From Bacillota bacterium (GTDB taxonomy: Bacteria > Bacillota > Clostridia > Oscillospirales > Oscillospiraceae), in the NCBI GenBank assembly GCA_029225225.1, contig JAQXWB010000043.1, forward strand, positions 1 to 64,000: 64,000 nucleotides of DNA, given 5' to 3'. Shown here in pieces: positions 1-64,000 of this stretch (positions are counted from its first letter, which is position 1; each line of letters begins with the position of its first letter). A program made the position numbers and the translations under genes. The notes beneath the pieces are model-generated. The model saw nothing but the letters and a program-made list of their open reading frames with translations, had not been told where the DNA came from and ran no database searches.

Positions 1-27
1 CGGGGACATGTCCCCGCCCTACAGGGG
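1..27. repeat. Edge of an interspersed intergenic repeat (GC hairpin)
   Basis: The first bases hold a perfect palindrome, GGGGACATGTCCCC, followed by GCCCTACAGGGG. The same palindrome recurs at about 7768, inside a longer repeat copy. It sits just after the stop of the minus-strand siroheme gene and could act as its transcription terminator, although no T tract can be judged because the window starts here. Confidence 0.6.
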
Positions 28-40
28 CTGCTTCATTTAT

Positions 41-2113
41 TTATATCTTTTGTGATGTACACCGATCGTTTATGATCGCCTCTACGATGCCTTCTGCGGA
101 GATCTTTGGCGCAGTCAGAAATGCTTCAGCCGTATCATGGGAGAGCGTTTCCGCCGTAACCTTTCCAATACAGACGCAGCGCGTTCCCGTCGGTATTGCA
201 CCGTAGCGCTCAATGAACCGCTTCACGCCGCCGGAGCTGGAAAAAGTCAGGTAATCCAACGGCAGCAGCGCTTCACACTCCTCCGTTTCCATATCATAAA
301 GGGCGATGTCCCGCACGGAAAAGCCCGCATTACGCAAAGCCTCCGGCAACGCTGGCGTGCCGCTTGCGGAGCGGAGCAGTACGATTGATTCCTCTGGTTT
401 CGCTGCGACAATCAGCGCATCCGCCAGTGCTTCGCAGGTTGCGGTCATAGGGCAAAGCGTTGCGTGTAAGCCATAGCGTTCCAATGCTGCACCGGTCGCA
501 GCGCCGATTACGGCAAGCTTGTGCTTTTGTAAGCAGCGCGAGGTAAACTTTTCCTCCTCCATCCGACGGAAAAAGGTTGCTACGCCGTTAGCAGAGGTAA
601 ATACCAACCATGAAGGCGTATCGCACAAGACTTGAAAACCAAGCTCCGTCGGCAGCCCCTTTATGGCAAACCGCAGCACCCAATTTGCCTCCGCACCGAG
701 TGCGCGCAGGGCAGTCAGCTGTTTTTCCGCAACCTCCCGCGTCCCAGTAACGCCGACCCGCACGCCTTGCAGCTGTGCGGTGAGATGCATTGCCGCCACT
801 TCACCGATGACGATCACGGCAGGCGCGCGCACACCGGCGTCATTTGTCTTCTGCGCAATCTGACACAATGGTGCGCGCACCTGCATTGGGTATGGCGCAT
901 TGCCGCCGGAGAGCACCGCCGCCGGTGTGTTGCCGCTTTTTCCTGCCGCGATCAGTCGGGCAGTGATTGCAGGCAGCTGCCGCAAGCCCATCAAAAAAAC
1001 AAGTGTTCCGGATAGCTTTGCCAAAGTGTCAAGATCTTCGGGCAGTCCGTCCGGCGTGCCTGCGGTATGCGCCGTGACAATATGCACGCTCCGGCTCAGA
1101 CCGCGATGGGTCACGGGAATACCTGCCTCCGCCGGAATCTCGATTGCGGAGGGAATTCCCGGAACCTCCTGACACGGGATTCCCGCAGCGGTCAGAGCTT
1201 GTATTTCCTCGCCGCCTCTTCCGAAAAGATAGGGATCGCCGCCCTTTAAGCGTACCACACGCAAGCCGGAACGCGCCAAGTCAATCAGCCTTTGATTGAT
1301 CTCCTCCTGCGCTGCCGCATGTGCACCGCTCCGCTTACCCATGTAGAATCGCTGCGCGGATTCGGGCACGGCTTCCAATAACGCCGGATCGATCAGATCG
1401 TCGTAGACCACAGCCTGACACTGCCGCAACAGGCGCAGTCCGCGCACCGTAATGAGATCAGCTTTCCCGCAGCCAGCACCCACCAAGGCAACGCTGCCCA
1501 TTGGTAAGCCGCAAATGCAAGCTTCTGCCTCCTCCTGCGTCAGCGGCGCACCCTTTTCCATGCAGGCTTTGAATAAAGCACGGAACACATCCGCGCGTTT
1601 GCGTTGTTCCGGTATCCTGTTTTTCAGTATCGGACGCATGGACTCCAGCCAAGTAAGCATCTCGTCCAAGTTTTCCGGCAGCAGTTCCCGCAATTCTTCC
1701 TTAAAATAAGCGGCTGCGCTCGGACTGGCGCCGCCGGTCGAGATGCCTGCCGAGAACTCGCCCTGCTGCACGAGTGCGGGAAAGAAGAAGCTGCATTGGG
1801 AAGGCTCGTCCGCTACATTCACGGGAATATGCCGTTTTTGGCAGAGCATCGCAACCTCCCTGTTGACTGCCCCGTCATCCGTCGCGGCAATGACCATCGC
1901 AGGGCGAGGGCGAAGATCTGCCGCACGAAAAGCGCGCAGCCGCAACTTTACTTGAGGAAATGCCTCGATCTCCGGCAAAATACTTGGCGCAACCACCGTC
2001 AAGCTTCCGCTGTAAGGCAGCAGCTTTTGCAGCTTACGCAGCGCCACCTTGCCGCCGCCGACGATCAAGACGGGACGGTCCTTCAGCTCTATAAACATCG
2101 GAAAATACGGCAT
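41..2113 (-). CDS. Trifunctional siroheme/precorrin-2 enzyme (SirC-CobA-HemD fusion)
   Basis: The 690-residue protein carries three domains in a row. Residues ~1-200 are a precorrin-2 dehydrogenase/ferrochelatase-like domain with an NAD-binding GGGKVALRK motif near residue 19. Residues ~205-445 are a uroporphyrinogen-III C-methyltransferase (VALVGAGCGKADL, then VRLKGGDPYLFGRGGEE). Residues ~455-690 are a uroporphyrinogen-III synthase (HemD). Together these take hydroxymethylbilane to precorrin-2 and on to sirohydrochlorin or siroheme. The gene is last in an operon behind the ABC importer genes, 3 bp after the ATPase stop. Clostridia often fuse CobA with HemD; adding SirC on the same chain is less usual. 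The product could feed siroheme or the cobalamin pathway; the divergent sulfite-reductase-like gene favours siroheme. Confidence 0.93.
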   Translation of the reverse strand: MPYFPMFIELKDRPVLIVGGGKVALRKLQKLLPYSGSLTVVAPSILPEIEAFPQVKLRLRAFRAADLRPRPAMVIAATDDGAVNREVAMLCQKRHIPVNVADEPSQCSFFFPALVQQGEFSAGISTGGASPSAAAYFKEELRELLPENLDEMLTWLESMRPILKNRIPEQRKRADVFRALFKACMEKGAPLTQEEAEACICGLPMGSVALVGAGCGKADLITVRGLRLLRQCQAVVYDDLIDPALLEAVPESAQRFYMGKRSGAHAAAQEEINQRLIDLARSGLRVVRLKGGDPYLFGRGGEEIQALTAAGIPCQEVPGIPSAIEIPAEAGIPVTHRGLSRSVHIVTAHTAGTPDGLPEDLDTLAKLSGTLVFLMGLRQLPAITARLIAAGKSGNTPAAVLSGGNAPYPMQVRAPLCQIAQKTNDAGVRAPAVIVIGEVAAMHLTAQLQGVRVGVTGTREVAEKQLTALRALGAEANWVLRFAIKGLPTELGFQVLCDTPSWLVFTSANGVATFFRRMEEEKFTSRCLQKHKLAVIGAATGAALERYGLHATLCPMTATCEALADALIVAAKPEESIVLLRSASGTPALPEALRNAGFSVRDIALYDMETEECEALLPLDYLTFSSSGGVKRFIERYGAIPTGTRCVCIGKVTAETLSHDTAEAFLTAPKISAEGIVEAIINDRCTSQKI

Positions 2114-2116
2114 GCT

Positions 2117-2884
2117 CTACACCTCCTTCGCAGTGCAATAATACTGCGCGCCGTGGTGCGTATCGACACGATGGACACCCACGCCGAATACCCGTTCCGT
2201 CACACCGCTTTCGAATACGGCTTCCGGCTTGTCACAGCAAAGCAGAACGCCCTGCTCAAAAACCGCGATACGATCCGCTTCTCGCAGCGCCAGCGGAAGA
2301 TCATGCAGCACCAGCACGACCGCTCTCCCCTCTTTTGCAAGCGTGCGCGCCGTCTGCATGGTTTGGAACCGGCGGTTGATATCTAAATAAGTGGTCGGTT
2401 CGTCCATAAAGACCGTCTGCGTCTCCTGCGCCAGCGCCATTGCCAAATATACGCTCTGCCGCTGACCGCCGCTGAGGCAAGTGACATCGGTATTCTCGTG
2501 CTCTCTGCTTCCCGTCGCGTCCATTGCTCTGCGCGCAATGGCATAGTCCTGCTTGCAGTAGCGTCTCGGATAGGATAGATACGGGAATCTGCCGTGCAGT
2601 ACCATACGCAGCGCTTGAATGGACGGCGTGTTGCGGCTTTGCGTCAGGAACGCCGCCTTTTGCGCGATTTCCTTCCGCTTCATCCGGCGTATTTCCGTCC
2701 CGTCATATAAAACCTCACCTTCCATTGCCTGCAGCAAGCCCAGCGCAGCCTTTAACAGCGTTGACTTTCCGCTGCCGTTGGGGCCGAGGAGCGCCAGCAC
2801 TTCGCCCGGCAGGAAATCCAACGACACATTCTTCACGACAGCTTTTCCGCCATAGCCTGCGGAGAGATTCTTTATTTGAATCAT
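2117..2884 (-). CDS. ABC transporter ATP-binding protein, iron/cobalamin (FecE/BtuD) type
   Basis: This is the cytoplasmic ATPase of a metal-chelate importer. It shows Walker A GPNGSGKS, the signature LSGGQRQS, Walker B VFMDEPT and the H-loop VLHD. The ORF-track start is 11 codons too early: the ATG at 2884 overlaps the permease stop as ATGA, and the family N-terminus (MIQIKNLSAGYGGK) begins there. The protein is about 255 residues, normal for the family. It pairs with the permease and lipoprotein immediately upstream. The substrate (ferric siderophore, haem, cobalamin or corrinoid) cannot be told from sequence alone; linkage to a siroheme synthase makes a tetrapyrrole or iron plausible. Confidence 0.93.
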   Translation of the reverse strand: MIQIKNLSAGYGGKAVVKNVSLDFLPGEVLALLGPNGSGKSTLLKAALGLLQAMEGEVLYDGTEIRRMKRKEIAQKAAFLTQSRNTPSIQALRMVLHGRFPYLSYPRRYCKQDYAIARRAMDATGSREHENTDVTCLSGGQRQSVYLAMALAQETQTVFMDEPTTYLDINRRFQTMQTARTLAKEGRAVVLVLHDLPLALREADRIAVFEQGVLLCCDKPEAVFESGVTERVFGVGVHRVDTHHGAQYYCTAKEV

Positions 2885-3894
2885 GCGCGTCCTCCTCTCT
2901 GCCGAAACAAAAGCCAAAGGAAAAAGGGCGCGCCCGCGAACGCCAGCACGATGCCGACGGGCAGCTCAAACGGCGCAAACAGCACCCTTGCCAAGAGATC
3001 GCACACCGTAACGAAGAACGCACCGCCCAACGCCGAGGACACAAGCAGCGGCAAACTATCCTCTCCCAAAAAACGCCGCATGGAGTGCGGAACAATCAGA
3101 CCGACAAAGCTCAATAGTCCGGAAAAGCTCACCGCCGCACCTGCCAGCGCCGCAGCTAAGATCAAAAGAAGGATCCGCATCGGCTGAACGGATAGTCCGA
3201 GAGTCTGTGCGGTATCGCTCCCTAATCCAAGACGCTCCAACTGCTGCGACAGGGAGAAGATGATCACCAAACTGACCAAGATCATCCCGACTGCCGGCGC
3301 AAGCTGATTCATCGTGACCCCCGTAAAGCCCCCGATGCGGAAGTCTGAAACACCGTTTAACGCCTCCGGCACCAGTGTGACCACCGCGTCAATGCCTGCG
3401 CTGAACAGGGCGGAAACGGCGACACCCGCAAGCACCACGGTCGTGCGCGCGGCACCGTTGCGGCGTGATAAGCCCGTCACCAGCAGGACACCCGCCAGCG
3501 CGCCTCCGAAAGCCACAAAAGGGGTATATTTCTGTGCCAGCGGCGCAGTGGCGCAAACAACACCCACAGCCAAGCCGGCGCCGGAATTGACACCGATGAT
3601 ACTCGGAGAAGCAAGCGGATTGTTCAGAACCGTCTGGATCACGACGCCGGAGACCGCCAGCGCAGCACCCGCCAACAGTGCCGCGCAGGTGCGAGGCAGG
3701 CGGGTATAAAGCACGATACGCGTAGCAGTCGAACTGCGATCACGTCCGAAAAGCGCGTTCAGCACCTGCATCGGCGACATCTGCACCGACCCAATCCACA
3801 GGCTGAGCACCGCCGCAGCTAGTGTAAAAACGCATAGCCCTGCCAAGAAACAGCCTTTACTGCGCCGGGTAGAGAATATCCGCGAGCTGTTCAT
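2881..3894 (-). CDS. FecCD-family ABC transporter permease
   Basis: A hydrophobic protein of about 337 residues with the multiple membrane spans of the FecCD/BtuC family. Family motifs are visible, including the SGVVIQTVLNNPLASPSIIG stretch and a GLIVPHSMR segment near the C-terminus. I chose the ATG at 3894 because GGGGGAAG stands five bases before it; the track start at 3915 lacks such a site. The start lies inside the 3' end of the lipoprotein gene (38-bp overlap), and the stop overlaps the ATPase start, so the three genes are translationally coupled. Confidence 0.92.
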   Translation of the reverse strand: MNSSRIFSTRRSKGCFLAGLCVFTLAAAVLSLWIGSVQMSPMQVLNALFGRDRSSTATRIVLYTRLPRTCAALLAGAALAVSGVVIQTVLNNPLASPSIIGVNSGAGLAVGVVCATAPLAQKYTPFVAFGGALAGVLLVTGLSRRNGAARTTVVLAGVAVSALFSAGIDAVVTLVPEALNGVSDFRIGGFTGVTMNQLAPAVGMILVSLVIIFSLSQQLERLGLGSDTAQTLGLSVQPMRILLLILAAALAGAAVSFSGLLSFVGLIVPHSMRRFLGEDSLPLLVSSALGGAFFVTVCDLLARVLFAPFELPVGIVLAFAGAPFFLWLLFRQRGGRA

Positions 3895-4804
3895 AGGCTT
3901 CCCCCCATCGAGCATTTGGTTTCAGATTATACAGATTCGGATCCATCACATAATAGCGTCCCTCCCGCACGGCGGTCAGGCTCCCCCACGCGGGATTGCA
4001 CAGAAGCGTCGTCTCCAAAACCTCCTGCGCGTCTGACGGATCGGCGCTTTGCAGCACAACGAAGATATCGTCCGGATCGGCAAGCAAAATTTCCTCCATG
4101 CTGAGCTGCTCTAACAAGCTGTTGTCCCTGTCTGCAATATTCTCGCAGTCCAACGCCGCCAGCATTTCCCCTAAAACACTTCCCTCGCTGTTTTTTACCT
4201 TGCAGGAGCTGCCGGTCACGCGGATATACAGCACGCTCGGTCGTGTGCCGTCCGCACGAAGCAGCGCATTCTCCACCTGCATCTGCACAGCGCTTCCGTA
4301 AATCTCATAGTTTTCCGCATTTCCCGTGATCTGTGTGCAAACCTTCAGCATCCGCAGATAATCGTCAAAGCTGTTCACGGAGAAGTAAGCGGCATTGATC
4401 CCCATTTGATCAAAGGTTTCCTCCAGCGCGACATTCCGATCCGTGCCGCAGCTTGCAAGGACAAGATCCGGCTCACAGGCAAGAAGCTGCTCAAGATTCA
4501 ACTCCTTCGCCGCGCCCAAATGCACGACATCTTCCCGCAGCGGCAGGTCATAATAGGTCCATGTAGCATCCGTTGCAGCGACGATCTGCTCCGCGCCGCC
4601 GGCAAGGCACCAGATATCCGCAAAGCTGGCGATCAGACAAGCCATCCGTTGCGGACGGTCAACCGTCACCTGCCGTCCTAAATCGTCCGTAAAGGTCACA
4701 GCAGTTTCCGAGTCCGCTTCCGACGCTGCCTCTAAATTCGTGCTGCCGCAGCCGCTCAGAAGCAGGAGGCAGCATAGTATCAAAATTAAAATCGACTTTT
4801 TCAA
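3857..4804 (-). CDS. Substrate-binding lipoprotein of the iron/cobalamin-type ABC importer
   Basis: The 315-residue protein begins with a lipoprotein signal peptide ending in LLSGC (lipidated Cys19). A TroA-like binding-protein fold follows: FTDDLGRQVTVDRPQRMACLI at the mature N-terminus, then ACEPDLVLASCGT and the C-terminal lobe. It would capture the substrate outside the membrane and deliver it to the permease. It is the first gene of the operon and has its own sigma-A promoter 140 bp upstream. The length is typical of this class. Confidence 0.92.
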   Translation of the reverse strand: MKKSILILILCCLLLLSGCGSTNLEAASEADSETAVTFTDDLGRQVTVDRPQRMACLIASFADIWCLAGGAEQIVAATDATWTYYDLPLREDVVHLGAAKELNLEQLLACEPDLVLASCGTDRNVALEETFDQMGINAAYFSVNSFDDYLRMLKVCTQITGNAENYEIYGSAVQMQVENALLRADGTRPSVLYIRVTGSSCKVKNSEGSVLGEMLAALDCENIADRDNSLLEQLSMEEILLADPDDIFVVLQSADPSDAQEVLETTLLCNPAWGSLTAVREGRYYVMDPNLYNLKPNARWGEAYEQLADILYPAQ

Positions 4805-4857
4805 GAGCTCTATCCTTTCTCTTCATAGGCAAAAATAAAGACCGGTCACATGGACAA

Positions 4858-4906
4858 AAGGGCATACGATTCCTTTCCGGTGAAAAGAGATCGTTTCAAA
4901 GCCCTT
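4858..4906 (-). promoter_or_regulatory. Stem-loop in the leader of the ABC-importer operon
   Basis: Between the promoter and the lipoprotein start, AAGGGC/GCCCTT and an inner ACGAT/ATCGT pair to form an interrupted hairpin. No T tract follows. It is not a cobalamin riboswitch that I can recognise. It might be a small regulatory leader for the importer and siroheme operon. Confidence 0.35.
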
Positions 4907-4947
4907 CATCGTCCAATGCGATCCGGCAGATTCATCTTAACGGCATT

Positions 4948-4976
4948 ATTGTAGCAGGAATTCGTGCTTTTGTCAA
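4948..4976 (-). promoter_or_regulatory. Sigma-A promoter of the ABC-importer/siroheme operon
   Basis: Reading the minus strand, TTGACA (4976-4971) is followed after 17 bases by TACAAT (4953-4948). This is near consensus. It gives a leader of about 140 nt before the lipoprotein start. Confidence 0.85.
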
Positions 4977-5053
4977 CGCGGGAGCGGCGGCATTTCCTGC
5001 TTGTACATGCAAAAAAAGGAAAGGATTTTATGTGATTGCTTTTCGTATTGCTG

Positions 5054-5082
5054 TTGCGTTTCCACGCGACAATTGCTATAAT
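5054..5082 (+). promoter_or_regulatory. Sigma-A promoter of the flavoprotein-sulfite reductase gene
   Basis: TTGCGT and TATAAT are separated by 17 bases, with AAAGGAG before the ATG at 5121. The -35 region lies in an imperfect palindrome (TTGCGT TTCC ACGCGACAA), which could be an operator. Confidence 0.7.
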
Positions 5083-5120
5083 AAAAAAGTAAAATCAGAA
5101 AAAGAAAAGGAGCAGAGGCT

Positions 5121-7679
5121 ATGAATGTCATTGTCATCGGCGGCGTGGCTGCCGGTACAAAGGTCGCAGCAAAGCTAAAGCGTCAGGATCGCAGCGCAAA
5201 GGTCACCGTTTATACCAAAAGCAAGGACATCTCCTACGCCGGTTGCGGGCTTCCCTACTATGTCGGCGGAAGCATCGAGACGCGCGAGGAATTGATCGTC
5301 AACACGCCCGAAAAGTACGCAGGACTGACGGGCGTGGAGGTTCGAACCGAAATGGAGGCTGTCGGCATCGATGCCGCCGCGAAAGCCGTCCGCTTTGCCA
5401 ACGGCGAGACCGTTACATATGACAAGCTCGTTATTGCTACAGGCGCCGTGCCCTTTGTTCCCAATGTCGCGGGCACCGAGCTGCGCGGCGTATTCACCAT
5501 GCGCACGCCGGACGACGCGATCAGCTTGCGTTCCTACATTGACGAAGCGCACTGCCGCAGCGCCGTTGTGGTCGGCGGCGGCTTTATCGGCTTGGAGATC
5601 GCCGAGAATCTGATGGCAAAGGGGCTGAAGGTCACCGTCGTTGATATGGCGGATCAGATCATGCCCAATCTGTTTGACGCAGAGCTGGCGGGATATCTCC
5701 GTCGCCAGCTACAGCGCAGGGGGCTGCGCATCGTCACGGGCGCAAGCTTGGAGGAAGTGCTGGGCAGCGAAAGCGCCACCGGCATCCGCACCAGTGTCGG
5801 CTCCTTTGAGGGCGATTTGGTGGTGCTTGCCATCGGTGTCCGCCCCGCCACCGCATTTTTGGCAGACTCCGGCTTAGAAATGAGCCGCGGCACCATCGTC
5901 GTAGACGAGCATCTGCGGACGAACTTAAATGATGTTTACGCCGTCGGTGATTGCGCACAGGTCTATAACCGTATTACCGGAAAAGCACAATGGTCTGCCA
6001 TGGGCTCCACAGCAAATATCACCGGTCGCTGCCTTGCCAAGAATCTGACCGGAGAGGATGCCGTCTACGGCGGATGTTTGGGCACCGGCGTTGTCAAGCT
6101 GGCAAGCGATCTGAACGCAGGCCGTACCGGTCTGACGGAAGCGCAGGCAAAGGACGCAGGCTTTGACGTCGTCACCGTGACCTGTGTAACGGATGACAAA
6201 GCCCATTACTATCCCGACTCTGCCACCTTTGTTACAAAGCTGGTCGCCGACCGTGGCTCGCATAAGCTGCTCGGCATTCAGGTCGTGGGCGCGGGCGCAG
6301 TTGACAAGATGGTAGACATCGCAGTTACCGGAATTGCCATGGGTGCCAAGGTTGAGGATTTTGACACGCTGGACTTTTCCTATGCTCCTCCCTTCTCCAC
6401 TGCCATTCATCCCTTTGTACAAGCCTGCTATATTTTGGAAAACAAAATGTCCGGCGCGTTTGAGACCTTCACGCCCGCCGAATACGCTGCTGGCAAAGCA
6501 CGAAGCTACCGTGTCCTTGACGCCCATCCCGCGCCCTCCATTCCCGGCGCAAAGTGGGTGGAACTGAGCAAGGTCAATGCACCGCTTGACGGCATCGACA
6601 AGGAGGACAAGCTTCTGCTGGTCTGTGCCAAGGGCAAGCGCGGCTATTTCCTGCAAAACCGTCTGAAAGCACTCGGCTATACCAACACCCGTGTGTTGGA
6701 AGGCGGCGCGTTCGTCAACGAAGTCAAGGTACAGTTCCAAGGCGGCAAGCTGCCTCCCGAGGAGATCAAGCGCGTCAAGGCGCTGGGCTGCTTGCAGGAT
6801 AAGCGCTATCCCGATGTATTCAATGTCCGCGTGATCACCCGCAACGGCAAGATTACCGCCGCAGAGCATCGCACCATCGCCGAAGCCTCCGAACGCTTCG
6901 GCTCCGGTGCAGTCACCATGACGACCCGCCTGACGCTGGAAATTCAGGGCGTAAAGCATGAGAATATCCAACCGCTGATCGACTTCCTGAACGAGCGCGG
7001 TCTGTCCACCGGCGGCACCGGCTCTCTGGTGCGTCCCGTTGTCTCCTGCAAGGGCACTACCTGTCAATACGGTCTGGCGGACACCTACGGTCTTTCAGAG
7101 AAGCTGCACGAGCGTTTCTATGTAGGCTATCACGGCGTGACACTGCCCCATAAGTTCAAAATCGCCGTCGGCGGCTGCCCCAACAACTGCGTCAAGCCCA
7201 ATCTGAACGATTTGGGCATCATCGGTCAGCGCGTACCGATGATCGACTTTACCAAGTGCCGCGGCTGTAAGAAGTGTCAGATCGAAGAGAGCTGCCCCGT
7301 CAAGGTCGCCAAGGTCGTGGACGGCAAGATCCGCATTGATCCGACCGTCTGCAACAACTGCGGACGCTGCAAGGGCAAGTGTCCGTTCGGCGCTTTGGAA
7401 GAGTACAAGGACGGCTTCAAGATCTACATCGGCGGACGCTGGGGCAAGAAGGTCGCCCACGGCATGCCGCTAACTAAGATCTTCACAAGCGAAGATGAAG
7501 TCATGGAGGTCGTTGAAAAAGCGATCCTCCTGTTCCGCGACGAGGGCATCTCCGGCGAACGCTTCGCCGACACAGTCGCCCGTCTCGGCTTCGACTATGT
7601 CAACGAAAAGCTCCTCTCCGGCTCCGTCGATAAGGCAGCCATCCTCCACAAAACCGTAAAAGGCGGCGCTACCTGCTGA
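5121..7679 (+). CDS. CoA-disulfide-reductase-like flavoprotein fused to rhodanese and siroheme sulfite-reductase domains
   Basis: The 852-residue protein has several modules. Residues 1 to ~445 form an FAD/NAD(P)H oxidoreductase like CoA-disulfide reductase, with the redox cysteine in AGCGLPYY (Cys42). Residues ~455-545 are a rhodanese domain with its catalytic loop intact (CAKGKRG, Cys502). From ~555 follows a sulfite/nitrite-reductase half with a Cys643-x4-Cys648 pair and GGCPNNC (Cys686-x3-Cys690), the place where siroheme and a [4Fe-4S] cluster sit. Residues ~710-765 carry two ferredoxin motifs (CRGCKKCQIEESCP, CNNCGRCKGKCP). One chain could pass electrons from NAD(P)H to siroheme, reducing sulfite, polysulfide or a persulfide delivered by the rhodanese. 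The substrate is inference. The first cysteine pair is spaced by four residues, not the usual five. It is transcribed away from the siroheme operon and has its own promoter. Confidence 0.88.
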   Translation: MNVIVIGGVAAGTKVAAKLKRQDRSAKVTVYTKSKDISYAGCGLPYYVGGSIETREELIVNTPEKYAGLTGVEVRTEMEAVGIDAAAKAVRFANGETVTYDKLVIATGAVPFVPNVAGTELRGVFTMRTPDDAISLRSYIDEAHCRSAVVVGGGFIGLEIAENLMAKGLKVTVVDMADQIMPNLFDAELAGYLRRQLQRRGLRIVTGASLEEVLGSESATGIRTSVGSFEGDLVVLAIGVRPATAFLADSGLEMSRGTIVVDEHLRTNLNDVYAVGDCAQVYNRITGKAQWSAMGSTANITGRCLAKNLTGEDAVYGGCLGTGVVKLASDLNAGRTGLTEAQAKDAGFDVVTVTCVTDDKAHYYPDSATFVTKLVADRGSHKLLGIQVVGAGAVDKMVDIAVTGIAMGAKVEDFDTLDFSYAPPFSTAIHPFVQACYILENKMSGAFETFTPAEYAAGKARSYRVLDAHPAPSIPGAKWVELSKVNAPLDGIDKEDKLLLVCAKGKRGYFLQNRLKALGYTNTRVLEGGAFVNEVKVQFQGGKLPPEEIKRVKALGCLQDKRYPDVFNVRVITRNGKITAAEHRTIAEASERFGSGAVTMTTRLTLEIQGVKHENIQPLIDFLNERGLSTGGTGSLVRPVVSCKGTTCQYGLADTYGLSEKLHERFYVGYHGVTLPHKFKIAVGGCPNNCVKPNLNDLGIIGQRVPMIDFTKCRGCKKCQIEESCPVKVAKVVDGKIRIDPTVCNNCGRCKGKCPFGALEEYKDGFKIYIGGRWGKKVAHGMPLTKIFTSEDEVMEVVEKAILLFRDEGISGERFADTVARLGFDYVNEKLLSGSVDKAAILHKTVKGGATC

Positions 7680-7757
7680 CCAAGGTCACAAACATAAGCG
7701 CGAAACGCCCTCTATTGCTCTCATTGCGGAGACGCATCTCACGAAACGAACCAGCCG

Positions 7758-7875
7758 TTGTAAGGCGGGGACATGTCCCCGCCGACCGCGAAGCGGCAGG
7801 CAGCATAGGCGAACAAATCTGTATGCACTCGGTAGTTCCTACACGCGGCTTATGCCATGTCCCTGCCCTACAGAA
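7758..7875 (-). repeat. Interspersed intergenic repeat, inverted copy
   Basis: Read on the minus strand this stretch contains GTGTAGGAACTACC, then GCCGCTTCGCGG, then the palindrome GGGGACATGTCCCC. The same modules recur at 8449-8590, 30208-30452 and 50668-50895, with part at the window edge. The rest of 7680-7938 shows no gene. Confidence 0.7.
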
Positions 7876-7938
7876 GACTTCACAGAAATGACATTCGCTG
7901 CTGCACCCATCCTATCATTCATGAAATACACAAATTTT

Positions 7939-7972
7939 GAAGCCCTCACTCGACTATCCGAGTGAGGGCTTC
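7939..7972 (-). terminator. Hairpin terminator overlapping the end of the Nudix gene
   Basis: Two perfect 14-base arms (GAAGCCCTCACTCG and its complement) enclose a 6-base loop. The TAG stop codon of the Nudix gene lies in the loop. On the minus strand AAAATTTG follows, which is a weak U tract. Confidence 0.65.
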
Positions 7973-8418
7973 CATTGTTCGATCAGGTCGCGGTGTGTCG
8001 GTGCGATTTCAAGTGCTTTCAATTCTTGCGGAGCAAAAAAGCGCAGCTCGCCGGATTCGCGGCTTTTGACAAGCCGGGGTTCATCTTGCAGCACCGCTTG
8101 AAAGAGGACAATGATCATGCGCCAAACCGTTCCGTCGCGGTAGGCGGCGATGCGGTCGTCGTCGCACACACGCACCTGTGTAAAAGCGTTCTCCGGCAGG
8201 AATATCCCCGTCTCCTCGCGCACCTCCCGCGCGATCCCCTGCGTATAGCGTTCGCCGTTTTTGAGGCGTCCGCCGATCAGTCCCCACGCACCGCAGTCCC
8301 ACCGCCGTTCAAGTAGGAGCTTTCCGTCCCACTCGAGATAGACATTCGTGCCGATGTGCGTCGGGCTGTTCGGCTTCGGCGCGTTTGGATCATTCAGATA
8401 ATAGGTGGCGATTTTCAA
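7954..8418 (-). CDS. Nudix hydrolase
   Basis: The 154-residue protein has a full Nudix box, GGRLKNGERYTQGIAREVREETGI spread over residues ~49-72, with all the acidic residues needed for magnesium. It would hydrolyse a nucleoside diphosphate linked to another group; the box does not tell which. GGGGAGAGG lies upstream of the ATG. The gene stands alone, and its last codons are part of the terminator stem. It might clean oxidised nucleotides or act in cofactor metabolism; neither is shown here. Confidence 0.88.
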   Translation of the reverse strand: MKIATYYLNDPNAPKPNSPTHIGTNVYLEWDGKLLLERRWDCGAWGLIGGRLKNGERYTQGIAREVREETGIFLPENAFTQVRVCDDDRIAAYRDGTVWRMIIVLFQAVLQDEPRLVKSRESGELRFFAPQELKALEIAPTHRDLIEQWKPSLG

Positions 8419-8448
8419 CAGACCTCTCCCCTTTTCGACGCTATAGCA

Positions 8449-8590
8449 TCCGTAGGGCGCGCCGACTCAGCGCGCCGGTGCAGGAACTACCAACGATGTA
8501 CAAATCCGCTTGTTTTCCATGTCTGCCGCTTCGCGGACGGCACGCCGAGCCGGCGTGCCCTACGAGCTGCCTGCGGTTTCAAATGTTGCT
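8449..8590 (+). repeat. Interspersed intergenic repeat, direct copy
   Basis: The modules run CCGTAGGGCGCGCC, GTGCAGGAACTACC, then GCCGCTTCGCGGACGGC and ACGCCGAGCCGGCGTGCCC TACGA. Each module is itself a short hairpin. The stretch between the Nudix gene and the Pnkp remnant holds nothing else. Confidence 0.75.
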
Positions 8591-8629
8591 TACCCCAAGT
8601 ATAACATTCCGCATTTCTTTTCGCAAGCA

Positions 8630-8908
8630 CTAAAGTCGTGGATCTACCGGCTCGCTTTCAAAGGCTAACACGCCGAACGCACATTGGTGGACTCTGTGCA
8701 GTGGCTCCTTGCTCACAAAACGCTCCAAGGACTCCACTCCCAGCGCGAACTCCCGCAGCACCAACTGCCGTTTCCGATGCAGGCTGCGCTTTTTCAGCCG
8801 CTGCATATGCTCCGCCTGCGTATACTCCGGACTGTAAATAATGCGCAGATATTCCCGCCCTCTGCACTTAACCGCAGGCTGCAACAGCTCGTTGCCCTTC
8901 TCTCTTTT
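8630..8908 (-). pseudogene. C-terminal remnant of a Pnkp-like polynucleotide kinase-phosphatase/ligase
   Basis: The frame encodes only a tail: KCRGREYLRIIYSPEYT, then RKRQLVLREFALGVESLERF, ending in FGVLAFESEPVDPRL. I recognise this from memory as the C-terminal end of bacterial Pnkp, the RNA-repair enzyme of about 850 residues. Only about 85-90 codons remain, with no proper start (the track start is a TTG). It is cut at about 8908, where integrase sequence begins on the other strand. The stretch is therefore the stump of a deleted gene. The family call should be checked by alignment. Confidence 0.72.
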
Positions 8909-8910
8909 TA

Positions 8911-9126
8911 GGGGTTACAAAGAAATCGGAAATCGACGCAAACCTCACCCCGCACATCCTCCGGCATAGCTACTGCACCCGCCTCTTCGAGCTGGGATTT
9001 GACGTAAAAGAAATCCAGTATCTGATGGGACATAGCACACCGGAAATGACCCTCCGCGTCTACACGCACTACAGCAAAAAGACGCGCTACGCCGATACCG
9101 CCGCCCGCATCCGCTCCGCAATCTGA
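8911..9126 (+). pseudogene. C-terminal remnant of a tyrosine recombinase (integrase)
   Basis: Read in the frame ending at the TGA at 9124-9126, the sequence encodes LTPHILRHSYCTRLFELGFD, then YLMGHSTPEMTLRVYTHYS. These are the HxLRH box, the GH box and the catalytic tyrosine of phage-type integrases. Everything before the HxLRH box is missing, and there is no start, so it is a fragment too short for the ORF track. It points at the 3' end of tRNA-Ala 140 bp away, the usual arrangement of an element inserted in a tRNA gene. Confidence 0.88.
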
Positions 9127-9265
9127 CCGCGACATAAACAACCATAAACACATAGCGAAACGTTTAATTGAGTACAAACGTGGTACAAACGTTTTCAAGC
9201 AATCAACAAAAAGTTCTAAAAACGCAGAAAAAGACCCAAAATCTTTCGATTTCAGGTCTAAAAAA

Positions 9266-9341
<76 letters not shown>

Positions 9342-9373
9342 ATGCAAATTGTCCTGCACTCAAGTGCATGGGT

Positions 9374-9402
9374 ATTATAGCAAACTCTTTTCGAAAAAGC
9401 AA
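9374..9402 (-). promoter_or_regulatory. Promoter of tRNA-Ala
   Basis: On the minus strand TTGCTT and TATAAT are 17 bases apart, about 33 bases before the tRNA 5' end. Confidence 0.7.
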
Positions 9403-9499
9403 CTATTATTTTTAAAAAAATTGCATTTTTTTGTTTGACGCAAAAGCAAGCCGTGAAGCATCCGCACGCGGTTTACTTTTACATAGCAAAAAGCACGAT

Positions 9500-10099
9500 T
9501 TACGATATTGTTTCCGAAATATGCACGCAGGAAAGTGCGCGAACACGGGTGATAAGATCTGCACGGGTTAAGCCCTTCGAACCCCGGAAGGTTGCAAGGA
9601 AGCAGAGATAATCTCCGTTTGGATTCGTCTCCCGCTCAATCTGCAAATTGGAAACCGCAAGTCCTGCTTCACGGACAGCTTGCAAGAATTCCCCCATTGA
9701 GACTGCCTGTTCCAGTTCGACATACAGCTCTATCGCGCGCAAATGACGACGCATGTAACTATCCCACAAATGCAAAAGCGTCAAAACCACAAAGATCGAC
9801 ACCGCGCCGATCAGCGCAACCTCATAGAAGCCAATGCCAACTGCTAAACCGACACATGCAGAAGCCCACAAGCCCGCCGCAGTCGTTAACCCCTTGATCT
9901 GATTCCTCGATGTGACAATGATCGTCCCCGCTCCGAGAAAGCCGATACCGCTGACGACCTGCGCTGCCATGCGCACCGGATCGCCAACGCCGAACACCTG
10001 CACGGCATATTGATTCGTGATCATCACAATACATGCACCGATGCAGACCAGCATGTAGGTGCGCAGTCCCGCCGGGCGATTTTTCATGCCCCGCTCCAT
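9500..10099 (-). CDS. MgtC/SapB family membrane protein, 5' end disrupted
   Basis: The 199-residue frame carries the MgtC core: NRPAGLRTYMLVCIGA, then GIGFLGAGTIIV and GLTTAAGLWASACVGLAVG, followed by an ACT-like cytoplasmic C-terminus. MgtC proteins are linked to magnesium limitation and membrane potential. The first membrane helix is missing from the frame but present upstream (SVFVRILTAIILGGAI); there a TGA stands where the family has the glycine of GAIGLER. A strong AAGGAGG is followed by ATA TTT TAG instead of an ATG. The remaining start, ATG at 10099, directly follows the TGA. This is either a young pseudogene or a gene translated by reinitiation; a sequencing error is possible but would have to occur twice. 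Confidence 0.8.
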   Translation of the reverse strand: MERGMKNRPAGLRTYMLVCIGACIVMITNQYAVQVFGVGDPVRMAAQVVSGIGFLGAGTIIVTSRNQIKGLTTAAGLWASACVGLAVGIGFYEVALIGAVSIFVVLTLLHLWDSYMRRHLRAIELYVELEQAVSMGEFLQAVREAGLAVSNLQIERETNPNGDYLCFLATFRGSKGLTRADLITRVRALSCVHISETIS

Positions 10100-10288
10100 T
10101 CAGATTGCGCCGCCGAGAATAATCGCGGTGAGGATGCGAACAAAAACGGAAAGCAGCGTCAGTTCACGCAGCTAAAATATGGGATGACCTCCTTGCTCAG
10201 ATTCCGTGCCGGTTGCAGTGTTATTATCATAGAAAACCAACACTGAAAAAGCAAGCCACGCGTCCATTTCTTTCCTATACTTTTCTGC

Positions 10289-10317
10289 TTGACATATACC
10301 CCATAGGGGTATATAAT
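10289..10317 (+). promoter_or_regulatory. csoR-copA promoter with overlapping CsoR operator
   Basis: TTGACA and TATAAT are exactly 17 bases apart. The spacer is filled by the inverted repeat ATACCCCATAGGGGTAT (10296-10312), a typical CsoR operator. Apo-CsoR bound here would block RNA polymerase, and Cu(I) would release it. Confidence 0.93.
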
Positions 10318-10352
10318 AAGGATGAATAAGAGAAGAAAGGAAGGGAAACGCT

Positions 10353-10655
10353 ATGGAGAAAGAAGCTTGCTGCTGTGCAAAGACCAAAGAACGCACGGCG
10401 GAGGAATACCGCAGCCTGATCCACCGTTTAAATCGTATTGAAGGTCAAGTGCGCGGTATTAAAGGGATGCTGGAGCGCAACGCCTATTGTACGGATATCC
10501 TCGTGCAGTCCTCCGCAATCAGCGCGGCGCTGAATGCTTTTAATCGGGAGCTGCTTGCAAATCATATTCGCACCTGTGTTGTCGATGACGTTCGGGCGGG
10601 AAAAGACGAAGTCATTGACGAGCTGGTTGCAACGCTGCAAAAGCTAATGAAATAG
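10353..10655 (+). CDS. csoR: Copper-sensing repressor, CsoR family
   Basis: The 100-residue all-helical regulator has the Cu(I) ligands of the family: Cys in NAYCTDI, then His and Cys in NHIRTC. The [16 protein letters not shown] helix is diagnostic. An extra CCC run near the N-terminus ([10 protein letters not shown]) could bind metal but is not a family ligand. It precedes copA by 13 bases and has the GGGGTAT palindrome in its own promoter, so it controls itself and copA. CsoR relatives also sense nickel or sulfane sulfur; the coupling to copA and the Cys-His-Cys set favour copper. Confidence 0.93.
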
Positions 10656-10668
10656 AGGAGGTCAGAAT

Positions 10669-13191
10669 ATGCAACAATACTCTGTCACAGGCATGAGCTG
10701 CGCCGCGTGCAGCGCCCGTGTGGAGAAGGCGGTCCGTGCGGTCGAGGGTGTGACGGACTGTTCCGTCAGTCTGTTGACCAACTCCATGGGCGTGGAGGGC
10801 ACCGCCTCGGAGCATGCCATTATTGCGGCGGTAGAGGCTGCGGGTTACGGCGCCTCCCGAAAGGGTGAGCAAAAAGCTGCGTCACAAGAGGAGGACGCGC
10901 TAAAAGATCGAGAGACTCCCGCGCTGAAACAACGTCTGATCGTCTCGGTCGGTTTTCTTCTCGTGCTGATGTATTTCTCGATGGGGCATATGCTGGGGCT
11001 CCCCTTACCACGCTATTTTGAAGAGAATCATGTTGCCGTCGGACTTGTGCAGCTCCTTTTGTCAGGCATTATCATGGTCATAAATCAGAAGTTCTTCGTT
11101 AGCGGTTTTAAAAGTCTGAGGCATCGCGCGCCGAATATGGATACCTTGGTGGCTCTCGGCTCGATAGCTTCCTTCTTGTGGAGCGTTTACGCCCTCTTTG
11201 CCATGACGGCAGCGCAGGCACACAGCGACATGACTGCGGTCATGGAGTATATGGACGAGTTCTATTTTGAATCCGCCGCCATGATACTCACGCTCATCAC
11301 CGTCGGCAAGCTGCTGGAAGCGCGTGCAAAGGGCAAGACAACGGACGCGCTGAAAAGCCTGATGCAGCTCGCGCCGAAGACTGCCGTAATCCTGAGAGAT
11401 GGGAAAGAAGTCACTGTTCCCATTGAGCAAGTACGCAAGGGAGATCGCTATTTCGTCCGCCCCGGGGAAAGCATTCCCGTAGACGGCATTGTGTTGCACG
11501 GCAGCAGCGCAGTCAATGAAGCGGCGCTGACGGGCGAAAGCCTCCCCGTAGACAAGTCGGAGGGCGACCCTGTCTCCGCCGCGACGGTCAATCAGTCCGG
11601 CTTTTTAGAATGTGAAGCGACCCGCGTCGGAGAGGATACCACGCTCTCGCAGATCATCAAAATGGTCAGCGACGCGGCCGCGACAAAAGCGCCGATTGCG
11701 AAAGTCGCAGATAAGGTCTCAGGCGTTTTCGTTCCCGTCGTGATTGGTATCGCCGTCATTACAACTCTCATTTGGCTTTTGGTCGGAAAAGAGTTCAGCT
11801 TTGCGCTGGCGCGAGGCATCTCCGTGCTGGTCATCAGTTGCCCCTGTGCGCTCGGACTCGCAACCCCTGTTGCGATCATGGTCGGCAACGGCGTCGGCGC
11901 GAAAAACGGCATTCTGTTCAAAACGGCAGTCTCATTGGAGACGACCGGCAAGGTGCAGATCGTCGCGCTGGACAAGACCGGCACGATTACACGCGGCGAA
12001 CCGACCGTCACGGAGCTGGTGCCTGCCGAGGGCTGTACCGAGGAGGAGCTGCTTGCCGCTGCCTTTGCCTTAGAGCAAAAAAGCGAGCATCCTCTGGCAA
12101 AAGCGATAGTGCAGGCAGCGAAGGAACGGAAGCTGAAGGCCGAGGAGGTTGCGGACTTCCGCGCGCTGCCGGGAAACGGTCTGACCGCAAGTCTGAACGG
12201 CACTCCCCTATTCGGCGGAAGCCTTCGCTTTATCAGCAGCCGAGTCTCCGTACCGGAGGCAGTGCGCTTGCAGGCGGAGCGACTGGCAGCGCAGGGCAAA
12301 ACGCCGCTGCTGTTTGCCCGAGGCCCGCGCCTGCTCGGTATCATCGCAGTCGCGGATACCATCAAAGAGGATAGCCCGCAAGCCATCAAGGAGCTTCAGG
12401 ACATGGGAATCCGCGTTGTCATGCTGACGGGAGACAATGAAAAAACCGCCAATGCCATCGGGGCGCAGGCGGGTGTGGACGCGGTGATCGCGGGTGTACT
12501 TCCCGACGGCAAGGAGGTGGTCATTCGCACGCTGCAAAGCTACGGTAAGGTCGCAATGGTCGGCGACGGTATCAACGACGCACCTGCTCTGACCCGTGCA
12601 GACATCGGCATTGCCATCGGCGCAGGCACGGATGTCGCCATTGACGCCGCCGATGTCGTGCTGATGAAAAGCACGCTGCGTGATGTACCCGCCGCAATCC
12701 GTCTGAGCCGCGCGACCCTGCGAAATATCCATGAAAATCTGTTTTGGGCGTTTTTCTATAATGTCATTGGTATCCCGTTGGCAGCAGGCGTATGGTATCC
12801 GCTGTTCGGTTGGAAGCTGAATCCGATGTTCGGCGCAGCCGCCATGAGCTTATCGAGCTTCTGCGTCGTAACAAATGCGCTGCGGTTGAATTTCTTCCGC
12901 TTGCACGATACAAGGCACCGTCGGCGTATTGCGCCTGTTTCGTTAGACGCCGCCTTGTTAAACCGGAACACAAGCACGCGCAAGCTGCTTCAAATCGAAG
13001 GCATGATGTGCGGGCACTGTGAGGCAGCCGTCAAAAAAGCGTTGGAAGCTCTGCCGCAGGTCGAATCCACCGTCGCAGACTATCAAAAAGGAACTGCGAT
13101 TGTCACTCTAAACGCCCCGATCGACGACGGACTTCTTAAAAGCGCCGTTGAGGCGGAGGACTATACCGTGCATTCCGTTACCGCATTGTAA
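10669..13191 (+). CDS. copA: Cu(I)-exporting P1B-type ATPase with an HMA domain at each end
   Basis: The 840-residue pump begins with a heavy-metal-associated domain ([15 protein letters not shown]). It continues through the membrane CPC motif ([11 protein letters not shown]), the phosphorylation site [10 protein letters not shown], and the [10 protein letters not shown] hinge. A second HMA domain ([18 protein letters not shown]) sits at the extreme C-terminus, residues ~775-840, after the last helices. Most CopA proteins carry their HMA domains only at the N-terminus. The C-terminal copy resembles a fused CopZ chaperone, and no separate copZ is seen here. Expression is expected to rise with copper through CsoR. 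Confidence 0.95.
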
Positions 13192-13202
13192 GCAAAACCG
13201 AC

Positions 13203-13227
13203 GCGCCGTACAGAGTGTATACGGCGC
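13203..13227. terminator. Hairpin after copA
   Basis: GCGCCGTA and TACGGCGC form a perfect 8-bp stem around a 9-base loop between the convergent copA and lipoprotein genes. No T tract follows on either side, so termination is probable but not certain. Confidence 0.45.
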
Positions 13228-13287
13228 CTCGGAATGTATCCGTATTTTGAACGCTCTAAACAATGCGGCTGCGGATTCCGTGGCTTC

Positions 13288-15249
13288 TTAGATAATATCG
13301 TCCGGTTCGCTGCCCCCAGTTTCCGAATTGTCGCTCGGGTCTGCGGGTTGTTCACCGACACCGTCGGGCGGTTCGCGGTTTTCATCGGGACGTCCTCCCA
13401 TATCGCCGGGTTGTTCGCCATTTTCACCGGGACGTCCGCCCATACCACCGCGACCGCCTCCACCGTTGCCGCCGCCCATGCCTCCGGGGCGTCCTCCGAA
13501 GCCGCCCATACCGCCGACATTGCCGTATTGCAGCGAATCCATCGTAAATGTTGTATTCGCGCTTCCCGCTGTGAGCGTGTAAGCCTCTCCCTGCTTCAGC
13601 TCCGGTGTGCTGAGAAGGACGCAGTCATAAGCTTTTTCTGCGGTAAAGGAGACAATCGTCATTCCGCTGCTGTCCGTCAGCGTGACGGTCGTTCCCGCCT
13701 GTTGCGCGCTGACACTGAGCAGAATCGTACCCTGTGTTGAGTCGGTACCGAAGCTCTGCGCCATCCCCGAACTGCCTGCCGCGAGGAAGATGCCGCCCGT
13801 AATCGTCGCATTTCCCGCATAATCCAGCGAGGCATTTCCGTTGTCGCTGGGTCCGAAGACGTAAGTCTCGCCGCCGCTGACGGTCACGCTGCCGTTGGAA
13901 TCCACGCCGTCGCCCGAAGCGGAAATACGCAATGTGCCGCCGCTGATGGAGATATAGGTATTTTCATTCGACGCAAAGCGGTCGCCGCCAAAACCGCCGA
14001 AGCCGCTTTCATCGGTTCCGCCGGCTGCATTCAATCCGTCATCGCTTGCGGTCACGGTGATGCTGCCGCCGGAGATTTCGATTGCTTGCCCTTCTAAGCC
14101 CTCGTAGCTCTGCGTCACGGTAACTGTACCGCCGGAGATCATAAGTCTCCCGTCCGTATGTGCGCCGTCGTCGCCGGTTTGCAAGGTCAGCTCACCGCCG
14201 GAGATTGCAAGGTTTCCGTTACTATGCAGCGCGTCATCCGCCGCGTCAATCCGGAATGTCCCGCCGAGGATACATAGCGTGCTTCCCGCCTTCAAGCCCT
14301 TCGTGCTGGCAGCGTCCTCGTTGCTCGTGCTTTCCGTCGGCGCGCCGAATCTGCCGAAGCCCATATCCGTCTTCGCCGTGGCGTTCGCGCTGCCGCCGCC
14401 GGAGGTCAGTTGATAGTCTCCGTTTTCAATCTGCAAAACCGTTCCGGCACTCATTGCATCGCCCTGCGCCGTAATTTGTAAGCTGCCGTCGGTAATATAA
14501 ACGCCGCCCAAGGTGGCATCCTCCGCATTCTCCGCGTGGATTCCGTCTTTGCCGCTGACAACGGTGAAGCTGCCGCCTGCAATCGCCACACTGTCCTTAC
14601 CGCATAAGCCGTGGCTTGCGGCTGTGACGGTATACCTCCCGCTCGTCACGGTCAGTTCATCCTTTGAGACGATCCCGTGTCCTGCCGCTGCATTGACGGT
14701 CAGGCTTCCCTCGCCGTTCAACGTCAGATCATCCTTCGAGAAAATCGCCGCGTCAATGTTATTCTCATCGACTTCAATATATTCTCCGCCGTTTTCAAGC
14801 GTATTTTCGCTGCCCACTGCCGTGGTAAGGAACACCTTATCCGCCGAGCGAATGTAAAGCGCCGCAGAAGTGCTGCTTTTGACCGTCACGCCGTCTAAAA
14901 TCAACTGTATCTTATCCGTTTTTTCCGCATCAATGATGATGCTCCCATCGTTGAGCGTGCCGCTGAGCAGATAGCTTCCCTCCTCTGTGATCGTGATCAC
15001 ATTGTCCGCGATCCTCACCGCGTCCGAACTGCCGGTCGCGCCGTCGCCGGTCAGCGTGATGCGCACGCACTCATTTTCGTCATATCCAACTTCATAATCT
15101 CGGTCGCTGAAGAATGCAGAAAGCGTCTCCGGCGATACGATAGCAGTCGGCTGCGTGCTCTCCGAGGTTGGGGCTGCATCTCCGCTGTCGGCGCAGGCGG
15201 TAAGCAGCAGTAATGCGGTAAGAAGCGGTAGTAATTTCACTTTTTTCAT
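13288..15249 (-). CDS. Carbohydrate-binding beta-helix lipoprotein (Cthe_2159/DUF4353 family)
   Basis: The 653-residue protein has a lipoprotein signal (LLLLTAC, Cys19). A long right-handed beta-helix follows, made of repeats such as GIVSKDELTVTSGRYTVTAA and DDALHSNGNLAISGGELTL. This is the architecture of Cthe_2159, a polysaccharide-binding protein of Clostridium thermocellum. The C-terminal ~80 residues are low complexity: glycine/methionine-rich, then acidic and proline-rich, perhaps a cell-wall spanning or sticky tail. It is the last gene behind the VTC and DUF4956 genes, a grouping common in Clostridia. The role is unknown; binding to surface polysaccharide is the best guess. Confidence 0.82.
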   Translation of the reverse strand: MKKVKLLPLLTALLLLTACADSGDAAPTSESTQPTAIVSPETLSAFFSDRDYEVGYDENECVRITLTGDGATGSSDAVRIADNVITITEEGSYLLSGTLNDGSIIIDAEKTDKIQLILDGVTVKSSTSAALYIRSADKVFLTTAVGSENTLENGGEYIEVDENNIDAAIFSKDDLTLNGEGSLTVNAAAGHGIVSKDELTVTSGRYTVTAASHGLCGKDSVAIAGGSFTVVSGKDGIHAENAEDATLGGVYITDGSLQITAQGDAMSAGTVLQIENGDYQLTSGGGSANATAKTDMGFGRFGAPTESTSNEDAASTKGLKAGSTLCILGGTFRIDAADDALHSNGNLAISGGELTLQTGDDGAHTDGRLMISGGTVTVTQSYEGLEGQAIEISGGSITVTASDDGLNAAGGTDESGFGGFGGDRFASNENTYISISGGTLRISASGDGVDSNGSVTVSGGETYVFGPSDNGNASLDYAGNATITGGIFLAAGSSGMAQSFGTDSTQGTILLSVSAQQAGTTVTLTDSSGMTIVSFTAEKAYDCVLLSTPELKQGEAYTLTAGSANTTFTMDSLQYGNVGGMGGFGGRPGGMGGGNGGGGRGGMGGRPGENGEQPGDMGGRPDENREPPDGVGEQPADPSDNSETGGSEPDDII

Positions 15250-15282
15250 CGTAGTTCACCCCATTTTCCTTTCCGAATCACA

Positions 15283-15543
15283 TTACAGCTCCGCTACCGT
15301 TGTCTCCTGCGCTGAGACACTGATTTCGAGATTTCCGTTGCGGCAGCGCAGCTTGTCGATCATTTCCTTCTCACAATTCGGGCGCCGCAGCGTCATGTCG
15401 TAAGTCAGGCGGAACAAGCTTCCCATATTGGTTGTCTTTACCTGCGTCAGCTCATGTTTTGTCGTGTATTCTTCAAAAATATCGTCGAATACACCCGTAT
15501 AATCCAGATCCTCAGGGATGGTAAGATGCATGGTCCTGTGCAA
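15283..15543 (-). CDS. C-terminal half of a DUF4956 protein (separated by an in-frame TGA)
   Basis: These 86 codons encode the soluble half of DUF4956: LTIPEDLDYTGVFDDIFEEY, then KTTNMGSLFRLTYDMTLR and CRNGNLEISVS. They are in the same frame as the gene upstream, with only ten codons between the TGA at 15576-15574 and the TTG used as start here. No ribosome site is evident before this TTG. The fragment is perfectly preserved, so either the disruption is recent, or readthrough or reinitiation produces it. Confidence 0.7.
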   Translation of the reverse strand: MHRTMHLTIPEDLDYTGVFDDIFEEYTTKHELTQVKTTNMGSLFRLTYDMTLRRPNCEKEMIDKLRCRNGNLEISVSAQETTVAEL

Positions 15544-15573
15544 GCCGCGGTGAATCCCGAAGCTGAAACGCGT

Positions 15574-15972
15574 TCAGAGCATCAACGCAGCGCACATCAG
15601 GAGGGAAAACAGCAGTGCATAGGCAAGGTAGCCCATTCCGCAGATCAAGCCCGCTCCCATCGCAATAAAGATTGCGCAGATTTCTCTTGCCGTACCCTGC
15701 GCGGAACGGAAGCGCACTAAGCCGAACGCGCCTGCAACCGCTACACCGGTGCCGATATTCCCGTTGACCATCATGATAATCACGCAGACGACCGTTGGCA
15801 GAAGTGCCAGCGTGACGGCAAAGCTCTTTGAGCTGCGTGTACGGTAGAGATATGCCCCTGTCAAGAGAACGCCTGCCGCCAGCGCGCAGGCAATGCAAAG
15901 CAAAAAGTCCGTCACCGATATGACCCTCGTGATATCCGTGTCAAAGAGTCCTTGAAAGATCTTATCCAACAT
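15574..15972 (-). CDS. DUF4956 membrane protein, N-terminal half
   Basis: The start is set to the ATG at 15972 (MLDKIFQGLF), which has GAAAGGAAG before it and overlaps the VTC stop by 11 bases; the track start is 29 codons too early. The 132 residues hold about four membrane helices, including the diagnostic GTGVAVAGAFGLVRFRSAQG. In relatives the chain continues into a cytoplasmic domain of ~95 residues; here a TGA ends it after MCAALML, and the missing part follows in the same frame. The family's function is not known. Its steady company with VTC-domain polymerases suggests a partner in polyphosphate or polymer handling at the membrane. Confidence 0.8.
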   Translation of the reverse strand: MLDKIFQGLFDTDITRVISVTDFLLCIACALAAGVLLTGAYLYRTRSSKSFAVTLALLPTVVCVIIMMVNGNIGTGVAVAGAFGLVRFRSAQGTAREICAIFIAMGAGLICGMGYLAYALLFSLLMCAALML

Positions 15973-16723
15973 TGCTAATTCTTCCTTTCTTTGGACGAAA
16001 CAGCATATCTGTATATGCCGCGCCGTATTTTGAAAATGTTGTCTTGAAGATTTTTTCACTGCTGAGGCATTGCGTCAGCCAAAGCGGAATGGCTTCCGAG
16101 GTTTTGATCTCCATCAGCGTTCCGCCCTTCGGCAAAAGCGGCGTACCGTAAACCGGTGCGGCTAAAGAAAGCGCCTCGCGGCGATAGAGAATGTTTTCAT
16201 CCATGGTTACGCGAAGCTCGCCGCCCTCCGCTGCGTAATACGCCTCCCGCTCATAGGAGAGGAATACCTTTGGTGCGAGCGGCTGATAATAGCGCCGAAA
16301 ATAGTTGATCTCATTAGCGATTTGACTCTCTATCGGTAGGTCGATTCCCTTACTCAGGCACTCAATCGCACTGCTTTGGCGCAATAAGAGTCTACGCTTG
16401 TAAACGACATCCTGATACTTTTTCTTCAATTCAACAAACACGGGCTCGTCAGCCTCCGCCGGTCGATAGCTCCGTATTCGCAGTTTTTCCTTGTACACAG
16501 GCCGCTCCAACGAACGTCGGATTAAGCGATAGCTGTCCGTGTCAAAATAAAGATTTCGTATGGTCGTCCGCCCGTATTGATCGAGCTGCATATGCCCCCG
16601 CATCGCAGCAAGCACAGCTTTCTTCTGCTGCGGCGTCAGCAGGAATTTTAACTCATACCGTTTGAAAACCGTCTGCATTTTACCAGCACCGTTTTGCCTT
16701 TCGTTCCGTATTTGTACAGTCAT
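15962..16723 (-). CDS. VTC-domain polyphosphate polymerase-like protein
   Basis: The 253-residue protein shows the triphosphate-tunnel fold signature of VTC domains: FKRYELKFLLTPQQ at the start, the basic strand KEKLRIRSY, and VFVELKKKY, with a glutamate in LMEIKT near the end. VTC proteins make polyphosphate from ATP in the yeast vacuole; bacterial copies are inferred to do something similar at the membrane. The start could instead be the ATG at 16678 (MQTVFKRYE), where homology begins. It heads an operon with the DUF4956 and beta-helix genes and stands divergent from a two-component system. Confidence 0.82.
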   Translation of the reverse strand: MTVQIRNERQNGAGKMQTVFKRYELKFLLTPQQKKAVLAAMRGHMQLDQYGRTTIRNLYFDTDSYRLIRRSLERPVYKEKLRIRSYRPAEADEPVFVELKKKYQDVVYKRRLLLRQSSAIECLSKGIDLPIESQIANEINYFRRYYQPLAPKVFLSYEREAYYAAEGGELRVTMDENILYRREALSLAAPVYGTPLLPKGGTLMEIKTSEAIPLWLTQCLSSEKIFKTTFSKYGAAYTDMLFRPKKGRISNVG

Positions 16724-16741
16724 TCTATCGCTGCTACCTTA

Positions 16742-16805
16742 GGCAAACTTAAAACAGCCGACTTTTTCTGCCTCGGCAACGCTTAAACTCCGTTTAATGT
16801 TTGCC
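16742..16805. promoter_or_regulatory. Repeat motif between VTC operon and response regulator
   Basis: The divergent intergenic region holds GGCAAACTTAAAAC, GGCAACGCTTAAAC and the inverted copy GTTTAATGTTTGCC. Three related half-sites suggest a binding site for the adjacent OmpR-type regulator. Confidence 0.5.
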
Positions 16806-16831
16806 GATTAGATTATATAGAGGTGAAGCTT

Positions 16832-17506
16832 ATGAAACTCCTACTTGCGGAAGATGAGCGTTCTCTTTCCAAGGCGCTCACCGTGATTTTGGAAAAAAAC
16901 AACTATCTCGTGGATGCCGTTTACGACGGAGCCGAGGCGTCGGAATATCTCCGCACCGACCGTTATGATGGCGTGATCCTTGATATTATGATGCCGAAAG
17001 CGGACGGGATCACCGTCTTGAAGACACTCCGCGCACGCGGCGACCGCACTCCAGTGCTGCTTTTGACGGCGAAAGCAGAGGTAGACGATAAGGTCTTAGG
17101 GCTGGACAGCGGCGCAAATGACTATTTAACAAAGCCCTTCGCAACCAAAGAGCTGCTTGCGAGAATCCGCGCCATGACGCGTGCGCCAGCCGTACAAACC
17201 GCCTCAGAGCTGACCTTCGGAAACATCACGCTGAACTGCGCCACCTTCCTGCTCTCCTCCCCTTACGGCAACTTCCGCTTGACCGGGAAGGAATTTCAAA
17301 TGATGGAACTGATGCTGCGCGATCCGCAGCAATTGATCTCCACAGAGCGTTTCTACGAGCGCATTTGGGGCTATGACAATGATGCCGAGTTGAGCGTCGT
17401 CTGGGTCTACATCTCCTATCTACGAAAAAAGCTGACCGCCCTGCAAGCAAACGTGCAGATCAAGGCGACCAGAAACGCAGGGTACATATTGGAGGAAAAG
17501 AAATGA
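16832..17506 (+). CDS. OmpR/PhoB-family response regulator
   Basis: A receiver domain (residues ~1-115, with LAEDE, the phosphoacceptor in DGVILDIMMP and KPF) is joined to a winged-helix DNA-binding domain (ELTFGNITLNC to YISYLRKKL). The start is the ATG at 16832, six bases after GAGGTG; the track start (a GTG) lies in that ribosome site. The stop overlaps the kinase start as ATGA, so the two are made together. Its target is probably the divergent VTC operon and itself. Confidence 0.93.
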   Translation: MKLLLAEDERSLSKALTVILEKNNYLVDAVYDGAEASEYLRTDRYDGVILDIMMPKADGITVLKTLRARGDRTPVLLLTAKAEVDDKVLGLDSGANDYLTKPFATKELLARIRAMTRAPAVQTASELTFGNITLNCATFLLSSPYGNFRLTGKEFQMMELMLRDPQQLISTERFYERIWGYDNDAELSVVWVYISYLRKKLTALQANVQIKATRNAGYILEEKK

Positions 17507-18732
17507 TTCGAAAACTGCGCATCAAATTCATTGCTCTTTCGATGCTCTCCCTTTTTCTCGTCCTGCTGCTCATTATGGGAACGGTCAATCTTCTGAATTA
17601 TCGGGATATCCTCACGACAGCAGACGAAACACTTGCGCTATTATCGGAGAATCACGGGAAATTCCCGCAGTTTGACGGTAAGCCGCGGCCGCAGGATTCT
17701 TCGAAACCGCGTGATATGTCTCCTGAGCTTCCGTATGAATCCCGCTACTTCTCCATTCTTCTCAATGGGGATGGACAGACCGTCTCCGTTGATACCGGCA
17801 GGATCGCCGCGATTGACTCCGGCACGGCCATTGCCTACGCGCAGCAAGTATTTCAGCGCGGGCAAACGAAAGGCTTTCTGCATGATTATCGCTATCTCTA
17901 CGTCGCGGAGGCAAACGGCACGCGCATCATCTTTTTGGACTGCGGAAGAAATCTCTCTACCTTTCACAGCTTTCTTTGGGCAAGCTGCGCCATTTCGCTT
18001 TTCGGGCTTTTGGCGGTTTTCCTGCTGATGCTGCTGTTCTCCGGCAGGATCGTGAAGCCGGTTTCAATCAGCTACGAAAAGCAAAAACAGTTCATTACCG
18101 ACGCAGGACATGAATTGAAAACACCTATTTCGATCATCGACGCGGACGCAGAGGTCTTGGGCATGGAGCTGGGCGAAAACGAATGGTTGCAAGACATCCG
18201 CCGCCAAACGGAACGCCTTGCAGCCCTGACAGGCGACCTGATCTCACTGTCGCGTATGGAAGAACAAGCACCGCTTCAAATGCTCACCTTCCCATTTTCC
18301 GACATGGTCGAGGAGACGGCGCGTTCCTTCCTTGCCCCCGCGAAGCAGCAGAACAAGACGCTGTTGTTCTCCGTTGAGCCGATGCTTTCCCTCTGCGGAG
18401 ATGAAAAAGCGCTGTCGCAGTTGGTCACAATCTTGCTGGACAACGCGCTGAAATATTCCGACGACGGCGGTCATATCACCCTGCGCCTTTCGCATAGCGG
18501 GAAGAGCATTCGTTTGACGGTAGAGAATTCCTCTGCTCCCATTGATGAGGTGCAGCTATCGCAGTTTTTCGACCGTTTTTATCGTGGCGACCGTTCCCGC
18601 AGCTCGCAAAGCGGCGGCTACGGTCTTGGCTTGTCCATTGCAAAAGCAATTGTGCAGGCGCATAGAGGAAAAATTACCGTCTCCAGCCGCGACGGGCATT
18701 CCGTTCTGATCACGGTAACGCTTCCGCGCTGA
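17503..18732 (+). CDS. Sensor histidine kinase
   Basis: The 409-residue kinase has two membrane helices (near residues 10-30 and ~155-180) flanking an extracellular sensing region of ~120 residues. The dimerisation box follows with the phosphoacceptor histidine (TDAGHELKTPISII), and an ATP-binding domain with N, G1 (GLGLSIAKAIV) and related boxes. It would phosphorylate the regulator just upstream, whose stop it overlaps. The signal is unknown. Confidence 0.92.
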   Translation: MIRKLRIKFIALSMLSLFLVLLLIMGTVNLLNYRDILTTADETLALLSENHGKFPQFDGKPRPQDSSKPRDMSPELPYESRYFSILLNGDGQTVSVDTGRIAAIDSGTAIAYAQQVFQRGQTKGFLHDYRYLYVAEANGTRIIFLDCGRNLSTFHSFLWASCAISLFGLLAVFLLMLLFSGRIVKPVSISYEKQKQFITDAGHELKTPISIIDADAEVLGMELGENEWLQDIRRQTERLAALTGDLISLSRMEEQAPLQMLTFPFSDMVEETARSFLAPAKQQNKTLLFSVEPMLSLCGDEKALSQLVTILLDNALKYSDDGGHITLRLSHSGKSIRLTVENSSAPIDEVQLSQFFDRFYRGDRSRSSQSGGYGLGLSIAKAIVQAHRGKITVSSRDGHSVLITVTLPR

Positions 18733-18789
18733 GCGCAAAAACCGGAATGCTGTCTCGCCTTCTGCACATACTATCCCCGAGGTGATCGT

Positions 18790-18996
18790 ATGAAAGAAAA
18801 GGAACTACCCTTGGGCTTCGGGATGGCTTTAGCGCAAAATGAGCTAGCCATGAAAAAGTTCGAATCTCTGACGGAAACGGAAAAGCAATCCGTTTTGGAG
18901 CAAGCGCACCATGTCCATTCGAAACGCGAAATGCAGCAATTGGTCAACGGCATCGCCGCGCAGGGCATATCTGGCGGGATTCACGGGATAAGCTGA
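18790..18996 (+). CDS. Small conserved protein of unknown function
   Basis: A 68-residue protein, rich in charged helix (LTETEKQSVLEQAHHVHSK), preceded by a GAGGTGATC ribosome site. It begins with LGFGMALAQNELAMKKF, a pattern I have seen in small clostridial proteins without assigned function. There is no signal peptide or membrane segment. It lies 57 bases after the kinase and 15 bases before another small gene; the pair may be an operon. Confidence 0.75.
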   Translation: MKEKELPLGFGMALAQNELAMKKFESLTETEKQSVLEQAHHVHSKREMQQLVNGIAAQGISGGIHGIS

Positions 18997-19011
18997 GACG
19001 GAGGTGTTGTT

Positions 19012-19284
19012 ATGGCAAAGCAAGGTATGAAGCGCCCTGAAATCAGCAGTCAAAAGCAGAAAAACACCTCCCCGCCCGTGCCGGAGCTTCAGGGAAAGGC
19101 AAAGCACAGCAAGAAGCCGGCACGACCGATCATTGCGGGCACGGAAGCGCCCTCACAGAAGGTCTATCATTCCACCCCGCATAGCGAAAAGCCGATCTCC
19201 CCTGCCTATCCCGTGATCGACAACGATCTTGCGCGCGACAATTTAGAAAACGGCATCCCTGCCGCAGACCTGAACGATTTGTAA
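19012..19284 (+). CDS. Small hypothetical protein, basic and proline-rich
   Basis: The 90 residues are lysine-, serine- and proline-rich over most of the length and look disordered, with an acidic tail (IDNDLARDNLENGIPAADL). GGAGGTG stands upstream of the ATG. I do not recognise a domain. It follows the 68-aa gene closely. Confidence 0.65.
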   Translation: MAKQGMKRPEISSQKQKNTSPPVPELQGKAKHSKKPARPIIAGTEAPSQKVYHSTPHSEKPISPAYPVIDNDLARDNLENGIPAADLNDL

Positions 19285-19366
19285 AACCGGCGCTTTACAA
19301 AAAGACGTATGTAAGCAAAAGCATCCCGCTTTTAAGCGAATGCAGAATACTGTATCAATTTCATGA

Positions 19367-19465
19367 ATCAATAGACAGATTTCTGATGCAATAATCAATA
19401 TTTCTCAGATTAAGATACCTGTCCACGAAGTCGTAAAGAACGAATACAACTCCTTGAAAAAGTAA
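19367..19465 (+). pseudogene. Possible AT-rich gene fragment before the tRNA-Ser pair
   Basis: An open stretch of 32 codons without a start ends at TAA 19463-19465 and reads in part SQIKIPVHEVVKNEYNSLKK. Its base composition is clearly richer in A and T than the neighbouring genes. It might be the tail of a lost mobile gene next to tRNA-Ser, but no family is recognised. Confidence 0.25.
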
Positions 19466-19466
19466 G

Positions 19467-19501
19467 AAAATCCCGCATTCCGAATGAATGCGGGATTTTT
19501 T
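19467..19501. terminator. Bidirectional Rho-independent terminator
   Basis: AAAATCCCGCATTC and its complement form a 14-bp stem with a 5-base loop, with T runs on both strands. It separates the small genes from the minus-strand tRNA-Ser genes. Confidence 0.9.
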
Positions 19502-19506
19502 GCAGA

Positions 19507-19598
19507 TGGCGGAGTGAGAGAGATTTGAACTCTCGCGCGCTTTTTACACGCCTACTCCCTTAGCAGGGGAGCCCCTTCGGCCTCTTGGGTATCACTCC
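19507..19598 (-). tRNA. tRNA-Ser (GCT)
   Basis: A 92-nt class II tRNA with long variable arm and encoded CCA. The acceptor GGAGTGA pairs with TCACTCC, and the anticodon loop is CTGCTAA, giving GCT. Confidence 0.95.
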
Positions 19599-19626
19599 GA
19601 ATCAAGAAACGATATATAGAAGAGAA

Positions 19627-19715
19627 TGGCGGAGAGAGTGGGATTCGAACCCACGGCGCATTGCTGCGTCACCGGTTTTCAAGACCGGCTCCTTAAACCG
19701 CTCGGACATCTCTCC
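19627..19715 (-). tRNA. tRNA-Ser (TGA)
   Basis: An 89-nt class II tRNA with CCA encoded. The acceptor GGAGAGA pairs with TCTCTCC; the anticodon loop is CTTGAAA (TGA); the T loop is GGTTCGAATCC. Confidence 0.95.
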
Positions 19716-19718
19716 GAA

Positions 19719-20339
19719 TCATAGCTTGATTATATTAGCACGGATCTTCTCTTTTGTCAACTCCTTATATCTATTTTTTTCGGGTAAAATTGTTCCCGAA
19801 ACGCGCAGGAGCAGGCATCCGCACACAAGCACGGGCCATAGACCCGCGTGCCAGACACAGGTCAGATAGCAGGAAAAAGCGATCAACAGCAGGAGGCAAA
19901 CCGCCGCAATGCCGCGTTCCAATGCGCGTGCCATACGGTCGCTCAGAAGAAGGTGCAGCAATGCGCGCAGAATTCGTCCGCCGTCCAGCGGATAAAACGG
20001 CAGAAGATTGTAGGCAAGCAGGCAAAGATTTACGAGCGCAAATAAGGGGGCTTTTTTTGAAAGCAGCAGAAGCGCAATCCCATTGACCGACGGTCCTGCC
20101 ACGGCGACCGTGATCTCCTTCCGATAAGGCAGCAGGTCCGTCTCAATCACTGCCCCACTCACTGCCAGACGCAGCTTATGTACCCGCACACGCAGCAATC
20201 GTAGCATAAGCAGATGCCCTGCTTCGTGAAGCGTTACAGCTGCAAGAAAAGGCGCAAAGGTGTGCGCGGGGTCAAAATAGTAATATGCGCAGAGAAACAC
20301 CGCAAAAGCGGGCGTAATGTCAAGGCTGCATCTCTTCAC
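19719..20339 (-). CDS. Site-2 protease family (M50) intramembrane metalloprotease
   Basis: The 206-residue membrane protein has the zinc motif HEAGH near residue 39 and the second ligand region NLLPFYPLDGGR near residue 110. This is the layout of M50B proteases such as SpoIVFB, which cuts pro-sigma-K in the spore mother cell. About five membrane segments are visible. The start overlaps the upstream 79-aa gene by 20 bases. A role in sporulation is possible by analogy, but the substrate is unknown. Confidence 0.88.
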   Translation of the reverse strand: MKRCSLDITPAFAVFLCAYYYFDPAHTFAPFLAAVTLHEAGHLLMLRLLRVRVHKLRLAVSGAVIETDLLPYRKEITVAVAGPSVNGIALLLLSKKAPLFALVNLCLLAYNLLPFYPLDGGRILRALLHLLLSDRMARALERGIAAVCLLLLIAFSCYLTCVWHAGLWPVLVCGCLLLRVSGTILPEKNRYKELTKEKIRANIIKL

Positions 20340-20559
20340 GAAATACCTCCACAGCCTCCCTAATCCCCTCTCCGTCGGAAAGCGTGGAGATCATAGAAGA
20401 TACTGCCTGCGCAACACGACTGTCCCCCATTCCCGAAATCCAACCGCCCACGCGCTCGGCAACGGCAGGATACGCCTGCTTCAACATAACCGTTAAGGCA
20501 ACCAAAAGCAGGAGCACACCGATTTTTTTCCGCACCCATCGAAAGAGCATTTCCCTCAC
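20320..20559 (-). CDS. Small membrane protein coupled to the site-2 protease
   Basis: The 79 residues begin with a basic stretch (RWVRKKIG) and one membrane helix (VLLLLVALTVML), followed by an amphipathic outer part of ~45 residues. Its end overlaps the protease gene, so the two are co-translated. In Bacillus the corresponding neighbour is SpoIVFA, a membrane partner of SpoIVFB with a LytM domain; that domain is absent here. A short SpoIVFA-like partner is an inference from position only. Confidence 0.65.
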   Translation of the reverse strand: MREMLFRWVRKKIGVLLLLVALTVMLKQAYPAVAERVGGWISGMGDSRVAQAVSSMISTLSDGEGIREAVEVFREEMQP

Positions 20560-20604
20560 CCCGAAAATATTTTATGGAGATTTTACCAAATTATACTTTA
20601 GGGC

Positions 20605-20633
20605 TTGACAAATCGAAAATAAATGCATATAAT
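20605..20633 (+). promoter_or_regulatory. Promoter of tRNA-Pro
   Basis: TTGACA and TATAAT with a 17-base spacer, 12 bases before the tRNA 5' end. Confidence 0.85.
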
Positions 20634-20644
20634 ATCTTTGCTTT

Positions 20645-20721
20645 CGGGGTGTGGCGAAGTTTGGTATCGCGCTTGGTTCGGGACCAAGAGGCCTCGGGTT
20701 CAAATCCCGACACTCCGACCA
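20645..20721 (+). tRNA. tRNA-Pro (CGG)
   Basis: A 77-nt cloverleaf with CCA encoded. The anticodon arm is CTTGG TTCGGGA CCAAG, giving CGG, and the T loop is GGTTCAAATCC. Confidence 0.95.
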
Positions 20722-20723
20722 CA

Positions 20724-20776
20724 ATCGGACGCCAATTTTGATACAATGCGTATCACGATCGGTGTCCGATCTTTTT
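20724..20776 (+). terminator. Terminator after tRNA-Pro
   Basis: ATCGGAC pairs with GTCCGAT across a ~33-base loop that itself can fold, followed by CTTTTT. Confidence 0.55.
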
Positions 20777-20944
20777 ATGCTTCTATGCAACCGCGCAAGG
20801 CAAACCGGCAGTATGCGTATTTTCGGCGGTCAGGTCTCTGTTTTGTTAAATCTGGTCTTATTAATAATTACAGAATTGGATATTTTAAAAATGCCAGAAT
20901 GTGATAGAATCTTTGCATTATCGAAAAAACATTGGAGGATCAAC

Positions 20945-21820
20945 ATGGAAAAGACAAGATACGACCTGAATAAGGAATTGGCGCAGATGCTCAAGGGCGG
21001 CGTCATTATGGATGTTACCACCCCGGAGCAGGCGAAGATCGCTGAGGCGGCAGGCGCTTGCGCAGTTATGGCTTTGGAGCGCATTCCTGCGGACATCCGC
21101 GCAGCAGGCGGCGTTTCCCGCATGAGCGACCCGAAGATGATCCGCGGCATTCAGGAGGCGGTTTCTATCCCGGTCATGGCAAAGTGCCGCATCGGTCACT
21201 TTGTGGAGGCGCAGGTGCTGGAGGCAATTGAGATCGACTATATCGACGAGAGCGAGGTTCTCTCCCCCGCCGACGATGTGTATCACATTGATAAGAAGCA
21301 GTTCAAGGTTCCCTTTGTCTGCGGCGCGAGAGATTTGGGAGAGGCGCTGCGCCGTATTAACGAGGGCGCGGCGATGATCCGCACCAAGGGTGAACCCGGT
21401 ACGGGTGATGTGGTGCAGGCGGTGCGCCATATGCGGGCGATGAACGCCGAGATTCGCCGCGTGCAGAATCTGCGTGAGGACGAGCTGTACGAGGCCGCAA
21501 AGCAGCTTCAGGTGCCGACGGAGCTGCTGCGCTATGTCCATGATAACGGGCGTCTCCCGGTCGTCAACTTTGCCGCAGGCGGCGTCGCAACGCCTGCCGA
21601 TGCCGCATTGATGATGCACCTCGGCGCAGAGGGTGTGTTTGTCGGCTCCGGCATCTTTAAATCCGGCGATCCCGCAAAACGCGCTGCCGCAATCGTGCAG
21701 GCTGTGACCAACTACACCGACGCAAAGCTGATCGCGGAGCTGTCCACCGATTTAGGCGAGGCTATGGTCGGCATCAACGAGAATGAAATCGCCCTGCTGA
21801 TGGCAGAGCGGGGGAAATAA
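20945..21820 (+). CDS. pdxS: Pyridoxal 5'-phosphate synthase lyase subunit
   Basis: The 291-residue (beta/alpha)8 enzyme joins ribose 5-phosphate, glyceraldehyde 3-phosphate and ammonia into pyridoxal phosphate. Visible signatures are [20 protein letters not shown], the catalytic lysine region VMAKCRIGH, and [12 protein letters not shown]. The track start runs back into tRNA-Pro; the real ATG at 20945 has TTGGAGG before it. pdxT begins one base after its stop, matching the 12+12 synthase complex of the two subunits. The length is normal for the family. Confidence 0.97.
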
Positions 21821-21821
21821 A

Positions 21822-22397
21822 ATGACGGTTGCCATTTTAGCCCTACAGGGAGCGTTTGTGGAGCACGCTGCCATGCTTGAGCGGCTGGGTGCAGCGCATT
21901 TTGAGATCCGCCAAGCGCGCGATTTGGAGCGCCCTTTTGACGGGTTAATCCTCCCCGGCGGTGAAAGCACGGTGATGCGAAAGCTCCTGCACGATCTTGA
22001 ACTGTTTGAACCGCTGCGGGAGCGGATTGCAGACGGCATGCCGGTGTTCGGTACCTGCGCAGGACTGATCCTGCTTGCAAAATCCGTAGACGGCGGCGTT
22101 CCCTGCTTTGCGACGATGGACATTGCCGTCAAGCGCAACGCTTACGGCCGCCAGTTGGGCAGCTTCTATGCGGAGGCGGAATGCAAGGACATTGGCGTGA
22201 TCCCCATGACCTTTATCCGCGCACCGTATATCGAGCGCGTCTCCGGCGATGCCGAGATCATGGCAACCGTAGACGGCAATATTGTAGCGGCGCGGCAGGG
22301 GAATCAGCTTGTGACTGCATTCCATCCGGAGCTGTGCGAGGATCTGTCGATTCACCGCAGCTTTTTAGAGATGATCGAAGAACGGAAAAGGAGTTAA
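21822..22397 (+). CDS. pdxT: Pyridoxal 5'-phosphate synthase glutaminase subunit
   Basis: The 191-residue class I glutamine amidotransferase supplies ammonia to PdxS. It shows LALQGAFVEH at the start, the oxyanion strand LILPGGESTVMRKLL, the nucleophile in FGTCAGLILLA, and the His-Glu pair in FHPEL. It starts one base after pdxS. Confidence 0.97.
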   Translation: MTVAILALQGAFVEHAAMLERLGAAHFEIRQARDLERPFDGLILPGGESTVMRKLLHDLELFEPLRERIADGMPVFGTCAGLILLAKSVDGGVPCFATMDIAVKRNAYGRQLGSFYAEAECKDIGVIPMTFIRAPYIERVSGDAEIMATVDGNIVAARQGNQLVTAFHPELCEDLSIHRSFLEMIEERKRS

Positions 22398-22402
22398 AAA
22401 CA

Positions 22403-22960
22403 ATGATACCGACACCGGAAGAAGCGTGGGCTTTGCTCTGCGAATATAATCAGGGAGAGTTTCATCGGAAGCACGGGCGCATTGTGGGCGATGTGCTTCG
22501 CTGGTACGCCGACGAGCTGGGCTACGGCGAGGAAGCGGATTTTTGGGAGGCCGTCGGACTCCTGCACGACCTCGACTTTGAGCAATGGCCGGAGCAGCAC
22601 TGCATCAAAGAGCAGGAGCTTCTGCGCCAGCGCGGCGTTGACGAGCGTTTGATTCACGCCGTGGCAAGCCATGGGTATGGGCTGACCGTGGATATTGCGC
22701 CGGAGCACGAGATGGAGAAGGTTCTCTACGCGGCAGACGAGCTGACCGGTCTGATCGGCGCCGCAGCGCTGATGCGTCCTTCCAAAAGCGTCAGTGATTT
22801 GGAAGTCAAGTCCGTCAAGAAAAAGTATAAGGACAAAAAATTTGCCGCCGGCTGCTCGCGGGAAGTGATCGAACGCGGCGCAGCCATGTTAGGCTGGGAA
22901 TTGGATACACTGATGGAAAGGACCATTCAGGCAATGCGCGCAAGCAATGCCGTCGATTGA
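22403..22960 (+). CDS. HD-domain hydrolase family protein
   Basis: The 185-residue protein has the HD signature (LLHDLDFEQWPEQHC) and a late HA/D region (AVASHG, VLYAADELTG). It resembles small uncharacterised HDIG proteins. The track start is inside pdxT; the ATG at 22403 follows AAAAGGAG by 10 bases. It is third in the pdxST operon, which hints at a phosphohydrolase role near vitamin B6 or just co-transcription. Confidence 0.8.
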   Translation: MIPTPEEAWALLCEYNQGEFHRKHGRIVGDVLRWYADELGYGEEADFWEAVGLLHDLDFEQWPEQHCIKEQELLRQRGVDERLIHAVASHGYGLTVDIAPEHEMEKVLYAADELTGLIGAAALMRPSKSVSDLEVKSVKKKYKDKKFAAGCSREVIERGAAMLGWELDTLMERTIQAMRASNAVD

Positions 22961-23309
22961 AAATCAGTCGTCTTTTGAAATTGCGAACCCGTGTGTGCAC
23001 AGGGTTCGCAATTTCAGTGATAGAGGGTGTATGGAAAGCGGTCTGGCAGAATCCTTTCTTCTTCTGCGCAATCGGTACAGCCATCCGAATCTATGGAATC
23101 CATATTTCTGCCGCAAGCACAAAACAGAGCAAACGATGTATTTCCTAAAATTTTTGAAAAACCATGGAACTAACCGCCGCTTTTACCGTCTATAGGTCGG
23201 TGAGCATATGAATCACATACATTCTGCGCCTGTTTTGCAATAGATTTCTGTCTCGGTATGTACATGACTTCACGCAGTGGTTTCGGAAACATCTGTCACA
23301 CAGCATTGC
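22961..23309. other. Intergenic stretch with a long hairpin
   Basis: A 14-bp perfect inverted repeat (GAAATTGCGAACCC at 22977-22990 and its complement ending at 23015) probably terminates the pdx operon, though no T tract follows. The ATTGCGAACCC core resembles a module of the repeat at 50737. I see no gene in the remaining sequence up to the next promoter. Confidence 0.6.
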
Positions 23310-23338
23310 TTGACAAAGCGGATGTTATGGGGTAGAAT
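23310..23338 (+). promoter_or_regulatory. Promoter of the 191-aa lipoprotein gene
   Basis: TTGACA and TAGAAT are 17 bases apart, about 52 bases before the start. Confidence 0.8.
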
Positions 23339-23390
23339 ATGCGCCATGCGGCGTTTGCCGCTAATATCTTAACGATTTAAGGAGAAAACT

Positions 23391-23966
23391 ATGAAAAAGA
23401 TCATTGCTCTGCTGCTGGCAGCGATTTTGATGCTCAGCCTCGCCGCCTGCGCCGAAAGCAAACCCGAAGCAACAGAAGACACTTCCTCCTCCGCGACGAC
23501 CGCACCCACGGAGACCACGACTGAGGAGCCGACCGAGGCTACTACAGAGCCTTCCGTCAGCACGGACGGCGAAACGCTCGGTCAGACGCTGCGCGCGGCT
23601 TTCCTCGATGCGATGGATACGAACCCCGAAGCGACCACCCTTGAAATCGCCGAAACGCTGATCGGCAATCCGGCGATTCAGTTTATGCCTGTCACCGAAC
23701 CGATTGTTCCCGGCTATCTGTCCGGCTTCACTGCGGATATCGACGGTTTTGCCGAGGGCACGATGTTCGCCCCGATGATCGGCTCCATTGCCTTTGTCGG
23801 CTACATCTTCCGTCTGGACGAGGGCGCAGATGTGGACGCATTCATGCAGACGCTCACCGGCAGTGCCGATCCCGCTTGGAATATTTGCGTCACCGCAGAG
23901 GAGACCGTGGTCGATCATGTCGGCAACACCGTCTTCTTCGTGATGTGCCCCGGTGAAGCTGCTTAA
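23391..23966 (+). CDS. Lipoprotein of unknown function with Thr/Glu-rich linker
   Basis: The 191-residue protein has a lipoprotein signal (LSLAAC, Cys20). A linker of ~40 residues rich in threonine, glutamate and proline follows, then a compact domain of ~120 residues (GETLGQTLRAAFLDAMDTN to FFVMCPGEAA). I do not recognise the domain. It stands alone, between its own promoter and a strong terminator. Confidence 0.8.
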   Translation: MKKIIALLLAAILMLSLAACAESKPEATEDTSSSATTAPTETTTEEPTEATTEPSVSTDGETLGQTLRAAFLDAMDTNPEATTLEIAETLIGNPAIQFMPVTEPIVPGYLSGFTADIDGFAEGTMFAPMIGSIAFVGYIFRLDEGADVDAFMQTLTGSADPAWNICVTAEETVVDHVGNTVFFVMCPGEAA

Positions 23967-23980
23967 TATACGCTTTCATG

Positions 23981-24014
23981 AAAACGGACGCGGCAACCAC
24001 CGCGTCCGTTTTTT
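23981..24014 (+). terminator. Rho-independent terminator
   Basis: CGGACGCGG and CCGCGTCCG form the stem, with a six-base loop, followed by a run of six or more T. Confidence 0.92.
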
Positions 24015-24042
24015 AAGGTAAAGGAAAGGATGGTGAAACGAA

Positions 24043-25443
24043 GTGCTTTTCTCAAGCATCCCGTTTCTCTACTATTTTCTCCCCTGTGTTCTGCTGCTCT
24101 ATTTTCTCGCACCGAAACGACTCAAAAACGCGGTGCTGCTGCTTGCAAGCCTTGTATTCTACGCATGGGGCGAGCCAATCTACGTCCTGCTGATGGCAGG
24201 GTCTATCGCATCCGGCTATGTGCTCGGGCTGCTGATCGAAAAATTTCGCGGGAAACCGCTCGGAAAGCTCTTTTTAATCGTCTCTGCCGCGATCAGTCTC
24301 GGACTGCTCGGTTATTTTAAATACGCGGACTTTTTCATTTCGAACTTCAATGCCGTCTTTGGTCTGTCCGTTCCGCTTCTCAGAATCGCGCTTCCCATCG
24401 GCATCAGCTTTTACACCTTCCAGCTTTTGAGCTATACGATTGATGTCTATCGCGGCACCGTCGCGGCGCAGCGGAATTTTATCACACTGGCTGCCTATAT
24501 CGCCATGTTCCCGCAGCTCATCGCAGGTCCTATCGTGCGCTATTCCGATGTTGCGGCACAGTTGAAGAGCAGGACACACAGCTTTGAGAAGATCGCCCTC
24601 GGCATTCGGCGCTTTATCCTCGGTTTGGCGAAAAAGATTTTAATTGCCAACGCACTGGGCGAGCTGTGCGATATATTCCGCGTCTCGGGCGATCAATCCG
24701 TCCTCTTTTACTGGCTGTATGCCATTGCCTTTACCCTGCACATCTACTTCGATTTCTCAGGCTACAGCGATATGGCGATCGGGCTCGGCAAGGTTTTCGG
24801 CTTTGACTTTCCGGAGAACTTTCGTTTTCCGTATATTTCCGCAAGCATCACGGAATTTTGGCGGCGTTGGCATATCTCTCTTGGCTCATGGTTCCGCGAC
24901 TATGTGTATATTCCGCTCGGCGGCAACCGCGTCGGCAAGGCAAAATGGCTGCGAAATATCCTCGTTGTTTGGCTGTTGACCGGCTTTTGGCACGGCGCGG
25001 CTTGGAATTTCATCGTTTGGGGTCTGCTGTTTGCTGTCCTCTTGGTCGTTGAAAAGCTTTGGCTGCAAAAGCCGCTGCAAAAGACAAAGCTCCTCAAGCA
25101 CCTCTATGTGCTGTTCTTTGTCGTCCTCAGCTTTGTTATTTTCAATGCCGCTGATATGAAGCAGGCACTTTCTGACCTCGGCGCGATGTTCGGTATGGGG
25201 AAGCTGCCGTTCTACTCCACGGAATGGAGCTACTATCTGCGCAGCTATGGCGTGATCCTCATGCTTGCGGTTATTGGCGCAACGCCGCTGCCCCAGAAGC
25301 TGATTGCAGCCATGCGACGGAGCAAAACGGGAGACAAGCTTATAAGCGTTGCGGAGCCGTTGGTGCTTGCGGCGCTGCTGCTGATCATGACCGCTTATCT
25401 CGTGGACGGTTCTTTCAATCCGTTTCTCTATTTCCGTTTTTAG
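24043..25443 (+). CDS. MBOAT-family membrane O-acyltransferase (AlgI/PatA-like)
   Basis: The 466-residue protein has about ten membrane helices. It carries the MBOAT core: FPQLIAGPIVRY, DFSGYSDMAIGLGKVFGFDFPENF, and the catalytic histidine in TGFWHGAAWNFI. It would move acetyl groups across the membrane to a surface polysaccharide, working with the DHHW protein ten bases downstream. The start is a GTG; the N-terminus LFSSIPFLYYFLPCVLLLYF matches the family. No glycan synthesis genes are adjacent. Confidence 0.92.
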   Translation: MLFSSIPFLYYFLPCVLLLYFLAPKRLKNAVLLLASLVFYAWGEPIYVLLMAGSIASGYVLGLLIEKFRGKPLGKLFLIVSAAISLGLLGYFKYADFFISNFNAVFGLSVPLLRIALPIGISFYTFQLLSYTIDVYRGTVAAQRNFITLAAYIAMFPQLIAGPIVRYSDVAAQLKSRTHSFEKIALGIRRFILGLAKKILIANALGELCDIFRVSGDQSVLFYWLYAIAFTLHIYFDFSGYSDMAIGLGKVFGFDFPENFRFPYISASITEFWRRWHISLGSWFRDYVYIPLGGNRVGKAKWLRNILVVWLLTGFWHGAAWNFIVWGLLFAVLLVVEKLWLQKPLQKTKLLKHLYVLFFVVLSFVIFNAADMKQALSDLGAMFGMGKLPFYSTEWSYYLRSYGVILMLAVIGATPLPQKLIAAMRRSKTGDKLISVAEPLVLAALLLIMTAYLVDGSFNPFLYFRF

Positions 25444-25453
25444 GAGGTGCCGC

Positions 25454-26560
25454 ATGAACGAAAAGCATCGGAGCATTTTCCTGACCGTCGTGATGGCGGC
25501 AGTGCTGTTTGGGCTTTCCTTTTGGGCGTGGCTGAAGCCCGCAGACCGTTTTTCCGAGAGTGAGCGCCGTGTTTTGCAGTCTTTTCCGGAGTTGAACGCA
25601 GATACCCTCCGCACGGGCAAATTCATGGAGGAATTTGAAAGCTATACGCTCGATCAATTCCCCTGCCGCGACGGTTTCCGCTCCCTCAAGGCGCTCTCGG
25701 TCCTTCATCTGTTCCAGCAGAAAGACAACAATGACCTGTTCATCGAAGACGGCTATGTCTCAAAGCTCAACTACCCCCTGCGAGAGGAGATGCTTGAGCA
25801 CGCCGCCGACCGTTTTCAATCTCTCTACGACAACTATCTTGCCGGAACGGACACAAAGCTCTATTTCTCCATCGTGCCGGATAAGAGCTATTTCCTTGCA
25901 GGCGAAAACGGCTATCTCAGCCTTGATTATGAAGAACTGATCGCAAAAATGCGCGAAAAAACACCCTATTTGGAGTATATTGATATCTTTGACAAATTGA
26001 GTCTGCAAAACTACTACCGTACCGATACACACTGGCGGCAGGAAACGCTGCTGCCCGTTGCAAATAAGCTTGCGTCGGCGATGGGCGTCAGTCTCTCAGC
26101 GGAATATGAGACGCAGACGCTTTCCGAACCATTTTACGGCGTCTACACCGGGCAGTCCGCGCTTCCGCTTCGGCCAGACACGTTCTCCTATCTGACAAAC
26201 GATATTTTGGAGGGCTGCACCGTCACAAGCTATGACACCGGCGCACCGCAGCCCGCCGAAATGTACGACCTCTCCGCCGCAGCAAGTGCCGACCCCTATG
26301 AGCTGTTCCTCAACGGCGCGGATGCCCTCTTGGTCATCGAAAATCCTGCTGCCAAGACCGACCGTGAGCTGGTCGTATTCCGCGATTCCTTCGGCAGCTC
26401 CCTTGTCCCGCTGCTCGTTGAGGGCTATTCCAAAGTTACACTTGTCGATATCCGCTATCTCAACTCCGCCTATCTCGGAAGCTTTGTGGAATTCGACAAT
26501 CAAGACGTGCTTTTCCTTTACAGCACGCTCTTGCTGAATGACAGTCTCGCGCTGAAATAA
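25454..26560 (+). CDS. DHHW-family protein, SGNH-like acetyl-transfer partner of the MBOAT protein
   Basis: The 368-residue protein has one N-terminal membrane anchor (FLTVVMAAVLFGLSFWAWL) and an extracytoplasmic domain. It carries the pair of motifs seen in AlgJ/AlgX-type acetyltransferases: TDTHWRQET near residue 193 and FRDSFGSSLVP near 315. It would take the acetyl group from the MBOAT partner and place it on sugar hydroxyls. The gene follows after a strong AGGAGG. Confidence 0.87.
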   Translation: MNEKHRSIFLTVVMAAVLFGLSFWAWLKPADRFSESERRVLQSFPELNADTLRTGKFMEEFESYTLDQFPCRDGFRSLKALSVLHLFQQKDNNDLFIEDGYVSKLNYPLREEMLEHAADRFQSLYDNYLAGTDTKLYFSIVPDKSYFLAGENGYLSLDYEELIAKMREKTPYLEYIDIFDKLSLQNYYRTDTHWRQETLLPVANKLASAMGVSLSAEYETQTLSEPFYGVYTGQSALPLRPDTFSYLTNDILEGCTVTSYDTGAPQPAEMYDLSAAASADPYELFLNGADALLVIENPAAKTDRELVVFRDSFGSSLVPLLVEGYSKVTLVDIRYLNSAYLGSFVEFDNQDVLFLYSTLLLNDSLALK

Positions 26561-26604
26561 TCGTGTAGGAGGCTGACGATGATTGCGTCAGCCTCCTACA
26601 CGAT
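26560..26604. terminator. Convergent 19-bp hairpin terminator
   Basis: ATCGTGTAGGAGGCTGACG is followed by a 7-base loop and its exact complement. It lies between the convergent DHHW and htrA genes and overlaps the last base of the former's stop codon. Confidence 0.85.
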
Positions 26605-26626
26605 CTTATTGTTCCAAAATTTCTTC

Positions 26627-28087
26627 TCAATTACCGAAGCCGAAGCCCCAAGGGAAGTAGCCCTGTGATTCTGTTGTGTTCTCCTGCTCGTCCGTATTGC
26701 CGGTTGCGGATTGCACCTGCTCGCCGACTGTTACGGTCAGTTCCAGCGTCTCGCCCTGACGATAGACCGTCAGCTTCAGCTTATCGCCGACAGCGGCCGC
26801 CTTGATATACTGCACCAGATCATTCTGACCGCTGATCTCCTCGCCGTTCACAGCAGTGATGATATCATTGGTCTTCAAGCCCGCTTCCTCTGCGGGGCTG
26901 TCTTCCACGACGCTTCTAATCGCGGCACCCTTCGGTAAACCGTAGCTCTGCATCTCATCGGTCACATTGGTCACCGTCACGCCGATATATGGCTTTGCGA
27001 TATAACCGTTTTCAATGATACTCTCTACGATGGAACGCACGGAATTGATCGGAATCGCAAAGCCGATATTGTCAATGGATGCCTCAGACATCGCGTTGGA
27101 AGAATACTTTGCGTTGGTAATGCCGACAACTTCACCGTAAAGATTGAACAGCGCGCCGCCGGAGTTACCGGAGTTGATCGCGCAATCCGTTTGGATCAGG
27201 TTCATTGTCGTGCCGCTGGACAGCGTGACCTCGCGGTCGAGCGCGCTGACGGCACCCTGCGTCAGGGAGAAGGTCAACTCGCCCAACGGATTGCCGATGG
27301 CGACGACGGGATCGCCGACATTCATTTTATCGGAGTCGCCCAGCACAACCGGGGTCAAGCCCTGTGCGTCGATTTTCAAAACCGCGATGTCATTGCTTGC
27401 ATCGTAGCCGATCAGCGTGGCGTCATAGGCAGTACCGTCATACATCGTTGCCTTAATGGAATTAGAACCTTCCACGACATGATAGTTTGTCAGCAAATAG
27501 CCATCCTCCGTCAGAATGAAGCCGGAGCCGGACGCTGCCGAGGTGGTCTGATAGCCCCAATAGTTCGTGGTGATGGAGGTCGTAATGCCCACCGTTGAAT
27601 TGACATTTTCGGCATAGACCTCCGCCGCGGTCTTCATTTCGTTTGTATCAACACGCACCGTGTTAATGACATTCGTCTCACGCTCGCCTTCATAGACAAC
27701 GGACGTATTTCCCTTACCGGTCGTTTTCTCGTCAGCGGCAAGGTGATTGCCCAGCAATGCGCCGCCGAAGCCCATCGCGCCGCCGATGATCGCGCAGCAC
27801 AGCCCCAGCGCAACGGCCTTGCCTGCACCGAAGCCCTTCTTCTCCTTTTTTGGCTTTTGCGGCGCGGGAGGGGTCGGCTGCGACCAACCGTTGTTCTGCG
27901 CATAGCCGCTGTAATTCGGTGTGTATGTCTGATAGGTCGGCTGGCTGTAGCCCTGATAGCCGCCTGCATTGTAAGACAGATAGGATTGCTGTTCCTCCGT
28001 CGTAGGATTCGACGGCTGTTCCTGCGGCTGCGGCGCTTCCTCTTCAGGTGCTGCCTGCTGCTCATCGAAATCAAAGTTTTCAGACAT
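26627..28087 (-). CDS. HtrA/DegP-like S1C serine protease with PDZ domain
   Basis: The 486-residue protein has a cytoplasmic N-terminus of ~90 residues rich in Q, P and Y, then one membrane helix (VALGLCCAIIGGAMGFGGALL). A trypsin-like domain follows with His in LLTNYHVVEG, Asp in ASNDIAVLKI and Ser in NSGNSGGALFN. A C-terminal PDZ domain is at ~370-460. Such proteases degrade misfolded proteins outside the membrane. It is divergent from a two-component system and shares its 11-bp direct-repeat motif, like htrA under CssRS in Bacillus. Confidence 0.93.
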   Translation of the reverse strand: MSENFDFDEQQAAPEEEAPQPQEQPSNPTTEEQQSYLSYNAGGYQGYSQPTYQTYTPNYSGYAQNNGWSQPTPPAPQKPKKEKKGFGAGKAVALGLCCAIIGGAMGFGGALLGNHLAADEKTTGKGNTSVVYEGERETNVINTVRVDTNEMKTAAEVYAENVNSTVGITTSITTNYWGYQTTSAASGSGFILTEDGYLLTNYHVVEGSNSIKATMYDGTAYDATLIGYDASNDIAVLKIDAQGLTPVVLGDSDKMNVGDPVVAIGNPLGELTFSLTQGAVSALDREVTLSSGTTMNLIQTDCAINSGNSGGALFNLYGEVVGITNAKYSSNAMSEASIDNIGFAIPINSVRSIVESIIENGYIAKPYIGVTVTNVTDEMQSYGLPKGAAIRSVVEDSPAEEAGLKTNDIITAVNGEEISGQNDLVQYIKAAAVGDKLKLTVYRQGETLELTVTVGEQVQSATGNTDEQENTTESQGYFPWGFGFGN

Positions 28088-28122
28088 TTTTATCGCTCCT
28101 TTGTTTTTTTGTTTATGCCAAA

Positions 28123-28154
28123 ATTATACGCACGAAAGCTGAAGCAAAGCTGAA
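28123..28154 (-). promoter_or_regulatory. htrA promoter with TTCAGCTT direct repeats
   Basis: On the minus strand two copies of TTCAGCTT start 11 bases apart (28154-28147 and 28143-28136), just upstream of TATAAT (28128-28123). The repeats cover the -35 position, as expected for an OmpR-class activator site. Confidence 0.7.
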
Positions 28155-28260
28155 AAATACGGAAACAATTTGTGAACATTGCGGTTCGCCTCCGTTTGTT
28201 ATACGCATCTTAACACACAAAACTTAAAACGAACTGAAAAACTTACGATAAGAAATAAAA

Positions 28261-28296
28261 TTTCAGCTTCATTTCAGTTGAACAAAGTATTATAAT
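28261..28296 (+). promoter_or_regulatory. Response-regulator promoter with TTTCAG direct repeats
   Basis: TTTCAGCTT (28261) and TTTCAGTTG (28272) start 11 bases apart, upstream of TATAAT (28291-28296). The motif is the same as that in front of htrA, which suggests autoregulation. Confidence 0.7.
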
Positions 28297-28326
28297 GTAC
28301 AGTATACCACATCGGAGGTGATTTTC

Positions 28327-29004
28327 ATGAAAATTTTGATCATCGAGGACGAAAAACTTTTGGCGGACTCCCTCAAAGTCCTGTTGGAAAGCAAGGGCTT
28401 TACGGTAGAAGCGGTCTATGACGGTGAAAGCGGCGAAGCCTACGCCGAAACCGGCGTTTACGATCTTCTCATTCTCGATGTGATGATGCCGAAAATGGAT
28501 GGCTATGCGGTGGCACGGCAGGTGCGCGCGCACCGATGCAGCACACCGATCTTGATGCTGACCGCAAGATCCGAGTTAGAAGACCGCATCGCCGGACTGA
28601 ACGCGGGCGCAGACTACTATTTGACAAAGCCCTTTGACACCCGCGAGTTGCTGGCGTGCATCAACGCCCTCTTGCGCAGGCAGGGGAACGAAGTGAACGA
28701 GCTGTCCTTCGGGAATACCGCGCTGGATCTCTCCTCTTCGACGCTGGTCTGCGGAGAGAACGAGGTGCGCCTTTCCGCGCGGGAATTTGACGTCATGCGC
28801 CTGCTTTTACAGACAAAGAGCGGCAATCTCTCCAAAGAAGTCATTTTGTCCCGCGTATGGGGCTTTGACTCTAACGCGGTCGAAAATCATGTTGAGGTCT
28901 ATGTCGGCTTCCTGCGCAAAAAGCTGGAGAGTATCGGCTCAAATGTCCGTATTGTCTCCGTCCGCAGGCTTGGCTACCATCTGGAGGTGGCAGAAAAATG
29001 TTAA
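28327..29004 (+). CDS. OmpR-family response regulator, CssR-like
   Basis: The protein of 225 residues has a receiver domain (IIEDEKLLADSL, phosphoacceptor in DLLILDVMMPKMDGY, KPFD) and a winged-helix output domain (SAREFDVMRLLL to YVGFLRKKL). I set the start to the ATG at 28327, six bases after GGAGGTG; the track GTG lies in that site. The kinase gene overlaps its end by seven bases. The shared repeats make htrA and itself the likely targets. Confidence 0.93.
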   Translation: MKILIIEDEKLLADSLKVLLESKGFTVEAVYDGESGEAYAETGVYDLLILDVMMPKMDGYAVARQVRAHRCSTPILMLTARSELEDRIAGLNAGADYYLTKPFDTRELLACINALLRRQGNEVNELSFGNTALDLSSSTLVCGENEVRLSAREFDVMRLLLQTKSGNLSKEVILSRVWGFDSNAVENHVEVYVGFLRKKLESIGSNVRIVSVRRLGYHLEVAEKC

Positions 29005-30203
29005 AAAAGCTCCGGCTCAAGTTTATCTGCATCAATATGGTGATCGTCACCGTAATGCTGTGCGTCATACTTTCTCTTGTGCTGCATTCCACCCGCACGA
29101 ACCTGAAAAATGAGAGTCTGCGCGCCATGCAGAGCATTGCAGCCTCTCCGGATACGCTGATCTTCGGGCAGCCGGGAGAAGACGAGAGTGTGCGACTCCC
29201 CTATTTCATGCTTCTCATGAAGAATAACCATATCACCATCATCGGCGGAGATTATTACGACCTCTCGGACGAGCGGATGCTGCGCGAGATTTTGCAGGCG
29301 GCGACTGACGCAAGCGAGGAGACCGGCATACTGGAAAACTACAGCCTGCGCTATTACCGCACCACTTCTTCCCTCGGCGACGTCTGCGTCTTTGCCGATG
29401 CCAGCGGTGAGCTTGCCACGATGCAGAGCTTGCGCACCACCTGCATCTTCATCGGCGCGGTCAGCTTTTTCGTATTTCTCGCACTGAGTTTTATCCTTGC
29501 AAAATGGGCAATCAAGCCGGTCGAGCAAGCGTGGCAGCAGCAGCGCCAATTTGTCTCCGACGCCTCGCACGAGCTGAAAACGCCGCTCACCGTGATCCTG
29601 ACAAACGCAGAGCTGCTGCAATCGCCGGAGCAAAGCGAAGAACGCCGCGCGCAGTTTGCGGAGAACATTCTCACCATGTCCCGACAAATGCGCGGCTTGA
29701 CGGAGGAGCTATTACAGCTTGCCCGTGTGGATAACACGCAGAATTCCGTTCCGATGGAACCGCTGGAGCTCAGCAAGCTGATTTCAGACGCTGTACTCCC
29801 CTTCGAACCGCTGTTTTTTGAAAAAGGGATGCCCTTCACGGCGACGATCGAACCGAATCTCACAATCAAGGGCAGCGCCGCATATCTGCGTCAGCTCCCG
29901 GAGATTTTACTGGATAACGCCCAAAAATACGCCTATCCGAGTACGCCGGTCACCCTGACGCTGTGCAGACGGGGCTATTCACACTGCACGCTGACGGTCT
30001 CTAACTATGGCGACCCGCTTTCTCCGGAGGAGCTGAAAAACATTTTTAAACGCTTCTACCGCGCGGACAAGGCCCGTGCCATGAATCACAGCTACGGGCT
30101 TGGGCTTCCAATCGCGGAAAGCATCGCCGCCATGCACCACGGCACCATCCACGCCCAAAGCGCAAACGGTATGAACAGCTTCATCGTCGAGCTGCCGTTA
30201 TAA
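28998..30203 (+). CDS. Sensor histidine kinase, CssS-like
   Basis: The 401-residue kinase has two membrane helices (near 10-30 and ~150-170) around an external domain of ~115 residues. The H-box SDASHELKTPLTVILTNAE, an N-box (EILLDNAQKYAY) and G-box (YGLGLPIAESI) follow. It lies in an operon with the regulator and opposite htrA, so it may sense secretion or envelope stress; the signal is inferred from context. Confidence 0.92.
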   Translation: MLKKLRLKFICINMVIVTVMLCVILSLVLHSTRTNLKNESLRAMQSIAASPDTLIFGQPGEDESVRLPYFMLLMKNNHITIIGGDYYDLSDERMLREILQAATDASEETGILENYSLRYYRTTSSLGDVCVFADASGELATMQSLRTTCIFIGAVSFFVFLALSFILAKWAIKPVEQAWQQQRQFVSDASHELKTPLTVILTNAELLQSPEQSEERRAQFAENILTMSRQMRGLTEELLQLARVDNTQNSVPMEPLELSKLISDAVLPFEPLFFEKGMPFTATIEPNLTIKGSAAYLRQLPEILLDNAQKYAYPSTPVTLTLCRRGYSHCTLTVSNYGDPLSPEELKNIFKRFYRADKARAMNHSYGLGLPIAESIAAMHHGTIHAQSANGMNSFIVELPL

Positions 30204-30207
30204 TGCA

Positions 30208-30452
30208 TAAGCCGCTTCGCGGACGGCAAGCCGAGTTTTCGTGCCCTACGATCCTCGACCGCACCCCCGAAGTAGCGGCGGATGCCTCTGTCCGCCGGTG
30301 TAGGAACTACCGGCTGCATACAAACCTGTTCGTCCGTACCATATGCCGCTTCGCGGAGGGCTCGCCGAGTCGCTAGCGCAGCCGTTGGCGACAAAGGAGC
30401 TTTACGGATGCGGTGTACACCTTGCGGGTGCGTGCCCTACAAACCACCTATG
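30208..30452 (+). repeat. Interspersed intergenic repeat, long composite copy
   Basis: The modules GCCGCTTCGCGGACGGC, GCGGATGCCTCTGTCCGCC, GTGTAGGAACTACC and a second GCCGCTTCGCGGAGGGC run in series, ending CGTGCCCTACAAACC. It fills the gap after the kinase gene; I see no gene in it. Confidence 0.75.
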
Positions 30453-30501
30453 AAGCTTTTTTATAAAGTTTTAGCTTTAGCAGCATACCCGTTTCTTTGG
30501 A

Positions 30502-30545
30502 GAAAAGCACCGCACAGGAGCCGAAACGCCTGTGCGGTGCTTTTC
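30502..30545 (-). terminator. Terminator overlapping the stop of the membrane-protein gene
   Basis: GAAAAGCACCGCACAGG and its exact complement form a 17-bp stem around a 10-base loop, followed by TTTTCT on the minus strand. The stem begins within the stop codon of the gene at 30544. Confidence 0.85.
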
Positions 30546-31398
30546 ATAGTTCTTCGTCCTCCAGCAGATCGTCGGCGGTTTTTTTGCGGCGTTTGCGCGA
30601 CTTTTCCGCCTGAAGGCGGCGGGCGTTTTCTTCGCGTTTGGCAAACTCCTGCGGATCGACGCTCTCCCGATAGGCATCCAAGCGGTGATACTGCGTATAG
30701 AGTGACCACTCGCTCGGACTGTAGTAAAACAGCGCGTTCAGCAGAGAGAACGCTTTAAACAGCGCGGCATAGACCCAAAAGAGGACGAAAAGGCACACCA
30801 AAAGCGCAAGGCAACCGATGGCGATCTCCAGCACAGCGGGAGACTCTCCTTTGGCAAAGGCAATGCAGGTATAAACGATAGGGATCGCAGTGAGCGCCGT
30901 CAGGATGCTCGTCTCGGTAAAGATCGACCACTGCGGAATCTGCTTGCGAAGCTCATATACCGTTTCCGCCTGATAAACAAGCGCCTTGGCGCATTCCGCT
31001 TCGCTGCCGCGCAACGGTTCGACCTTATCGCCGTATTTTTTACGGTCGAGGAAGTAGAACACAGCAGTGATCGCGCCGCAGATCGCAAGCGGGATAAGAT
31101 AGGAAAAGCAGAGCGTAAAGGCAAGCACGCCGCCGAAGCTGCCGCGTGGAAAAGGTTCTACCATCGCAGGCAGGAGCGGCATTTTGGTAAAATACTCCTC
31201 AATCAGCGTCCCGCCGAGATATAACGCAAAATTCGCGGTGCAAAGCAGCAGATTGAACAGGAAAATGACCGACCCTACCGGCTGAAGGATACGACAAAGC
31301 AGCTTATTCCGTTTCAGTCTGCGCTCCAGCCGGATCAGCTCCTGCCATGTCGGCTGCACCCGTGCAGTACTCATCGCCGTTTTCGGTTTCTTAAACAT
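30544..31398 (-). CDS. Membrane protein of unknown function
   Basis: The start is moved to the ATG at 31398 (MFKKPKTAMSTARVQ), which has GGGGAG before it, giving 284 residues; the track start runs 32 codons into ispF. About four membrane helices are visible (VIFLFNLLLCTANFALYL, GVLAFTLCFSYLIPLAI, and a pair at ~195-245), and the C-terminus is strongly basic (RLQAEKSRKRRKKTADD). No domain is recognised. It is the last gene of the murD-ispD-ispF run. Confidence 0.8.
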   Translation of the reverse strand: MFKKPKTAMSTARVQPTWQELIRLERRLKRNKLLCRILQPVGSVIFLFNLLLCTANFALYLGGTLIEEYFTKMPLLPAMVEPFPRGSFGGVLAFTLCFSYLIPLAICGAITAVFYFLDRKKYGDKVEPLRGSEAECAKALVYQAETVYELRKQIPQWSIFTETSILTALTAIPIVYTCIAFAKGESPAVLEIAIGCLALLVCLFVLFWVYAALFKAFSLLNALFYYSPSEWSLYTQYHRLDAYRESVDPQEFAKREENARRLQAEKSRKRRKKTADDLLEDEEL

Positions 31399-31420
31399 CG
31401 TAGGCTCCCCTTTCTCTGTA

Positions 31421-31903
31421 TCAGCAATTGTTTGTTTCCTCAAGCAAGCAGACTGCATGGCAGGCAATGCCCTCGCCGCTGCCGGTGAAGCCAAGCCCCT
31501 CCTCCGTCGTCGCTTTGATATTTACCCGCCCGAGCGGAATACGCAGGGCTTCTGCAAGCTTCTCGCACATCTGCGGAATATAGTCTTTGAGCTTCGGGCG
31601 CTGGGCAAGCACGGTCACATCGACATTACCGACACGGTATCCCTGTTCTGTCAGCCGATCCATGACCGTTTGCAGCAAAAGCATGCTCGAAATGCCGCGA
31701 TATCGCTCATCATTATCGGGGAACAGAACGCCGATGTCCCGCATTGCGGCAGCGCCTAAAAGCGCGTCCATGACTGCGTGGATGAGCACATCCGCGTCGG
31801 AGTGCCCGTCCAAGCCGCGTTCAAACGGTATCTCCACGCCGCCGAGGATGAGCTTTCTTCCCTCCGTTAGACGGTGGACATCATAGCCGTGTCCGATCCT
31901 CAT
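31421..31903 (-). CDS. ispF: 2-C-methyl-D-erythritol 2,4-cyclodiphosphate synthase
   Basis: The 160-residue enzyme forms MEcPP in the MEP isoprenoid pathway. It has the zinc ligands in YDVHRL (Asp8, His10) and [11 protein letters not shown], and the family's FPDND and EEGLGFTG segments. The start is the ATG at 31903, which overlaps the ispD stop as ATGA. Two successive MEP-pathway genes in this order are common in bacteria. Confidence 0.97.
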
Positions 31904-32583
31904 GGGTTTTCCCTCCGTTTCAGAATAGCCTCCGCCAGAATCAAATCGGACGGCACGGTGATTTTCAGGTTTTCTTCCTCTCCTGCCGTCAAATGCACGG
32001 GATATCCCGCTGCCTCCATGGCAGAGCAATCGTCCGTCAGCGGAAGGTTCTTCTCCAAAGCCGCCCGCAATGCTGTCCGGATCGCCTCCGTCCGAAACAC
32101 CTGCGGTGTCTGCACGGCAAAAAGCGTGCTGCGGTCGGGCGTCTGCGCGACGATCCCATTTTGCGCGACCTTGATCGTGTCATGCACCGGTATCGCAGGC
32201 GCGGCTGCGCCGTATTTCTCTGCGGCAGCGATGACTTCCTCTATGACACGCATCGAAACCAGCGGGCGCGCTCCGTCGTGGATAGCGACCAGTTCGGTAC
32301 GAACCGCCTCCAAACCGCGCAGCACCGATTCGGCACGGCTGCTTCCGCCTGCCACGACAGCGCAGATTCTTTTGGCGTCTTGCTCGCAAAGCTCCCTTGC
32401 CTCCTGCACCAGCTCTTTGCGGGTGACGATGATAATGTCAGTGATTTTCTCGCTTGCAGCAAGAGCGCGCACCGTGCGCAGCAACAGCGGAACGCCGCGG
32501 AGCTTGGTCATCATTTTATCAATACCGCACATTCGCTGCGCCGTTCCGGCGGCGACGATTACAGCAGTACAGCCTTTTCCCAT
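31900..32583 (-). CDS. ispD: 2-C-methyl-D-erythritol 4-phosphate cytidylyltransferase
   Basis: The 227-residue nucleotidyltransferase links CTP to MEP. It shows the N-terminal CTP loop ([18 protein letters not shown]; relatives have G-x-G-x-R-M), [16 protein letters not shown] and IHDGARPLV. It starts two bases after murD and overlaps ispF. Confidence 0.96.
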
Positions 32584-32585
32584 AT

Positions 32586-33947
32586 TTACAGCTCCATTAC
32601 CGTTTTTTTGAATTCCGCGCCGCGCACCATAAAATTCTTGAATTTGTCAAACGCAGCGCTAGCGGGAGAGAGCAGCACGATGTCGCCGCGCTCCGCTCTG
32701 TTCGCCGCCGCACGCACCGCGTCATAAAAATCGTCGATCTCCAGAATCTCGGGGCAGCCCGCGCTTGCCCGCGCCGCCTCTGCGATCTTGCCGCCTGTCG
32801 CGCCGGTACAGACAAGGAGCTTGACATGCGCGGCGATCTCCGGCCCGAGAACGTCATACGGAATATGCTTGTCATAGCCGCCGGCAATGAGAATGACCTT
32901 TTGCGGAAAGCTGCGCAGTCCGGCAATCGTGCGGCTCGGAGATGAAGCGATGGAGTCATTATAAAATGACACGCCGTCCTTCACACGAACCAGCTCAATG
33001 CGATGCTCCACGCCGCCGAAGCTTTTTGCAACCGCGCGCACATCCTCGTCCGTTACAAGTCCCTCCGTGGCAAGGATCGCAGCCATGTAGTTTTCAACGT
33101 TATGCAGCCCGGGGATCAGAATATCGCTCTGCCGCAAAATCACATCATCTCCGCGACGGATTGCGCCGTCTTGGAAATAGACGCCGTTCTCGACGCGCTC
33201 CTGCCTTGAAAAGCGCTTGACGGTTCCCCGTGCCTCTGCGGCAAAGGTCTCGGTAATGGCATTGTCATGGTTGACGATCAGTACATCCGACGCGCCCTGA
33301 TAATGGAAGATATTCTTTTTCGCGCTCACATATTCGTCCATGTCGCGGTGCATATCCAAATGATTCGGCGCGAGATTCGTTACGACCGCGATATGGCAGC
33401 TGTGGTGCAGATCCATGAGCTGAAAGGAGCTTAGCTCCAAAACAACCTTATCCGTCTCAAGCATTTGCTCCGCCTTATCCAGCAGCGGCGTGCCGATATT
33501 GCCGCCGAGCCAAACGTGATGTCCCGCATGGCGCAAAAGCTCGGCAATCAAAGTCGCCGTGGTGGTCTTTCCGTCGGAACCGGTCACGCCGATGATGGGG
33601 CAAGGGCAAACCCCAAAAAACGCCTCCATCTCGCTGGTAATCTGCGTACCTGCCGCCCGCAGCGCACACAGCTCCGGTTTGTCGGGATGAAGCCCGGGCG
33701 TGCGGAAGGCAATGTCTCCGCTGATATTTTCCAAATAGCCGTCGCCTAGATGCAGCTTTGCCCCCATGCGCTCCAGCGATAACATCTCCTCGTCCAGCTT
33801 CTCGCGCGGCGTGCGGTCACAGCCCGTTACGTCGATCCCGTGCTCCAGCAAAAGCCGTACAAGCGGGCGGTTGCTCACGCCGAGTCCGAGAACGAGCACC
33901 TTCTTTTTTTTCAGACGGTTCAAATACGCGTTCAGTTCCAAAAACAA
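32586..33947 (-). CDS. murD: UDP-N-acetylmuramoyl-L-alanine--D-glutamate ligase
   Basis: The 453-residue Mur ligase adds D-glutamate to the peptidoglycan precursor in the cytoplasm. It has an N-terminal Rossmann domain (VLVLGLGVSNRPLVRLL), the ATP loop GVTGSDGKTTTATLI, and the central EHRIELVR and YNDSIASSPSRTIAG segments. It heads an operon with ispD and ispF and has a near-consensus promoter, divergent from RNase P RNA. Confidence 0.97.
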   Translation of the reverse strand: MFLELNAYLNRLKKKKVLVLGLGVSNRPLVRLLLEHGIDVTGCDRTPREKLDEEMLSLERMGAKLHLGDGYLENISGDIAFRTPGLHPDKPELCALRAAGTQITSEMEAFFGVCPCPIIGVTGSDGKTTTATLIAELLRHAGHHVWLGGNIGTPLLDKAEQMLETDKVVLELSSFQLMDLHHSCHIAVVTNLAPNHLDMHRDMDEYVSAKKNIFHYQGASDVLIVNHDNAITETFAAEARGTVKRFSRQERVENGVYFQDGAIRRGDDVILRQSDILIPGLHNVENYMAAILATEGLVTDEDVRAVAKSFGGVEHRIELVRVKDGVSFYNDSIASSPSRTIAGLRSFPQKVILIAGGYDKHIPYDVLGPEIAAHVKLLVCTGATGGKIAEAARASAGCPEILEIDDFYDAVRAAANRAERGDIVLLSPASAAFDKFKNFMVRGAEFKKTVMEL

Positions 33948-33983
33948 CGCCTCTTTTCCGCAGTTTGTCGATTTCTCTCTTCT

Positions 33984-34012
33984 ATTATAGCCGACAAAAA
34001 GAAATTTTGCAA
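33984..34012 (-). promoter_or_regulatory. murD-ispD-ispF promoter
   Basis: On the minus strand TTGCAA and TATAAT have a 17-base spacer; the -10 lies 37 bases before the murD start. It is nearly back-to-back with the rnpB promoter. Confidence 0.75.
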
Positions 34013-34017
34013 TCCGT

Positions 34018-34046
34018 TTGACAAAGGAAGAAAAATAAAGTACAAT
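34018..34046 (+). promoter_or_regulatory. rnpB promoter
   Basis: TTGACA and TACAAT with a 17-base spacer, ending about seven bases before the expected RNA start. Confidence 0.85.
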
Positions 34047-34053
34047 ATACCGG

Positions 34054-34500
34054 TGACCGGAACGGACAGCCGCGTGAATTTGCCGAAAGGCGCTTTCATG
34101 AGGAAAGTCCGGGCTCCGCAGGGCAAGGATAACGGGTAACGCCCGCCGAAGGCGACTTCAGGAAAAGTGCAACAGAGATATACCGCCTCGTCAAGGATTC
34201 CAACGAAACCCGGCAAAGCGGTTTCGTTGGAAGGAGGAGGCGCAGCGGAATGACCAAGCTTTGCCGCTTGCGGCGAAGCGCGGGATATGCAGCTTGTGCC
34301 GACGAGGTAAGGGTGGAAAGGCGAGGTAAGAGCTCACCCGCCGCATGGGAACATCGCGGCGCTGTAAACTCTATCCGGAGCAACACCGTGGAGGAGACGC
34401 ATGGTCTGCCCGACCGTCTCCGAGGAGGTGGCTTGAGCGTACCGGCAACGATACGTCGAGATAGATGGCTGTCGATCACAGAACCCGGCTTATAGTTCCG
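34054..34500 (+). ncRNA. rnpB: RNase P RNA
   Basis: The conserved elements are in place: GAGGAAAGTCCGGGCTCC near the start (P4 5' strand), the ACCGCC and GTAAGGGTGGAAAGG segments, GTAAACTCTATCCGG, and ACAGAACCCGGCTTATAG at the end (P4 3' strand). CGGAAC at 34058 pairs with GTTCCG at 34495 to close P1. The length (~447 nt) is above the ~400 nt typical of class A, owing to long arms such as GTTTCGTTGG and its complement. It is the ribozyme that trims tRNA 5' ends. Confidence 0.95.
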
Positions 34501-34505
34501 ATCAT

Positions 34506-34541
34506 AAAAAATCAGAGCGCCGAAAAGCGCTCTGATTTTTT
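34506..34541. terminator. Bidirectional terminator of rnpB and tcdA
   Basis: TCAGAGCGC and GCGCTCTGA with a 6-base loop are flanked by six A and six T, so it serves both converging units. It overlaps the stop codon of the tcdA-like gene. Confidence 0.92.
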
Positions 34542-35253
34542 ATGTGATGTCGGCAAGCTGCTGCACAACATAGCCTGCGAGCATCAGTCCCGCGCAGGAC
34601 GGAACCCACGAGACGGAGGCGGGAATGCTTCTTCTGCCCGGAGGCGGTGTTTCTAAGTCAGCAGGCGTTTTCGGCAGTTCCTCGCTGTAAAGCACGGTAT
34701 GGTGCAAAATGCCTCGGTTTCGCAGCTCTCTGCGCATCACACGGGCTAAATGGCAGCCGCTCGTCTTCGAGATATCGGTAATGCGGAAGCGCGTCGGGTC
34801 GAGCTTATTCCCTGTTCCCATCGCGCTGACAATGGGGATTCCGCGCTCGATTGCCGTTTGGATCAGGCTCAGCTTGCAGGAGACTAAGTCGATTGCATCT
34901 ACGATATAATCATAGCGCTCTTGAAAAAAAACTTCCTTCGTATCTTCACGATAGAGCGTCGGCATAGAGGTCACGCGGCAAAGCGGATTAATGTCTCTGA
35001 TTCGCGCCGCCATAACATCGGACTTATACTGCCCGAGGGTCGAGTGAAGCGCGCAGAGCTGTCGATTCAGATTTGAGAGGCCGATGGTATCGCTGTCCAC
35101 CAATGTCAGCGCGCCGACACCCGCGCGTGCCAAGCCCTCAGCAACATAGCTTCCGACGCCGCCGATGCCGAAAACGATCACATGCGCCTGACGCAGCCGC
35201 TGCATAGCCTCCGCGCCAAGCAGCATTTCCTGCCGAATAAAGGGATTTTCCAT
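34540..35253 (-). CDS. tcdA: tRNA threonylcarbamoyladenosine dehydratase (ThiF/E1-like)
   Basis: The 237-residue enzyme turns t6A at tRNA position 37 into its cyclic form using ATP. It has the E1-type nucleotide fold (VIVFGIGGVGSYVAEGLARAG), the NLNRQ segment, YDYIVDAIDLV and the family's TDISKTSGCHLARVMRREL. The length and start match YgdL/TcdA. It stands alone between terminators. Confidence 0.92.
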   Translation of the reverse strand: MENPFIRQEMLLGAEAMQRLRQAHVIVFGIGGVGSYVAEGLARAGVGALTLVDSDTIGLSNLNRQLCALHSTLGQYKSDVMAARIRDINPLCRVTSMPTLYREDTKEVFFQERYDYIVDAIDLVSCKLSLIQTAIERGIPIVSAMGTGNKLDPTRFRITDISKTSGCHLARVMRRELRNRGILHHTVLYSEELPKTPADLETPPPGRRSIPASVSWVPSCAGLMLAGYVVQQLADIT

Positions 35254-35272
35254 TTTTGTATCCTCATATAAT

Positions 35273-35298
35273 TTAGGGCGCCGAAAACGGCGCCCTAA
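35273..35298 (-). terminator. Terminator after the foldase gene
   Basis: TTAGGGCGCC, a GAAAAC loop and GGCGCCCTAA form a 10-bp stem ~5 bases beyond the stop of the gene at 35303; an AAATTATA tail makes it a weak match to the classic form. Confidence 0.65.
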
Positions 35299-35302
35299 AA
35301 GA

Positions 35303-36823
35303 TTAATTCGTTTTCAGAATGAGGTCGACATTTCCGCCCATGGCGGCATCCTCATCGTAACCGCAATTGGCGTTCGCCGTCTCGGTAATGCTATTGTACC
35401 ACTCATTCGTGATCTTATTCGAGACGCTGACTGCCTGATGGGTCTTACCGGAGCCGGTAATGTAGAGGAAGATCGTACCGCTGCTCGTCTCAAAGGAAGC
35501 AAAGTCTCCTGCCTTGCGCTCCTCCAAACCCCAGTTGAACATTTCCTTGCTTACACCGGCCATGGAATTGCGCATCAGATTTTCGACTGTGCCGTCAGAG
35601 TCCTCGCCGACATATTCCTGAACCAGCGCACGGAAGTTCTCTTCAGAGCCGTCTTCCTCCAGAGAAGCCTCAATCGCAGCAATCTTCTCTGCCGCAGTCG
35701 TTTCTCCCTCTTCCAGTTCCTCGGAATCGGCGGCAACATACAGTTCTACTGCATGATAGGACGTATAGTCGCCCTTCGCCGCGAGCTTCAGAACATAATA
35801 GACATCGTCCTTCTCAAAGAGCTTGACATTCTCGCCGTTGACGGAAGCGGTGTCAAAGATCCACGCCGCGGCCTCCTCGCCGTAGGAGCTTGTCACGGAA
35901 GCCTTCGTGTAGTCTGCGCAGACTGTGACCTTTTCATCGTCGATCTTAAATTCTTTTGCCATTTCCTCTGCGTCAGCCTTTGCCGCCGCCTTGTTTTCCT
36001 CGGTCGGCTCGGCCGTCGTGCCGTCCTCATTCGTCTCGGCATAATCGGAAGCCTTGGCGGAGTAGAGATAGAAGGAAACAACATCAAAGTCTTCCGGGCT
36101 CTGCTCATAGCGCGCGGCAATCTCCGCGTCGGTATAGCTCAGGCTGTCCGGATAGTGCGAAGCGGTATGGACGACAACCATGTAGTTACGGTAGCCCTCT
36201 TCATCACAGCCGTTGCCGAACACACGGGCATAAAGCTCATCCGGCTTCTCGCCCTGAGAAGTTGCGATTCCCTCGATCTCCGCGATCTCGGAGTCGATCT
36301 CCGCAAGGTCCTCCGCATCGAGCGTATAGCCCGCGGCGACAGCCTCGTTGTAAACCGCATAAGTGTCAACAATGGTGTCCTTCGTCGCAGAAGCAAAGAG
36401 CTGCGCCCAAGTCACATCCTCATAAACGCCTTCGTCGTTCGCCTGATAGTCAGACAGGTACGAGGTGTCCACGCCGAAAATCGACAGATAGGTCATCGCA
36501 TTGGACGTGACGTTCTGCTTATCCAGCGTTGTTGAAGTGTCGATTCCCAAATAGCTTGCATAGTTCGTAAAGGAGCTGACGGTGCTGTTATAGAAGAAGT
36601 TAAACTCGGGAACCTTGACCTCGTGGGTGCCGACAGTGAGCACGGTACGGCTGCGCTGATAGGCACGGAAGCCGAAAATGCCTCCGAATACCAAAGCCAC
36701 GATCAGCACGATGCTGATTGCAAGAATCCAGCCTTCCGACAGCTTCTTCTTTGCTTTCTTCTGGGGCACGGATGCGGATACGTTGCTATCCTGCCGCTTT
36801 TTTCTTTCACGGGAAGCGCTCAT
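35303..36823 (-). CDS. Membrane-anchored PrsA/SurA-like foldase with degenerate parvulin domain
   Basis: The 506-residue protein has a short basic cytoplasmic start, one membrane anchor (WILAISIVLIVALVFGGIFG), and an external chain. Residues ~60-230 look like the SurA/PrsA chaperone arm. Residues ~365-465 follow the parvulin pattern (YHAVELYVA, FRALVQEY, WGLEERKAGDFASFETSSG) but lack most of the usual catalytic histidines, so prolyl isomerase activity is doubtful. It likely helps fold secreted proteins. Acidic composition is high throughout. Confidence 0.8.
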   Translation of the reverse strand: MSASRERKKRQDSNVSASVPQKKAKKKLSEGWILAISIVLIVALVFGGIFGFRAYQRSRTVLTVGTHEVKVPEFNFFYNSTVSSFTNYASYLGIDTSTTLDKQNVTSNAMTYLSIFGVDTSYLSDYQANDEGVYEDVTWAQLFASATKDTIVDTYAVYNEAVAAGYTLDAEDLAEIDSEIAEIEGIATSQGEKPDELYARVFGNGCDEEGYRNYMVVVHTASHYPDSLSYTDAEIAARYEQSPEDFDVVSFYLYSAKASDYAETNEDGTTAEPTEENKAAAKADAEEMAKEFKIDDEKVTVCADYTKASVTSSYGEEAAAWIFDTASVNGENVKLFEKDDVYYVLKLAAKGDYTSYHAVELYVAADSEELEEGETTAAEKIAAIEASLEEDGSEENFRALVQEYVGEDSDGTVENLMRNSMAGVSKEMFNWGLEERKAGDFASFETSSGTIFLYITGSGKTHQAVSVSNKITNEWYNSITETANANCGYDEDAAMGGNVDLILKTN

Positions 36824-36851
36824 AATTAATTACCTCTCATTCGTGGAAATC

Positions 36852-36915
36852 TTCGAGCGTAACCGCTCGAATATACAACAATAGACATTATAACTTCATT
36901 TTCCGTTTCTTGCAA
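36852..36915 (-). promoter_or_regulatory. Foldase gene promoter with 5' UTR hairpin
   Basis: TTGCAA (36915-36910) and TATAAT (36892-36887) are 17 bases apart on the minus strand. An 8-bp hairpin TTCGAGCG/CGCTCGAA with a four-base loop follows in the leader. Confidence 0.7.
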
Positions 36916-37002
36916 GTAGAAAGTGCAAAATCCGCAAAAAGTTTTGAAAAAAATTTCATCGTGCTCTGAAACAGCACCTTCACAGCGTATGTACAGCCAA
37001 TG

Positions 37003-37224
37003 AAAAAGGCGGCTTGCGCCGCCTATAACCCCGCTTTGGCCGTGTAGCTCCGATTATAACCTGCACAATAAGGCAGGTGGGTTGTCTCTCCGCGTCTTAG
37101 CTGCTTCCAACATCCATTCACGGTCGAAGCCGGAACGGGAGGCCTGCAATCCGAGGCGGAAGTCCGACATCCCTTAAATTTGATGTGGGTTTAAAGGGAG
37201 CTATCACGCACCAAGCAGGGAACT
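37003..37224 (-). ncRNA. ssrS: 6S RNA candidate
   Basis: The minus-strand transcript would run ~220 nt and end in a clear terminator (AGGCGGC, GCAA, GCCGCCT, then TTTTT). Its two ends pair: CGTG and TAGCTCC near the 5' end match GGAGCTA and CACG near the 3' end. This gives a long closing helix around a mostly open middle with side hairpins (ACCTGC/GCAGGT). That is the shape of 6S RNA, which traps sigma-A RNA polymerase, and the 5' TTCCCTGCTTGGTGCGTGATAGC resembles Firmicutes 6S. No protein frame fits the region. A covariance search would settle it. Confidence 0.68.
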
Positions 37225-37255
37225 ATATTTGAATTTGAACGTCAAAAGCGCAGGG

Positions 37256-37564
37256 TTAATCCTCGTCTGCCTCGTCTGTCTCGTCTGTCTCTACTTCGTC
37301 ATCAAACAGGGATTGCATCAAAAGATCATAGACGGCATTCAGTTCATTCTCGTCCTCCACGGCAATCAGAATCGGATCTCCGTTTTCCGTGACGGATTTC
37401 AAAATGCTGACCTCCAGCTCCTCCGCGTTCTCATCGGCATCGGCAGGCGTGAGCGCAAGATATTCCGCACCGCGATAGGTCACGGAAGACAAAACCTCAA
37501 GCTCGTATTCCACACCGTCTTCATCGGTAATAGAAATAATGTTTGCGCCATAGTCTTGCTCCAT
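37256..37564 (-). CDS. DUF1292 family protein
   Basis: A 102-residue acidic protein with the DUF1292 pattern: ISITDEDGVEYELEVLSSVTYRGAEYLAL, then ILKSVTENGDPILIAVEDENELNAVYDLL. The start is moved to the ATG at 37564, nine bases after AGGAGG. In other Firmicutes this family lies near RNase-H-like RuvX and IreB genes; here it is alone. The function is unknown. Confidence 0.88.
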   Translation of the reverse strand: MEQDYGANIISITDEDGVEYELEVLSSVTYRGAEYLALTPADADENAEELEVSILKSVTENGDPILIAVEDENELNAVYDLLMQSLFDDEVETDETDEADED

Positions 37565-38059
37565 AAGGAAGTACCTCCTGTGTTTCTCTGCTTTTATTCT
37601 ACTCCGCTTTGCGCAGAAAATCAAGAGGAAATCGGGCGAAACCTTTGCACAAAACATTTTTCCTGCGCCGGATGCATTTTTCCCCGCGGTTCACGCGCCG
37701 CTTTTCTTCCACCTGAGAAAATAGAGGAATTCGGGAAAAGCGCACGGGAAGCGATCTTGCCGAAAAAACCAAACAACCTTTTCCCCGTTTGTTCTTAGTT
37801 TCTCAAAAAGTCGGAAAAATATCAAACAAAAAAAGCACTAATACAGATTTGACAAGCGTGATATAATTATAAAGATAGTGATAATGGGTTTTGTTTGCTG
37901 TCTTATGCGGGACGTATGATGAAGCCATGCATACGGCGCGCCGGCAGAGCAAATAAAAAGCCGCAGCCAAGCATGCCGCGTTTCATGCGCCGATTTCCGC
38001 TCTATATATTGAATGTATCATAGATCAAATGCTGATATTTCAGAAAGTGAGGGTTTCCT
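37565..38059. other. Leader region of the PBP1A gene
   Basis: An extended -10 box, TGATATAAT (37859-37867), gives a probable promoter and a ~185-nt leader with short GC hairpins (CATACGGCGCGCCGG, AAGCATGCCGCG). I tested it by eye for known riboswitches and recognised none. Nothing else is seen in 37565-37850. Confidence 0.4.
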
Positions 38060-40705
38060 ATGGCAAAGAATCCGCAGATGCCCGCAAAGCAACCGCATAT
38101 TGCATGGCGTATCACCCGCGTCGTTTTGCATATCTTCGGTAAAATCCTTCTTTGGGCAATGATTGTTGCCGGTACGGTCGCACTGATTGCCGCAATCGCA
38201 GGCACGATTTTTATGACAAAATTCTCCGATTATCTCAAGCAGGACGTCATTCCCAAGAGCAGAGAATACGCAGAGTCCCTTGAGCTGGACAATAATTCGC
38301 TGGCGCAGACCTCCATCATTTATTATTTGGATTCGGGCAGCGGTGAGTATCGCGAATTGCAGCAGCTCTATGCTACGCAGAACCGTATTTGGGTCTCTTA
38401 TGATGAGATCCCGTTGGATCTGGTGCATGCCGCAATCGCCATCGAGGATAAGCGCTACTTGGAGCATGACGGCGTTGACTGGCTGCGTACGCTGTCCGCC
38501 GTGCGCAACTTCATCGGCGGCGATTCCTCTTTCGGCGCTTCGACGATCACGCAGCAGCTTATCAAGAATCTCTCGCAGGAGGACGATATCACCGTCAACC
38601 GCAAGGTGCAGGAGATCTTCAGAGCTCTTGCCGTTGAGGAGCGCTACACAAAAACCGAGATCATGGAATGGTATCTCAACACCATCTATCTCGGCGAGGG
38701 GTGCTACGGTGTGCAGAGCGCGGCAGAGGTTTATTTCGGCAAAGATGTCGGCGAGTTGACCGCCGCTGAGTGCGCGAGCCTCATCGCCATCACAAACAAC
38801 CCCTCCCTTTACGATCCGTATATCAACCCGGAGGGGAACCGCCACCGTCAGGTCATCATTCTTGACGAGATGTACGCCCAAGGCTATATCGAAACAGAGA
38901 CGGGGTTAGAGGCTGCAAAGGCGCAGGAGATGGTCTTCCATAACGGTCGTTACGACGAAGAGACCTATGTCTGCGGCAATTGCGGATTCGAAGGTCCTCG
39001 CAGCGAATATATCGAGCAGGAGGAGGACGCCTATTTCTGCCCGAATTGCAATACGCAAAACTATGCCGTAGACGACAACAACGCATATTCCTATTTCGTG
39101 GACACAGTCTACCGAGATGTGGTCAACGATCTGTGCGACAAATACGATCTGAGTGAGCAGGCTGCGGTACAGAAGCTTCTGACCGGCGGCTACCGCATTT
39201 ACTCGACCTATGATCCCAAAGCGCAGGAGCTGATCGACCGTGTGTACGAGAACCCTGACAATGTGCCGAACACCGTCAGCACGCAGCAGCTCCAATCCGC
39301 CGTCGTTCTGATTGATAACGAGACAGGCGACATTATCGCCATGTCCGGCGGTGTGGGAGAGAAGGAAGGCAGCCTTTCGCTCAACCGCGCAACACAAAGC
39401 AAGCTGCCGACCGGTTCCTCTATTAAGCCGATTTCCGTGTACGCCCCTGCGCTTGACGCGGGCATCATCACCCCGGCAACCGCTTTTGAAGACTCGCCGT
39501 TCTATGATGACACCTCGTGGCCGAAAAACAGCGGCGGCAGCTATAGCGGTCCCTGCCTTGTTCTGCGCGGTGTCACCAGCTCTCTGAACACCATCTCCGT
39601 CAAAACACTGGATGCCCTCGGCACGCAGAACAGCTATGATTTCCTCACCCAAAATATGGGAATCACCACGCTGGTTGACTCGCTCGAACGCGGCGGTCAG
39701 CATTACACCGACATTGCCTATGCGCCTTTGGCGCTGGGCGAGCTGACCTACGGCTTGACCGTGCGAGAAATGACGCAGGCCTACGCCGTGTTCGCAAACA
39801 GCGGCGTGTTCCGCGAGGCACGCACCTATACGCTGGTCGTCGATCCCGAAGGCAACACCGTTTTGGAGAATACGCAGGAGAGTCACACCGCCATCAGTGA
39901 AAAGGCAAACTACTATATGACCTATATGTTGGAAAGCGCCGTCGCCTACGGCACTGGCACGCCGGCATCTATGAACAATATGGCAGTTGCCGGTAAGACG
40001 GGCACCTCCAATAACAACCAAACCCGCTGGTTTGCAGGCTACACACCCTATTACACCGCAGTAGTCTGGTGCGGCTACGACGAGCCGGAAGAGGTCATTC
40101 TCTCCGATTCTTGGACGAATCCCGCCATCGTAATGTGGAATCAGGTCATGAAGCCGCTGCATGAAAATCTGGAATACCGCTCCTTCCCGCAGCCCGACGG
40201 CGTAGGTTACTACTCCGTCTGCTCCGACTGCGGCATGCTTGCCACCGAAGCATGCGAGAAGGATGTCCGCAGCAACGGGCAAAACCGTGTAACGACCGTG
40301 CGTCTGTTCTGGCAGGATGCTCCGGCCAAGAAATGCACCTGTCATACGATGGTCAAGATATGTCAGACCTCCGGTAAGATCGCAAACGAATATTGCGAGC
40401 ATGTGGAGGGCAACACCGTTACCGAACAAGGCATGCTGATCTACAACAATTATTGGAAGGTCAACAAGGACGCACCGTATGTCTACAACGAGAAGAATAA
40501 GGACTCGTTCTGCACCCTGCATACTTCAGACTCCACGCGTCCTTCGACCGAGACTCCCACAGAACCAAGTACGGATCCAACCGAGGCTCCCACAGAACCA
40601 AGTACGAATCCAACCGAGGCGCCGCAGCCATCCACCGACCCCGCCGCTGCACTCCCGCCGAATGAAGATCCGTGGTATGCCAAGCGTAGGATCCAAACCG
40701 CATAA
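38060..40705 (+). CDS. Bifunctional class A penicillin-binding protein (PBP1A type) with inserted zinc ribbon
   Basis: The 881-residue protein has one membrane anchor (residues ~30-55). A GT51 glycosyltransferase domain follows (IAIEDKRYLEHDGVDWLRT, GASTITQQLIKNL, ERYTKTEIMEWYLNTIYLG), then a transpeptidase domain with SxxK (GSSIKPIS), SSL and KTGTS motifs. It polymerises and cross-links peptidoglycan. Between the two domains lies a CxxC-x18-CxxC zinc-ribbon-like insert (Cys305, 308, 327, 330), unusual for this family. The C-terminus adds more cysteines (CSDCG, CTCH) and a PTEPSTDPTEAP-type tail encoded by a short tandem repeat. Confidence 0.94.
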   Translation: MAKNPQMPAKQPHIAWRITRVVLHIFGKILLWAMIVAGTVALIAAIAGTIFMTKFSDYLKQDVIPKSREYAESLELDNNSLAQTSIIYYLDSGSGEYRELQQLYATQNRIWVSYDEIPLDLVHAAIAIEDKRYLEHDGVDWLRTLSAVRNFIGGDSSFGASTITQQLIKNLSQEDDITVNRKVQEIFRALAVEERYTKTEIMEWYLNTIYLGEGCYGVQSAAEVYFGKDVGELTAAECASLIAITNNPSLYDPYINPEGNRHRQVIILDEMYAQGYIETETGLEAAKAQEMVFHNGRYDEETYVCGNCGFEGPRSEYIEQEEDAYFCPNCNTQNYAVDDNNAYSYFVDTVYRDVVNDLCDKYDLSEQAAVQKLLTGGYRIYSTYDPKAQELIDRVYENPDNVPNTVSTQQLQSAVVLIDNETGDIIAMSGGVGEKEGSLSLNRATQSKLPTGSSIKPISVYAPALDAGIITPATAFEDSPFYDDTSWPKNSGGSYSGPCLVLRGVTSSLNTISVKTLDALGTQNSYDFLTQNMGITTLVDSLERGGQHYTDIAYAPLALGELTYGLTVREMTQAYAVFANSGVFREARTYTLVVDPEGNTVLENTQESHTAISEKANYYMTYMLESAVAYGTGTPASMNNMAVAGKTGTSNNNQTRWFAGYTPYYTAVVWCGYDEPEEVILSDSWTNPAIVMWNQVMKPLHENLEYRSFPQPDGVGYYSVCSDCGMLATEACEKDVRSNGQNRVTTVRLFWQDAPAKKCTCHTMVKICQTSGKIANEYCEHVEGNTVTEQGMLIYNNYWKVNKDAPYVYNEKNKDSFCTLHTSDSTRPSTETPTEPSTDPTEAPTEPSTNPTEAPQPSTDPAAALPPNEDPWYAKRRIQTA
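40545..40620 (+). repeat. Tandem ~36-bp repeat in the PBP1A tail
   Basis: CTCCCACAGAACCAAGTACG recurs after 36 bases with the same flanks (GATCCAACCGAGG or AATCCAACCGAGG). It encodes the PTEPST-(D/N)-PTEA repeats and could vary in number by slippage. Confidence 0.75.
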
Positions 40706-40747
40706 ACCAATAGATTATTATAGATTATAGACGCAGGAGAAGCCCCC

Positions 40748-41626
40748 ATGTGGATTGCAAAGCATTGGAAGGACTATGAAGTCCTTGACACCTCCGACGG
40801 AGAGAAACTCGAACGTTGGGGAAAATACTATCTGGTTCGCCCTGACCCGCAGGTCATATGGGCAACACCCAAGCAGCATGCGCGCTGGCGCAGCTATGAC
40901 GCCCGCTACGCCCGTTCGAACAGCGGAGGCGGTCAGTGGTCGCAGCATAGGCTTCCCGAACGCTGGCAGATTCGCTACCGCGATCTGACCTTCAATGTGA
41001 AGCCGATGAATTTCAAGCACACGGGAGTCTTCCCGGAGCAAGCGGTGAACTGGGATTTCATTGACACGCAGATTCGCTCTGCGGGTCGTCCCGTCAGCGT
41101 TTTGAATCTCTTTGCCTACACCGGCGGCGCAACGCTTGCAGCGGCAAAAGCAGGCGCGTCCGTGTGCCATGTAGACGCGGCAAAGGGTATGGTCGCATGG
41201 GCGCGGGAAAACGCCGCCTCCTCCGGTCTGTCCGAAGCGCCGATCCGTTGGATCATTGACGATTGTGCAAAATTTGTCGAGCGTGAGATCAAACGCGGCA
41301 GACGTTATGATGCCGTGGTCATGGATCCCCCCTCCTACGGTCGGGGACCTTCCGGTGAAATTTGGAAGCTGGAAAAGGACCTTTATCCGTTTCTGAAGCT
41401 GGTTGCGGGCGTACTGTCGGACAAGCCGCTCTTTTTCATCATCAATTCCTACACGACCGGGCTTGCACCGTCCGTGCTGACCTGTCTTTTGGACACCATT
41501 CTCACGCCGCGTTTCGGAGGGCAGACTGTCTCGGAAGAATTGGGACTACCTGTGACAGAGTCCGGCATCGTGCTTCCCTGCGGCGCTTCCGCGCACTGGA
41601 CGTCGGAGAGGAGGGACGGCAGATGA
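40748..41626 (+). CDS. RlmI-like class I SAM-dependent methyltransferase
   Basis: The 292-residue protein has the SAM-binding LNLFAYTGGATLAAAKAGA, a conserved NFKHTGVFPEQAVNW, and the catalytic-motif segment VVMDPPSYGRGPSGE. These belong to the RlmI/RlmK family of rRNA cytosine methyltransferases, though without the N-terminal PUA domain. The likely substrate is 23S rRNA; the exact base is unknown. Its stop overlaps the ecfA1 start as ATGA, so it heads the ECF operon. Confidence 0.87.
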   Translation: MWIAKHWKDYEVLDTSDGEKLERWGKYYLVRPDPQVIWATPKQHARWRSYDARYARSNSGGGQWSQHRLPERWQIRYRDLTFNVKPMNFKHTGVFPEQAVNWDFIDTQIRSAGRPVSVLNLFAYTGGATLAAAKAGASVCHVDAAKGMVAWARENAASSGLSEAPIRWIIDDCAKFVEREIKRGRRYDAVVMDPPSYGRGPSGEIWKLEKDLYPFLKLVAGVLSDKPLFFIINSYTTGLAPSVLTCLLDTILTPRFGGQTVSEELGLPVTESGIVLPCGASAHWTSERRDGR

Positions 41627-42471
41627 GCGTGGCTGTCAAGATTGCCGATTTGCACTTTTCCTACGCCGCGCAGACGGAGGGAAAGCCTCTAAAGGTTTTC
41701 GATGGGCTTGACCTTACGATTGCGGCGGGCAGCTTCGTGGCTGTGTTAGGACATAACGGCTGTGGGAAATCGACGTTAGCCAAGCATCTGAACGCCATTT
41801 TGCTGCCGGAAGGCGGCAGCGTCAGCGTTTTCGGCATGGATACCAAGGACGAGGCACTCCTGCTGAATATCCGCCGCACCGTCGGCATGGTATTTCAAAA
41901 TCCCGACAATCAAATGGTCGCCAATGTTGTCGAGGAGGATGTCGCCTTCGCCCCGGAAAACCTCGGCGTTCCGTCGGAGGAAATCCGCCAGCGGGTCGAT
42001 GATGCGCTGAAAGCCGTCGGCATGTATGAATACCGCAAGCATGCGCCCCACCTGCTCTCCGGCGGGCAAAAGCAGCGCGTTGCCATCGCGGGCGTGATCG
42101 CCATGCAGCCGCAGTGCATCGTCCTTGACGAGCCGACAGCGATGCTGGATCCCCATGGGCGCGAGGAGGTCATTCGCACCATTGAACGCCTGAACAAAGA
42201 AAAAGGCATTACCGTTGTGCTGATCACCCATCATATGACCGAAGCGATCCGCGCCGACCGTGTGATCGTCATGGATGAGGGTAAGATTCTGATCGACGGC
42301 ACCCCGAAAGAGGTGTTTACGCAGGTGGAGCTGCTGCGCGGCGCGGGCTTAAGCGTTCCGGCAACAACGCAGCTCCTTTATGAGCTAAACAAGGCCGGCT
42401 GCAAGCTGCCGCCGGACGCGCTTTCAACAGAAGAATGTGCGCAGGCACTTTACGCGATGCTAAAGGCTTGA
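41623..42471 (+). CDS. ecfA1: ECF transporter ATPase EcfA1
   Basis: The 282-residue ATPase shows Walker A GHNGCGKS, the Q-loop FQNPDNQMVA typical of Ecf/Cbi ATPases, LSGGQKQR, and Walker B CIVLDEPTAMLDP. The ORF track starts 87 codons upstream inside the methyltransferase; the ATG at 41623 is the family start. It energises vitamin or metal uptake with EcfA2 and EcfT. Confidence 0.95.
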   Translation: MSVAVKIADLHFSYAAQTEGKPLKVFDGLDLTIAAGSFVAVLGHNGCGKSTLAKHLNAILLPEGGSVSVFGMDTKDEALLLNIRRTVGMVFQNPDNQMVANVVEEDVAFAPENLGVPSEEIRQRVDDALKAVGMYEYRKHAPHLLSGGQKQRVAIAGVIAMQPQCIVLDEPTAMLDPHGREEVIRTIERLNKEKGITVVLITHHMTEAIRADRVIVMDEGKILIDGTPKEVFTQVELLRGAGLSVPATTQLLYELNKAGCKLPPDALSTEECAQALYAMLKA

Positions 42472-42490
42472 CCACAAGGAGGAACCACAT

Positions 42491-43357
42491 TTGTCTGCAA
42501 TCATCGAGGTGCAAAACCTCTGCCATACCTACAGCGTCGGCACACCCTTTGAGCACGCCGCTGTGAAGCATATCTCCTTTTCCGTGGAGAAGGGTGAGTT
42601 TCTGGGGCTGATCGGGCACACAGGCTCCGGAAAATCCACACTGATCCAGCATTTGAACGGCCTGCTCAAGCCGACCGAGGGCGATATTCTCCTTGGCGGC
42701 GAGAGCATTTGGAAGGACAAAGAGACGACCCGCGCGGCGCGTTTTCGCGTCGGGCTGGTCTTTCAATATCCGGAATATCAGCTATTTGAGGAGACGGTGT
42801 ATAAGGATGTCGCCTTCGGCCCGAAAAACATGGGGCTGAAGGAGGAGGAAATCCGAGACCGTGTTCTGCGCGCCATTGGTTTTGTCGGGCTGGATGCGTC
42901 CGTTTTGGACAAGTCTCCCTTTGATCTTTCCGGCGGTCAGAAGCGGCGCGTTGCCATTGCGGGCGTAATCGCCATGGAGCCGGAGATTGTGATCTTTGAC
43001 GAGCCGACAGCCGGTCTTGACCCTGCCGGCTGCGCTTCCCTGTTGGAAAACATCCGTGCCTATCAAGCCTCTACGCAGGCGACCGTGATCATGGTCAGCC
43101 ATTCGATGGACGAGGTCGCCGCACTTGCGGATCGTCTGCTCGTAATGAACGAGGGCAGCGTCGAAATGCTCGGCACGCCGAAGGAGGTCTTTTCTCATGC
43201 GGAGCGCCTGTGTGAAATCGGTCTTGCCGTCCCGCAGATCACGTCCCTGTTTTTACGCCTGCGGGAGCTGGGAATCCCTGTCGATCCTGCGACCTATACC
43301 GTTGCGGATGCCTTGCGTCAGCTTCTTCTCCTGAAGGGAGGCAAAGCCGATGCTTAA
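42491..43357 (+). CDS. ecfA2: ECF transporter ATPase EcfA2
   Basis: The 288-residue partner ATPase has GHTGSGKS, FQYPEYQLFEETV (the EcfA2-type Q-loop), LSGGQKRR and IVIFDEPTAGLDP. It starts with TTG eight bases after AAGGAGG, and its end overlaps ecfT by eight bases. Confidence 0.95.
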   Translation: MSAIIEVQNLCHTYSVGTPFEHAAVKHISFSVEKGEFLGLIGHTGSGKSTLIQHLNGLLKPTEGDILLGGESIWKDKETTRAARFRVGLVFQYPEYQLFEETVYKDVAFGPKNMGLKEEEIRDRVLRAIGFVGLDASVLDKSPFDLSGGQKRRVAIAGVIAMEPEIVIFDEPTAGLDPAGCASLLENIRAYQASTQATVIMVSHSMDEVAALADRLLVMNEGSVEMLGTPKEVFSHAERLCEIGLAVPQITSLFLRLRELGIPVDPATYTVADALRQLLLLKGGKADA

Positions 43358-44153
43358 AGACATTACCCTCGGGCAGTATTTCCCGGGAGATACCGTAATT
43401 CATCGTCTTGACCCGCGCACAAAGCTCTTGATGGTCATAATTTATATTGTTGCGCTCTTTCTGTGCAAATGGTTTGTCTCGTATGCCGTCGCGCTCCTCT
43501 TTTTGGTAACTGCTGTCGCACTGTCCAAGATTCGACCGAAAGCGCTGTTTAAGGGCTTGAAGCCGCTGCTCATTATCATCATTTTTACGGCTGTCTTAAA
43601 TCTTTTCTACACCGACGGTACGGTGTTGGTAAAATTTTGGATCTTTCAGATCACCCGCGAGGGTATCATCAACGCCGTTTTCCTCGTGCTGCGTATTATG
43701 CTGCTGGTCATGGGCACCTTTTTGCTCACCTATACGACCTCTCCCATCGCACTGACGGACGGCTTGGAATCGCTCCTCTCTCCATTGAAAAAGCTGCATT
43801 TTCCCGTGCATGAGCTTGCAATGATGATGAGCATTGCGCTGCGCTTCATCCCGACCTTGATTGAAGAGACGGACAAGATCATCTCCGCGCAAAAAGCACG
43901 CGGCGCGGATTTTGAAACGGGCAACATTTTCCGCCGTGCCAAAGCGCTGATTCCGATTCTCGTGCCGCTGTTTGTCAGCGCCTTTCGTCGGGCGGACGAG
44001 CTGGCAACGGCGATGGAATGCCGCTGCTATCATGGCGGCAAGGGACGTACCAAGCTCAAACAGCTCCGTTACCGCAGGCGCGATGTGCTTACGCTCCTGC
44101 TCGGTGCCGCTCTGCTGTCCGGCGTGATTGTAATGCGCCACTTCGGTCTTTAA
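43350..44153 (+). CDS. ecfT: ECF transporter transmembrane subunit EcfT
   Basis: The 267-residue membrane protein has about six helices and the two coupling-helix motifs: AQKARGADF and ATAMECRCYHGG. It holds the ATPases and docks different substrate-binding S proteins. No S component is adjacent, so this is a shared (group II) module. Confidence 0.95.
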   Translation: MLKDITLGQYFPGDTVIHRLDPRTKLLMVIIYIVALFLCKWFVSYAVALLFLVTAVALSKIRPKALFKGLKPLLIIIIFTAVLNLFYTDGTVLVKFWIFQITREGIINAVFLVLRIMLLVMGTFLLTYTTSPIALTDGLESLLSPLKKLHFPVHELAMMMSIALRFIPTLIEETDKIISAQKARGADFETGNIFRRAKALIPILVPLFVSAFRRADELATAMECRCYHGGKGRTKLKQLRYRRRDVLTLLLGAALLSGVIVMRHFGL

Positions 44154-44175
44154 AGAAACTTCGGGAGGGATTTCC

Positions 44176-44940
44176 GTGCGGAATATCGCCTTATTCTTGA
44201 AATACGACGGCACCGCCTATCACGGCTGGCAGGTGCAGAAGAACGCCCGCTCCGTGGCACAGACGCTGGAAGAAGCGACCGCTGCGGTGGTCGGGCACAA
44301 GGTGCATCTGACCGGCTGCGGCCGCACCGACGCAGGCGTCCATGCCCGCGTCTATGTGGCAAATTTTCGCACGGAGGCGCGGATCCCGACCGACCGTCTC
44401 CCCTACGCGCTCAACACCCATCTGCCGGACGACATTGTAGTCTATGACGCGCGCGAGGTGCCGGACGGCTTTAATGCCATCGGTTCCTGCGTCCGTAAGG
44501 AGTATACTTATCAAATTTATAATTCCCACATTCGCGATCCCTTCTATGTGAACCGTGCTTGGTTTTATCCTAAGCACTTAGACGAACGCGTGATGCAGGC
44601 GGCGGCGGCGCAGTTCGTCGGCACGCACGATTTCGCCGCCGTGCGCTCCGTCGGGACGGAGGTTCGTTCCACGGTGCGCACCGTGCATCATTTTGAGGTT
44701 GAACGTAAAGGCGACCTGCTTTTCTTCCGCGTGTGTGCCAACGGCTTCCTATACAATATGGCGCGCGCGATGGTCGGCACGGTGGTCTACGCTGCCGAGG
44801 GCAAGCTCGCCCCGACAGACATAGGTAAGATTCTTTCAGACGGCAACCGCACCGCCGCGGGGCCTACCGTTCCCGCAGGAGGTTTATACATGACGCAGCT
44901 TTGGTATGATGACGGGGAGGTGAAGTTCCATGTCCGATAA
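44176..44940 (+). CDS. truA: tRNA pseudouridine(38-40) synthase
   Basis: The 254-residue enzyme makes pseudouridine in the tRNA anticodon arm. It has the catalytic aspartate in GCGRTDAGVHA, the YDGTAYHGWQ start, and GNFLYNM-like GFLYNMARAMVG. It starts at GTG after GGGAGGG. Following ecfA1-A2-T is a widespread Firmicutes arrangement. Confidence 0.96.
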   Translation: MRNIALFLKYDGTAYHGWQVQKNARSVAQTLEEATAAVVGHKVHLTGCGRTDAGVHARVYVANFRTEARIPTDRLPYALNTHLPDDIVVYDAREVPDGFNAIGSCVRKEYTYQIYNSHIRDPFYVNRAWFYPKHLDERVMQAAAAQFVGTHDFAAVRSVGTEVRSTVRTVHHFEVERKGDLLFFRVCANGFLYNMARAMVGTVVYAAEGKLAPTDIGKILSDGNRTAAGPTVPAGGLYMTQLWYDDGEVKFHVR

Positions 44941-46102
44941 AACGGAGATCCAATTTGTCGAAGAAACGCCGGAAGAAAACAAGCCCTCTTCAAAAAAGCG
45001 CTGGCTGATTTTTGTCGGTGTTTTTCTGCTGATTCTCCTTCTACTGGCGTGGTTTTTGCTTTCGAACAGCACCTCGCTCGACGGCGTGAAGCGTTTTTTC
45101 CGCTATCTCGGCAAGGATGAAACACAATACGGCAGGCTGCAATTTGAGAGCTACGGCACTTGCAGCTATGCTTTGGCAGACGGCCGCTTCGCCGTAGCGA
45201 CGCAGGGCGGCGCGACACTCTTTGCCGAGGACGGCAGCGCGTTATGCCGCGTACAGGGGAGCTTTTCTAACCCCGCCATGAAAAGCGCGGACCGCTTTTT
45301 GCTGCTCTATGACATCGGCGGAACCCGTCTCGTTTTGCTCAACAGCGAGGGCGACACGCTCCTTGACACCACAGCCGCAGGCGAGATTTATGACGCTGAG
45401 CTGTCTCCCGAAGGCTATATCAGCGTGCTTTGCGAGGGCACGGATTCCCGCGCTTCCCTAACGGTGTATACCAAAAACGGCGCTACGCCCTATATTCGAA
45501 CTTCAAAGAATCATTATCTCAACACCTGTGCCGTCTCTCCCGACGGGAAATACGCCGCCGTATCCACGCTGGGTCAGCAGGAAATCTCCTTTACCGGGAC
45601 GGTACAGCTTTTGCAAACCGATCAAGAGGAGATCGCAGCAGAGCTATCCCTCGGCGCGCAAATGATTTACGATCTGCGTTTCTTAACGAACAAACGCCTG
45701 TGCGCCATCGGAGAGCAGCGCATTGTATTCTTTGAGGCGGACGGCACCGTCCTTTCAGAATATGAAGAGGACGACGGCGTGCTCACCGGCTACAGCTTTG
45801 ACGGAGATGGCTTTCTCACCCTCGTCTATGACTTATACGATACCGAAGGCGGCAGCCGCCTTGTCACTCTCGATGACACTGGGAAAGAGATCGCCGCCGT
45901 CCGCTTGTCGCGCTCCCCTACCCATATCAGCGCCTACGGCGGCTATGTTTGCATCCTGAATGAGCAGGAGCTTCTGATCTATGACCGCTCCCTGACGCTG
46001 AAAAATAAAACAGAAAACGCAGGCTATCTTGCCGCTTTGGTCCGCTCGGACGGCACCGCAATGTGTGTATCCTCCGGCGAAGCGGTGCTCTATATTCCCT
46101 GA
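44930..46102 (+). CDS. DUF5711 family membrane-anchored protein
   Basis: The 390-residue protein has a short acidic cytoplasmic start, one membrane helix (WLIFVGVFLLILLLLAWFLL), and an external domain of ~310 residues built of beta-rich repeats (GRFAVATQGGATLFAEDGS, DAELSPEGYISVLCEGTD, DAELSPEG and AVSPDGKYAAVS). This pattern suggests a beta-propeller. Its start overlaps truA by 11 bases. The function is unknown. Confidence 0.82.
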   Translation: MSDKTEIQFVEETPEENKPSSKKRWLIFVGVFLLILLLLAWFLLSNSTSLDGVKRFFRYLGKDETQYGRLQFESYGTCSYALADGRFAVATQGGATLFAEDGSALCRVQGSFSNPAMKSADRFLLLYDIGGTRLVLLNSEGDTLLDTTAAGEIYDAELSPEGYISVLCEGTDSRASLTVYTKNGATPYIRTSKNHYLNTCAVSPDGKYAAVSTLGQQEISFTGTVQLLQTDQEEIAAELSLGAQMIYDLRFLTNKRLCAIGEQRIVFFEADGTVLSEYEEDDGVLTGYSFDGDGFLTLVYDLYDTEGGSRLVTLDDTGKEIAAVRLSRSPTHISAYGGYVCILNEQELLIYDRSLTLKNKTENAGYLAALVRSDGTAMCVSSGEAVLYIP

Positions 46103-46128
46103 CGCTTCATTCCACAAGGAGGAATTCT

Positions 46129-48402
46129 ATGAAACCCACACTATGCAGCAGATGCAAAAAGAATGTTGCTGTGATCTTTATCACCAAGGTTGAAAACGGC
46201 AAAAGCACGAACGAAGGACTCTGCCTGAAATGCGCAAAGGAGCTCGGTATCAAGCAGGTCGATGAGATCGTCGAGCGCATGGGCATCACCGACGAAGATC
46301 TTGAAAGCCTGAACGGTGAGATGATGTCTCTGATGCAGCCGGACGACGAAGAGGACGAGGACGATATCGGCAGCCGTACCGCAACCTTCCCGCACATGAA
46401 CCGTCTGTTCGGAAACGCGGGCGAACTGGTGCCCAAGGAGGAGCAGAAGGAAAAAACCAAAGAGCAGCAGTCCGATAAGCCCAAGAGCAAAAAGCATAAA
46501 TTTTTAGACACCTACTGTCTCAGTCTGACGGGGAAGGCGCGCGCCAACGCGATGGATCAGATCATCGGGCGCGAGGTCGAGACGGAGCGCGTCGTGCAGA
46601 TCCTTAACCGCCGTCAAAAGAACAACCCCTGTCTGATCGGCGAGCCGGGCGTCGGCAAGACTGCCATCGCAGAAGGGCTTGCCCAGCGTATTGTCGCCGG
46701 CAATGTTCCCTTTAAGCTCCGAGACAAGGAGGTTTATCTGCTCGATCTGACCTCTATGGTTGCAGGCACGCAGTTCCGCGGGCAGTTTGAAAGCCGTATG
46801 AAGAGCCTCATATCCGAGGTTAAAGCCTGCGGAAACATCATTCTCGTCATTGATGAGGTGCATAACCTTGTCGGCGCAGGCGATGCGGAAGGTGCTATGA
46901 GCGCCGCGAACATTCTGAAGCCCGCCCTCTCGCGCGGCGAAATTCAGGTCATCGGCGCGACGACCTTCGCCGAATACCGTAAGTATATTGAAAAGGACGC
47001 CGCCTTGGAGCGCCGCTTCCAGCCCGTAACCGTGGCGGAGCCGACAATTGAGGAAGCCGTCGCCATCATCCGCGGCATCTCGCATTATTACGAGCTGTAC
47101 CACGGTGTCAAGGTCACGCCAGAAATCGCAAGGCAGGCGGTCATTCTCTCCGAGCGCTATATCACCGACCGTTTTCTCCCCGACAAAGCCATCGACCTGC
47201 TCGATGAAGCCTGCTCCGATCTCAATCTGCACACCAAAGAGATCTCCGACCTCGCCGAAAAACGCAAGGAACGGGACGATTATAACCTTGAAATCAAAAT
47301 GCTCACCGAGGATACGGAGCACGAAAATTTTGAGCGTCTTGCACTGCTGCGCAGCAATGTGCTGCGCTTGGATCAGGAGGTCGCCGCACTGGAGGCAAAG
47401 CCCGCGCCTGTATTGACGATGGAAAATCTCGCCCGTGTGATCGAGATGTGGACGAAAATCCCCGCAAGCAAGATCCGCGCGCAGGAATACGAGCAGCTCC
47501 GCACCTTGGAGGAGCGTCTGAAAAAACGCATTGTCGGGCAGGACGAAGCCATTCACGCCGTCTCTTCCGCGATCCGCCGCAACCGCGTCGGCATTGCGAC
47601 GAAAAAGCATCCCGTCTCGTTTATCTTTGTCGGTTCCACGGGCGTCGGTAAGACGGAGCTGGTCAAAACACTTGCTGATGAGCTGTTTGACTCCGTGGAT
47701 TCGCTCGTCCGGCTGGATATGTCGGAGTATATGGAGCGTCACTCCGTCTCGAAGCTGATCGGTTCGCCTCCCGGCTATGTCGGCTACGACGAGGCAGGAC
47801 AGTTAACGGAGAAGATTCGCCGCAAGCCTTACAGCGTCATTTTGTTTGACGAGCTGGAAAAGGCGCACCCTGATGTACTCAATGTACTTCTGCAAATTCT
47901 CGACGACGGACGCATCACCGACGCGCAGGGCAGAGTGGTCAACTTTGAAAATACCGTCATCGTCATGACCTCAAACGCAGGCTCTGACCGCAAGGACGGC
48001 TCCGTCGGCTTTGCCCGCAGCATGTCTGAGCAGAGCAAGGAGAAGGCCATGAAGGCGCTCCGCGAGTTCCTGCGTCCCGAATTCATCAACCGCGTTGATG
48101 AGATTGTCTGCTTCAACAAGCTGACAGAGGAGAATTTCCGCGGCATTGCGGCGATTATGCTCGGCGAGCTGCGTGAGAATTTAGACGAGCACGGCATCCA
48201 CCTGACATGGGACGACAGTATTCTCGACTATCTCGTCAAAAAGTCCTATTCCCTCACCTACGGCGCGCGGAATCTCCGCCGCACCATCCAGCGCGAGCTG
48301 GAGGACGCAATCGCGGAGAAGATCATTGACAGCTATGAGCATCCCATCACGCAGATCAAGCTGACAGCAGAGGGGGAAGAGGTCAGCATTCTGTCTCTGT
48401 AA
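46129..48402 (+). CDS. clpE: ClpE-like AAA+ ATPase with N-terminal zinc finger
   Basis: The 757-residue Hsp100 protein has an N-terminal zinc finger (Cys6-x2-Cys9 and Cys32-x2-Cys35) in place of the usual Clp N-domain. Two AAA+ modules follow (GEPGVGKT with [16 protein letters not shown] with [11 protein letters not shown]). A short coiled-coil middle ([16 protein letters not shown]) lies between. It would unfold damaged proteins for ClpP. The track start is inside the upstream gene; the ATG at 46129 follows AAGGAGG. Near the C-terminus the ClpP-contact tripeptide is not obvious by eye. Confidence 0.9.
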
Positions 48403-48430
48403 ACTATGTAACAGAAAGAGAGGAACAACC

Positions 48431-49222
48431 GTGAAGCATCCAATCAAAGCGGCGTTCTTTGACATCGACGGGACGCTCGTCTCGCTGAAATCAAAGGTCT
48501 ATCCGCCCTCGACTGCCGTTGCCTTAAAGCGCCTGCACGAGAACGGCGTTTTGCTGTTTGTCGCAACGGGTCGTTCGCGGTTTGAGATTGAAAGCGAGCA
48601 TCTGCTCGACGGGCTGGAATTTGACGGCTACCTGACCAATAACGGGCAGGACGCCTATGACGCCGAGGGTAAGCTTCTCTACGGCAAGCCCATTGCACCG
48701 AAGGAAGCCGCCGCCATTCTGGATTGGGCTGAGGAAAACGGGCACGCCTGTTGGATGGTCAGCTCCGAAAAAAGCTGTATGAACCGCTGCAATGCGCGTG
48801 TTCTTGAGGCAATGGAGGCAATCCATACCAGACCTCCCGAGCTCTGTGATCTGCACGAAATGCTGCAAGCGCCGATCTTCAAGATCGTCCTTTTCCTGAC
48901 GCAGGAGGAAATGAGCATTCCGATGTCTCTCGCACCAAGCTGCCGCACAACGCAGTGGTTCGAGCTTGGTCACGATGTCATCTCCATAGACGGCGGCAAG
49001 GAAAACGCAATGGCTGACATTCTCGCGCGCTACGGCATTCCGCAGAATGAGAGCATCGCCTTCGGCGATTCGGAAAACGACATTGCCATGCTCCGCGCCG
49101 CAGGGATCGGCGTTGCTATGGGAAACGCCACCAAAGAGGCCATGGAGGCCGCCGATTACGTCACTAACGACTGCGACGACGACGGACTTCTGCATGCATT
49201 GGAGCATTTTTCACTCATCTAA
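48431..49222 (+). CDS. Cof-type HAD-IIB phosphatase
   Basis: The 263-residue HAD hydrolase has the nucleophile motif FFDIDGTLVS, motif II in VATGRSR, and motif IV GDSENDIAMLRAAGIGVAMGNA, with a Cof-type cap between. Such enzymes dephosphorylate sugar phosphates or nucleotides such as FMN and PLP. It starts with GTG after GAGAGGAAC and may be co-transcribed with clpE. Confidence 0.9.
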   Translation: MKHPIKAAFFDIDGTLVSLKSKVYPPSTAVALKRLHENGVLLFVATGRSRFEIESEHLLDGLEFDGYLTNNGQDAYDAEGKLLYGKPIAPKEAAAILDWAEENGHACWMVSSEKSCMNRCNARVLEAMEAIHTRPPELCDLHEMLQAPIFKIVLFLTQEEMSIPMSLAPSCRTTQWFELGHDVISIDGGKENAMADILARYGIPQNESIAFGDSENDIAMLRAAGIGVAMGNATKEAMEAADYVTNDCDDDGLLHALEHFSLI

Positions 49223-49224
49223 TC

Positions 49225-49258
49225 AAAAACGCACGGGCAGCCGCCCGTGCGTTTTTTA
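49225..49258 (+). terminator. Rho-independent terminator
   Basis: GCACGGGC, AGCC, GCCCGTGC with C-G extension and a run of six T. Confidence 0.93.
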
Positions 49259-49305
49259 GATAGATGGGAATGCTATGGTGCGTGATCCCGCCGCCGCGTG
49301 CAAGG

Positions 49306-50259
49306 TCACATGAGGACGGAATAGATCAGATATGCGACATACCCGCCGACCATGATAACGCCCTGTACTCTGTGAAATTTTTTGAAGAGCAGGGTCGGAA
49401 GCAGCGCAATTGCCGCAATGGCAAGGCAGACGGGCATGTCCAGCGCAATGCTGGCGCTCGGAACCGTCAGCGTCCCGCCGGAGATAAACGAGCAGATGGG
49501 CAGGATCATTGTAATATCAATGATATTCGCGCCGATGATGTTGCCTACGGACATACTCCCCTGTTTTTTGACCAAGGAGGTAATCGCCGTGACCAGCTCC
49601 GGCAGCGATGTGCCAATGGCAATGAGGGTGATGGCAATAATACGCTCCGGCACGCCGATCAGCTTTGCAAGATATTTGCCGTTATCCACAAGCAGGTTCG
49701 AGCCGATGGCCAGCGCAGCCGCGCCAAGGACAAATTTGAGAAGGTTGATCAGCAGGATCTTTTTCGTCACCTGCGGGCGCTCATCCTTCTCCTTCTGCTT
49801 GGAAGCAGAATAGACGTTCTCTACGATAAAGGCAACAAACAGCGCAAACAGCAGTATGGAGTCCCAGATCGTCACCGCGCCGTCCAAGCAGACCATCAGC
49901 AGCGTAAAGATACTCATGAGCATCATAGCGGACTTCATGCCGATCTGCGCGCGTTTGATTGCCATCGGTAAAAAGATGACAGACACGCCCATGATCAAGC
50001 CGGTGTTTGCCGTGACGGAGCCAATCGCGTTGCCTACGGCGATTTCGGTGCTTCCACCCGCTGCGGCAATGGACGAGGCAAAAACCTCCGGCAGCGTCGT
50101 TGCAATCGAGACGACCGTCGCGCCGACAATAAACTTCGGAATGCCGGACGCCTCTGCCATCCATGTTGCCGCGTCAACAAAGACGTCGCCGCCCTTGATG
50201 ATCAGCCCAAGACCGAGTAAAAACAGTAATATTGCGGAAACCGTTTCCCAAGACATCAA
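49306..50259 (-). CDS. CaCA-family cation antiporter (Na+/Ca2+ exchanger type)
   Basis: The 317-residue protein has about ten helices and the two alpha-repeats of the family: GATVVSIATTLPEVFASSIAA with GNAIGSVTANTGLI, and AIGTSLPELVTAITSL with GNIIGANIIDI. It would export calcium, or possibly manganese. The leader holds a yybP-ykoY riboswitch candidate, which favours a role in manganese or divalent-metal homeostasis. Confidence 0.92.
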   Translation of the reverse strand: MMSWETVSAILLFLLGLGLIIKGGDVFVDAATWMAEASGIPKFIVGATVVSIATTLPEVFASSIAAAGGSTEIAVGNAIGSVTANTGLIMGVSVIFLPMAIKRAQIGMKSAMMLMSIFTLLMVCLDGAVTIWDSILLFALFVAFIVENVYSASKQKEKDERPQVTKKILLINLLKFVLGAAALAIGSNLLVDNGKYLAKLIGVPERIIAITLIAIGTSLPELVTAITSLVKKQGSMSVGNIIGANIIDITMILPICSFISGGTLTVPSASIALDMPVCLAIAAIALLPTLLFKKFHRVQGVIMVGGYVAYLIYSVLM

Positions 50260-50291
50260 ATGATCCTCCTAACGTTATCTTTCTTGAGAAC

Positions 50292-50408
50292 AAAAAAAGA
50301 CCTTCGGCGCAATGCCAAAAGTCTCGTTCCTAACCGAAGTAAGGCGCATGACCACCGAAAAAATTCGGGCGGTTGTTGACCATGCGATTTTAACTACTCC
50401 CTCTTAAC
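50292..50408 (-). promoter_or_regulatory. yybP-ykoY (Mn2+) riboswitch candidate with terminator
   Basis: The minus-strand leader begins GAGGGAGTAG, continues with ATGGTCAACA, and ends GGAACGAGACTTTTGGC. These are the landmarks I know from yybP-ykoY aptamers. The last part pairs with GCCGAAGGTC and is followed by seven T, a terminator that manganese binding would melt. It lies between a consensus promoter and the cation antiporter, the expected target class. Confidence 0.75.
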
Positions 50409-50414
50409 GGGAAG

Positions 50415-50443
50415 ATTATAGCAGTTATTTTCCATTTTGTCAA
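50415..50443 (-). promoter_or_regulatory. Promoter of the riboswitch-antiporter unit
   Basis: TTGACA (50443-50438) and TATAAT (50420-50415) with a 17-base spacer. Confidence 0.88.
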
Positions 50444-50470
50444 GCATGACCTTTGCAAGCACGCAAAATT

Positions 50471-50638
50471 CTAGGGAAGCTCTGAATAAATCTGCAAGAG
50501 CGATCAGCGAGTGATTTTGCTGCAAATTGAGGTTTGAAAACCGCAGGAATACTTTGTGTATTTCAAGGTTTTCGACCCGAAAATTTGCGGCAAAAGATCC
50601 GCTGAGCGCCGCAGCCGATTTGTTCAGAGGTTCCCTAG
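50471..50638. mobile_element. 168-bp fully palindromic MITE-like element
   Basis: The ends are CTAGGGAAGCTCTGAATAAATC and the inverse of CTAGGGAACCTCTGAACAAATC. The similarity continues inward on both arms (TCAGCG, TTTTGC-GCAAATT, GAAAACC), so the whole unit folds into one long hairpin. It has no coding capacity. Confidence 0.75.
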
Positions 50639-50667
50639 CAGTTTGTAACATATAAAAGTTGCACATC

Positions 50668-50895
50668 ATCGTCCGTAGGGGCGGACGACTCTGTCCGCCC
50701 GTGCAGGAACTACCGACTGCGCACAAACCTCCCACTGTGTCATTGCGAACCCAGTGCGCACACTGGGTGTGGCAATCTCGTGCAGGAGCTACCCACTGCC
50801 TACAAACTCGTTCATGCCGACCGCCAGCCGCTTCGCGGACGGCACGCCGAGTCGGCGTGCCCTACGAGCCGCCTACAGTTTTAAGTGTTACAAAC
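50668..50895 (+). repeat. Interspersed intergenic repeat, composite copy
   Basis: The modules are GTAGGGGCGGAC with its complement, GTGCAGGAACTACC, then ATTGCGAACCCAGTGCGC with its complement, GTGCAGGAGCTACC, and GCCGCTTCGCGGACGGC with ACGCCGAGTCGGCGTGCCC. The remaining 50896-51015 is AT-rich and shows no gene. Confidence 0.75.
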
Positions 50896-51015
50896 TACTA
50901 GTAGAACGAATAAAAAGTATCTATCTAAAAATAATATCTATAATCGTTGAAATAGCAGGATTTATATGAAATAAAATAGCTAGGAACTTAGTATCTTTTA
51001 TACTAGTATAAAAAC

Positions 51016-51045
51016 TTCGTGCCGGAGAGTTCTCTCCGGCACGAA
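51016..51045 (-). terminator. Terminator of the surface-protein gene
   Basis: TTCGTGCCGGAGAG and its complement with a two-base apex, ~18 bases beyond the stop; on the minus strand GTTTTTATAC follows. Confidence 0.85.
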
Positions 51046-51062
51046 ATCGTTGCTTGCTGATT

Positions 51063-54000
51063 TCAACGCTGATCGGGTTGTTGTACCTTTACAATGTTCT
51101 CAATTAAGCGCATGAGGATTGTCGCGACCTGCGCTCTCGTGGCGTTTCCTTGCGGGAGGAGCTTGCCATCCGAACCGTTGATGATGCCTTCCGCAACCAC
51201 CCATTGCATAGCGTCTCTTGCCCAGCTTTGGACTTTTTCGCCGTCCGGGAAGCCGCCGAGATCATCGCGTTTGCTTGTATTCAATCCCTTCTTCTCTGCA
51301 TAACGGTGCAGAATCGTCGCCATCTGCTCTCGGGTAATGCTCCCCTCGGGATCAAATCTTCCGTTTCCGACACCGCCGACAATTCCGTTCGCCGCTGCCC
51401 ATGCAACCGCGTCCGTGTACCATTGCCCGTTCGGCACGTCGGAGAAGATGTTGCTTCCCTCTATCGGCGCGCCCTCATATCGCCACAGGACGGTGACCAG
51501 CATGGCCCTTGTCATTGCGCCCTCCGGATCAAACTTGCCGCCACCGACGCCGTTCATTAATCCGTTCCGAACGGCATATGTAACCGCCTCCGCGTACCAT
51601 GCGGTCTTCGGAGCATCTACGAACTCTACCGGCTGCGCGTTCGGGTCTTCCTCCCCGCACCGCACGCATATGCCGTTTTCATACGCATGTCCTAGCGCGG
51701 GAATCACCTCTTGCGCAAGTAAGACGGTGTTGCAGGCAGAGCAATGCTTCCCTTCCGTCATGCCTGCTGCGGTGCAGGTAGCCACCACCGCTGCGTCGAT
51801 GACCACAGTATGTTCCTTCACCGCGATTTCTCTTGTCTCGGCTTCATCGCAGCGTGAGCAGTTACGCTTCTCCTCACCCTTCTCGGTGCAAGTCGGCGCT
51901 TTTGTCTGCGTCCATACGCCGAAATCATGCCCAAGTGCGGGAGTGGTCTCTTGCTCAATAAAAACGGTATTGCAGACGGAACAGTGCTTTCCTTCGGTCT
52001 TACCCGTCTCGGTACAAGTCGCCGCAACCGCCTCGTCGAGAACCTCGGTATGCCCCTTGGCGGGAATTGCTCTCTCTTTAATTGCGTCGCAGCGTGAGCA
52101 CACGCTTATCTCATAACCTTCCTCCGTACAGGTTGCTGCCAGCGTTTCGATCCATTCGCAGAAATCATGTCCCAGCGCCTCTACATAACCATCCGTATAC
52201 CTGTCACCGCAGATTTTGCAGATATGTGTGGTATAGCCACTTGACTCGCAAGTGGGCGCAACCACGCTCTCCTCATAGGAGTGCACATGCTGAATGCTTT
52301 CACCGTCCCACGTTGCAGTCGGATAACCGTTCCATGTCGGACTTGTCCAGCCGGACTTTCCTTCAATATAGTACAGCACCAAATCAGGGATACGGTCACT
52401 CATGCCGATCCCGCCGTTATAGGTCTTAAATGCCTCTTCTCCCAGCTCCGGTGCGTCTCCCATAAAGCACACCGCTTTCAAGTCTCCACAGCCGTAGAAA
52501 GCCGAGTAACCGATGCTCGTTACACTTTCCGGGATTATTACCCTTGCCAAGCTGCCACAGTTATAGAACGCGCATTCGTCAATGTCCCTCACGCTTTCCG
52601 GAAGGGTAACGCTCGTCAAGCTAAAACAATTGCTAAACGCCGAATCGCCGATACTCTGCACACCCTCGCAAATCGTTACGTCCGTCAGGTTGACGCACCA
52701 GAAAAAGGTCTCGTGACCAATCCGTTGCACACCGCTGGGAATCGTAATGCTTATCAGACTGTCACAACAGCTAAACGCCGAATCACCGATGCTCGTTACA
52801 TCATTCGGAATCGTCGCATTCGTCAGACTAAAGCAGTTGGCGAACGCCGAATATCCAATACTTGTGACACTTTCCGGAATCGTTACGCTTGTCAAATGCT
52901 CACAATGCGCGAATGTATAGTCACCGATACTTGTCACACCGTCAGGGATTGTCATTTCCGTCAGGCTTCTGCAACCGTAGAACGCCGCGTCGCCGATGCT
53001 CGTCACGCCGGTCGGAAGCTCCATGTCCGCCAAGCGTGTGCACTGGGAAAACGCCTGCGGTCCAATCATCTCCAAGCCGTCGGGCAAAGTCAAAGCTTCC
53101 AAACGGTTGCAATTCCAAAAGGCGCCCTCGCCAATTGCAGTCACCGTCGAGGGGATATCAATTTCCGTCAGATTCACGCAGTTTTCAAATGCCCAACTGC
53201 CAATGTTGGTCAGTCCTTCCGGCATAATAACCTGTGTGACAAACTGATTATAGGAATCCCACGGCGGGATGCAAGCATACTCGTCCATTGCGCCCGTACC
53301 GGTGAAGGTCAATACACCGGTATCCATATCCATCGACCACGTCAGATTCTCGCCGCAGCTTCCCTGATAAACCAGAGGCGTTACTCCGCAGATCGTGCAG
53401 ACGCCGTCTGCAAATTCGTGCGTGGTAAAGGGATTGCCAAACTCTTCCGTATAGCTTTGCGCGGTAGAATTCAGATAGCCATGAACCACAGTCGTTTCAA
53501 AGTACCCGAGCGTTTCATAGCCCCACTCTATGTAACACATCGGATTCAATACCGTTATGATTGACAGATTGCCGCAATTGAAAAACGCCGAAGCAGCGAT
53601 GCTTGTCACAGTGGAAGGGATTGTTATGGCCGTCAAGCTTCCGCAGCCGAAGAACGCCCTCGCGCCGATTCTCGTCACACCTTCCGGAATCGTCACGCTC
53701 GTCAGACTGCTGCAATCGGCAAACGCATCGTTGGAAATGCTTCTCACCGCGACACCTTCAATCTCAGCGGGAATATCCGCCGCGGTCACGCTTTCATCAC
53801 AATCGTAAATTTCTCCGGTCGATCTTCTGAAATAAAGGCTGCCGCCCTCGACAGGATATGTAATCTCATCCACGGGAGGCTCAGGCACATTCACACCATC
53901 CCAAGTCGCAGTCGGATAGCCATTCCACCGAGGCCAAGTCCAACCCGCTTTCCCCTCGATATAGAACATCGTCATGTCATCGCTGATGGCAAATTTCCAT

Positions 54001-54974
54001 GGAGTGTCTGAGACACAAGAGTAGAACGATCCCTCGCCGATCTCAGGCGCGTCTCCCATGAAGTATACCTCAATCCAACTGTCGCACGCGTAAAATACAT
54101 GCATTCCCAGATTTTTCAGGCTCTCGGGGAAGACAACGCTTTTTACGTTTCCGCACCCGTAAAATGCCGAAGTGCCGACGGTCTCCAGTCCTTCCGGAAA
54201 AGAGACAGACTGCAGCGCCGTATGTCCGAAACAAACATTATCTGCGATATGCTTTGTTCCCTCGGCAATTTGCAGCTCTGTCTGCTCCGACTCTTTTACG
54301 TCAAGCAGCCAGCCGTCCAAATACAGCGCGTTGCCGTTCCAGTTGCTTTCATTGTTATAATAGCCTGTTTCGTAAAACGCCGAAACACCGATCTCCGTCA
54401 CACCCGACGGGATATGCAGAGCCGTAAGAGCGGTGCAGCCAAAAAACGCCTCGCTGCCGATCAGCAGCACACCCTCAGGAATGATGATCTCCTGCAAGCT
54501 TTCGCATTGGTTGAAAGCATCGTAGTCAATCTGTTTTAATCCATCCGGCAAAACAATTCTCGTTAAGCTCAGGCAGCGGTTGAAGCATTCATAACCGATC
54601 TCCGTCACACCCGCAGGAATGTTGACTTCCTCTAAAGCTGCGCAATAGCGGAAGGTCTCCGTACCAAGATCCGTTACCGTCTCCGGCAAAACGACACGCT
54701 TTAAGGTTAAGTTGTCCCCATCATAGCTCCCGAAGGCACCTATGCCTAAAGCAGTCACCGTGACGCCCTCGATTTGCTCCGGAATTACCGCAGCCGTGAC
54801 GGAGTCGTCACATCCGGTAACCGTTCCCGTCATCTTATCAAAATAGATATTGCCGCCATCTACAGGATATGCAACATCCGTCTCGGAATAGGCATTCGCG
54901 AACAAAGCCCCCTGCGGCAGCAAGCCGATCAAGAGCGCCGCAAGCACCAGCCATGAGACCAATTTTTGTTTCAT
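51063..54974 (-). CDS. BspA-type leucine-rich-repeat surface protein with SLH anchor
   Basis: The 1303-residue secreted protein begins with a signal peptide (LVSWLVLAALLIGLLPQGALFANA). I count 23 BspA-type repeat cores (IGxxAFxx) in three blocks. A cysteine-rich region follows with four to five PTCTExGxxxxxCxxC / PALGHD units, then three SLH domains (FVDAPKTAWYAEAV, FSDVPNGQWYTDAV, FPDGEKVQSWARDA) that bind pyruvylated cell-wall polymer. It is probably an adhesin or surface display protein. The start is the ATG at 54974 with GGGAGG before it. A promoter (TCGACA, 17, TATAAT) precedes it. Confidence 0.9.
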   Translation of the reverse strand: MKQKLVSWLVLAALLIGLLPQGALFANAYSETDVAYPVDGGNIYFDKMTGTVTGCDDSVTAAVIPEQIEGVTVTALGIGAFGSYDGDNLTLKRVVLPETVTDLGTETFRYCAALEEVNIPAGVTEIGYECFNRCLSLTRIVLPDGLKQIDYDAFNQCESLQEIIIPEGVLLIGSEAFFGCTALTALHIPSGVTEIGVSAFYETGYYNNESNWNGNALYLDGWLLDVKESEQTELQIAEGTKHIADNVCFGHTALQSVSFPEGLETVGTSAFYGCGNVKSVVFPESLKNLGMHVFYACDSWIEVYFMGDAPEIGEGSFYSCVSDTPWKFAISDDMTMFYIEGKAGWTWPRWNGYPTATWDGVNVPEPPVDEITYPVEGGSLYFRRSTGEIYDCDESVTAADIPAEIEGVAVRSISNDAFADCSSLTSVTIPEGVTRIGARAFFGCGSLTAITIPSTVTSIAASAFFNCGNLSIITVLNPMCYIEWGYETLGYFETTVVHGYLNSTAQSYTEEFGNPFTTHEFADGVCTICGVTPLVYQGSCGENLTWSMDMDTGVLTFTGTGAMDEYACIPPWDSYNQFVTQVIMPEGLTNIGSWAFENCVNLTEIDIPSTVTAIGEGAFWNCNRLEALTLPDGLEMIGPQAFSQCTRLADMELPTGVTSIGDAAFYGCRSLTEMTIPDGVTSIGDYTFAHCEHLTSVTIPESVTSIGYSAFANCFSLTNATIPNDVTSIGDSAFSCCDSLISITIPSGVQRIGHETFFWCVNLTDVTICEGVQSIGDSAFSNCFSLTSVTLPESVRDIDECAFYNCGSLARVIIPESVTSIGYSAFYGCGDLKAVCFMGDAPELGEEAFKTYNGGIGMSDRIPDLVLYYIEGKSGWTSPTWNGYPTATWDGESIQHVHSYEESVVAPTCESSGYTTHICKICGDRYTDGYVEALGHDFCEWIETLAATCTEEGYEISVCSRCDAIKERAIPAKGHTEVLDEAVAATCTETGKTEGKHCSVCNTVFIEQETTPALGHDFGVWTQTKAPTCTEKGEEKRNCSRCDEAETREIAVKEHTVVIDAAVVATCTAAGMTEGKHCSACNTVLLAQEVIPALGHAYENGICVRCGEEDPNAQPVEFVDAPKTAWYAEAVTYAVRNGLMNGVGGGKFDPEGAMTRAMLVTVLWRYEGAPIEGSNIFSDVPNGQWYTDAVAWAAANGIVGGVGNGRFDPEGSITREQMATILHRYAEKKGLNTSKRDDLGGFPDGEKVQSWARDAMQWVVAEGIINGSDGKLLPQGNATRAQVATILMRLIENIVKVQQPDQR

Positions 54975-55004
54975 GAACCATACCTCCCTTTTGCATCTAT
55001 TTCT

Positions 55005-55033
55005 ATTATAATGTGAGCATTCCAAAATGTCGA
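55005..55033 (-). promoter_or_regulatory. Promoter of the BspA/SLH gene
   Basis: TCGACA (55033-55028) and TATAAT (55010-55005) with a 17-base spacer on the minus strand. Confidence 0.7.
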
Positions 55034-55147
55034 TATTTCCCGTAACAGAATGATTTGGAGCAAAAAAACATCCTCATCCCAATATATATGTCGCCTCAGC
55101 GTACCTCCTGCTTTCCGCTCTTTTTCGATCAATCTACAACAGCATCC

Positions 55148-55176
55148 TTGCTTCTCCGAAAAGAATTTGCTATAAT
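55148..55176 (+). promoter_or_regulatory. Promoter of the ABC exporter pair
   Basis: TTGCTT and TATAAT with a 17-base spacer. It lies within the ORF-track reading frame, so the real start must be downstream of about 55183. Confidence 0.75.
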
Positions 55177-55243
55177 ATCCATGTTTATCATGCACGGAAT
55201 TTTGCTTTTTGCCGTGATAAATTCCGCTAAGGAGGCGTTTTCC

Positions 55244-57061
55244 ATCAAACAAAAGAAGAAAGCGAGACTTTTCCGTCATCTTGGGAAGTGTCTCGGAAGC
55301 TACAAGCGCTGGACGATTGCGGCAGCGATCTTCGGCAGCGTCGAGGTTATATTGGAGATATTGATTCCTATTTTAATGTCCGTGATCGTAGACGGCGGTC
55401 TGTATCGGGAGGAGGACTTTATTCTGCGCTCTCTCTTTCCCGACGCACTGGTTGCGAATCGCAATCGCTTTGTCCTCGTTGTCGGCGCAGGGATGGTCTT
55501 TGTCGCCTGCCTTTCGATGCTCTGCGGGCTGTTGAGCGCCCGCTGCTCCGCAGTTGCCAGTCAAGGCTTCGCGAAAAATCTGCGGAGCAACCTACTGCAA
55601 AAGATTCAAGGCTTTTCCTTTTCCAACATCGACAGGTTCTCTACACCGAGCCTGATCACCCGTGGGACGACCGACGTCAATACCGTCCGTACCTCCATGC
55701 ACCAGCTTCTGCGCACGCTCTCCCGCTCCCCGATCATGCTGGTCATGGCAACCGTGATGGCATTCACCATAGCGCCGCGCCTCGCACTGATCTTTTTGTT
55801 CTCCATTCCGTTGCTGGCGGGCGTACTGATCATATTGATGAAGATCGGCCAGCCGCGTTTCAAGCGGATGCTGCGAAAGACGGATGCCATGAACCGCGCC
55901 GTGCAGGAAAACCTTGTCAGCAGCCGCGTCGTCAAAGCATACGTCCGCGGTGACTACGAATCCGAGCGCTTCCGTGACACCGCCGAGGAGCTGCGTCAGG
56001 CAACGCTCTCCTCCTCCCGCCTGTTCACGCTGACCGGTCCGATCCAAATGCTCATCATGTGGGGCTGCACCATTCTTCTGCTCCTGTTCGGCGGCAGAGA
56101 GATCATCTTCCACACCACAGGGCTTCTGACAGGCGAGCTTGTCAGCCTCGTTTCTTACGCAACACAGGCGGTCAACTCTCTGACCGCGATCTCGTGGCTC
56201 ATCATGTCCATGTCCCGCGCGCAGGCTTCACTTGTGCGAATCAACGAGGTCTTCGACGAATCGCAGGATATTGCCGACGGCCCCTGTGGCGAGCCGGTAA
56301 AGGATGGCAGCGTCGATTTTGAGGATGTCTGCTTCAGCTATACCAAGAATGCGGACAAGCCCACCCTCAATCATATCACCGTCCATATTCGCAGCGGTGA
56401 GACGCTCGGGGTCATCGGCGGCACGGGCGAGGGAAAATCCACATTTGTCAACCTGATCCCACGCTTTTATGACACACTTTCCGGAACCGTTCGCGTAGGC
56501 GGGCGCGATGTCAAGGACTATACACTGCAAGTGCTGCGTGACGGCGTGTCGATGGTGCTGCAAAACGGCACGCTCTTTTCCGGCACAATTGCCGATAATC
56601 TCCGTTGGGGCAAGCCGGATGCAACCCTTGCGGAAATGCGGGAGGCGTGTGCCATCGCCTGCGCGGACGAATTTATCGACCGGTTTGCCGACGGCTATGA
56701 AACGATGCTCGAGCAAAATGCCGCCAACCTATCCGGCGGTCAAAAGCAACGTCTGCGCATCGCCCGCGCCGTCATAAAGCATCCGAAAATTCTGATTCTT
56801 GACGATTCCACCAGCGCCGTAGACATGACGACCGACGAGCACATCCGCAGCGCGCTGCGCACCGCTCTGCCGGGCACAACAAAGATCATCATCGCGCAGC
56901 GCATCGCCTCTATCATGGCGTGCGACCGTATCCTCGTTTTGGACGAGGGAAAGCTTTCGGATATCGGAACGCACGAGGAGCTGATGTCGCGCAGCCATAT
57001 CTATCGTGATGTCTATCAAAGCCAAATGCGAGAGGAGGCGGCTGCACATGGCAAAGGTTGA
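55244..57061 (+). CDS. ABC exporter half-transporter with degenerate ATP site
   Basis: The protein of about 605 residues has six membrane helices and a nucleotide-binding domain with GGTGEGKST and LSGGQKQR. Walker B reads LILDDSTSAVD (Asp instead of the catalytic Glu) and the switch residue is Gln (IIAQR) rather than His. This is the degenerate half of heterodimeric exporters such as TM287/288. No ATG follows the promoter near a ribosome site: AAGGAGG (55229-55235) is eight bases before ATC AAA CAA AAG, so I place the start at this ATC; a GTG at 55214 is the alternative. The second subunit overlaps its end. Confidence 0.87.
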   Translation: MKQKKKARLFRHLGKCLGSYKRWTIAAAIFGSVEVILEILIPILMSVIVDGGLYREEDFILRSLFPDALVANRNRFVLVVGAGMVFVACLSMLCGLLSARCSAVASQGFAKNLRSNLLQKIQGFSFSNIDRFSTPSLITRGTTDVNTVRTSMHQLLRTLSRSPIMLVMATVMAFTIAPRLALIFLFSIPLLAGVLIILMKIGQPRFKRMLRKTDAMNRAVQENLVSSRVVKAYVRGDYESERFRDTAEELRQATLSSSRLFTLTGPIQMLIMWGCTILLLLFGGREIIFHTTGLLTGELVSLVSYATQAVNSLTAISWLIMSMSRAQASLVRINEVFDESQDIADGPCGEPVKDGSVDFEDVCFSYTKNADKPTLNHITVHIRSGETLGVIGGTGEGKSTFVNLIPRFYDTLSGTVRVGGRDVKDYTLQVLRDGVSMVLQNGTLFSGTIADNLRWGKPDATLAEMREACAIACADEFIDRFADGYETMLEQNAANLSGGQKQRLRIARAVIKHPKILILDDSTSAVDMTTDEHIRSALRTALPGTTKIIIAQRIASIMACDRILVLDEGKLSDIGTHEELMSRSHIYRDVYQSQMREEAAAHGKG

Positions 57062-58871
57062 ACTGCGGAATTACCGCAAGGCACGCACGCCGTTCCGTAC
57101 CCTCCTACGTCTGTTCCGTTATTTTAAGCACTGCCGCCCCATTTTGATCTGCGCGCTTCTTTCGATCCTTGTCTATGCCGTCGCAACGGTTGCTGCCTCT
57201 TATTGCATGCGGCCTCTGGTCAATCTGTTGGAGGGCAGCGGTATTACCCCGAGTGAGACGCAGGCAAAGTACCTTGCTCTATTGCTTGGTCTGGCGGGGC
57301 TTTACCTGTTGAGCGCGGTGACAAATTATCTGCTGAACCGTCTGATGCTGGAATGCAGCACGGTCATCATGCGCGAGCTGCGCACGGAGCTTTTTGCGAA
57401 AATGCAGCGGCTTCCCATCAGCTATTTTGACGAACATACCAACGGCAGCCTCATGAGCTATTTCACAAACGATATTGAAGCAACCAACGAGCTTTTACAG
57501 CACAGCATCACGCAGCTTTTGATCTCCGTGATCTCTCTGGTCGGTACGATTGCCATGATGCTTGTGTTAAGCATGAAGCTCTTTGCCATCATGGTCGTTC
57601 TCGGCGCGATTATTGCCGTTATTGTGCGCGTCACGACGAAGATCAGCGCCCGCAGTTACCGTGCGCAGCAGAAAAACGCCGCAGAGGTCAACGGCTATAT
57701 CGAGGAGATGATCGCCGGGCAGCGCGATATCAAGGTCTTTACGCACGAAGCGGAGGTCATGCGGGACTTCGCCGTCATCAACGAGGCGCTGTATTCCTCG
57801 GCAACTACGGCAACCACCGTCACCTCCATGGTCGGCCCCATTTTAAACAACCTCTCGCATATTTTCTACGCCCTCACCTGCGCCATCGGCGTCGTATGGC
57901 TTACGGGCGAGGGTACGGGCGGCATCCTTATCACCTTCCTGCAATATATCCGCAATTTTGCCGAGCGCGTCAGTCAAATCTCCGAGCAATTCAATTCCAT
58001 CATGCTCGCCCTTGCAGGCGGAGAGCGCATCTTTGATGTGCTGGATATGCCGGACGAGCTCGACGAGGGCAGTGTCCGTTTAGAGCGGCGCGGCAGAGAA
58101 TACGATTGGGTGTGCGCCGACGGAACAACGGTTCCTTTACAGGGCGACGTCCGCTTCCACAATGTCGATTTCTCCTATATTTCGGGAAAGCCCGTCCTGC
58201 AAAAGCTCTCGCTTTATGCAAAGCCGGGGCAAAAAATCGCCTTTGTCGGCTCAACGGGTGCGGGTAAAACCACGATCACCAACCTCATCAACCGATTCTA
58301 CGATATTCAGGGCGGTCAGATCACCTATGACGGCATTGATGTCCGTGAGATTCAAAAGGATGACCTGCGCCGCTCCCTTGGTATTGTTTTGCAAGACACC
58401 CATCTGTTTACCGGCACGGTCATGGAGAATATTCGTTACGGCAAGTTGGACGCGACGGACGAGGATTGCATTCGTGCGGCAAAGATCGCCAATGCGCACT
58501 ACTTTATTTCACATCTGCCCGATGGCTATGAAACGGTGCTGCATTCCGACGGTGCAAATCTGAGTCAGGGGCAGCGGCAATTGATCGCTATTGCTCGCGC
58601 AGCCGTCTCCGAAGCCCCCGTACTCATTCTGGACGAAGCGACCTCTTCCGTCGATACGCGCACGGAAAAGCTGATCGAACGCGGCTTAGACGGTCTGATG
58701 CGTGGCCGCACGGTGTTCGTGATCGCGCACCGTCTGTCTACCGTCCGAAACGCCGATGCCATTCTCGTGTTGGAAAATGGAAAGGTCATTGAGCGCGGCA
58801 GCCATGCAGACCTTTTGAAGCAGAAGGGACAGTATTACCGCCTGTATACAAACATGACGGAGCTTTCCTGA
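57048..58871 (+). CDS. ABC exporter half-transporter with canonical ATP site
   Basis: The 607-residue partner has six membrane helices and a full ATPase domain: GSTGAGKTT, LSQGQRQL in place of LSGGQ, Walker B LILDEATSSVD and H-loop VIAHR. The start is the ATG at 57048 (MAKVELRNYRK) after GAGAGGAGG, overlapping the first gene by 14 bases. The pair would export a lipid, peptide or drug; the substrate is unknown. An extra segment of ~25 residues (RRGREYDWVCADGTTVPLQG) precedes the ATPase domain. Confidence 0.92.
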   Translation: MAKVELRNYRKARTPFRTLLRLFRYFKHCRPILICALLSILVYAVATVAASYCMRPLVNLLEGSGITPSETQAKYLALLLGLAGLYLLSAVTNYLLNRLMLECSTVIMRELRTELFAKMQRLPISYFDEHTNGSLMSYFTNDIEATNELLQHSITQLLISVISLVGTIAMMLVLSMKLFAIMVVLGAIIAVIVRVTTKISARSYRAQQKNAAEVNGYIEEMIAGQRDIKVFTHEAEVMRDFAVINEALYSSATTATTVTSMVGPILNNLSHIFYALTCAIGVVWLTGEGTGGILITFLQYIRNFAERVSQISEQFNSIMLALAGGERIFDVLDMPDELDEGSVRLERRGREYDWVCADGTTVPLQGDVRFHNVDFSYISGKPVLQKLSLYAKPGQKIAFVGSTGAGKTTITNLINRFYDIQGGQITYDGIDVREIQKDDLRRSLGIVLQDTHLFTGTVMENIRYGKLDATDEDCIRAAKIANAHYFISHLPDGYETVLHSDGANLSQGQRQLIAIARAAVSEAPVLILDEATSSVDTRTEKLIERGLDGLMRGRTVFVIAHRLSTVRNADAILVLENGKVIERGSHADLLKQKGQYYRLYTNMTELS

Positions 58872-59226
58872 TGCACTTGACGCAATAATACGCAGGCAAG
58901 CAACAAAGAACTCCCGGACGCGTCCGCCACTCCCCCGGCACTACATATTTATCAGTACATCAAAAAACTCCGCGATTTACAATAATATTCAAAAAACATC
59001 GGAGTCAGGTACAGCGCCTGACTCCGATGCTTTTATAAAATCTTTAGTAAGACGAGGAGATATTCCCGTCATATATCGGCTGTTCCCTTTGTCGCGGTAA
59101 GTTTTCGCGTGTAGATCGTAAGGCGTGCTTTCCGATCATCCATACCGCAATCCTTCTCCGAAATACGCCGAGTTCCATGTCATCAAGACTCATCTCCATC
59201 GCGTGTTCCACAGGCGCAGCAGCAGC
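58872..59226. other. Intergenic stretch with exporter terminator
   Basis: CATCGGAGTCAGG (58997-59009) and CCTGACTCCGATG (59017-59029) form a 13-bp stem followed by CTTTTAT, ending the exporter operon. Beyond it, a 51-codon open frame (59199 to 59044, minus strand) lies in frame after the next gene's TAA, without a ribosome site. Confidence 0.6.
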
Positions 59227-60054
59227 TTACTTGTTTGTCTTTTTATAGGTGACCTCAAGACCCTTATCCGGGTGATATTTCCACGAAACGGTGATTCCGA
59301 GTTCCTCGAAGGTCTCTGTCTGCTTACCATCCGCTCCGGTCGTCTCGCCCATTTCACTGAACAGGGAATCCGGCAGACCCAAAGCGTTGTTCACGTCCTC
59401 AACGGCATAATAAGCGGAGGGATACGCCAAGCCGTTATCATCCTCGTCATAGGGATTGGTATCTATGCTCAGATAGCTGCCGTCGGAGCCAACCTTCGCC
59501 CAAACGGGGTTGCAATACTCATCATAAAGCTTTTCAAAATCAGGGCCCTTGCTCCCGCCGAGAGATACAATCAAAACAACGGCAATGATAATCACTGCTG
59601 CCGCGGCAATGCCGATTATCAGCGGAAGCGTTTTCTTTTTACTGCCGGTCTTTTGGATGCCCGCGTTATATTGGTTGATCGAGGAAGCTACCGCAGCGTC
59701 AACGGCAAGCCCTACCTTTTGACCGCATCTGTGGCAGAATTCCTGTCCGTCCTGCAGCTCTGCGCCACAATACGCGCAATGATTCACCTGCTTCCTGACT
59801 CTGGGCGTTCCGCATTTCGGGCAAAACTCCTGCCCGTCTTCAAATGTATTTCCGCAGGTTGCGCACACCGCCGTCGGACGAGGGGGCTGCGCGGCAGAGC
59901 GCTGCTCTTGACAGCCGAAGGTCGTACACCCTCCGTTTTCTCTCCAGCAGCTTTCGTGATGCACAATGCCGCAGGAAGGACACACAATAACAGCGTCCCC
60001 CTCTTTCAGCACCGTTTTGCAAAATGGGCACACCTTGCCGACATAGCTTTCCAT
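59227..60054 (-). CDS. Zinc-ribbon/RING-like membrane protein
   Basis: The 275-residue protein starts with a prokaryotic RING-like domain (CPFCKTVLKEGDAVIVCPSC, HHESCWRENGGCTTFGC). Two double zinc ribbons follow (CATCGNTFEDGQEFCPKCG, CAYCGAELQDGQEFCHRCG), then one membrane helix (LIIGIAAAAVIIIAVVLIV) and an external domain of ~95 residues. The start is the ATG at 60054 after AAGGAGG. Proteins of this shape are common in Clostridia and uncharacterised. Confidence 0.85.
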   Translation of the reverse strand: MESYVGKVCPFCKTVLKEGDAVIVCPSCGIVHHESCWRENGGCTTFGCQEQRSAAQPPRPTAVCATCGNTFEDGQEFCPKCGTPRVRKQVNHCAYCGAELQDGQEFCHRCGQKVGLAVDAAVASSINQYNAGIQKTGSKKKTLPLIIGIAAAAVIIIAVVLIVSLGGSKGPDFEKLYDEYCNPVWAKVGSDGSYLSIDTNPYDEDDNGLAYPSAYYAVEDVNNALGLPDSLFSEMGETTGADGKQTETFEELGITVSWKYHPDKGLEVTYKKTNK

Positions 60055-60314
60055 TCGCAGCTCCTCCTTTTCAGACAATTGTTTTAAATTATGACCGAAT
60101 CTTTCCGGCAAAAGAAGCAGGGCCTTTACATGGATTGTACATTGGGTCATTCAATTTGTCAAGGTATTCTCAAGTATTTTGTCAAGTATCGCCGCATAGT
60201 CACATGTACCCTCCTTTTTTGATAAAGGAAACCACTTCCCTCCTATCTTCGGAAGAAAGTGGTTCTGTCTGTGCTTTATAGGGTTGGCAGCTTTCGTCTG
60301 TCAAAGCGCAAGGC

Positions 60315-61136
60315 TCACTTCACGGAAGAATTGTTTTTCCGCATTTCATCCACCGTTTGTCCGGTAAGCGGATGTCGCTTCCATGGCGCGATTTGCGACA
60401 GGGGGATAAGCACAAAGTCTCGCAGATGCATTTCCGCATGGGGAATATGCAGTGTCGGCGTATCCACTACCAAATCGTCATACAAAAGAATGTCTAGATC
60501 CAGTGTTCGCGGGCCCCAGCGAAGCTCCCTGACGCGGTTCGCCTCCTGTTCAATGCCGTGAAGCACCTCCAACAGCTCCTCCGGCTCCAACATGGTACGC
60601 AGTTCCAGTGCGCCGTTGAGGAAATCGTCCTGCTTCACGCCGCCGTAAGGCGCGGTCACCAGATAATCGGAAACCTGCTTCACCTGACAGTCCTGCCGTT
60701 CCTGCAAACGCCTTACCGCCATGTCGAGATAGCCTTTTTTGTCCCCCATATTGGAGCCAAGGGCAATATACGCCGTATGCCAGCCGCGCGTGATCTCCAC
60801 GGAAACCGTCTCCAAGGGAAGACCGATAGGCGCCCACGGCTTTTCAAGCTTCAGCTCCACCTGCTCGATCAGCGGGAATTCCAGCAGCAACGCACAGGCA
60901 AGCTGCTCTGCGACGCTTTCCAGCAGTTTCCGGGTATGCGCAGTGACAAACGTCTGAATAAAGTGGCTGACTTTCCCGTAATCAATCGAAAAAGCAAGCT
61001 CATCCGTCAGTCCCGCTTTTCTGGTATGGGTATGCAGAACGGCGGAGATCACAAATTTTTGCCCGAGCGTATTTTCCTCCGGATAAACGCCGTGCTTCGC
61101 GAACACTTCCAACCGATGTATGGTAATCTTATCCAT
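60315..61136 (-). CDS. Bifunctional dihydroneopterin aldolase / HPPK (FolB-FolK)
   Basis: The 273-residue fusion has FolB first (LEVFAKHGVYPEENTLGQKFV, VELKLEKPWAPIG; residues 1-115). HPPK follows (YIALGSNMGDKKGYL, WGPRTLDLDILLYD, LHIPHAEMHLRDFVL). These two steps make 6-hydroxymethyldihydropterin pyrophosphate for folate. It is the last gene of the fol operon, eight bases after folP. Confidence 0.96.
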   Translation of the reverse strand: MDKITIHRLEVFAKHGVYPEENTLGQKFVISAVLHTHTRKAGLTDELAFSIDYGKVSHFIQTFVTAHTRKLLESVAEQLACALLLEFPLIEQVELKLEKPWAPIGLPLETVSVEITRGWHTAYIALGSNMGDKKGYLDMAVRRLQERQDCQVKQVSDYLVTAPYGGVKQDDFLNGALELRTMLEPEELLEVLHGIEQEANRVRELRWGPRTLDLDILLYDDLVVDTPTLHIPHAEMHLRDFVLIPLSQIAPWKRHPLTGQTVDEMRKNNSSVK

Positions 61137-61144
61137 CGTATCCT

Positions 61145-61951
61145 TTACCCACCCAAAATTGCCTCAGTCATCTGAATGACCCGTTTGTTTTCCTTCACAT
61201 CATGCACGCGGACAAAGGCGCAGCCCTTCATCACGCCGATCACCGTCGTCGCAAGCGTTCCTTCGACGCGCTGATCCGTCGGAAGGTCAAGCGTCAGACC
61301 GATCACGGATTTGCGGGAGGTTCCGAGCAGGATCGGAAAGCCAAGGGTGTGCAGTATGTCCACATGGTGGATCGCGCTCAGATTCATCTCATAGGTTTTT
61401 CCGAACCCGACACCCGGATCCAAAATGATCTTGTCGTCCGCAACGCCCGCGTCTCTTGCAATCCGAACGCAGAGTTCCATATCCTTTACCATGTCTTCCA
61501 AGAAATTCTGATAGACCGGTTCCTTGCGGTTATGCATCAGGCAGCAGGCAGCGCCGTATTGCGCCGTCAGCTCCGCTACCCTGCCGTCATGGCGGAAGCC
61601 CCAAATATCGTTCACCAAATCTGCCCCCGCTTGCAGCGCCGCCTCCGCAACCTTGCTCTTGTAGGTATCGATGGAAACGGGCACATCAAAACGCGTTTTA
61701 ACTGCTTCGATCACAGGAACCACGCGGGCGATCTCCTCCTCGTCCGAGATCACCGTATGTCCCGGGCGGGTGGATTCCCCGCCGATGTCTATGATATCCG
61801 CGCCGTCTCGAATCATCTCCTCCGCATGTCGCAGCGCGGCATCCATTTGGTGATACCTTCCTCCGTCCGAAAAGGAATCCGGCGTCACATTGAGGATTCC
61901 CATAATGTAGGTTTTGTGCTTTACATCAAATTCTCTTTTTCCGATTTTCAT
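61145..61951 (-). CDS. folP: Dihydropteroate synthase
   Basis: The 268-residue TIM-barrel enzyme joins the pterin pyrophosphate to p-aminobenzoate. Signatures: MGILNVTPDSFSDGG, DIGGESTRPG, VPVSIDTYKS, DIWGF and ILDPGVGFGKT. It is the target of sulfonamides. It lies between the HD gene and folBK. Confidence 0.97.
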   Translation of the reverse strand: MKIGKREFDVKHKTYIMGILNVTPDSFSDGGRYHQMDAALRHAEEMIRDGADIIDIGGESTRPGHTVISDEEEIARVVPVIEAVKTRFDVPVSIDTYKSKVAEAALQAGADLVNDIWGFRHDGRVAELTAQYGAACCLMHNRKEPVYQNFLEDMVKDMELCVRIARDAGVADDKIILDPGVGFGKTYEMNLSAIHHVDILHTLGFPILLGTSRKSVIGLTLDLPTDQRVEGTLATTVIGVMKGCAFVRVHDVKENKRVIQMTEAILGG

Positions 61952-61972
61952 AGTCGTCTCCTGTGATGTTCG

Positions 61973-62479
61973 TCAGTATTCAATCCAAACATTTTTCGTT
62001 TCCTCCGACCAATTGCACGCCTCCCGCATCGGGCACACGAAACAGGGTCGGGATTGTTTATCCGCGCGGTAAAGATAGGCGCTCAGGGTTTCCTTCCCTG
62101 CCGCACCGTCTCGTTTTCTATGCTCTGAGATAGCACCTTGCACGGACTGTATTTCTTCAGAAGTGAAGCCGCAGTCCTGCATAATCTCTCCCGCCAGCCG
62201 CGCGCCCGCAATGTCGTGCGGCGTTCCGCTGACAAGCTGCTCATACCTTCCGATATCGTGCAGCAGCGCAGCCGCGTAGATCACATCTTTTCGAAGCTTC
62301 GCGCCGTCCTCCAAAGCGTAAATATACATCAGCCTCGCCACGTCCAAAAAATGTTCCATCGTGTGGCGGCAAAAAGCACGGTTTTCCTCTGCTTCTTGCA
62401 GGTTTTTCCACAAGGTCTGAAACTGCGGGTGGCTCTGTATGCGGTGAACGCGCTCCATATCTCTTATCCAATGCTTCAT
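61973..62479 (-). CDS. HD-domain protein in the folate operon
   Basis: The 168-residue HD protein has the metal motif ALLHDIGRYEQ, an upstream histidine (FCRHTMEHFLDVARL) and EHRKRDG. It ends in a cysteine pair (CFVCPMREACNW). It sits three bases after folE and 21 before folP. Such HD genes recur in clostridial fol operons. A phosphatase step between FolE and FolB (removal of phosphates from dihydroneopterin triphosphate) has no other gene here, so this protein is a candidate; that is inference. Confidence 0.85.
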   Translation of the reverse strand: MKHWIRDMERVHRIQSHPQFQTLWKNLQEAEENRAFCRHTMEHFLDVARLMYIYALEDGAKLRKDVIYAAALLHDIGRYEQLVSGTPHDIAGARLAGEIMQDCGFTSEEIQSVQGAISEHRKRDGAAGKETLSAYLYRADKQSRPCFVCPMREACNWSEETKNVWIEY

Positions 62480-62482
62480 GTT

Positions 62483-63040
62483 TCAGCAATGCACCATCTG
62501 CAAGAAGGTCTGCTGTAATGAATAGTCCTCCGCGAAGACGCCCCGCACAATCGTGGTCACCGTCTTGCTTCCCGGCTTCTGCACACCTCGCATGGTCATG
62601 CACATATGCTCCGCTTCGAGCATCACCATGACCCCCTTCGGCTTCAGATATTTCTCCAAAGCGTCTGCGATCTGCGCCGTCATATTTTCCTGAATCTGCG
62701 GGCGTCTGGCAAACACCTCCACGGTGCGCGCGAGCTTACTCAAGCCGGCAACGCGTCCGTCCGGGATATACGCCACATGCGCCTTGCCGTAAAACGGAAG
62801 CAGATGATGCTCGCATACGGAATAAAAGGTGATGTCCTTTTCCAAAACGATATTATTGTTGACCGCCTGAAATTGCTTGTTCAGATGCGTTGCAGGATCC
62901 TCATAAAGCCCTCCGTAAATCTGCTCACACATCCGCGCAATCCGCTCCGGCGTTTCCAACAGTCCTTCCCGCTCGACGTCCTCGCCGATTCCCTCTAACA
63001 TCAGCCGAACGCCCTGTTTGATTTTTTCATGATCCATCAT
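62483..63040 (-). CDS. folE: GTP cyclohydrolase I
   Basis: The 185-residue enzyme makes dihydroneopterin triphosphate from GTP. It has TPERIARM, the zinc ligands in [18 protein letters not shown], the [20 protein letters not shown] segment, and [12 protein letters not shown]. The start is the ATG at 63040, eight bases after AAGGTGG; the track start is 17 codons too early. It is the first gene of the folate operon. Confidence 0.96.
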
Positions 63041-63460
63041 GTCCCATACCACCTTAAAATCGTTTCGGGATGTCGGCATTTGGGCAAACAAAAAACATCC
63101 CGTTGTGAATCCGTTCGGGATAAATAATAGTATATCCCTTCACAATCGAGATGTCATTCATCTGTGTGTTGCAACGGGTGCGAATTCCATATCGTAAGAC
63201 GAGCTTTTCGTTTCCGCGGCAACTCCCCATCCACCGAACACTTGACGCATGGAATCCTATTTTGCATATTATTTATCTGCCGCTATTATACTATGGTCCC
63301 TCAAAGAATTCAACCCATTTTTACGCCGCAAGCAGAAAAAGCGCCAAAATCATCAAAGGATGGCAAGAAAATAAGTGTTCGCCGCCGACCGTCCGACGCT
63401 AAGCTCACGCAAGATCTTTTTTAATTTCTGATAAAAAAGACGGAATATGAAAAATTTCGC
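63041..63460. other. folE leader and intergenic stretch
   Basis: The folE leader holds CGGGATG (63066) and CATCCCG (63096), a 7-bp stem with a ~23-base loop. I looked for the tetrahydrofolate riboswitch here and did not find its conserved loops. The rest, up to the tRNA-Val promoter, is AT-rich and shows no gene. Confidence 0.4.
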
Positions 63461-63489
63461 TTGCTTTTTTTCAAAATTGTGCTATAATA
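63461..63489 (+). promoter_or_regulatory. Promoter of tRNA-Val
   Basis: TTGCTT and TATAAT with a 17-base spacer, ~30 bases before the tRNA. Confidence 0.8.
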
Positions 63490-63518
63490 AACGCCGTAAG
63501 TTCCGCAGCACGAAATAC

Positions 63519-63595
63519 GGAGGCTTAGCTCAGCTGGTTAGAGCGCCTGCTTCACACGCAGGAGGTCGATGGTTCGAGTCCATTAGTCTCCACCA
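63519..63595 (+). tRNA. tRNA-Val (CAC)
   Basis: A 77-nt cloverleaf with CCA encoded. The anticodon arm is CCTGC TTCACAC GCAGG, giving CAC; the acceptor GGAGGCT pairs with AGTCTCC. Confidence 0.96.
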
Positions 63596-63600
63596 CAAAG

Positions 63601-63631
63601 AATACCTGATGCTTTGCATCAGGTATTTTTT
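63601..63631 (+). terminator. Terminator after tRNA-Val
   Basis: AATACCTGATGC, TTT, GCATCAGGTATT form a 12-bp stem followed by a T run. Confidence 0.92.
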
Positions 63632-63690
63632 ATATTCACTTTAGAGTGATATTGTGCATTTGGGGCATACTGAACGGGAGGTGATACGGA

Positions 63691-64000
63691 ATGTGGGATG
63701 TACTCATTCTCGGCGGCGGGCCTGCCGGGATGGCGGCGGCGCTTTATTGTGCGCGGGCAGGGCTTTCCGTTGCCGTGCTGGAAAAGGCGATTGTCGGCGG
63801 GCAGATGGCGCTCGCGGAGAAGATCGAAAACTACCCTGCCGCGCGGCAGGATGGGATTGCGCTTTCCCTCGCAATGCAGAAGCAGGCGGAGGATTTCGGC
63901 GCGAGCTTCTTATATACGGAGATTGTCTCCGCAGACCTGACGGCACAGCCAAAGGTGCTTCGCAGTGCGAAAGAATGCTACGAAGCGCCCTGTGTGATTC
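63691..64000 (+). CDS. Thioredoxin-reductase-like NAD(P)/FAD oxidoreductase (partial)
   Basis: The first 103 codons are present before the window ends. They encode the FAD-binding DVLILGGGPAGMAAALYCARAG, then VGGQMALAEKIENYPA, the pattern of the thioredoxin reductase family. The CxxC redox pair lies beyond the window, so a true thioredoxin reductase cannot be told from a ferredoxin-NADP reductase-like relative. The ATG follows GGGAGGTGATACGG. Confidence 0.85.
   Translation, partial: MWDVLILGGGPAGMAAALYCARAGLSVAVLEKAIVGGQMALAEKIENYPAARQDGIALSLAMQKQAEDFGASFLYTEIVSADLTAQPKVLRSAKECYEAPCVI

Follow-up and report, generated by a model that had tools for sequence, protein, structure and literature searches.

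The HD-domain protein encoded between folE and folP in the 64,000-nucleotide stretch of DNA analysed here (the window) is probably, with a likelihood of roughly two in three, a FolQ2-type phosphohydrolase that acts on 7,8-dihydroneopterin triphosphate (DHNTP). The preliminary description had put this protein forward as the missing phosphatase of folate synthesis, and that proposal gains support from the protein's co-occurrence with folP, its conserved place in the operon across many families, its absence from genomes that have folE only, the set of metal ligands, and a shared tetrahydrofolate (THF) riboswitch. The phosphatase idea itself is not new. It was published in 2007, when HDIG-superfamily proteins of folate clusters were proposed to stand in for the Nudix enzyme FolQ and called FolQ2 (de Crecy-Lagard, PMC1971073), and a 2019 gut-microbiome reconstruction includes FolQ2 in its pathway rule (Rodionov, PMC6593275). 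Our literature search found no biochemical test of FolQ2. What the present analysis adds is how widely and how specifically the gene co-occurs with folP, together with the contrast with folE-only genomes, the riboswitch, and a conserved set of four cysteines. To our knowledge, the enzyme that removes phosphates from DHNTP is without assignment in most bacteria, and a FolQ2-type family with this activity would account for the step in many anaerobic clostridia of the gut and rumen, bacteria whose folate serves their surroundings.

The protein is 168 residues long and matches the Pfam HD domain well above the cut-off of 22 bits (Table 1), while its score against TIGR00277 (HDIG), 27.1 bits, falls slightly below the cut-off of 27.6. 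The start may instead be Met8 (62458), which agrees better with the family consensus MERxxxI. By domain and gene context the protein resembles, and appears to be a member of, the known candidate FolQ2 family. The operon runs in the order THF riboswitch, folE, HD, folP, folBK, all on the minus strand; the preliminary description had named no strand for the HD gene. Pfam and TIGRFAM matches on this strand bear out the preliminary description in having folE, folP and folBK flank the HD gene; its further claim that the operon has no known phosphatase also holds, since no Nudix or other phosphatase gene was found within folE-HD-folP-folBK. The folE reading frame was listed from a TTG at 63091 that lies inside the leader terminator; the likelier start is the ATG at 63040, which follows the Shine-Dalgarno sequence AAGGTGG. 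The folA and folC genes of the same genome sit outside the fol operon, and their presence leaves the phosphate removals from DHNTP as the pterin-branch steps without an assigned enzyme. A chorismate-binding enzyme of the PabB/TrpE type (PF00425) had no match in the whole 95%-complete genome (G000), so folate synthesis in the source organism probably depends on external p-aminobenzoate. The gene downstream of the operon (59227-60150, minus strand) encodes a membrane-type protein of the zinc-ribbon/Prok-RING sort, with matches to PF14446 and other models.

Table 1. Features of the folate operon and of its HD protein in the window.
Feature	Position	Strand	Support
Promoter-like site TTGAAT-N17-TATAAT, upstream of riboswitch	63285..63313	-	consensus match 10/12 only
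THF riboswitch aptamer, RF01831	63170..63266	-	80.7 bits, gathering 36, E 4e-18
Long hairpin then U6 in leader, likely intrinsic terminator	63090..63153	-	RNA fold, -31 kcal/mol
folE, GTP cyclohydrolase I	62483..63040	-	PF01227 253 bits; makes DHNTP
HD protein, FolQ2-type candidate dihydroneopterin-phosphate phosphohydrolase	61973..62479	-	PF01966 44.6 bits; AlphaFold mean pLDDT 91.4
Cys37, two residues before His39	62369..62371	-	C in 138/143 sequences
Metal-ligand set H39, H43, H74-D75, H88, H120, D140	62060..62365	-	139-142/143 sequences per position
Cys146-x2-Cys149-x5-Cys155 tail (CFVCPMREAC)	62015..62044	-	C in 136, 136, 135/143
folP, dihydropteroate synthase	61145..61951	-	PF00809 281 bits; TIGR01496 324 bits
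folB-folK fusion, dihydroneopterin aldolase + HMDP pyrophosphokinase	60315..61136	-	PF02152, PF01288

Several lines of evidence link the HD gene to folate synthesis. The riboswitch aptamer lies 5′ of folE in the HD operon, which would place the HD gene under control of the end product of the pathway, and the hairpin and U6 tract in the leader are likely the intrinsic terminator of this riboswitch. A scan of 12 relatives showed a THF riboswitch ahead of folE in every one. Neither the riboswitch nor the terminator-like hairpin had been mentioned in the preliminary description of the HD gene.

In the window's family, 251 genomes from 106 genera were scanned and the HD clade was called at E < 1e-20, the next match being at 5e-9. 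Twenty-six of these genomes have folP and 24 of the 26 have a strong HD match, while the clade occurs in none of the 225 genomes without folP (hypergeometric 1.6e-31 by genome count, which ignores kinship, and 4.6e-18 by genus). Several genera mix carriers and non-carriers of the whole fol/HD set, including the window's own genus, where folE, folP and HD are all missing together from four other sampled species. A scan of 399 genomes across the phylum recovered 103 HD-family members, every one of them among the 300 folP-positive genomes (7e-16, genome counts). As a control, a second and distinct HD clade is widespread in the family genomes irrespective of folP. Four family genomes (G033, G045, G146 and G187) have folE and lack both folP and HD; in the one examined (G033), folE lies within queD-queE-folE-queC-queF, and the queuosine route uses DHNTP with its phosphates still attached. 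The absence of HD from folE-only genomes indicates that it tracks the folate pathway rather than folE itself, and this tie to folP places the probable function of the protein downstream of DHNTP, in the folate branch. Co-occurrence on this genomic scale makes the HD protein a sharp and easily assayed target.

Gene neighborhoods were compared for HD relatives gathered from the GTDB species set (36, of which 35 are strong) and from the window's own family (24). Of the 59 close members in the alignment, nearly all adjoin folE and/or folP-folB-folK. The loci examined across the phylum comprised 84 HD matches (E < 1e-10), each viewed with some 5 kb of flanking sequence to either side, and folP, folB or folK is close by (within 10 kb) in 80. 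Among the remaining loci, two (L209, L210) are weak HD matches without the cysteine set, one (L142) ends close to a contig edge, and in another (L143) HD is directly 3′ of folE2 (PF02649, 179 bits), which encodes the other type of GTP cyclohydrolase. Gene order varies, with HD after folK in L021-L023, HD-pabA-pabB-pabC-folE-folP-folB-folK in L135, and HD-folP-folB-folK in the nearest named carrier, Clostridium cibarium (L065, 43% identity); in L160 the gene for formate-THF ligase adjoins HD. That HD is still found with fol genes in these different orders indicates that the link outlasts rearrangement. The folP proteins of many distant carriers (L160, L175, L146) have about 140 extra N-terminal residues, and in the one checked (L160) no Pfam domain beyond Pterin_bind was found.

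The six ligands of the dinuclear type, H...HD...H...H...D, are all present and conserved in the HD protein, and R144 is also kept in nearly all 143 sequences. This ligand set is a sign of dinuclear HD phosphatases (PMC8177086), and the residues seen here fit such an enzyme. In the AlphaFold model the tail, with a pLDDT of about 85-92, is an ordered element of the protein fold. The preliminary description had suggested that the cysteine tail marks this subfamily; its three cysteines are indeed near-invariant, but they belong to a set of four that includes Cys37. The set has a 1+3 pattern, one N-terminal and three C-terminal, that spans the HD domain. In one genome (G464; L206/L288) all four cysteines are replaced (Y, Y, K, L) and the HD ligands are kept, a simultaneous loss that is expected if the cysteines act as one unit, and two orthologues deviate at a single site, L142 with C155 changed to A and L024, close to the end of its contig, with C37 changed to I. 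In the distant family to which G464 belongs, a few orthologues (L285, L268, L277, L282, L286) have the cysteines but altered ligands, with D140 changed to E, N or G and one orthologue without H88, H120 and D140, which suggests that their activity is weakened, shifted or lost.

The four-cysteine set resembles a metal or iron-sulphur site, apparently one with no earlier description. By analogy with iron-staple proteins, Cys37 and C146-x2-C149-x5-C155 might bind a [4Fe-4S] cluster beside the dinuclear active site, an assignment that we hold tentatively and at clearly less than even odds. If correct, this would make the protein a type of HD phosphohydrolase for which the literature searched has no description, and through the cluster folate synthesis in these anaerobes could become sensitive to oxygen or iron. 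The search found no HD protein with an Fe-S cluster, and a four-cysteine metal site is not described for HD phosphatases in a review of these enzymes (PMC8177086).

For the substrate, the bond cut and the metals at both sites we infer the following scheme. The operon would be switched by the THF riboswitch, and the DHNTP made by FolE would pass to the HD phosphohydrolase, which would strip its phosphates to give dihydroneopterin for FolB. A two-metal site, probably containing Fe or Mn, would be formed by H43/H39, H74-D75, H88, H120 and D140. The likeliest reaction would be hydrolysis of a phosphoanhydride bond to yield dihydroneopterin monophosphate and pyrophosphate, with the last phosphate removed either by the HD enzyme itself or by a general phosphatase. 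The C-terminal tail would fold back, and its three cysteines together with Cys37 would hold a [4Fe-4S] cluster or Zn, anchoring the beginning of the HD core to the tail.

Operon membership fits DHNTP, dihydroneopterin monophosphate or a later pterin phosphate alike as the substrate. The HD protein could be a monophosphatase of the second step only, converting dihydroneopterin monophosphate to dihydroneopterin after a Nudix enzyme encoded elsewhere has removed pyrophosphate. HD monophosphatases such as YfbR and YGK1 are known (PMC8177086), and the last phosphate is usually given to a non-specific phosphatase (PMC1971073), a gap that a dedicated enzyme could fill. The genome also encodes three Nudix proteins without a known substrate. 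The preliminary description had named a dedicated Nudix enzyme in the same genome as evidence against its proposal, and although Nudix proteins do occur there, none passes the NudB cut-off of 103 bits: two match the model at 26 and 33 bits and the third has no match. A promiscuous Nudix enzyme may still be at work. Moreover, no Nudix-box motif was found by a strict regular expression within about 5 kb on either side in 121 loci, nearly all of them HD-carrying and including the two HD-less loci of genus g52, and the conserved H88 and H120 suit a dinuclear di-/triphosphate enzyme better than the mononuclear monophosphatases (PMC8177086). On balance a role confined to the second step seems improbable, at perhaps one chance in several.

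The HD protein is also one solution among several, since about 197 of the 300 folP-positive phylum genomes, some two thirds, are without an HD protein of the FolQ2-type clade. Replacement by a Nudix enzyme in HD-less folP loci was considered and rejected, as the same motif search (strict regular expression, about 5 kb on either side) found no open reading frame with a Nudix box in 40 of them. Genus g52 (G137, G197; L095, L096) has an intact folE-folP-folB-folK and lacks HD, with no Nudix box nearby and no obvious HD substitute; phosphate removal can thus be done another way, and this genus is a natural place to seek another phosphatase. Retention of the rest of the operon in g52 is compatible with a house-cleaning function, in which HD would act on a pterin phosphate that is damaged or made in surplus, such as excess hydroxymethyldihydropterin pyrophosphate, and not on a main-route intermediate. 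The stricter tracking of folP than of folE points the same way, and HD enzymes such as YqeK are placed in metabolite damage control (PMC9426524). However, the operon offers no other candidate for the conversion of DHNTP to dihydroneopterin, and near-universal fol linkage among carriers suggests a main-route role, which makes house-cleaning distinctly unlikely. That the gene encodes an ordinary HD nucleotidase, a passenger of the operon without specificity for pterins, might be expected from the large size of the HD superfamily and from the second clade present in many family genomes regardless of folP. Yet it is this second clade that ignores folP, whereas the FolQ2-type clade is found solely in folP-positive genomes and its fol link persists though operon order varies, and we regard a passenger nucleotidase as very improbable. 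A FolQ2-type DHNTP phosphohydrolase is the function that we favor.

The closest counterpart is FolQ2 itself, exemplified by CPE1020 of Clostridium perfringens, which likewise has an HD and not a Nudix domain, occurs in folate clusters of Clostridia, and is a proposed DHNTP phosphohydrolase; the published cluster figure labels fhs, and one locus here also adjoins fhs (PMC1971073). The four-cysteine set, folP co-occurrence and riboswitch do not appear in the accessible text of the 2007 account, and CPE1020 is likened by description. The Nudix DHNTP pyrophosphatases FolQ (Lactococcus) and NudB (E. coli) have the same proposed step and an unrelated fold, and the HD protein has neither a NUDIX domain match nor a Nudix box. 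With YqeK and other dinuclear HD phosphatases it has the six-residue H...HD...H...H...D set in common, whereas the cysteine set is unlike theirs and is family-specific among those compared; the YqeK model is absent among its NCBIfam matches. The best NCBIfam match, the DVU_1551 HD/NTP-transferase family, was rejected as close kin, the similarity being weak, local and outside the cysteine region. When structures were searched for a close relative of known function, the sole significant match was the uncharacterised Thermotogales HD protein 2pq7, the best solved relative (profile 4e-12, TM 0.62), which stops matching before the cysteine tail, and the nucleotide pyrophosphohydrolase YpgQ (5ihy) matched weakly (Foldseek E 1.5, TM 0.52). 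Archaeal MptB is also an HD enzyme. Likened by description, it too acts on dihydroneopterin phosphate right after GTP cyclohydrolase and is Fe2+-dependent, although its substrate is the 2′,3′-cyclic phosphate made by MptA and the cyclohydrolase here is FolE (PMC3087415). In the iron-staple proteins Cas4, AddB and Dna2, which have a RecB-type nuclease fold and proven metal binding whereas the metal of the HD protein is predicted, one N-terminal and three C-terminal cysteines span the catalytic domain in the pattern seen here, and a zinc version of the arrangement also exists (PMC3466216, PMC7430649).
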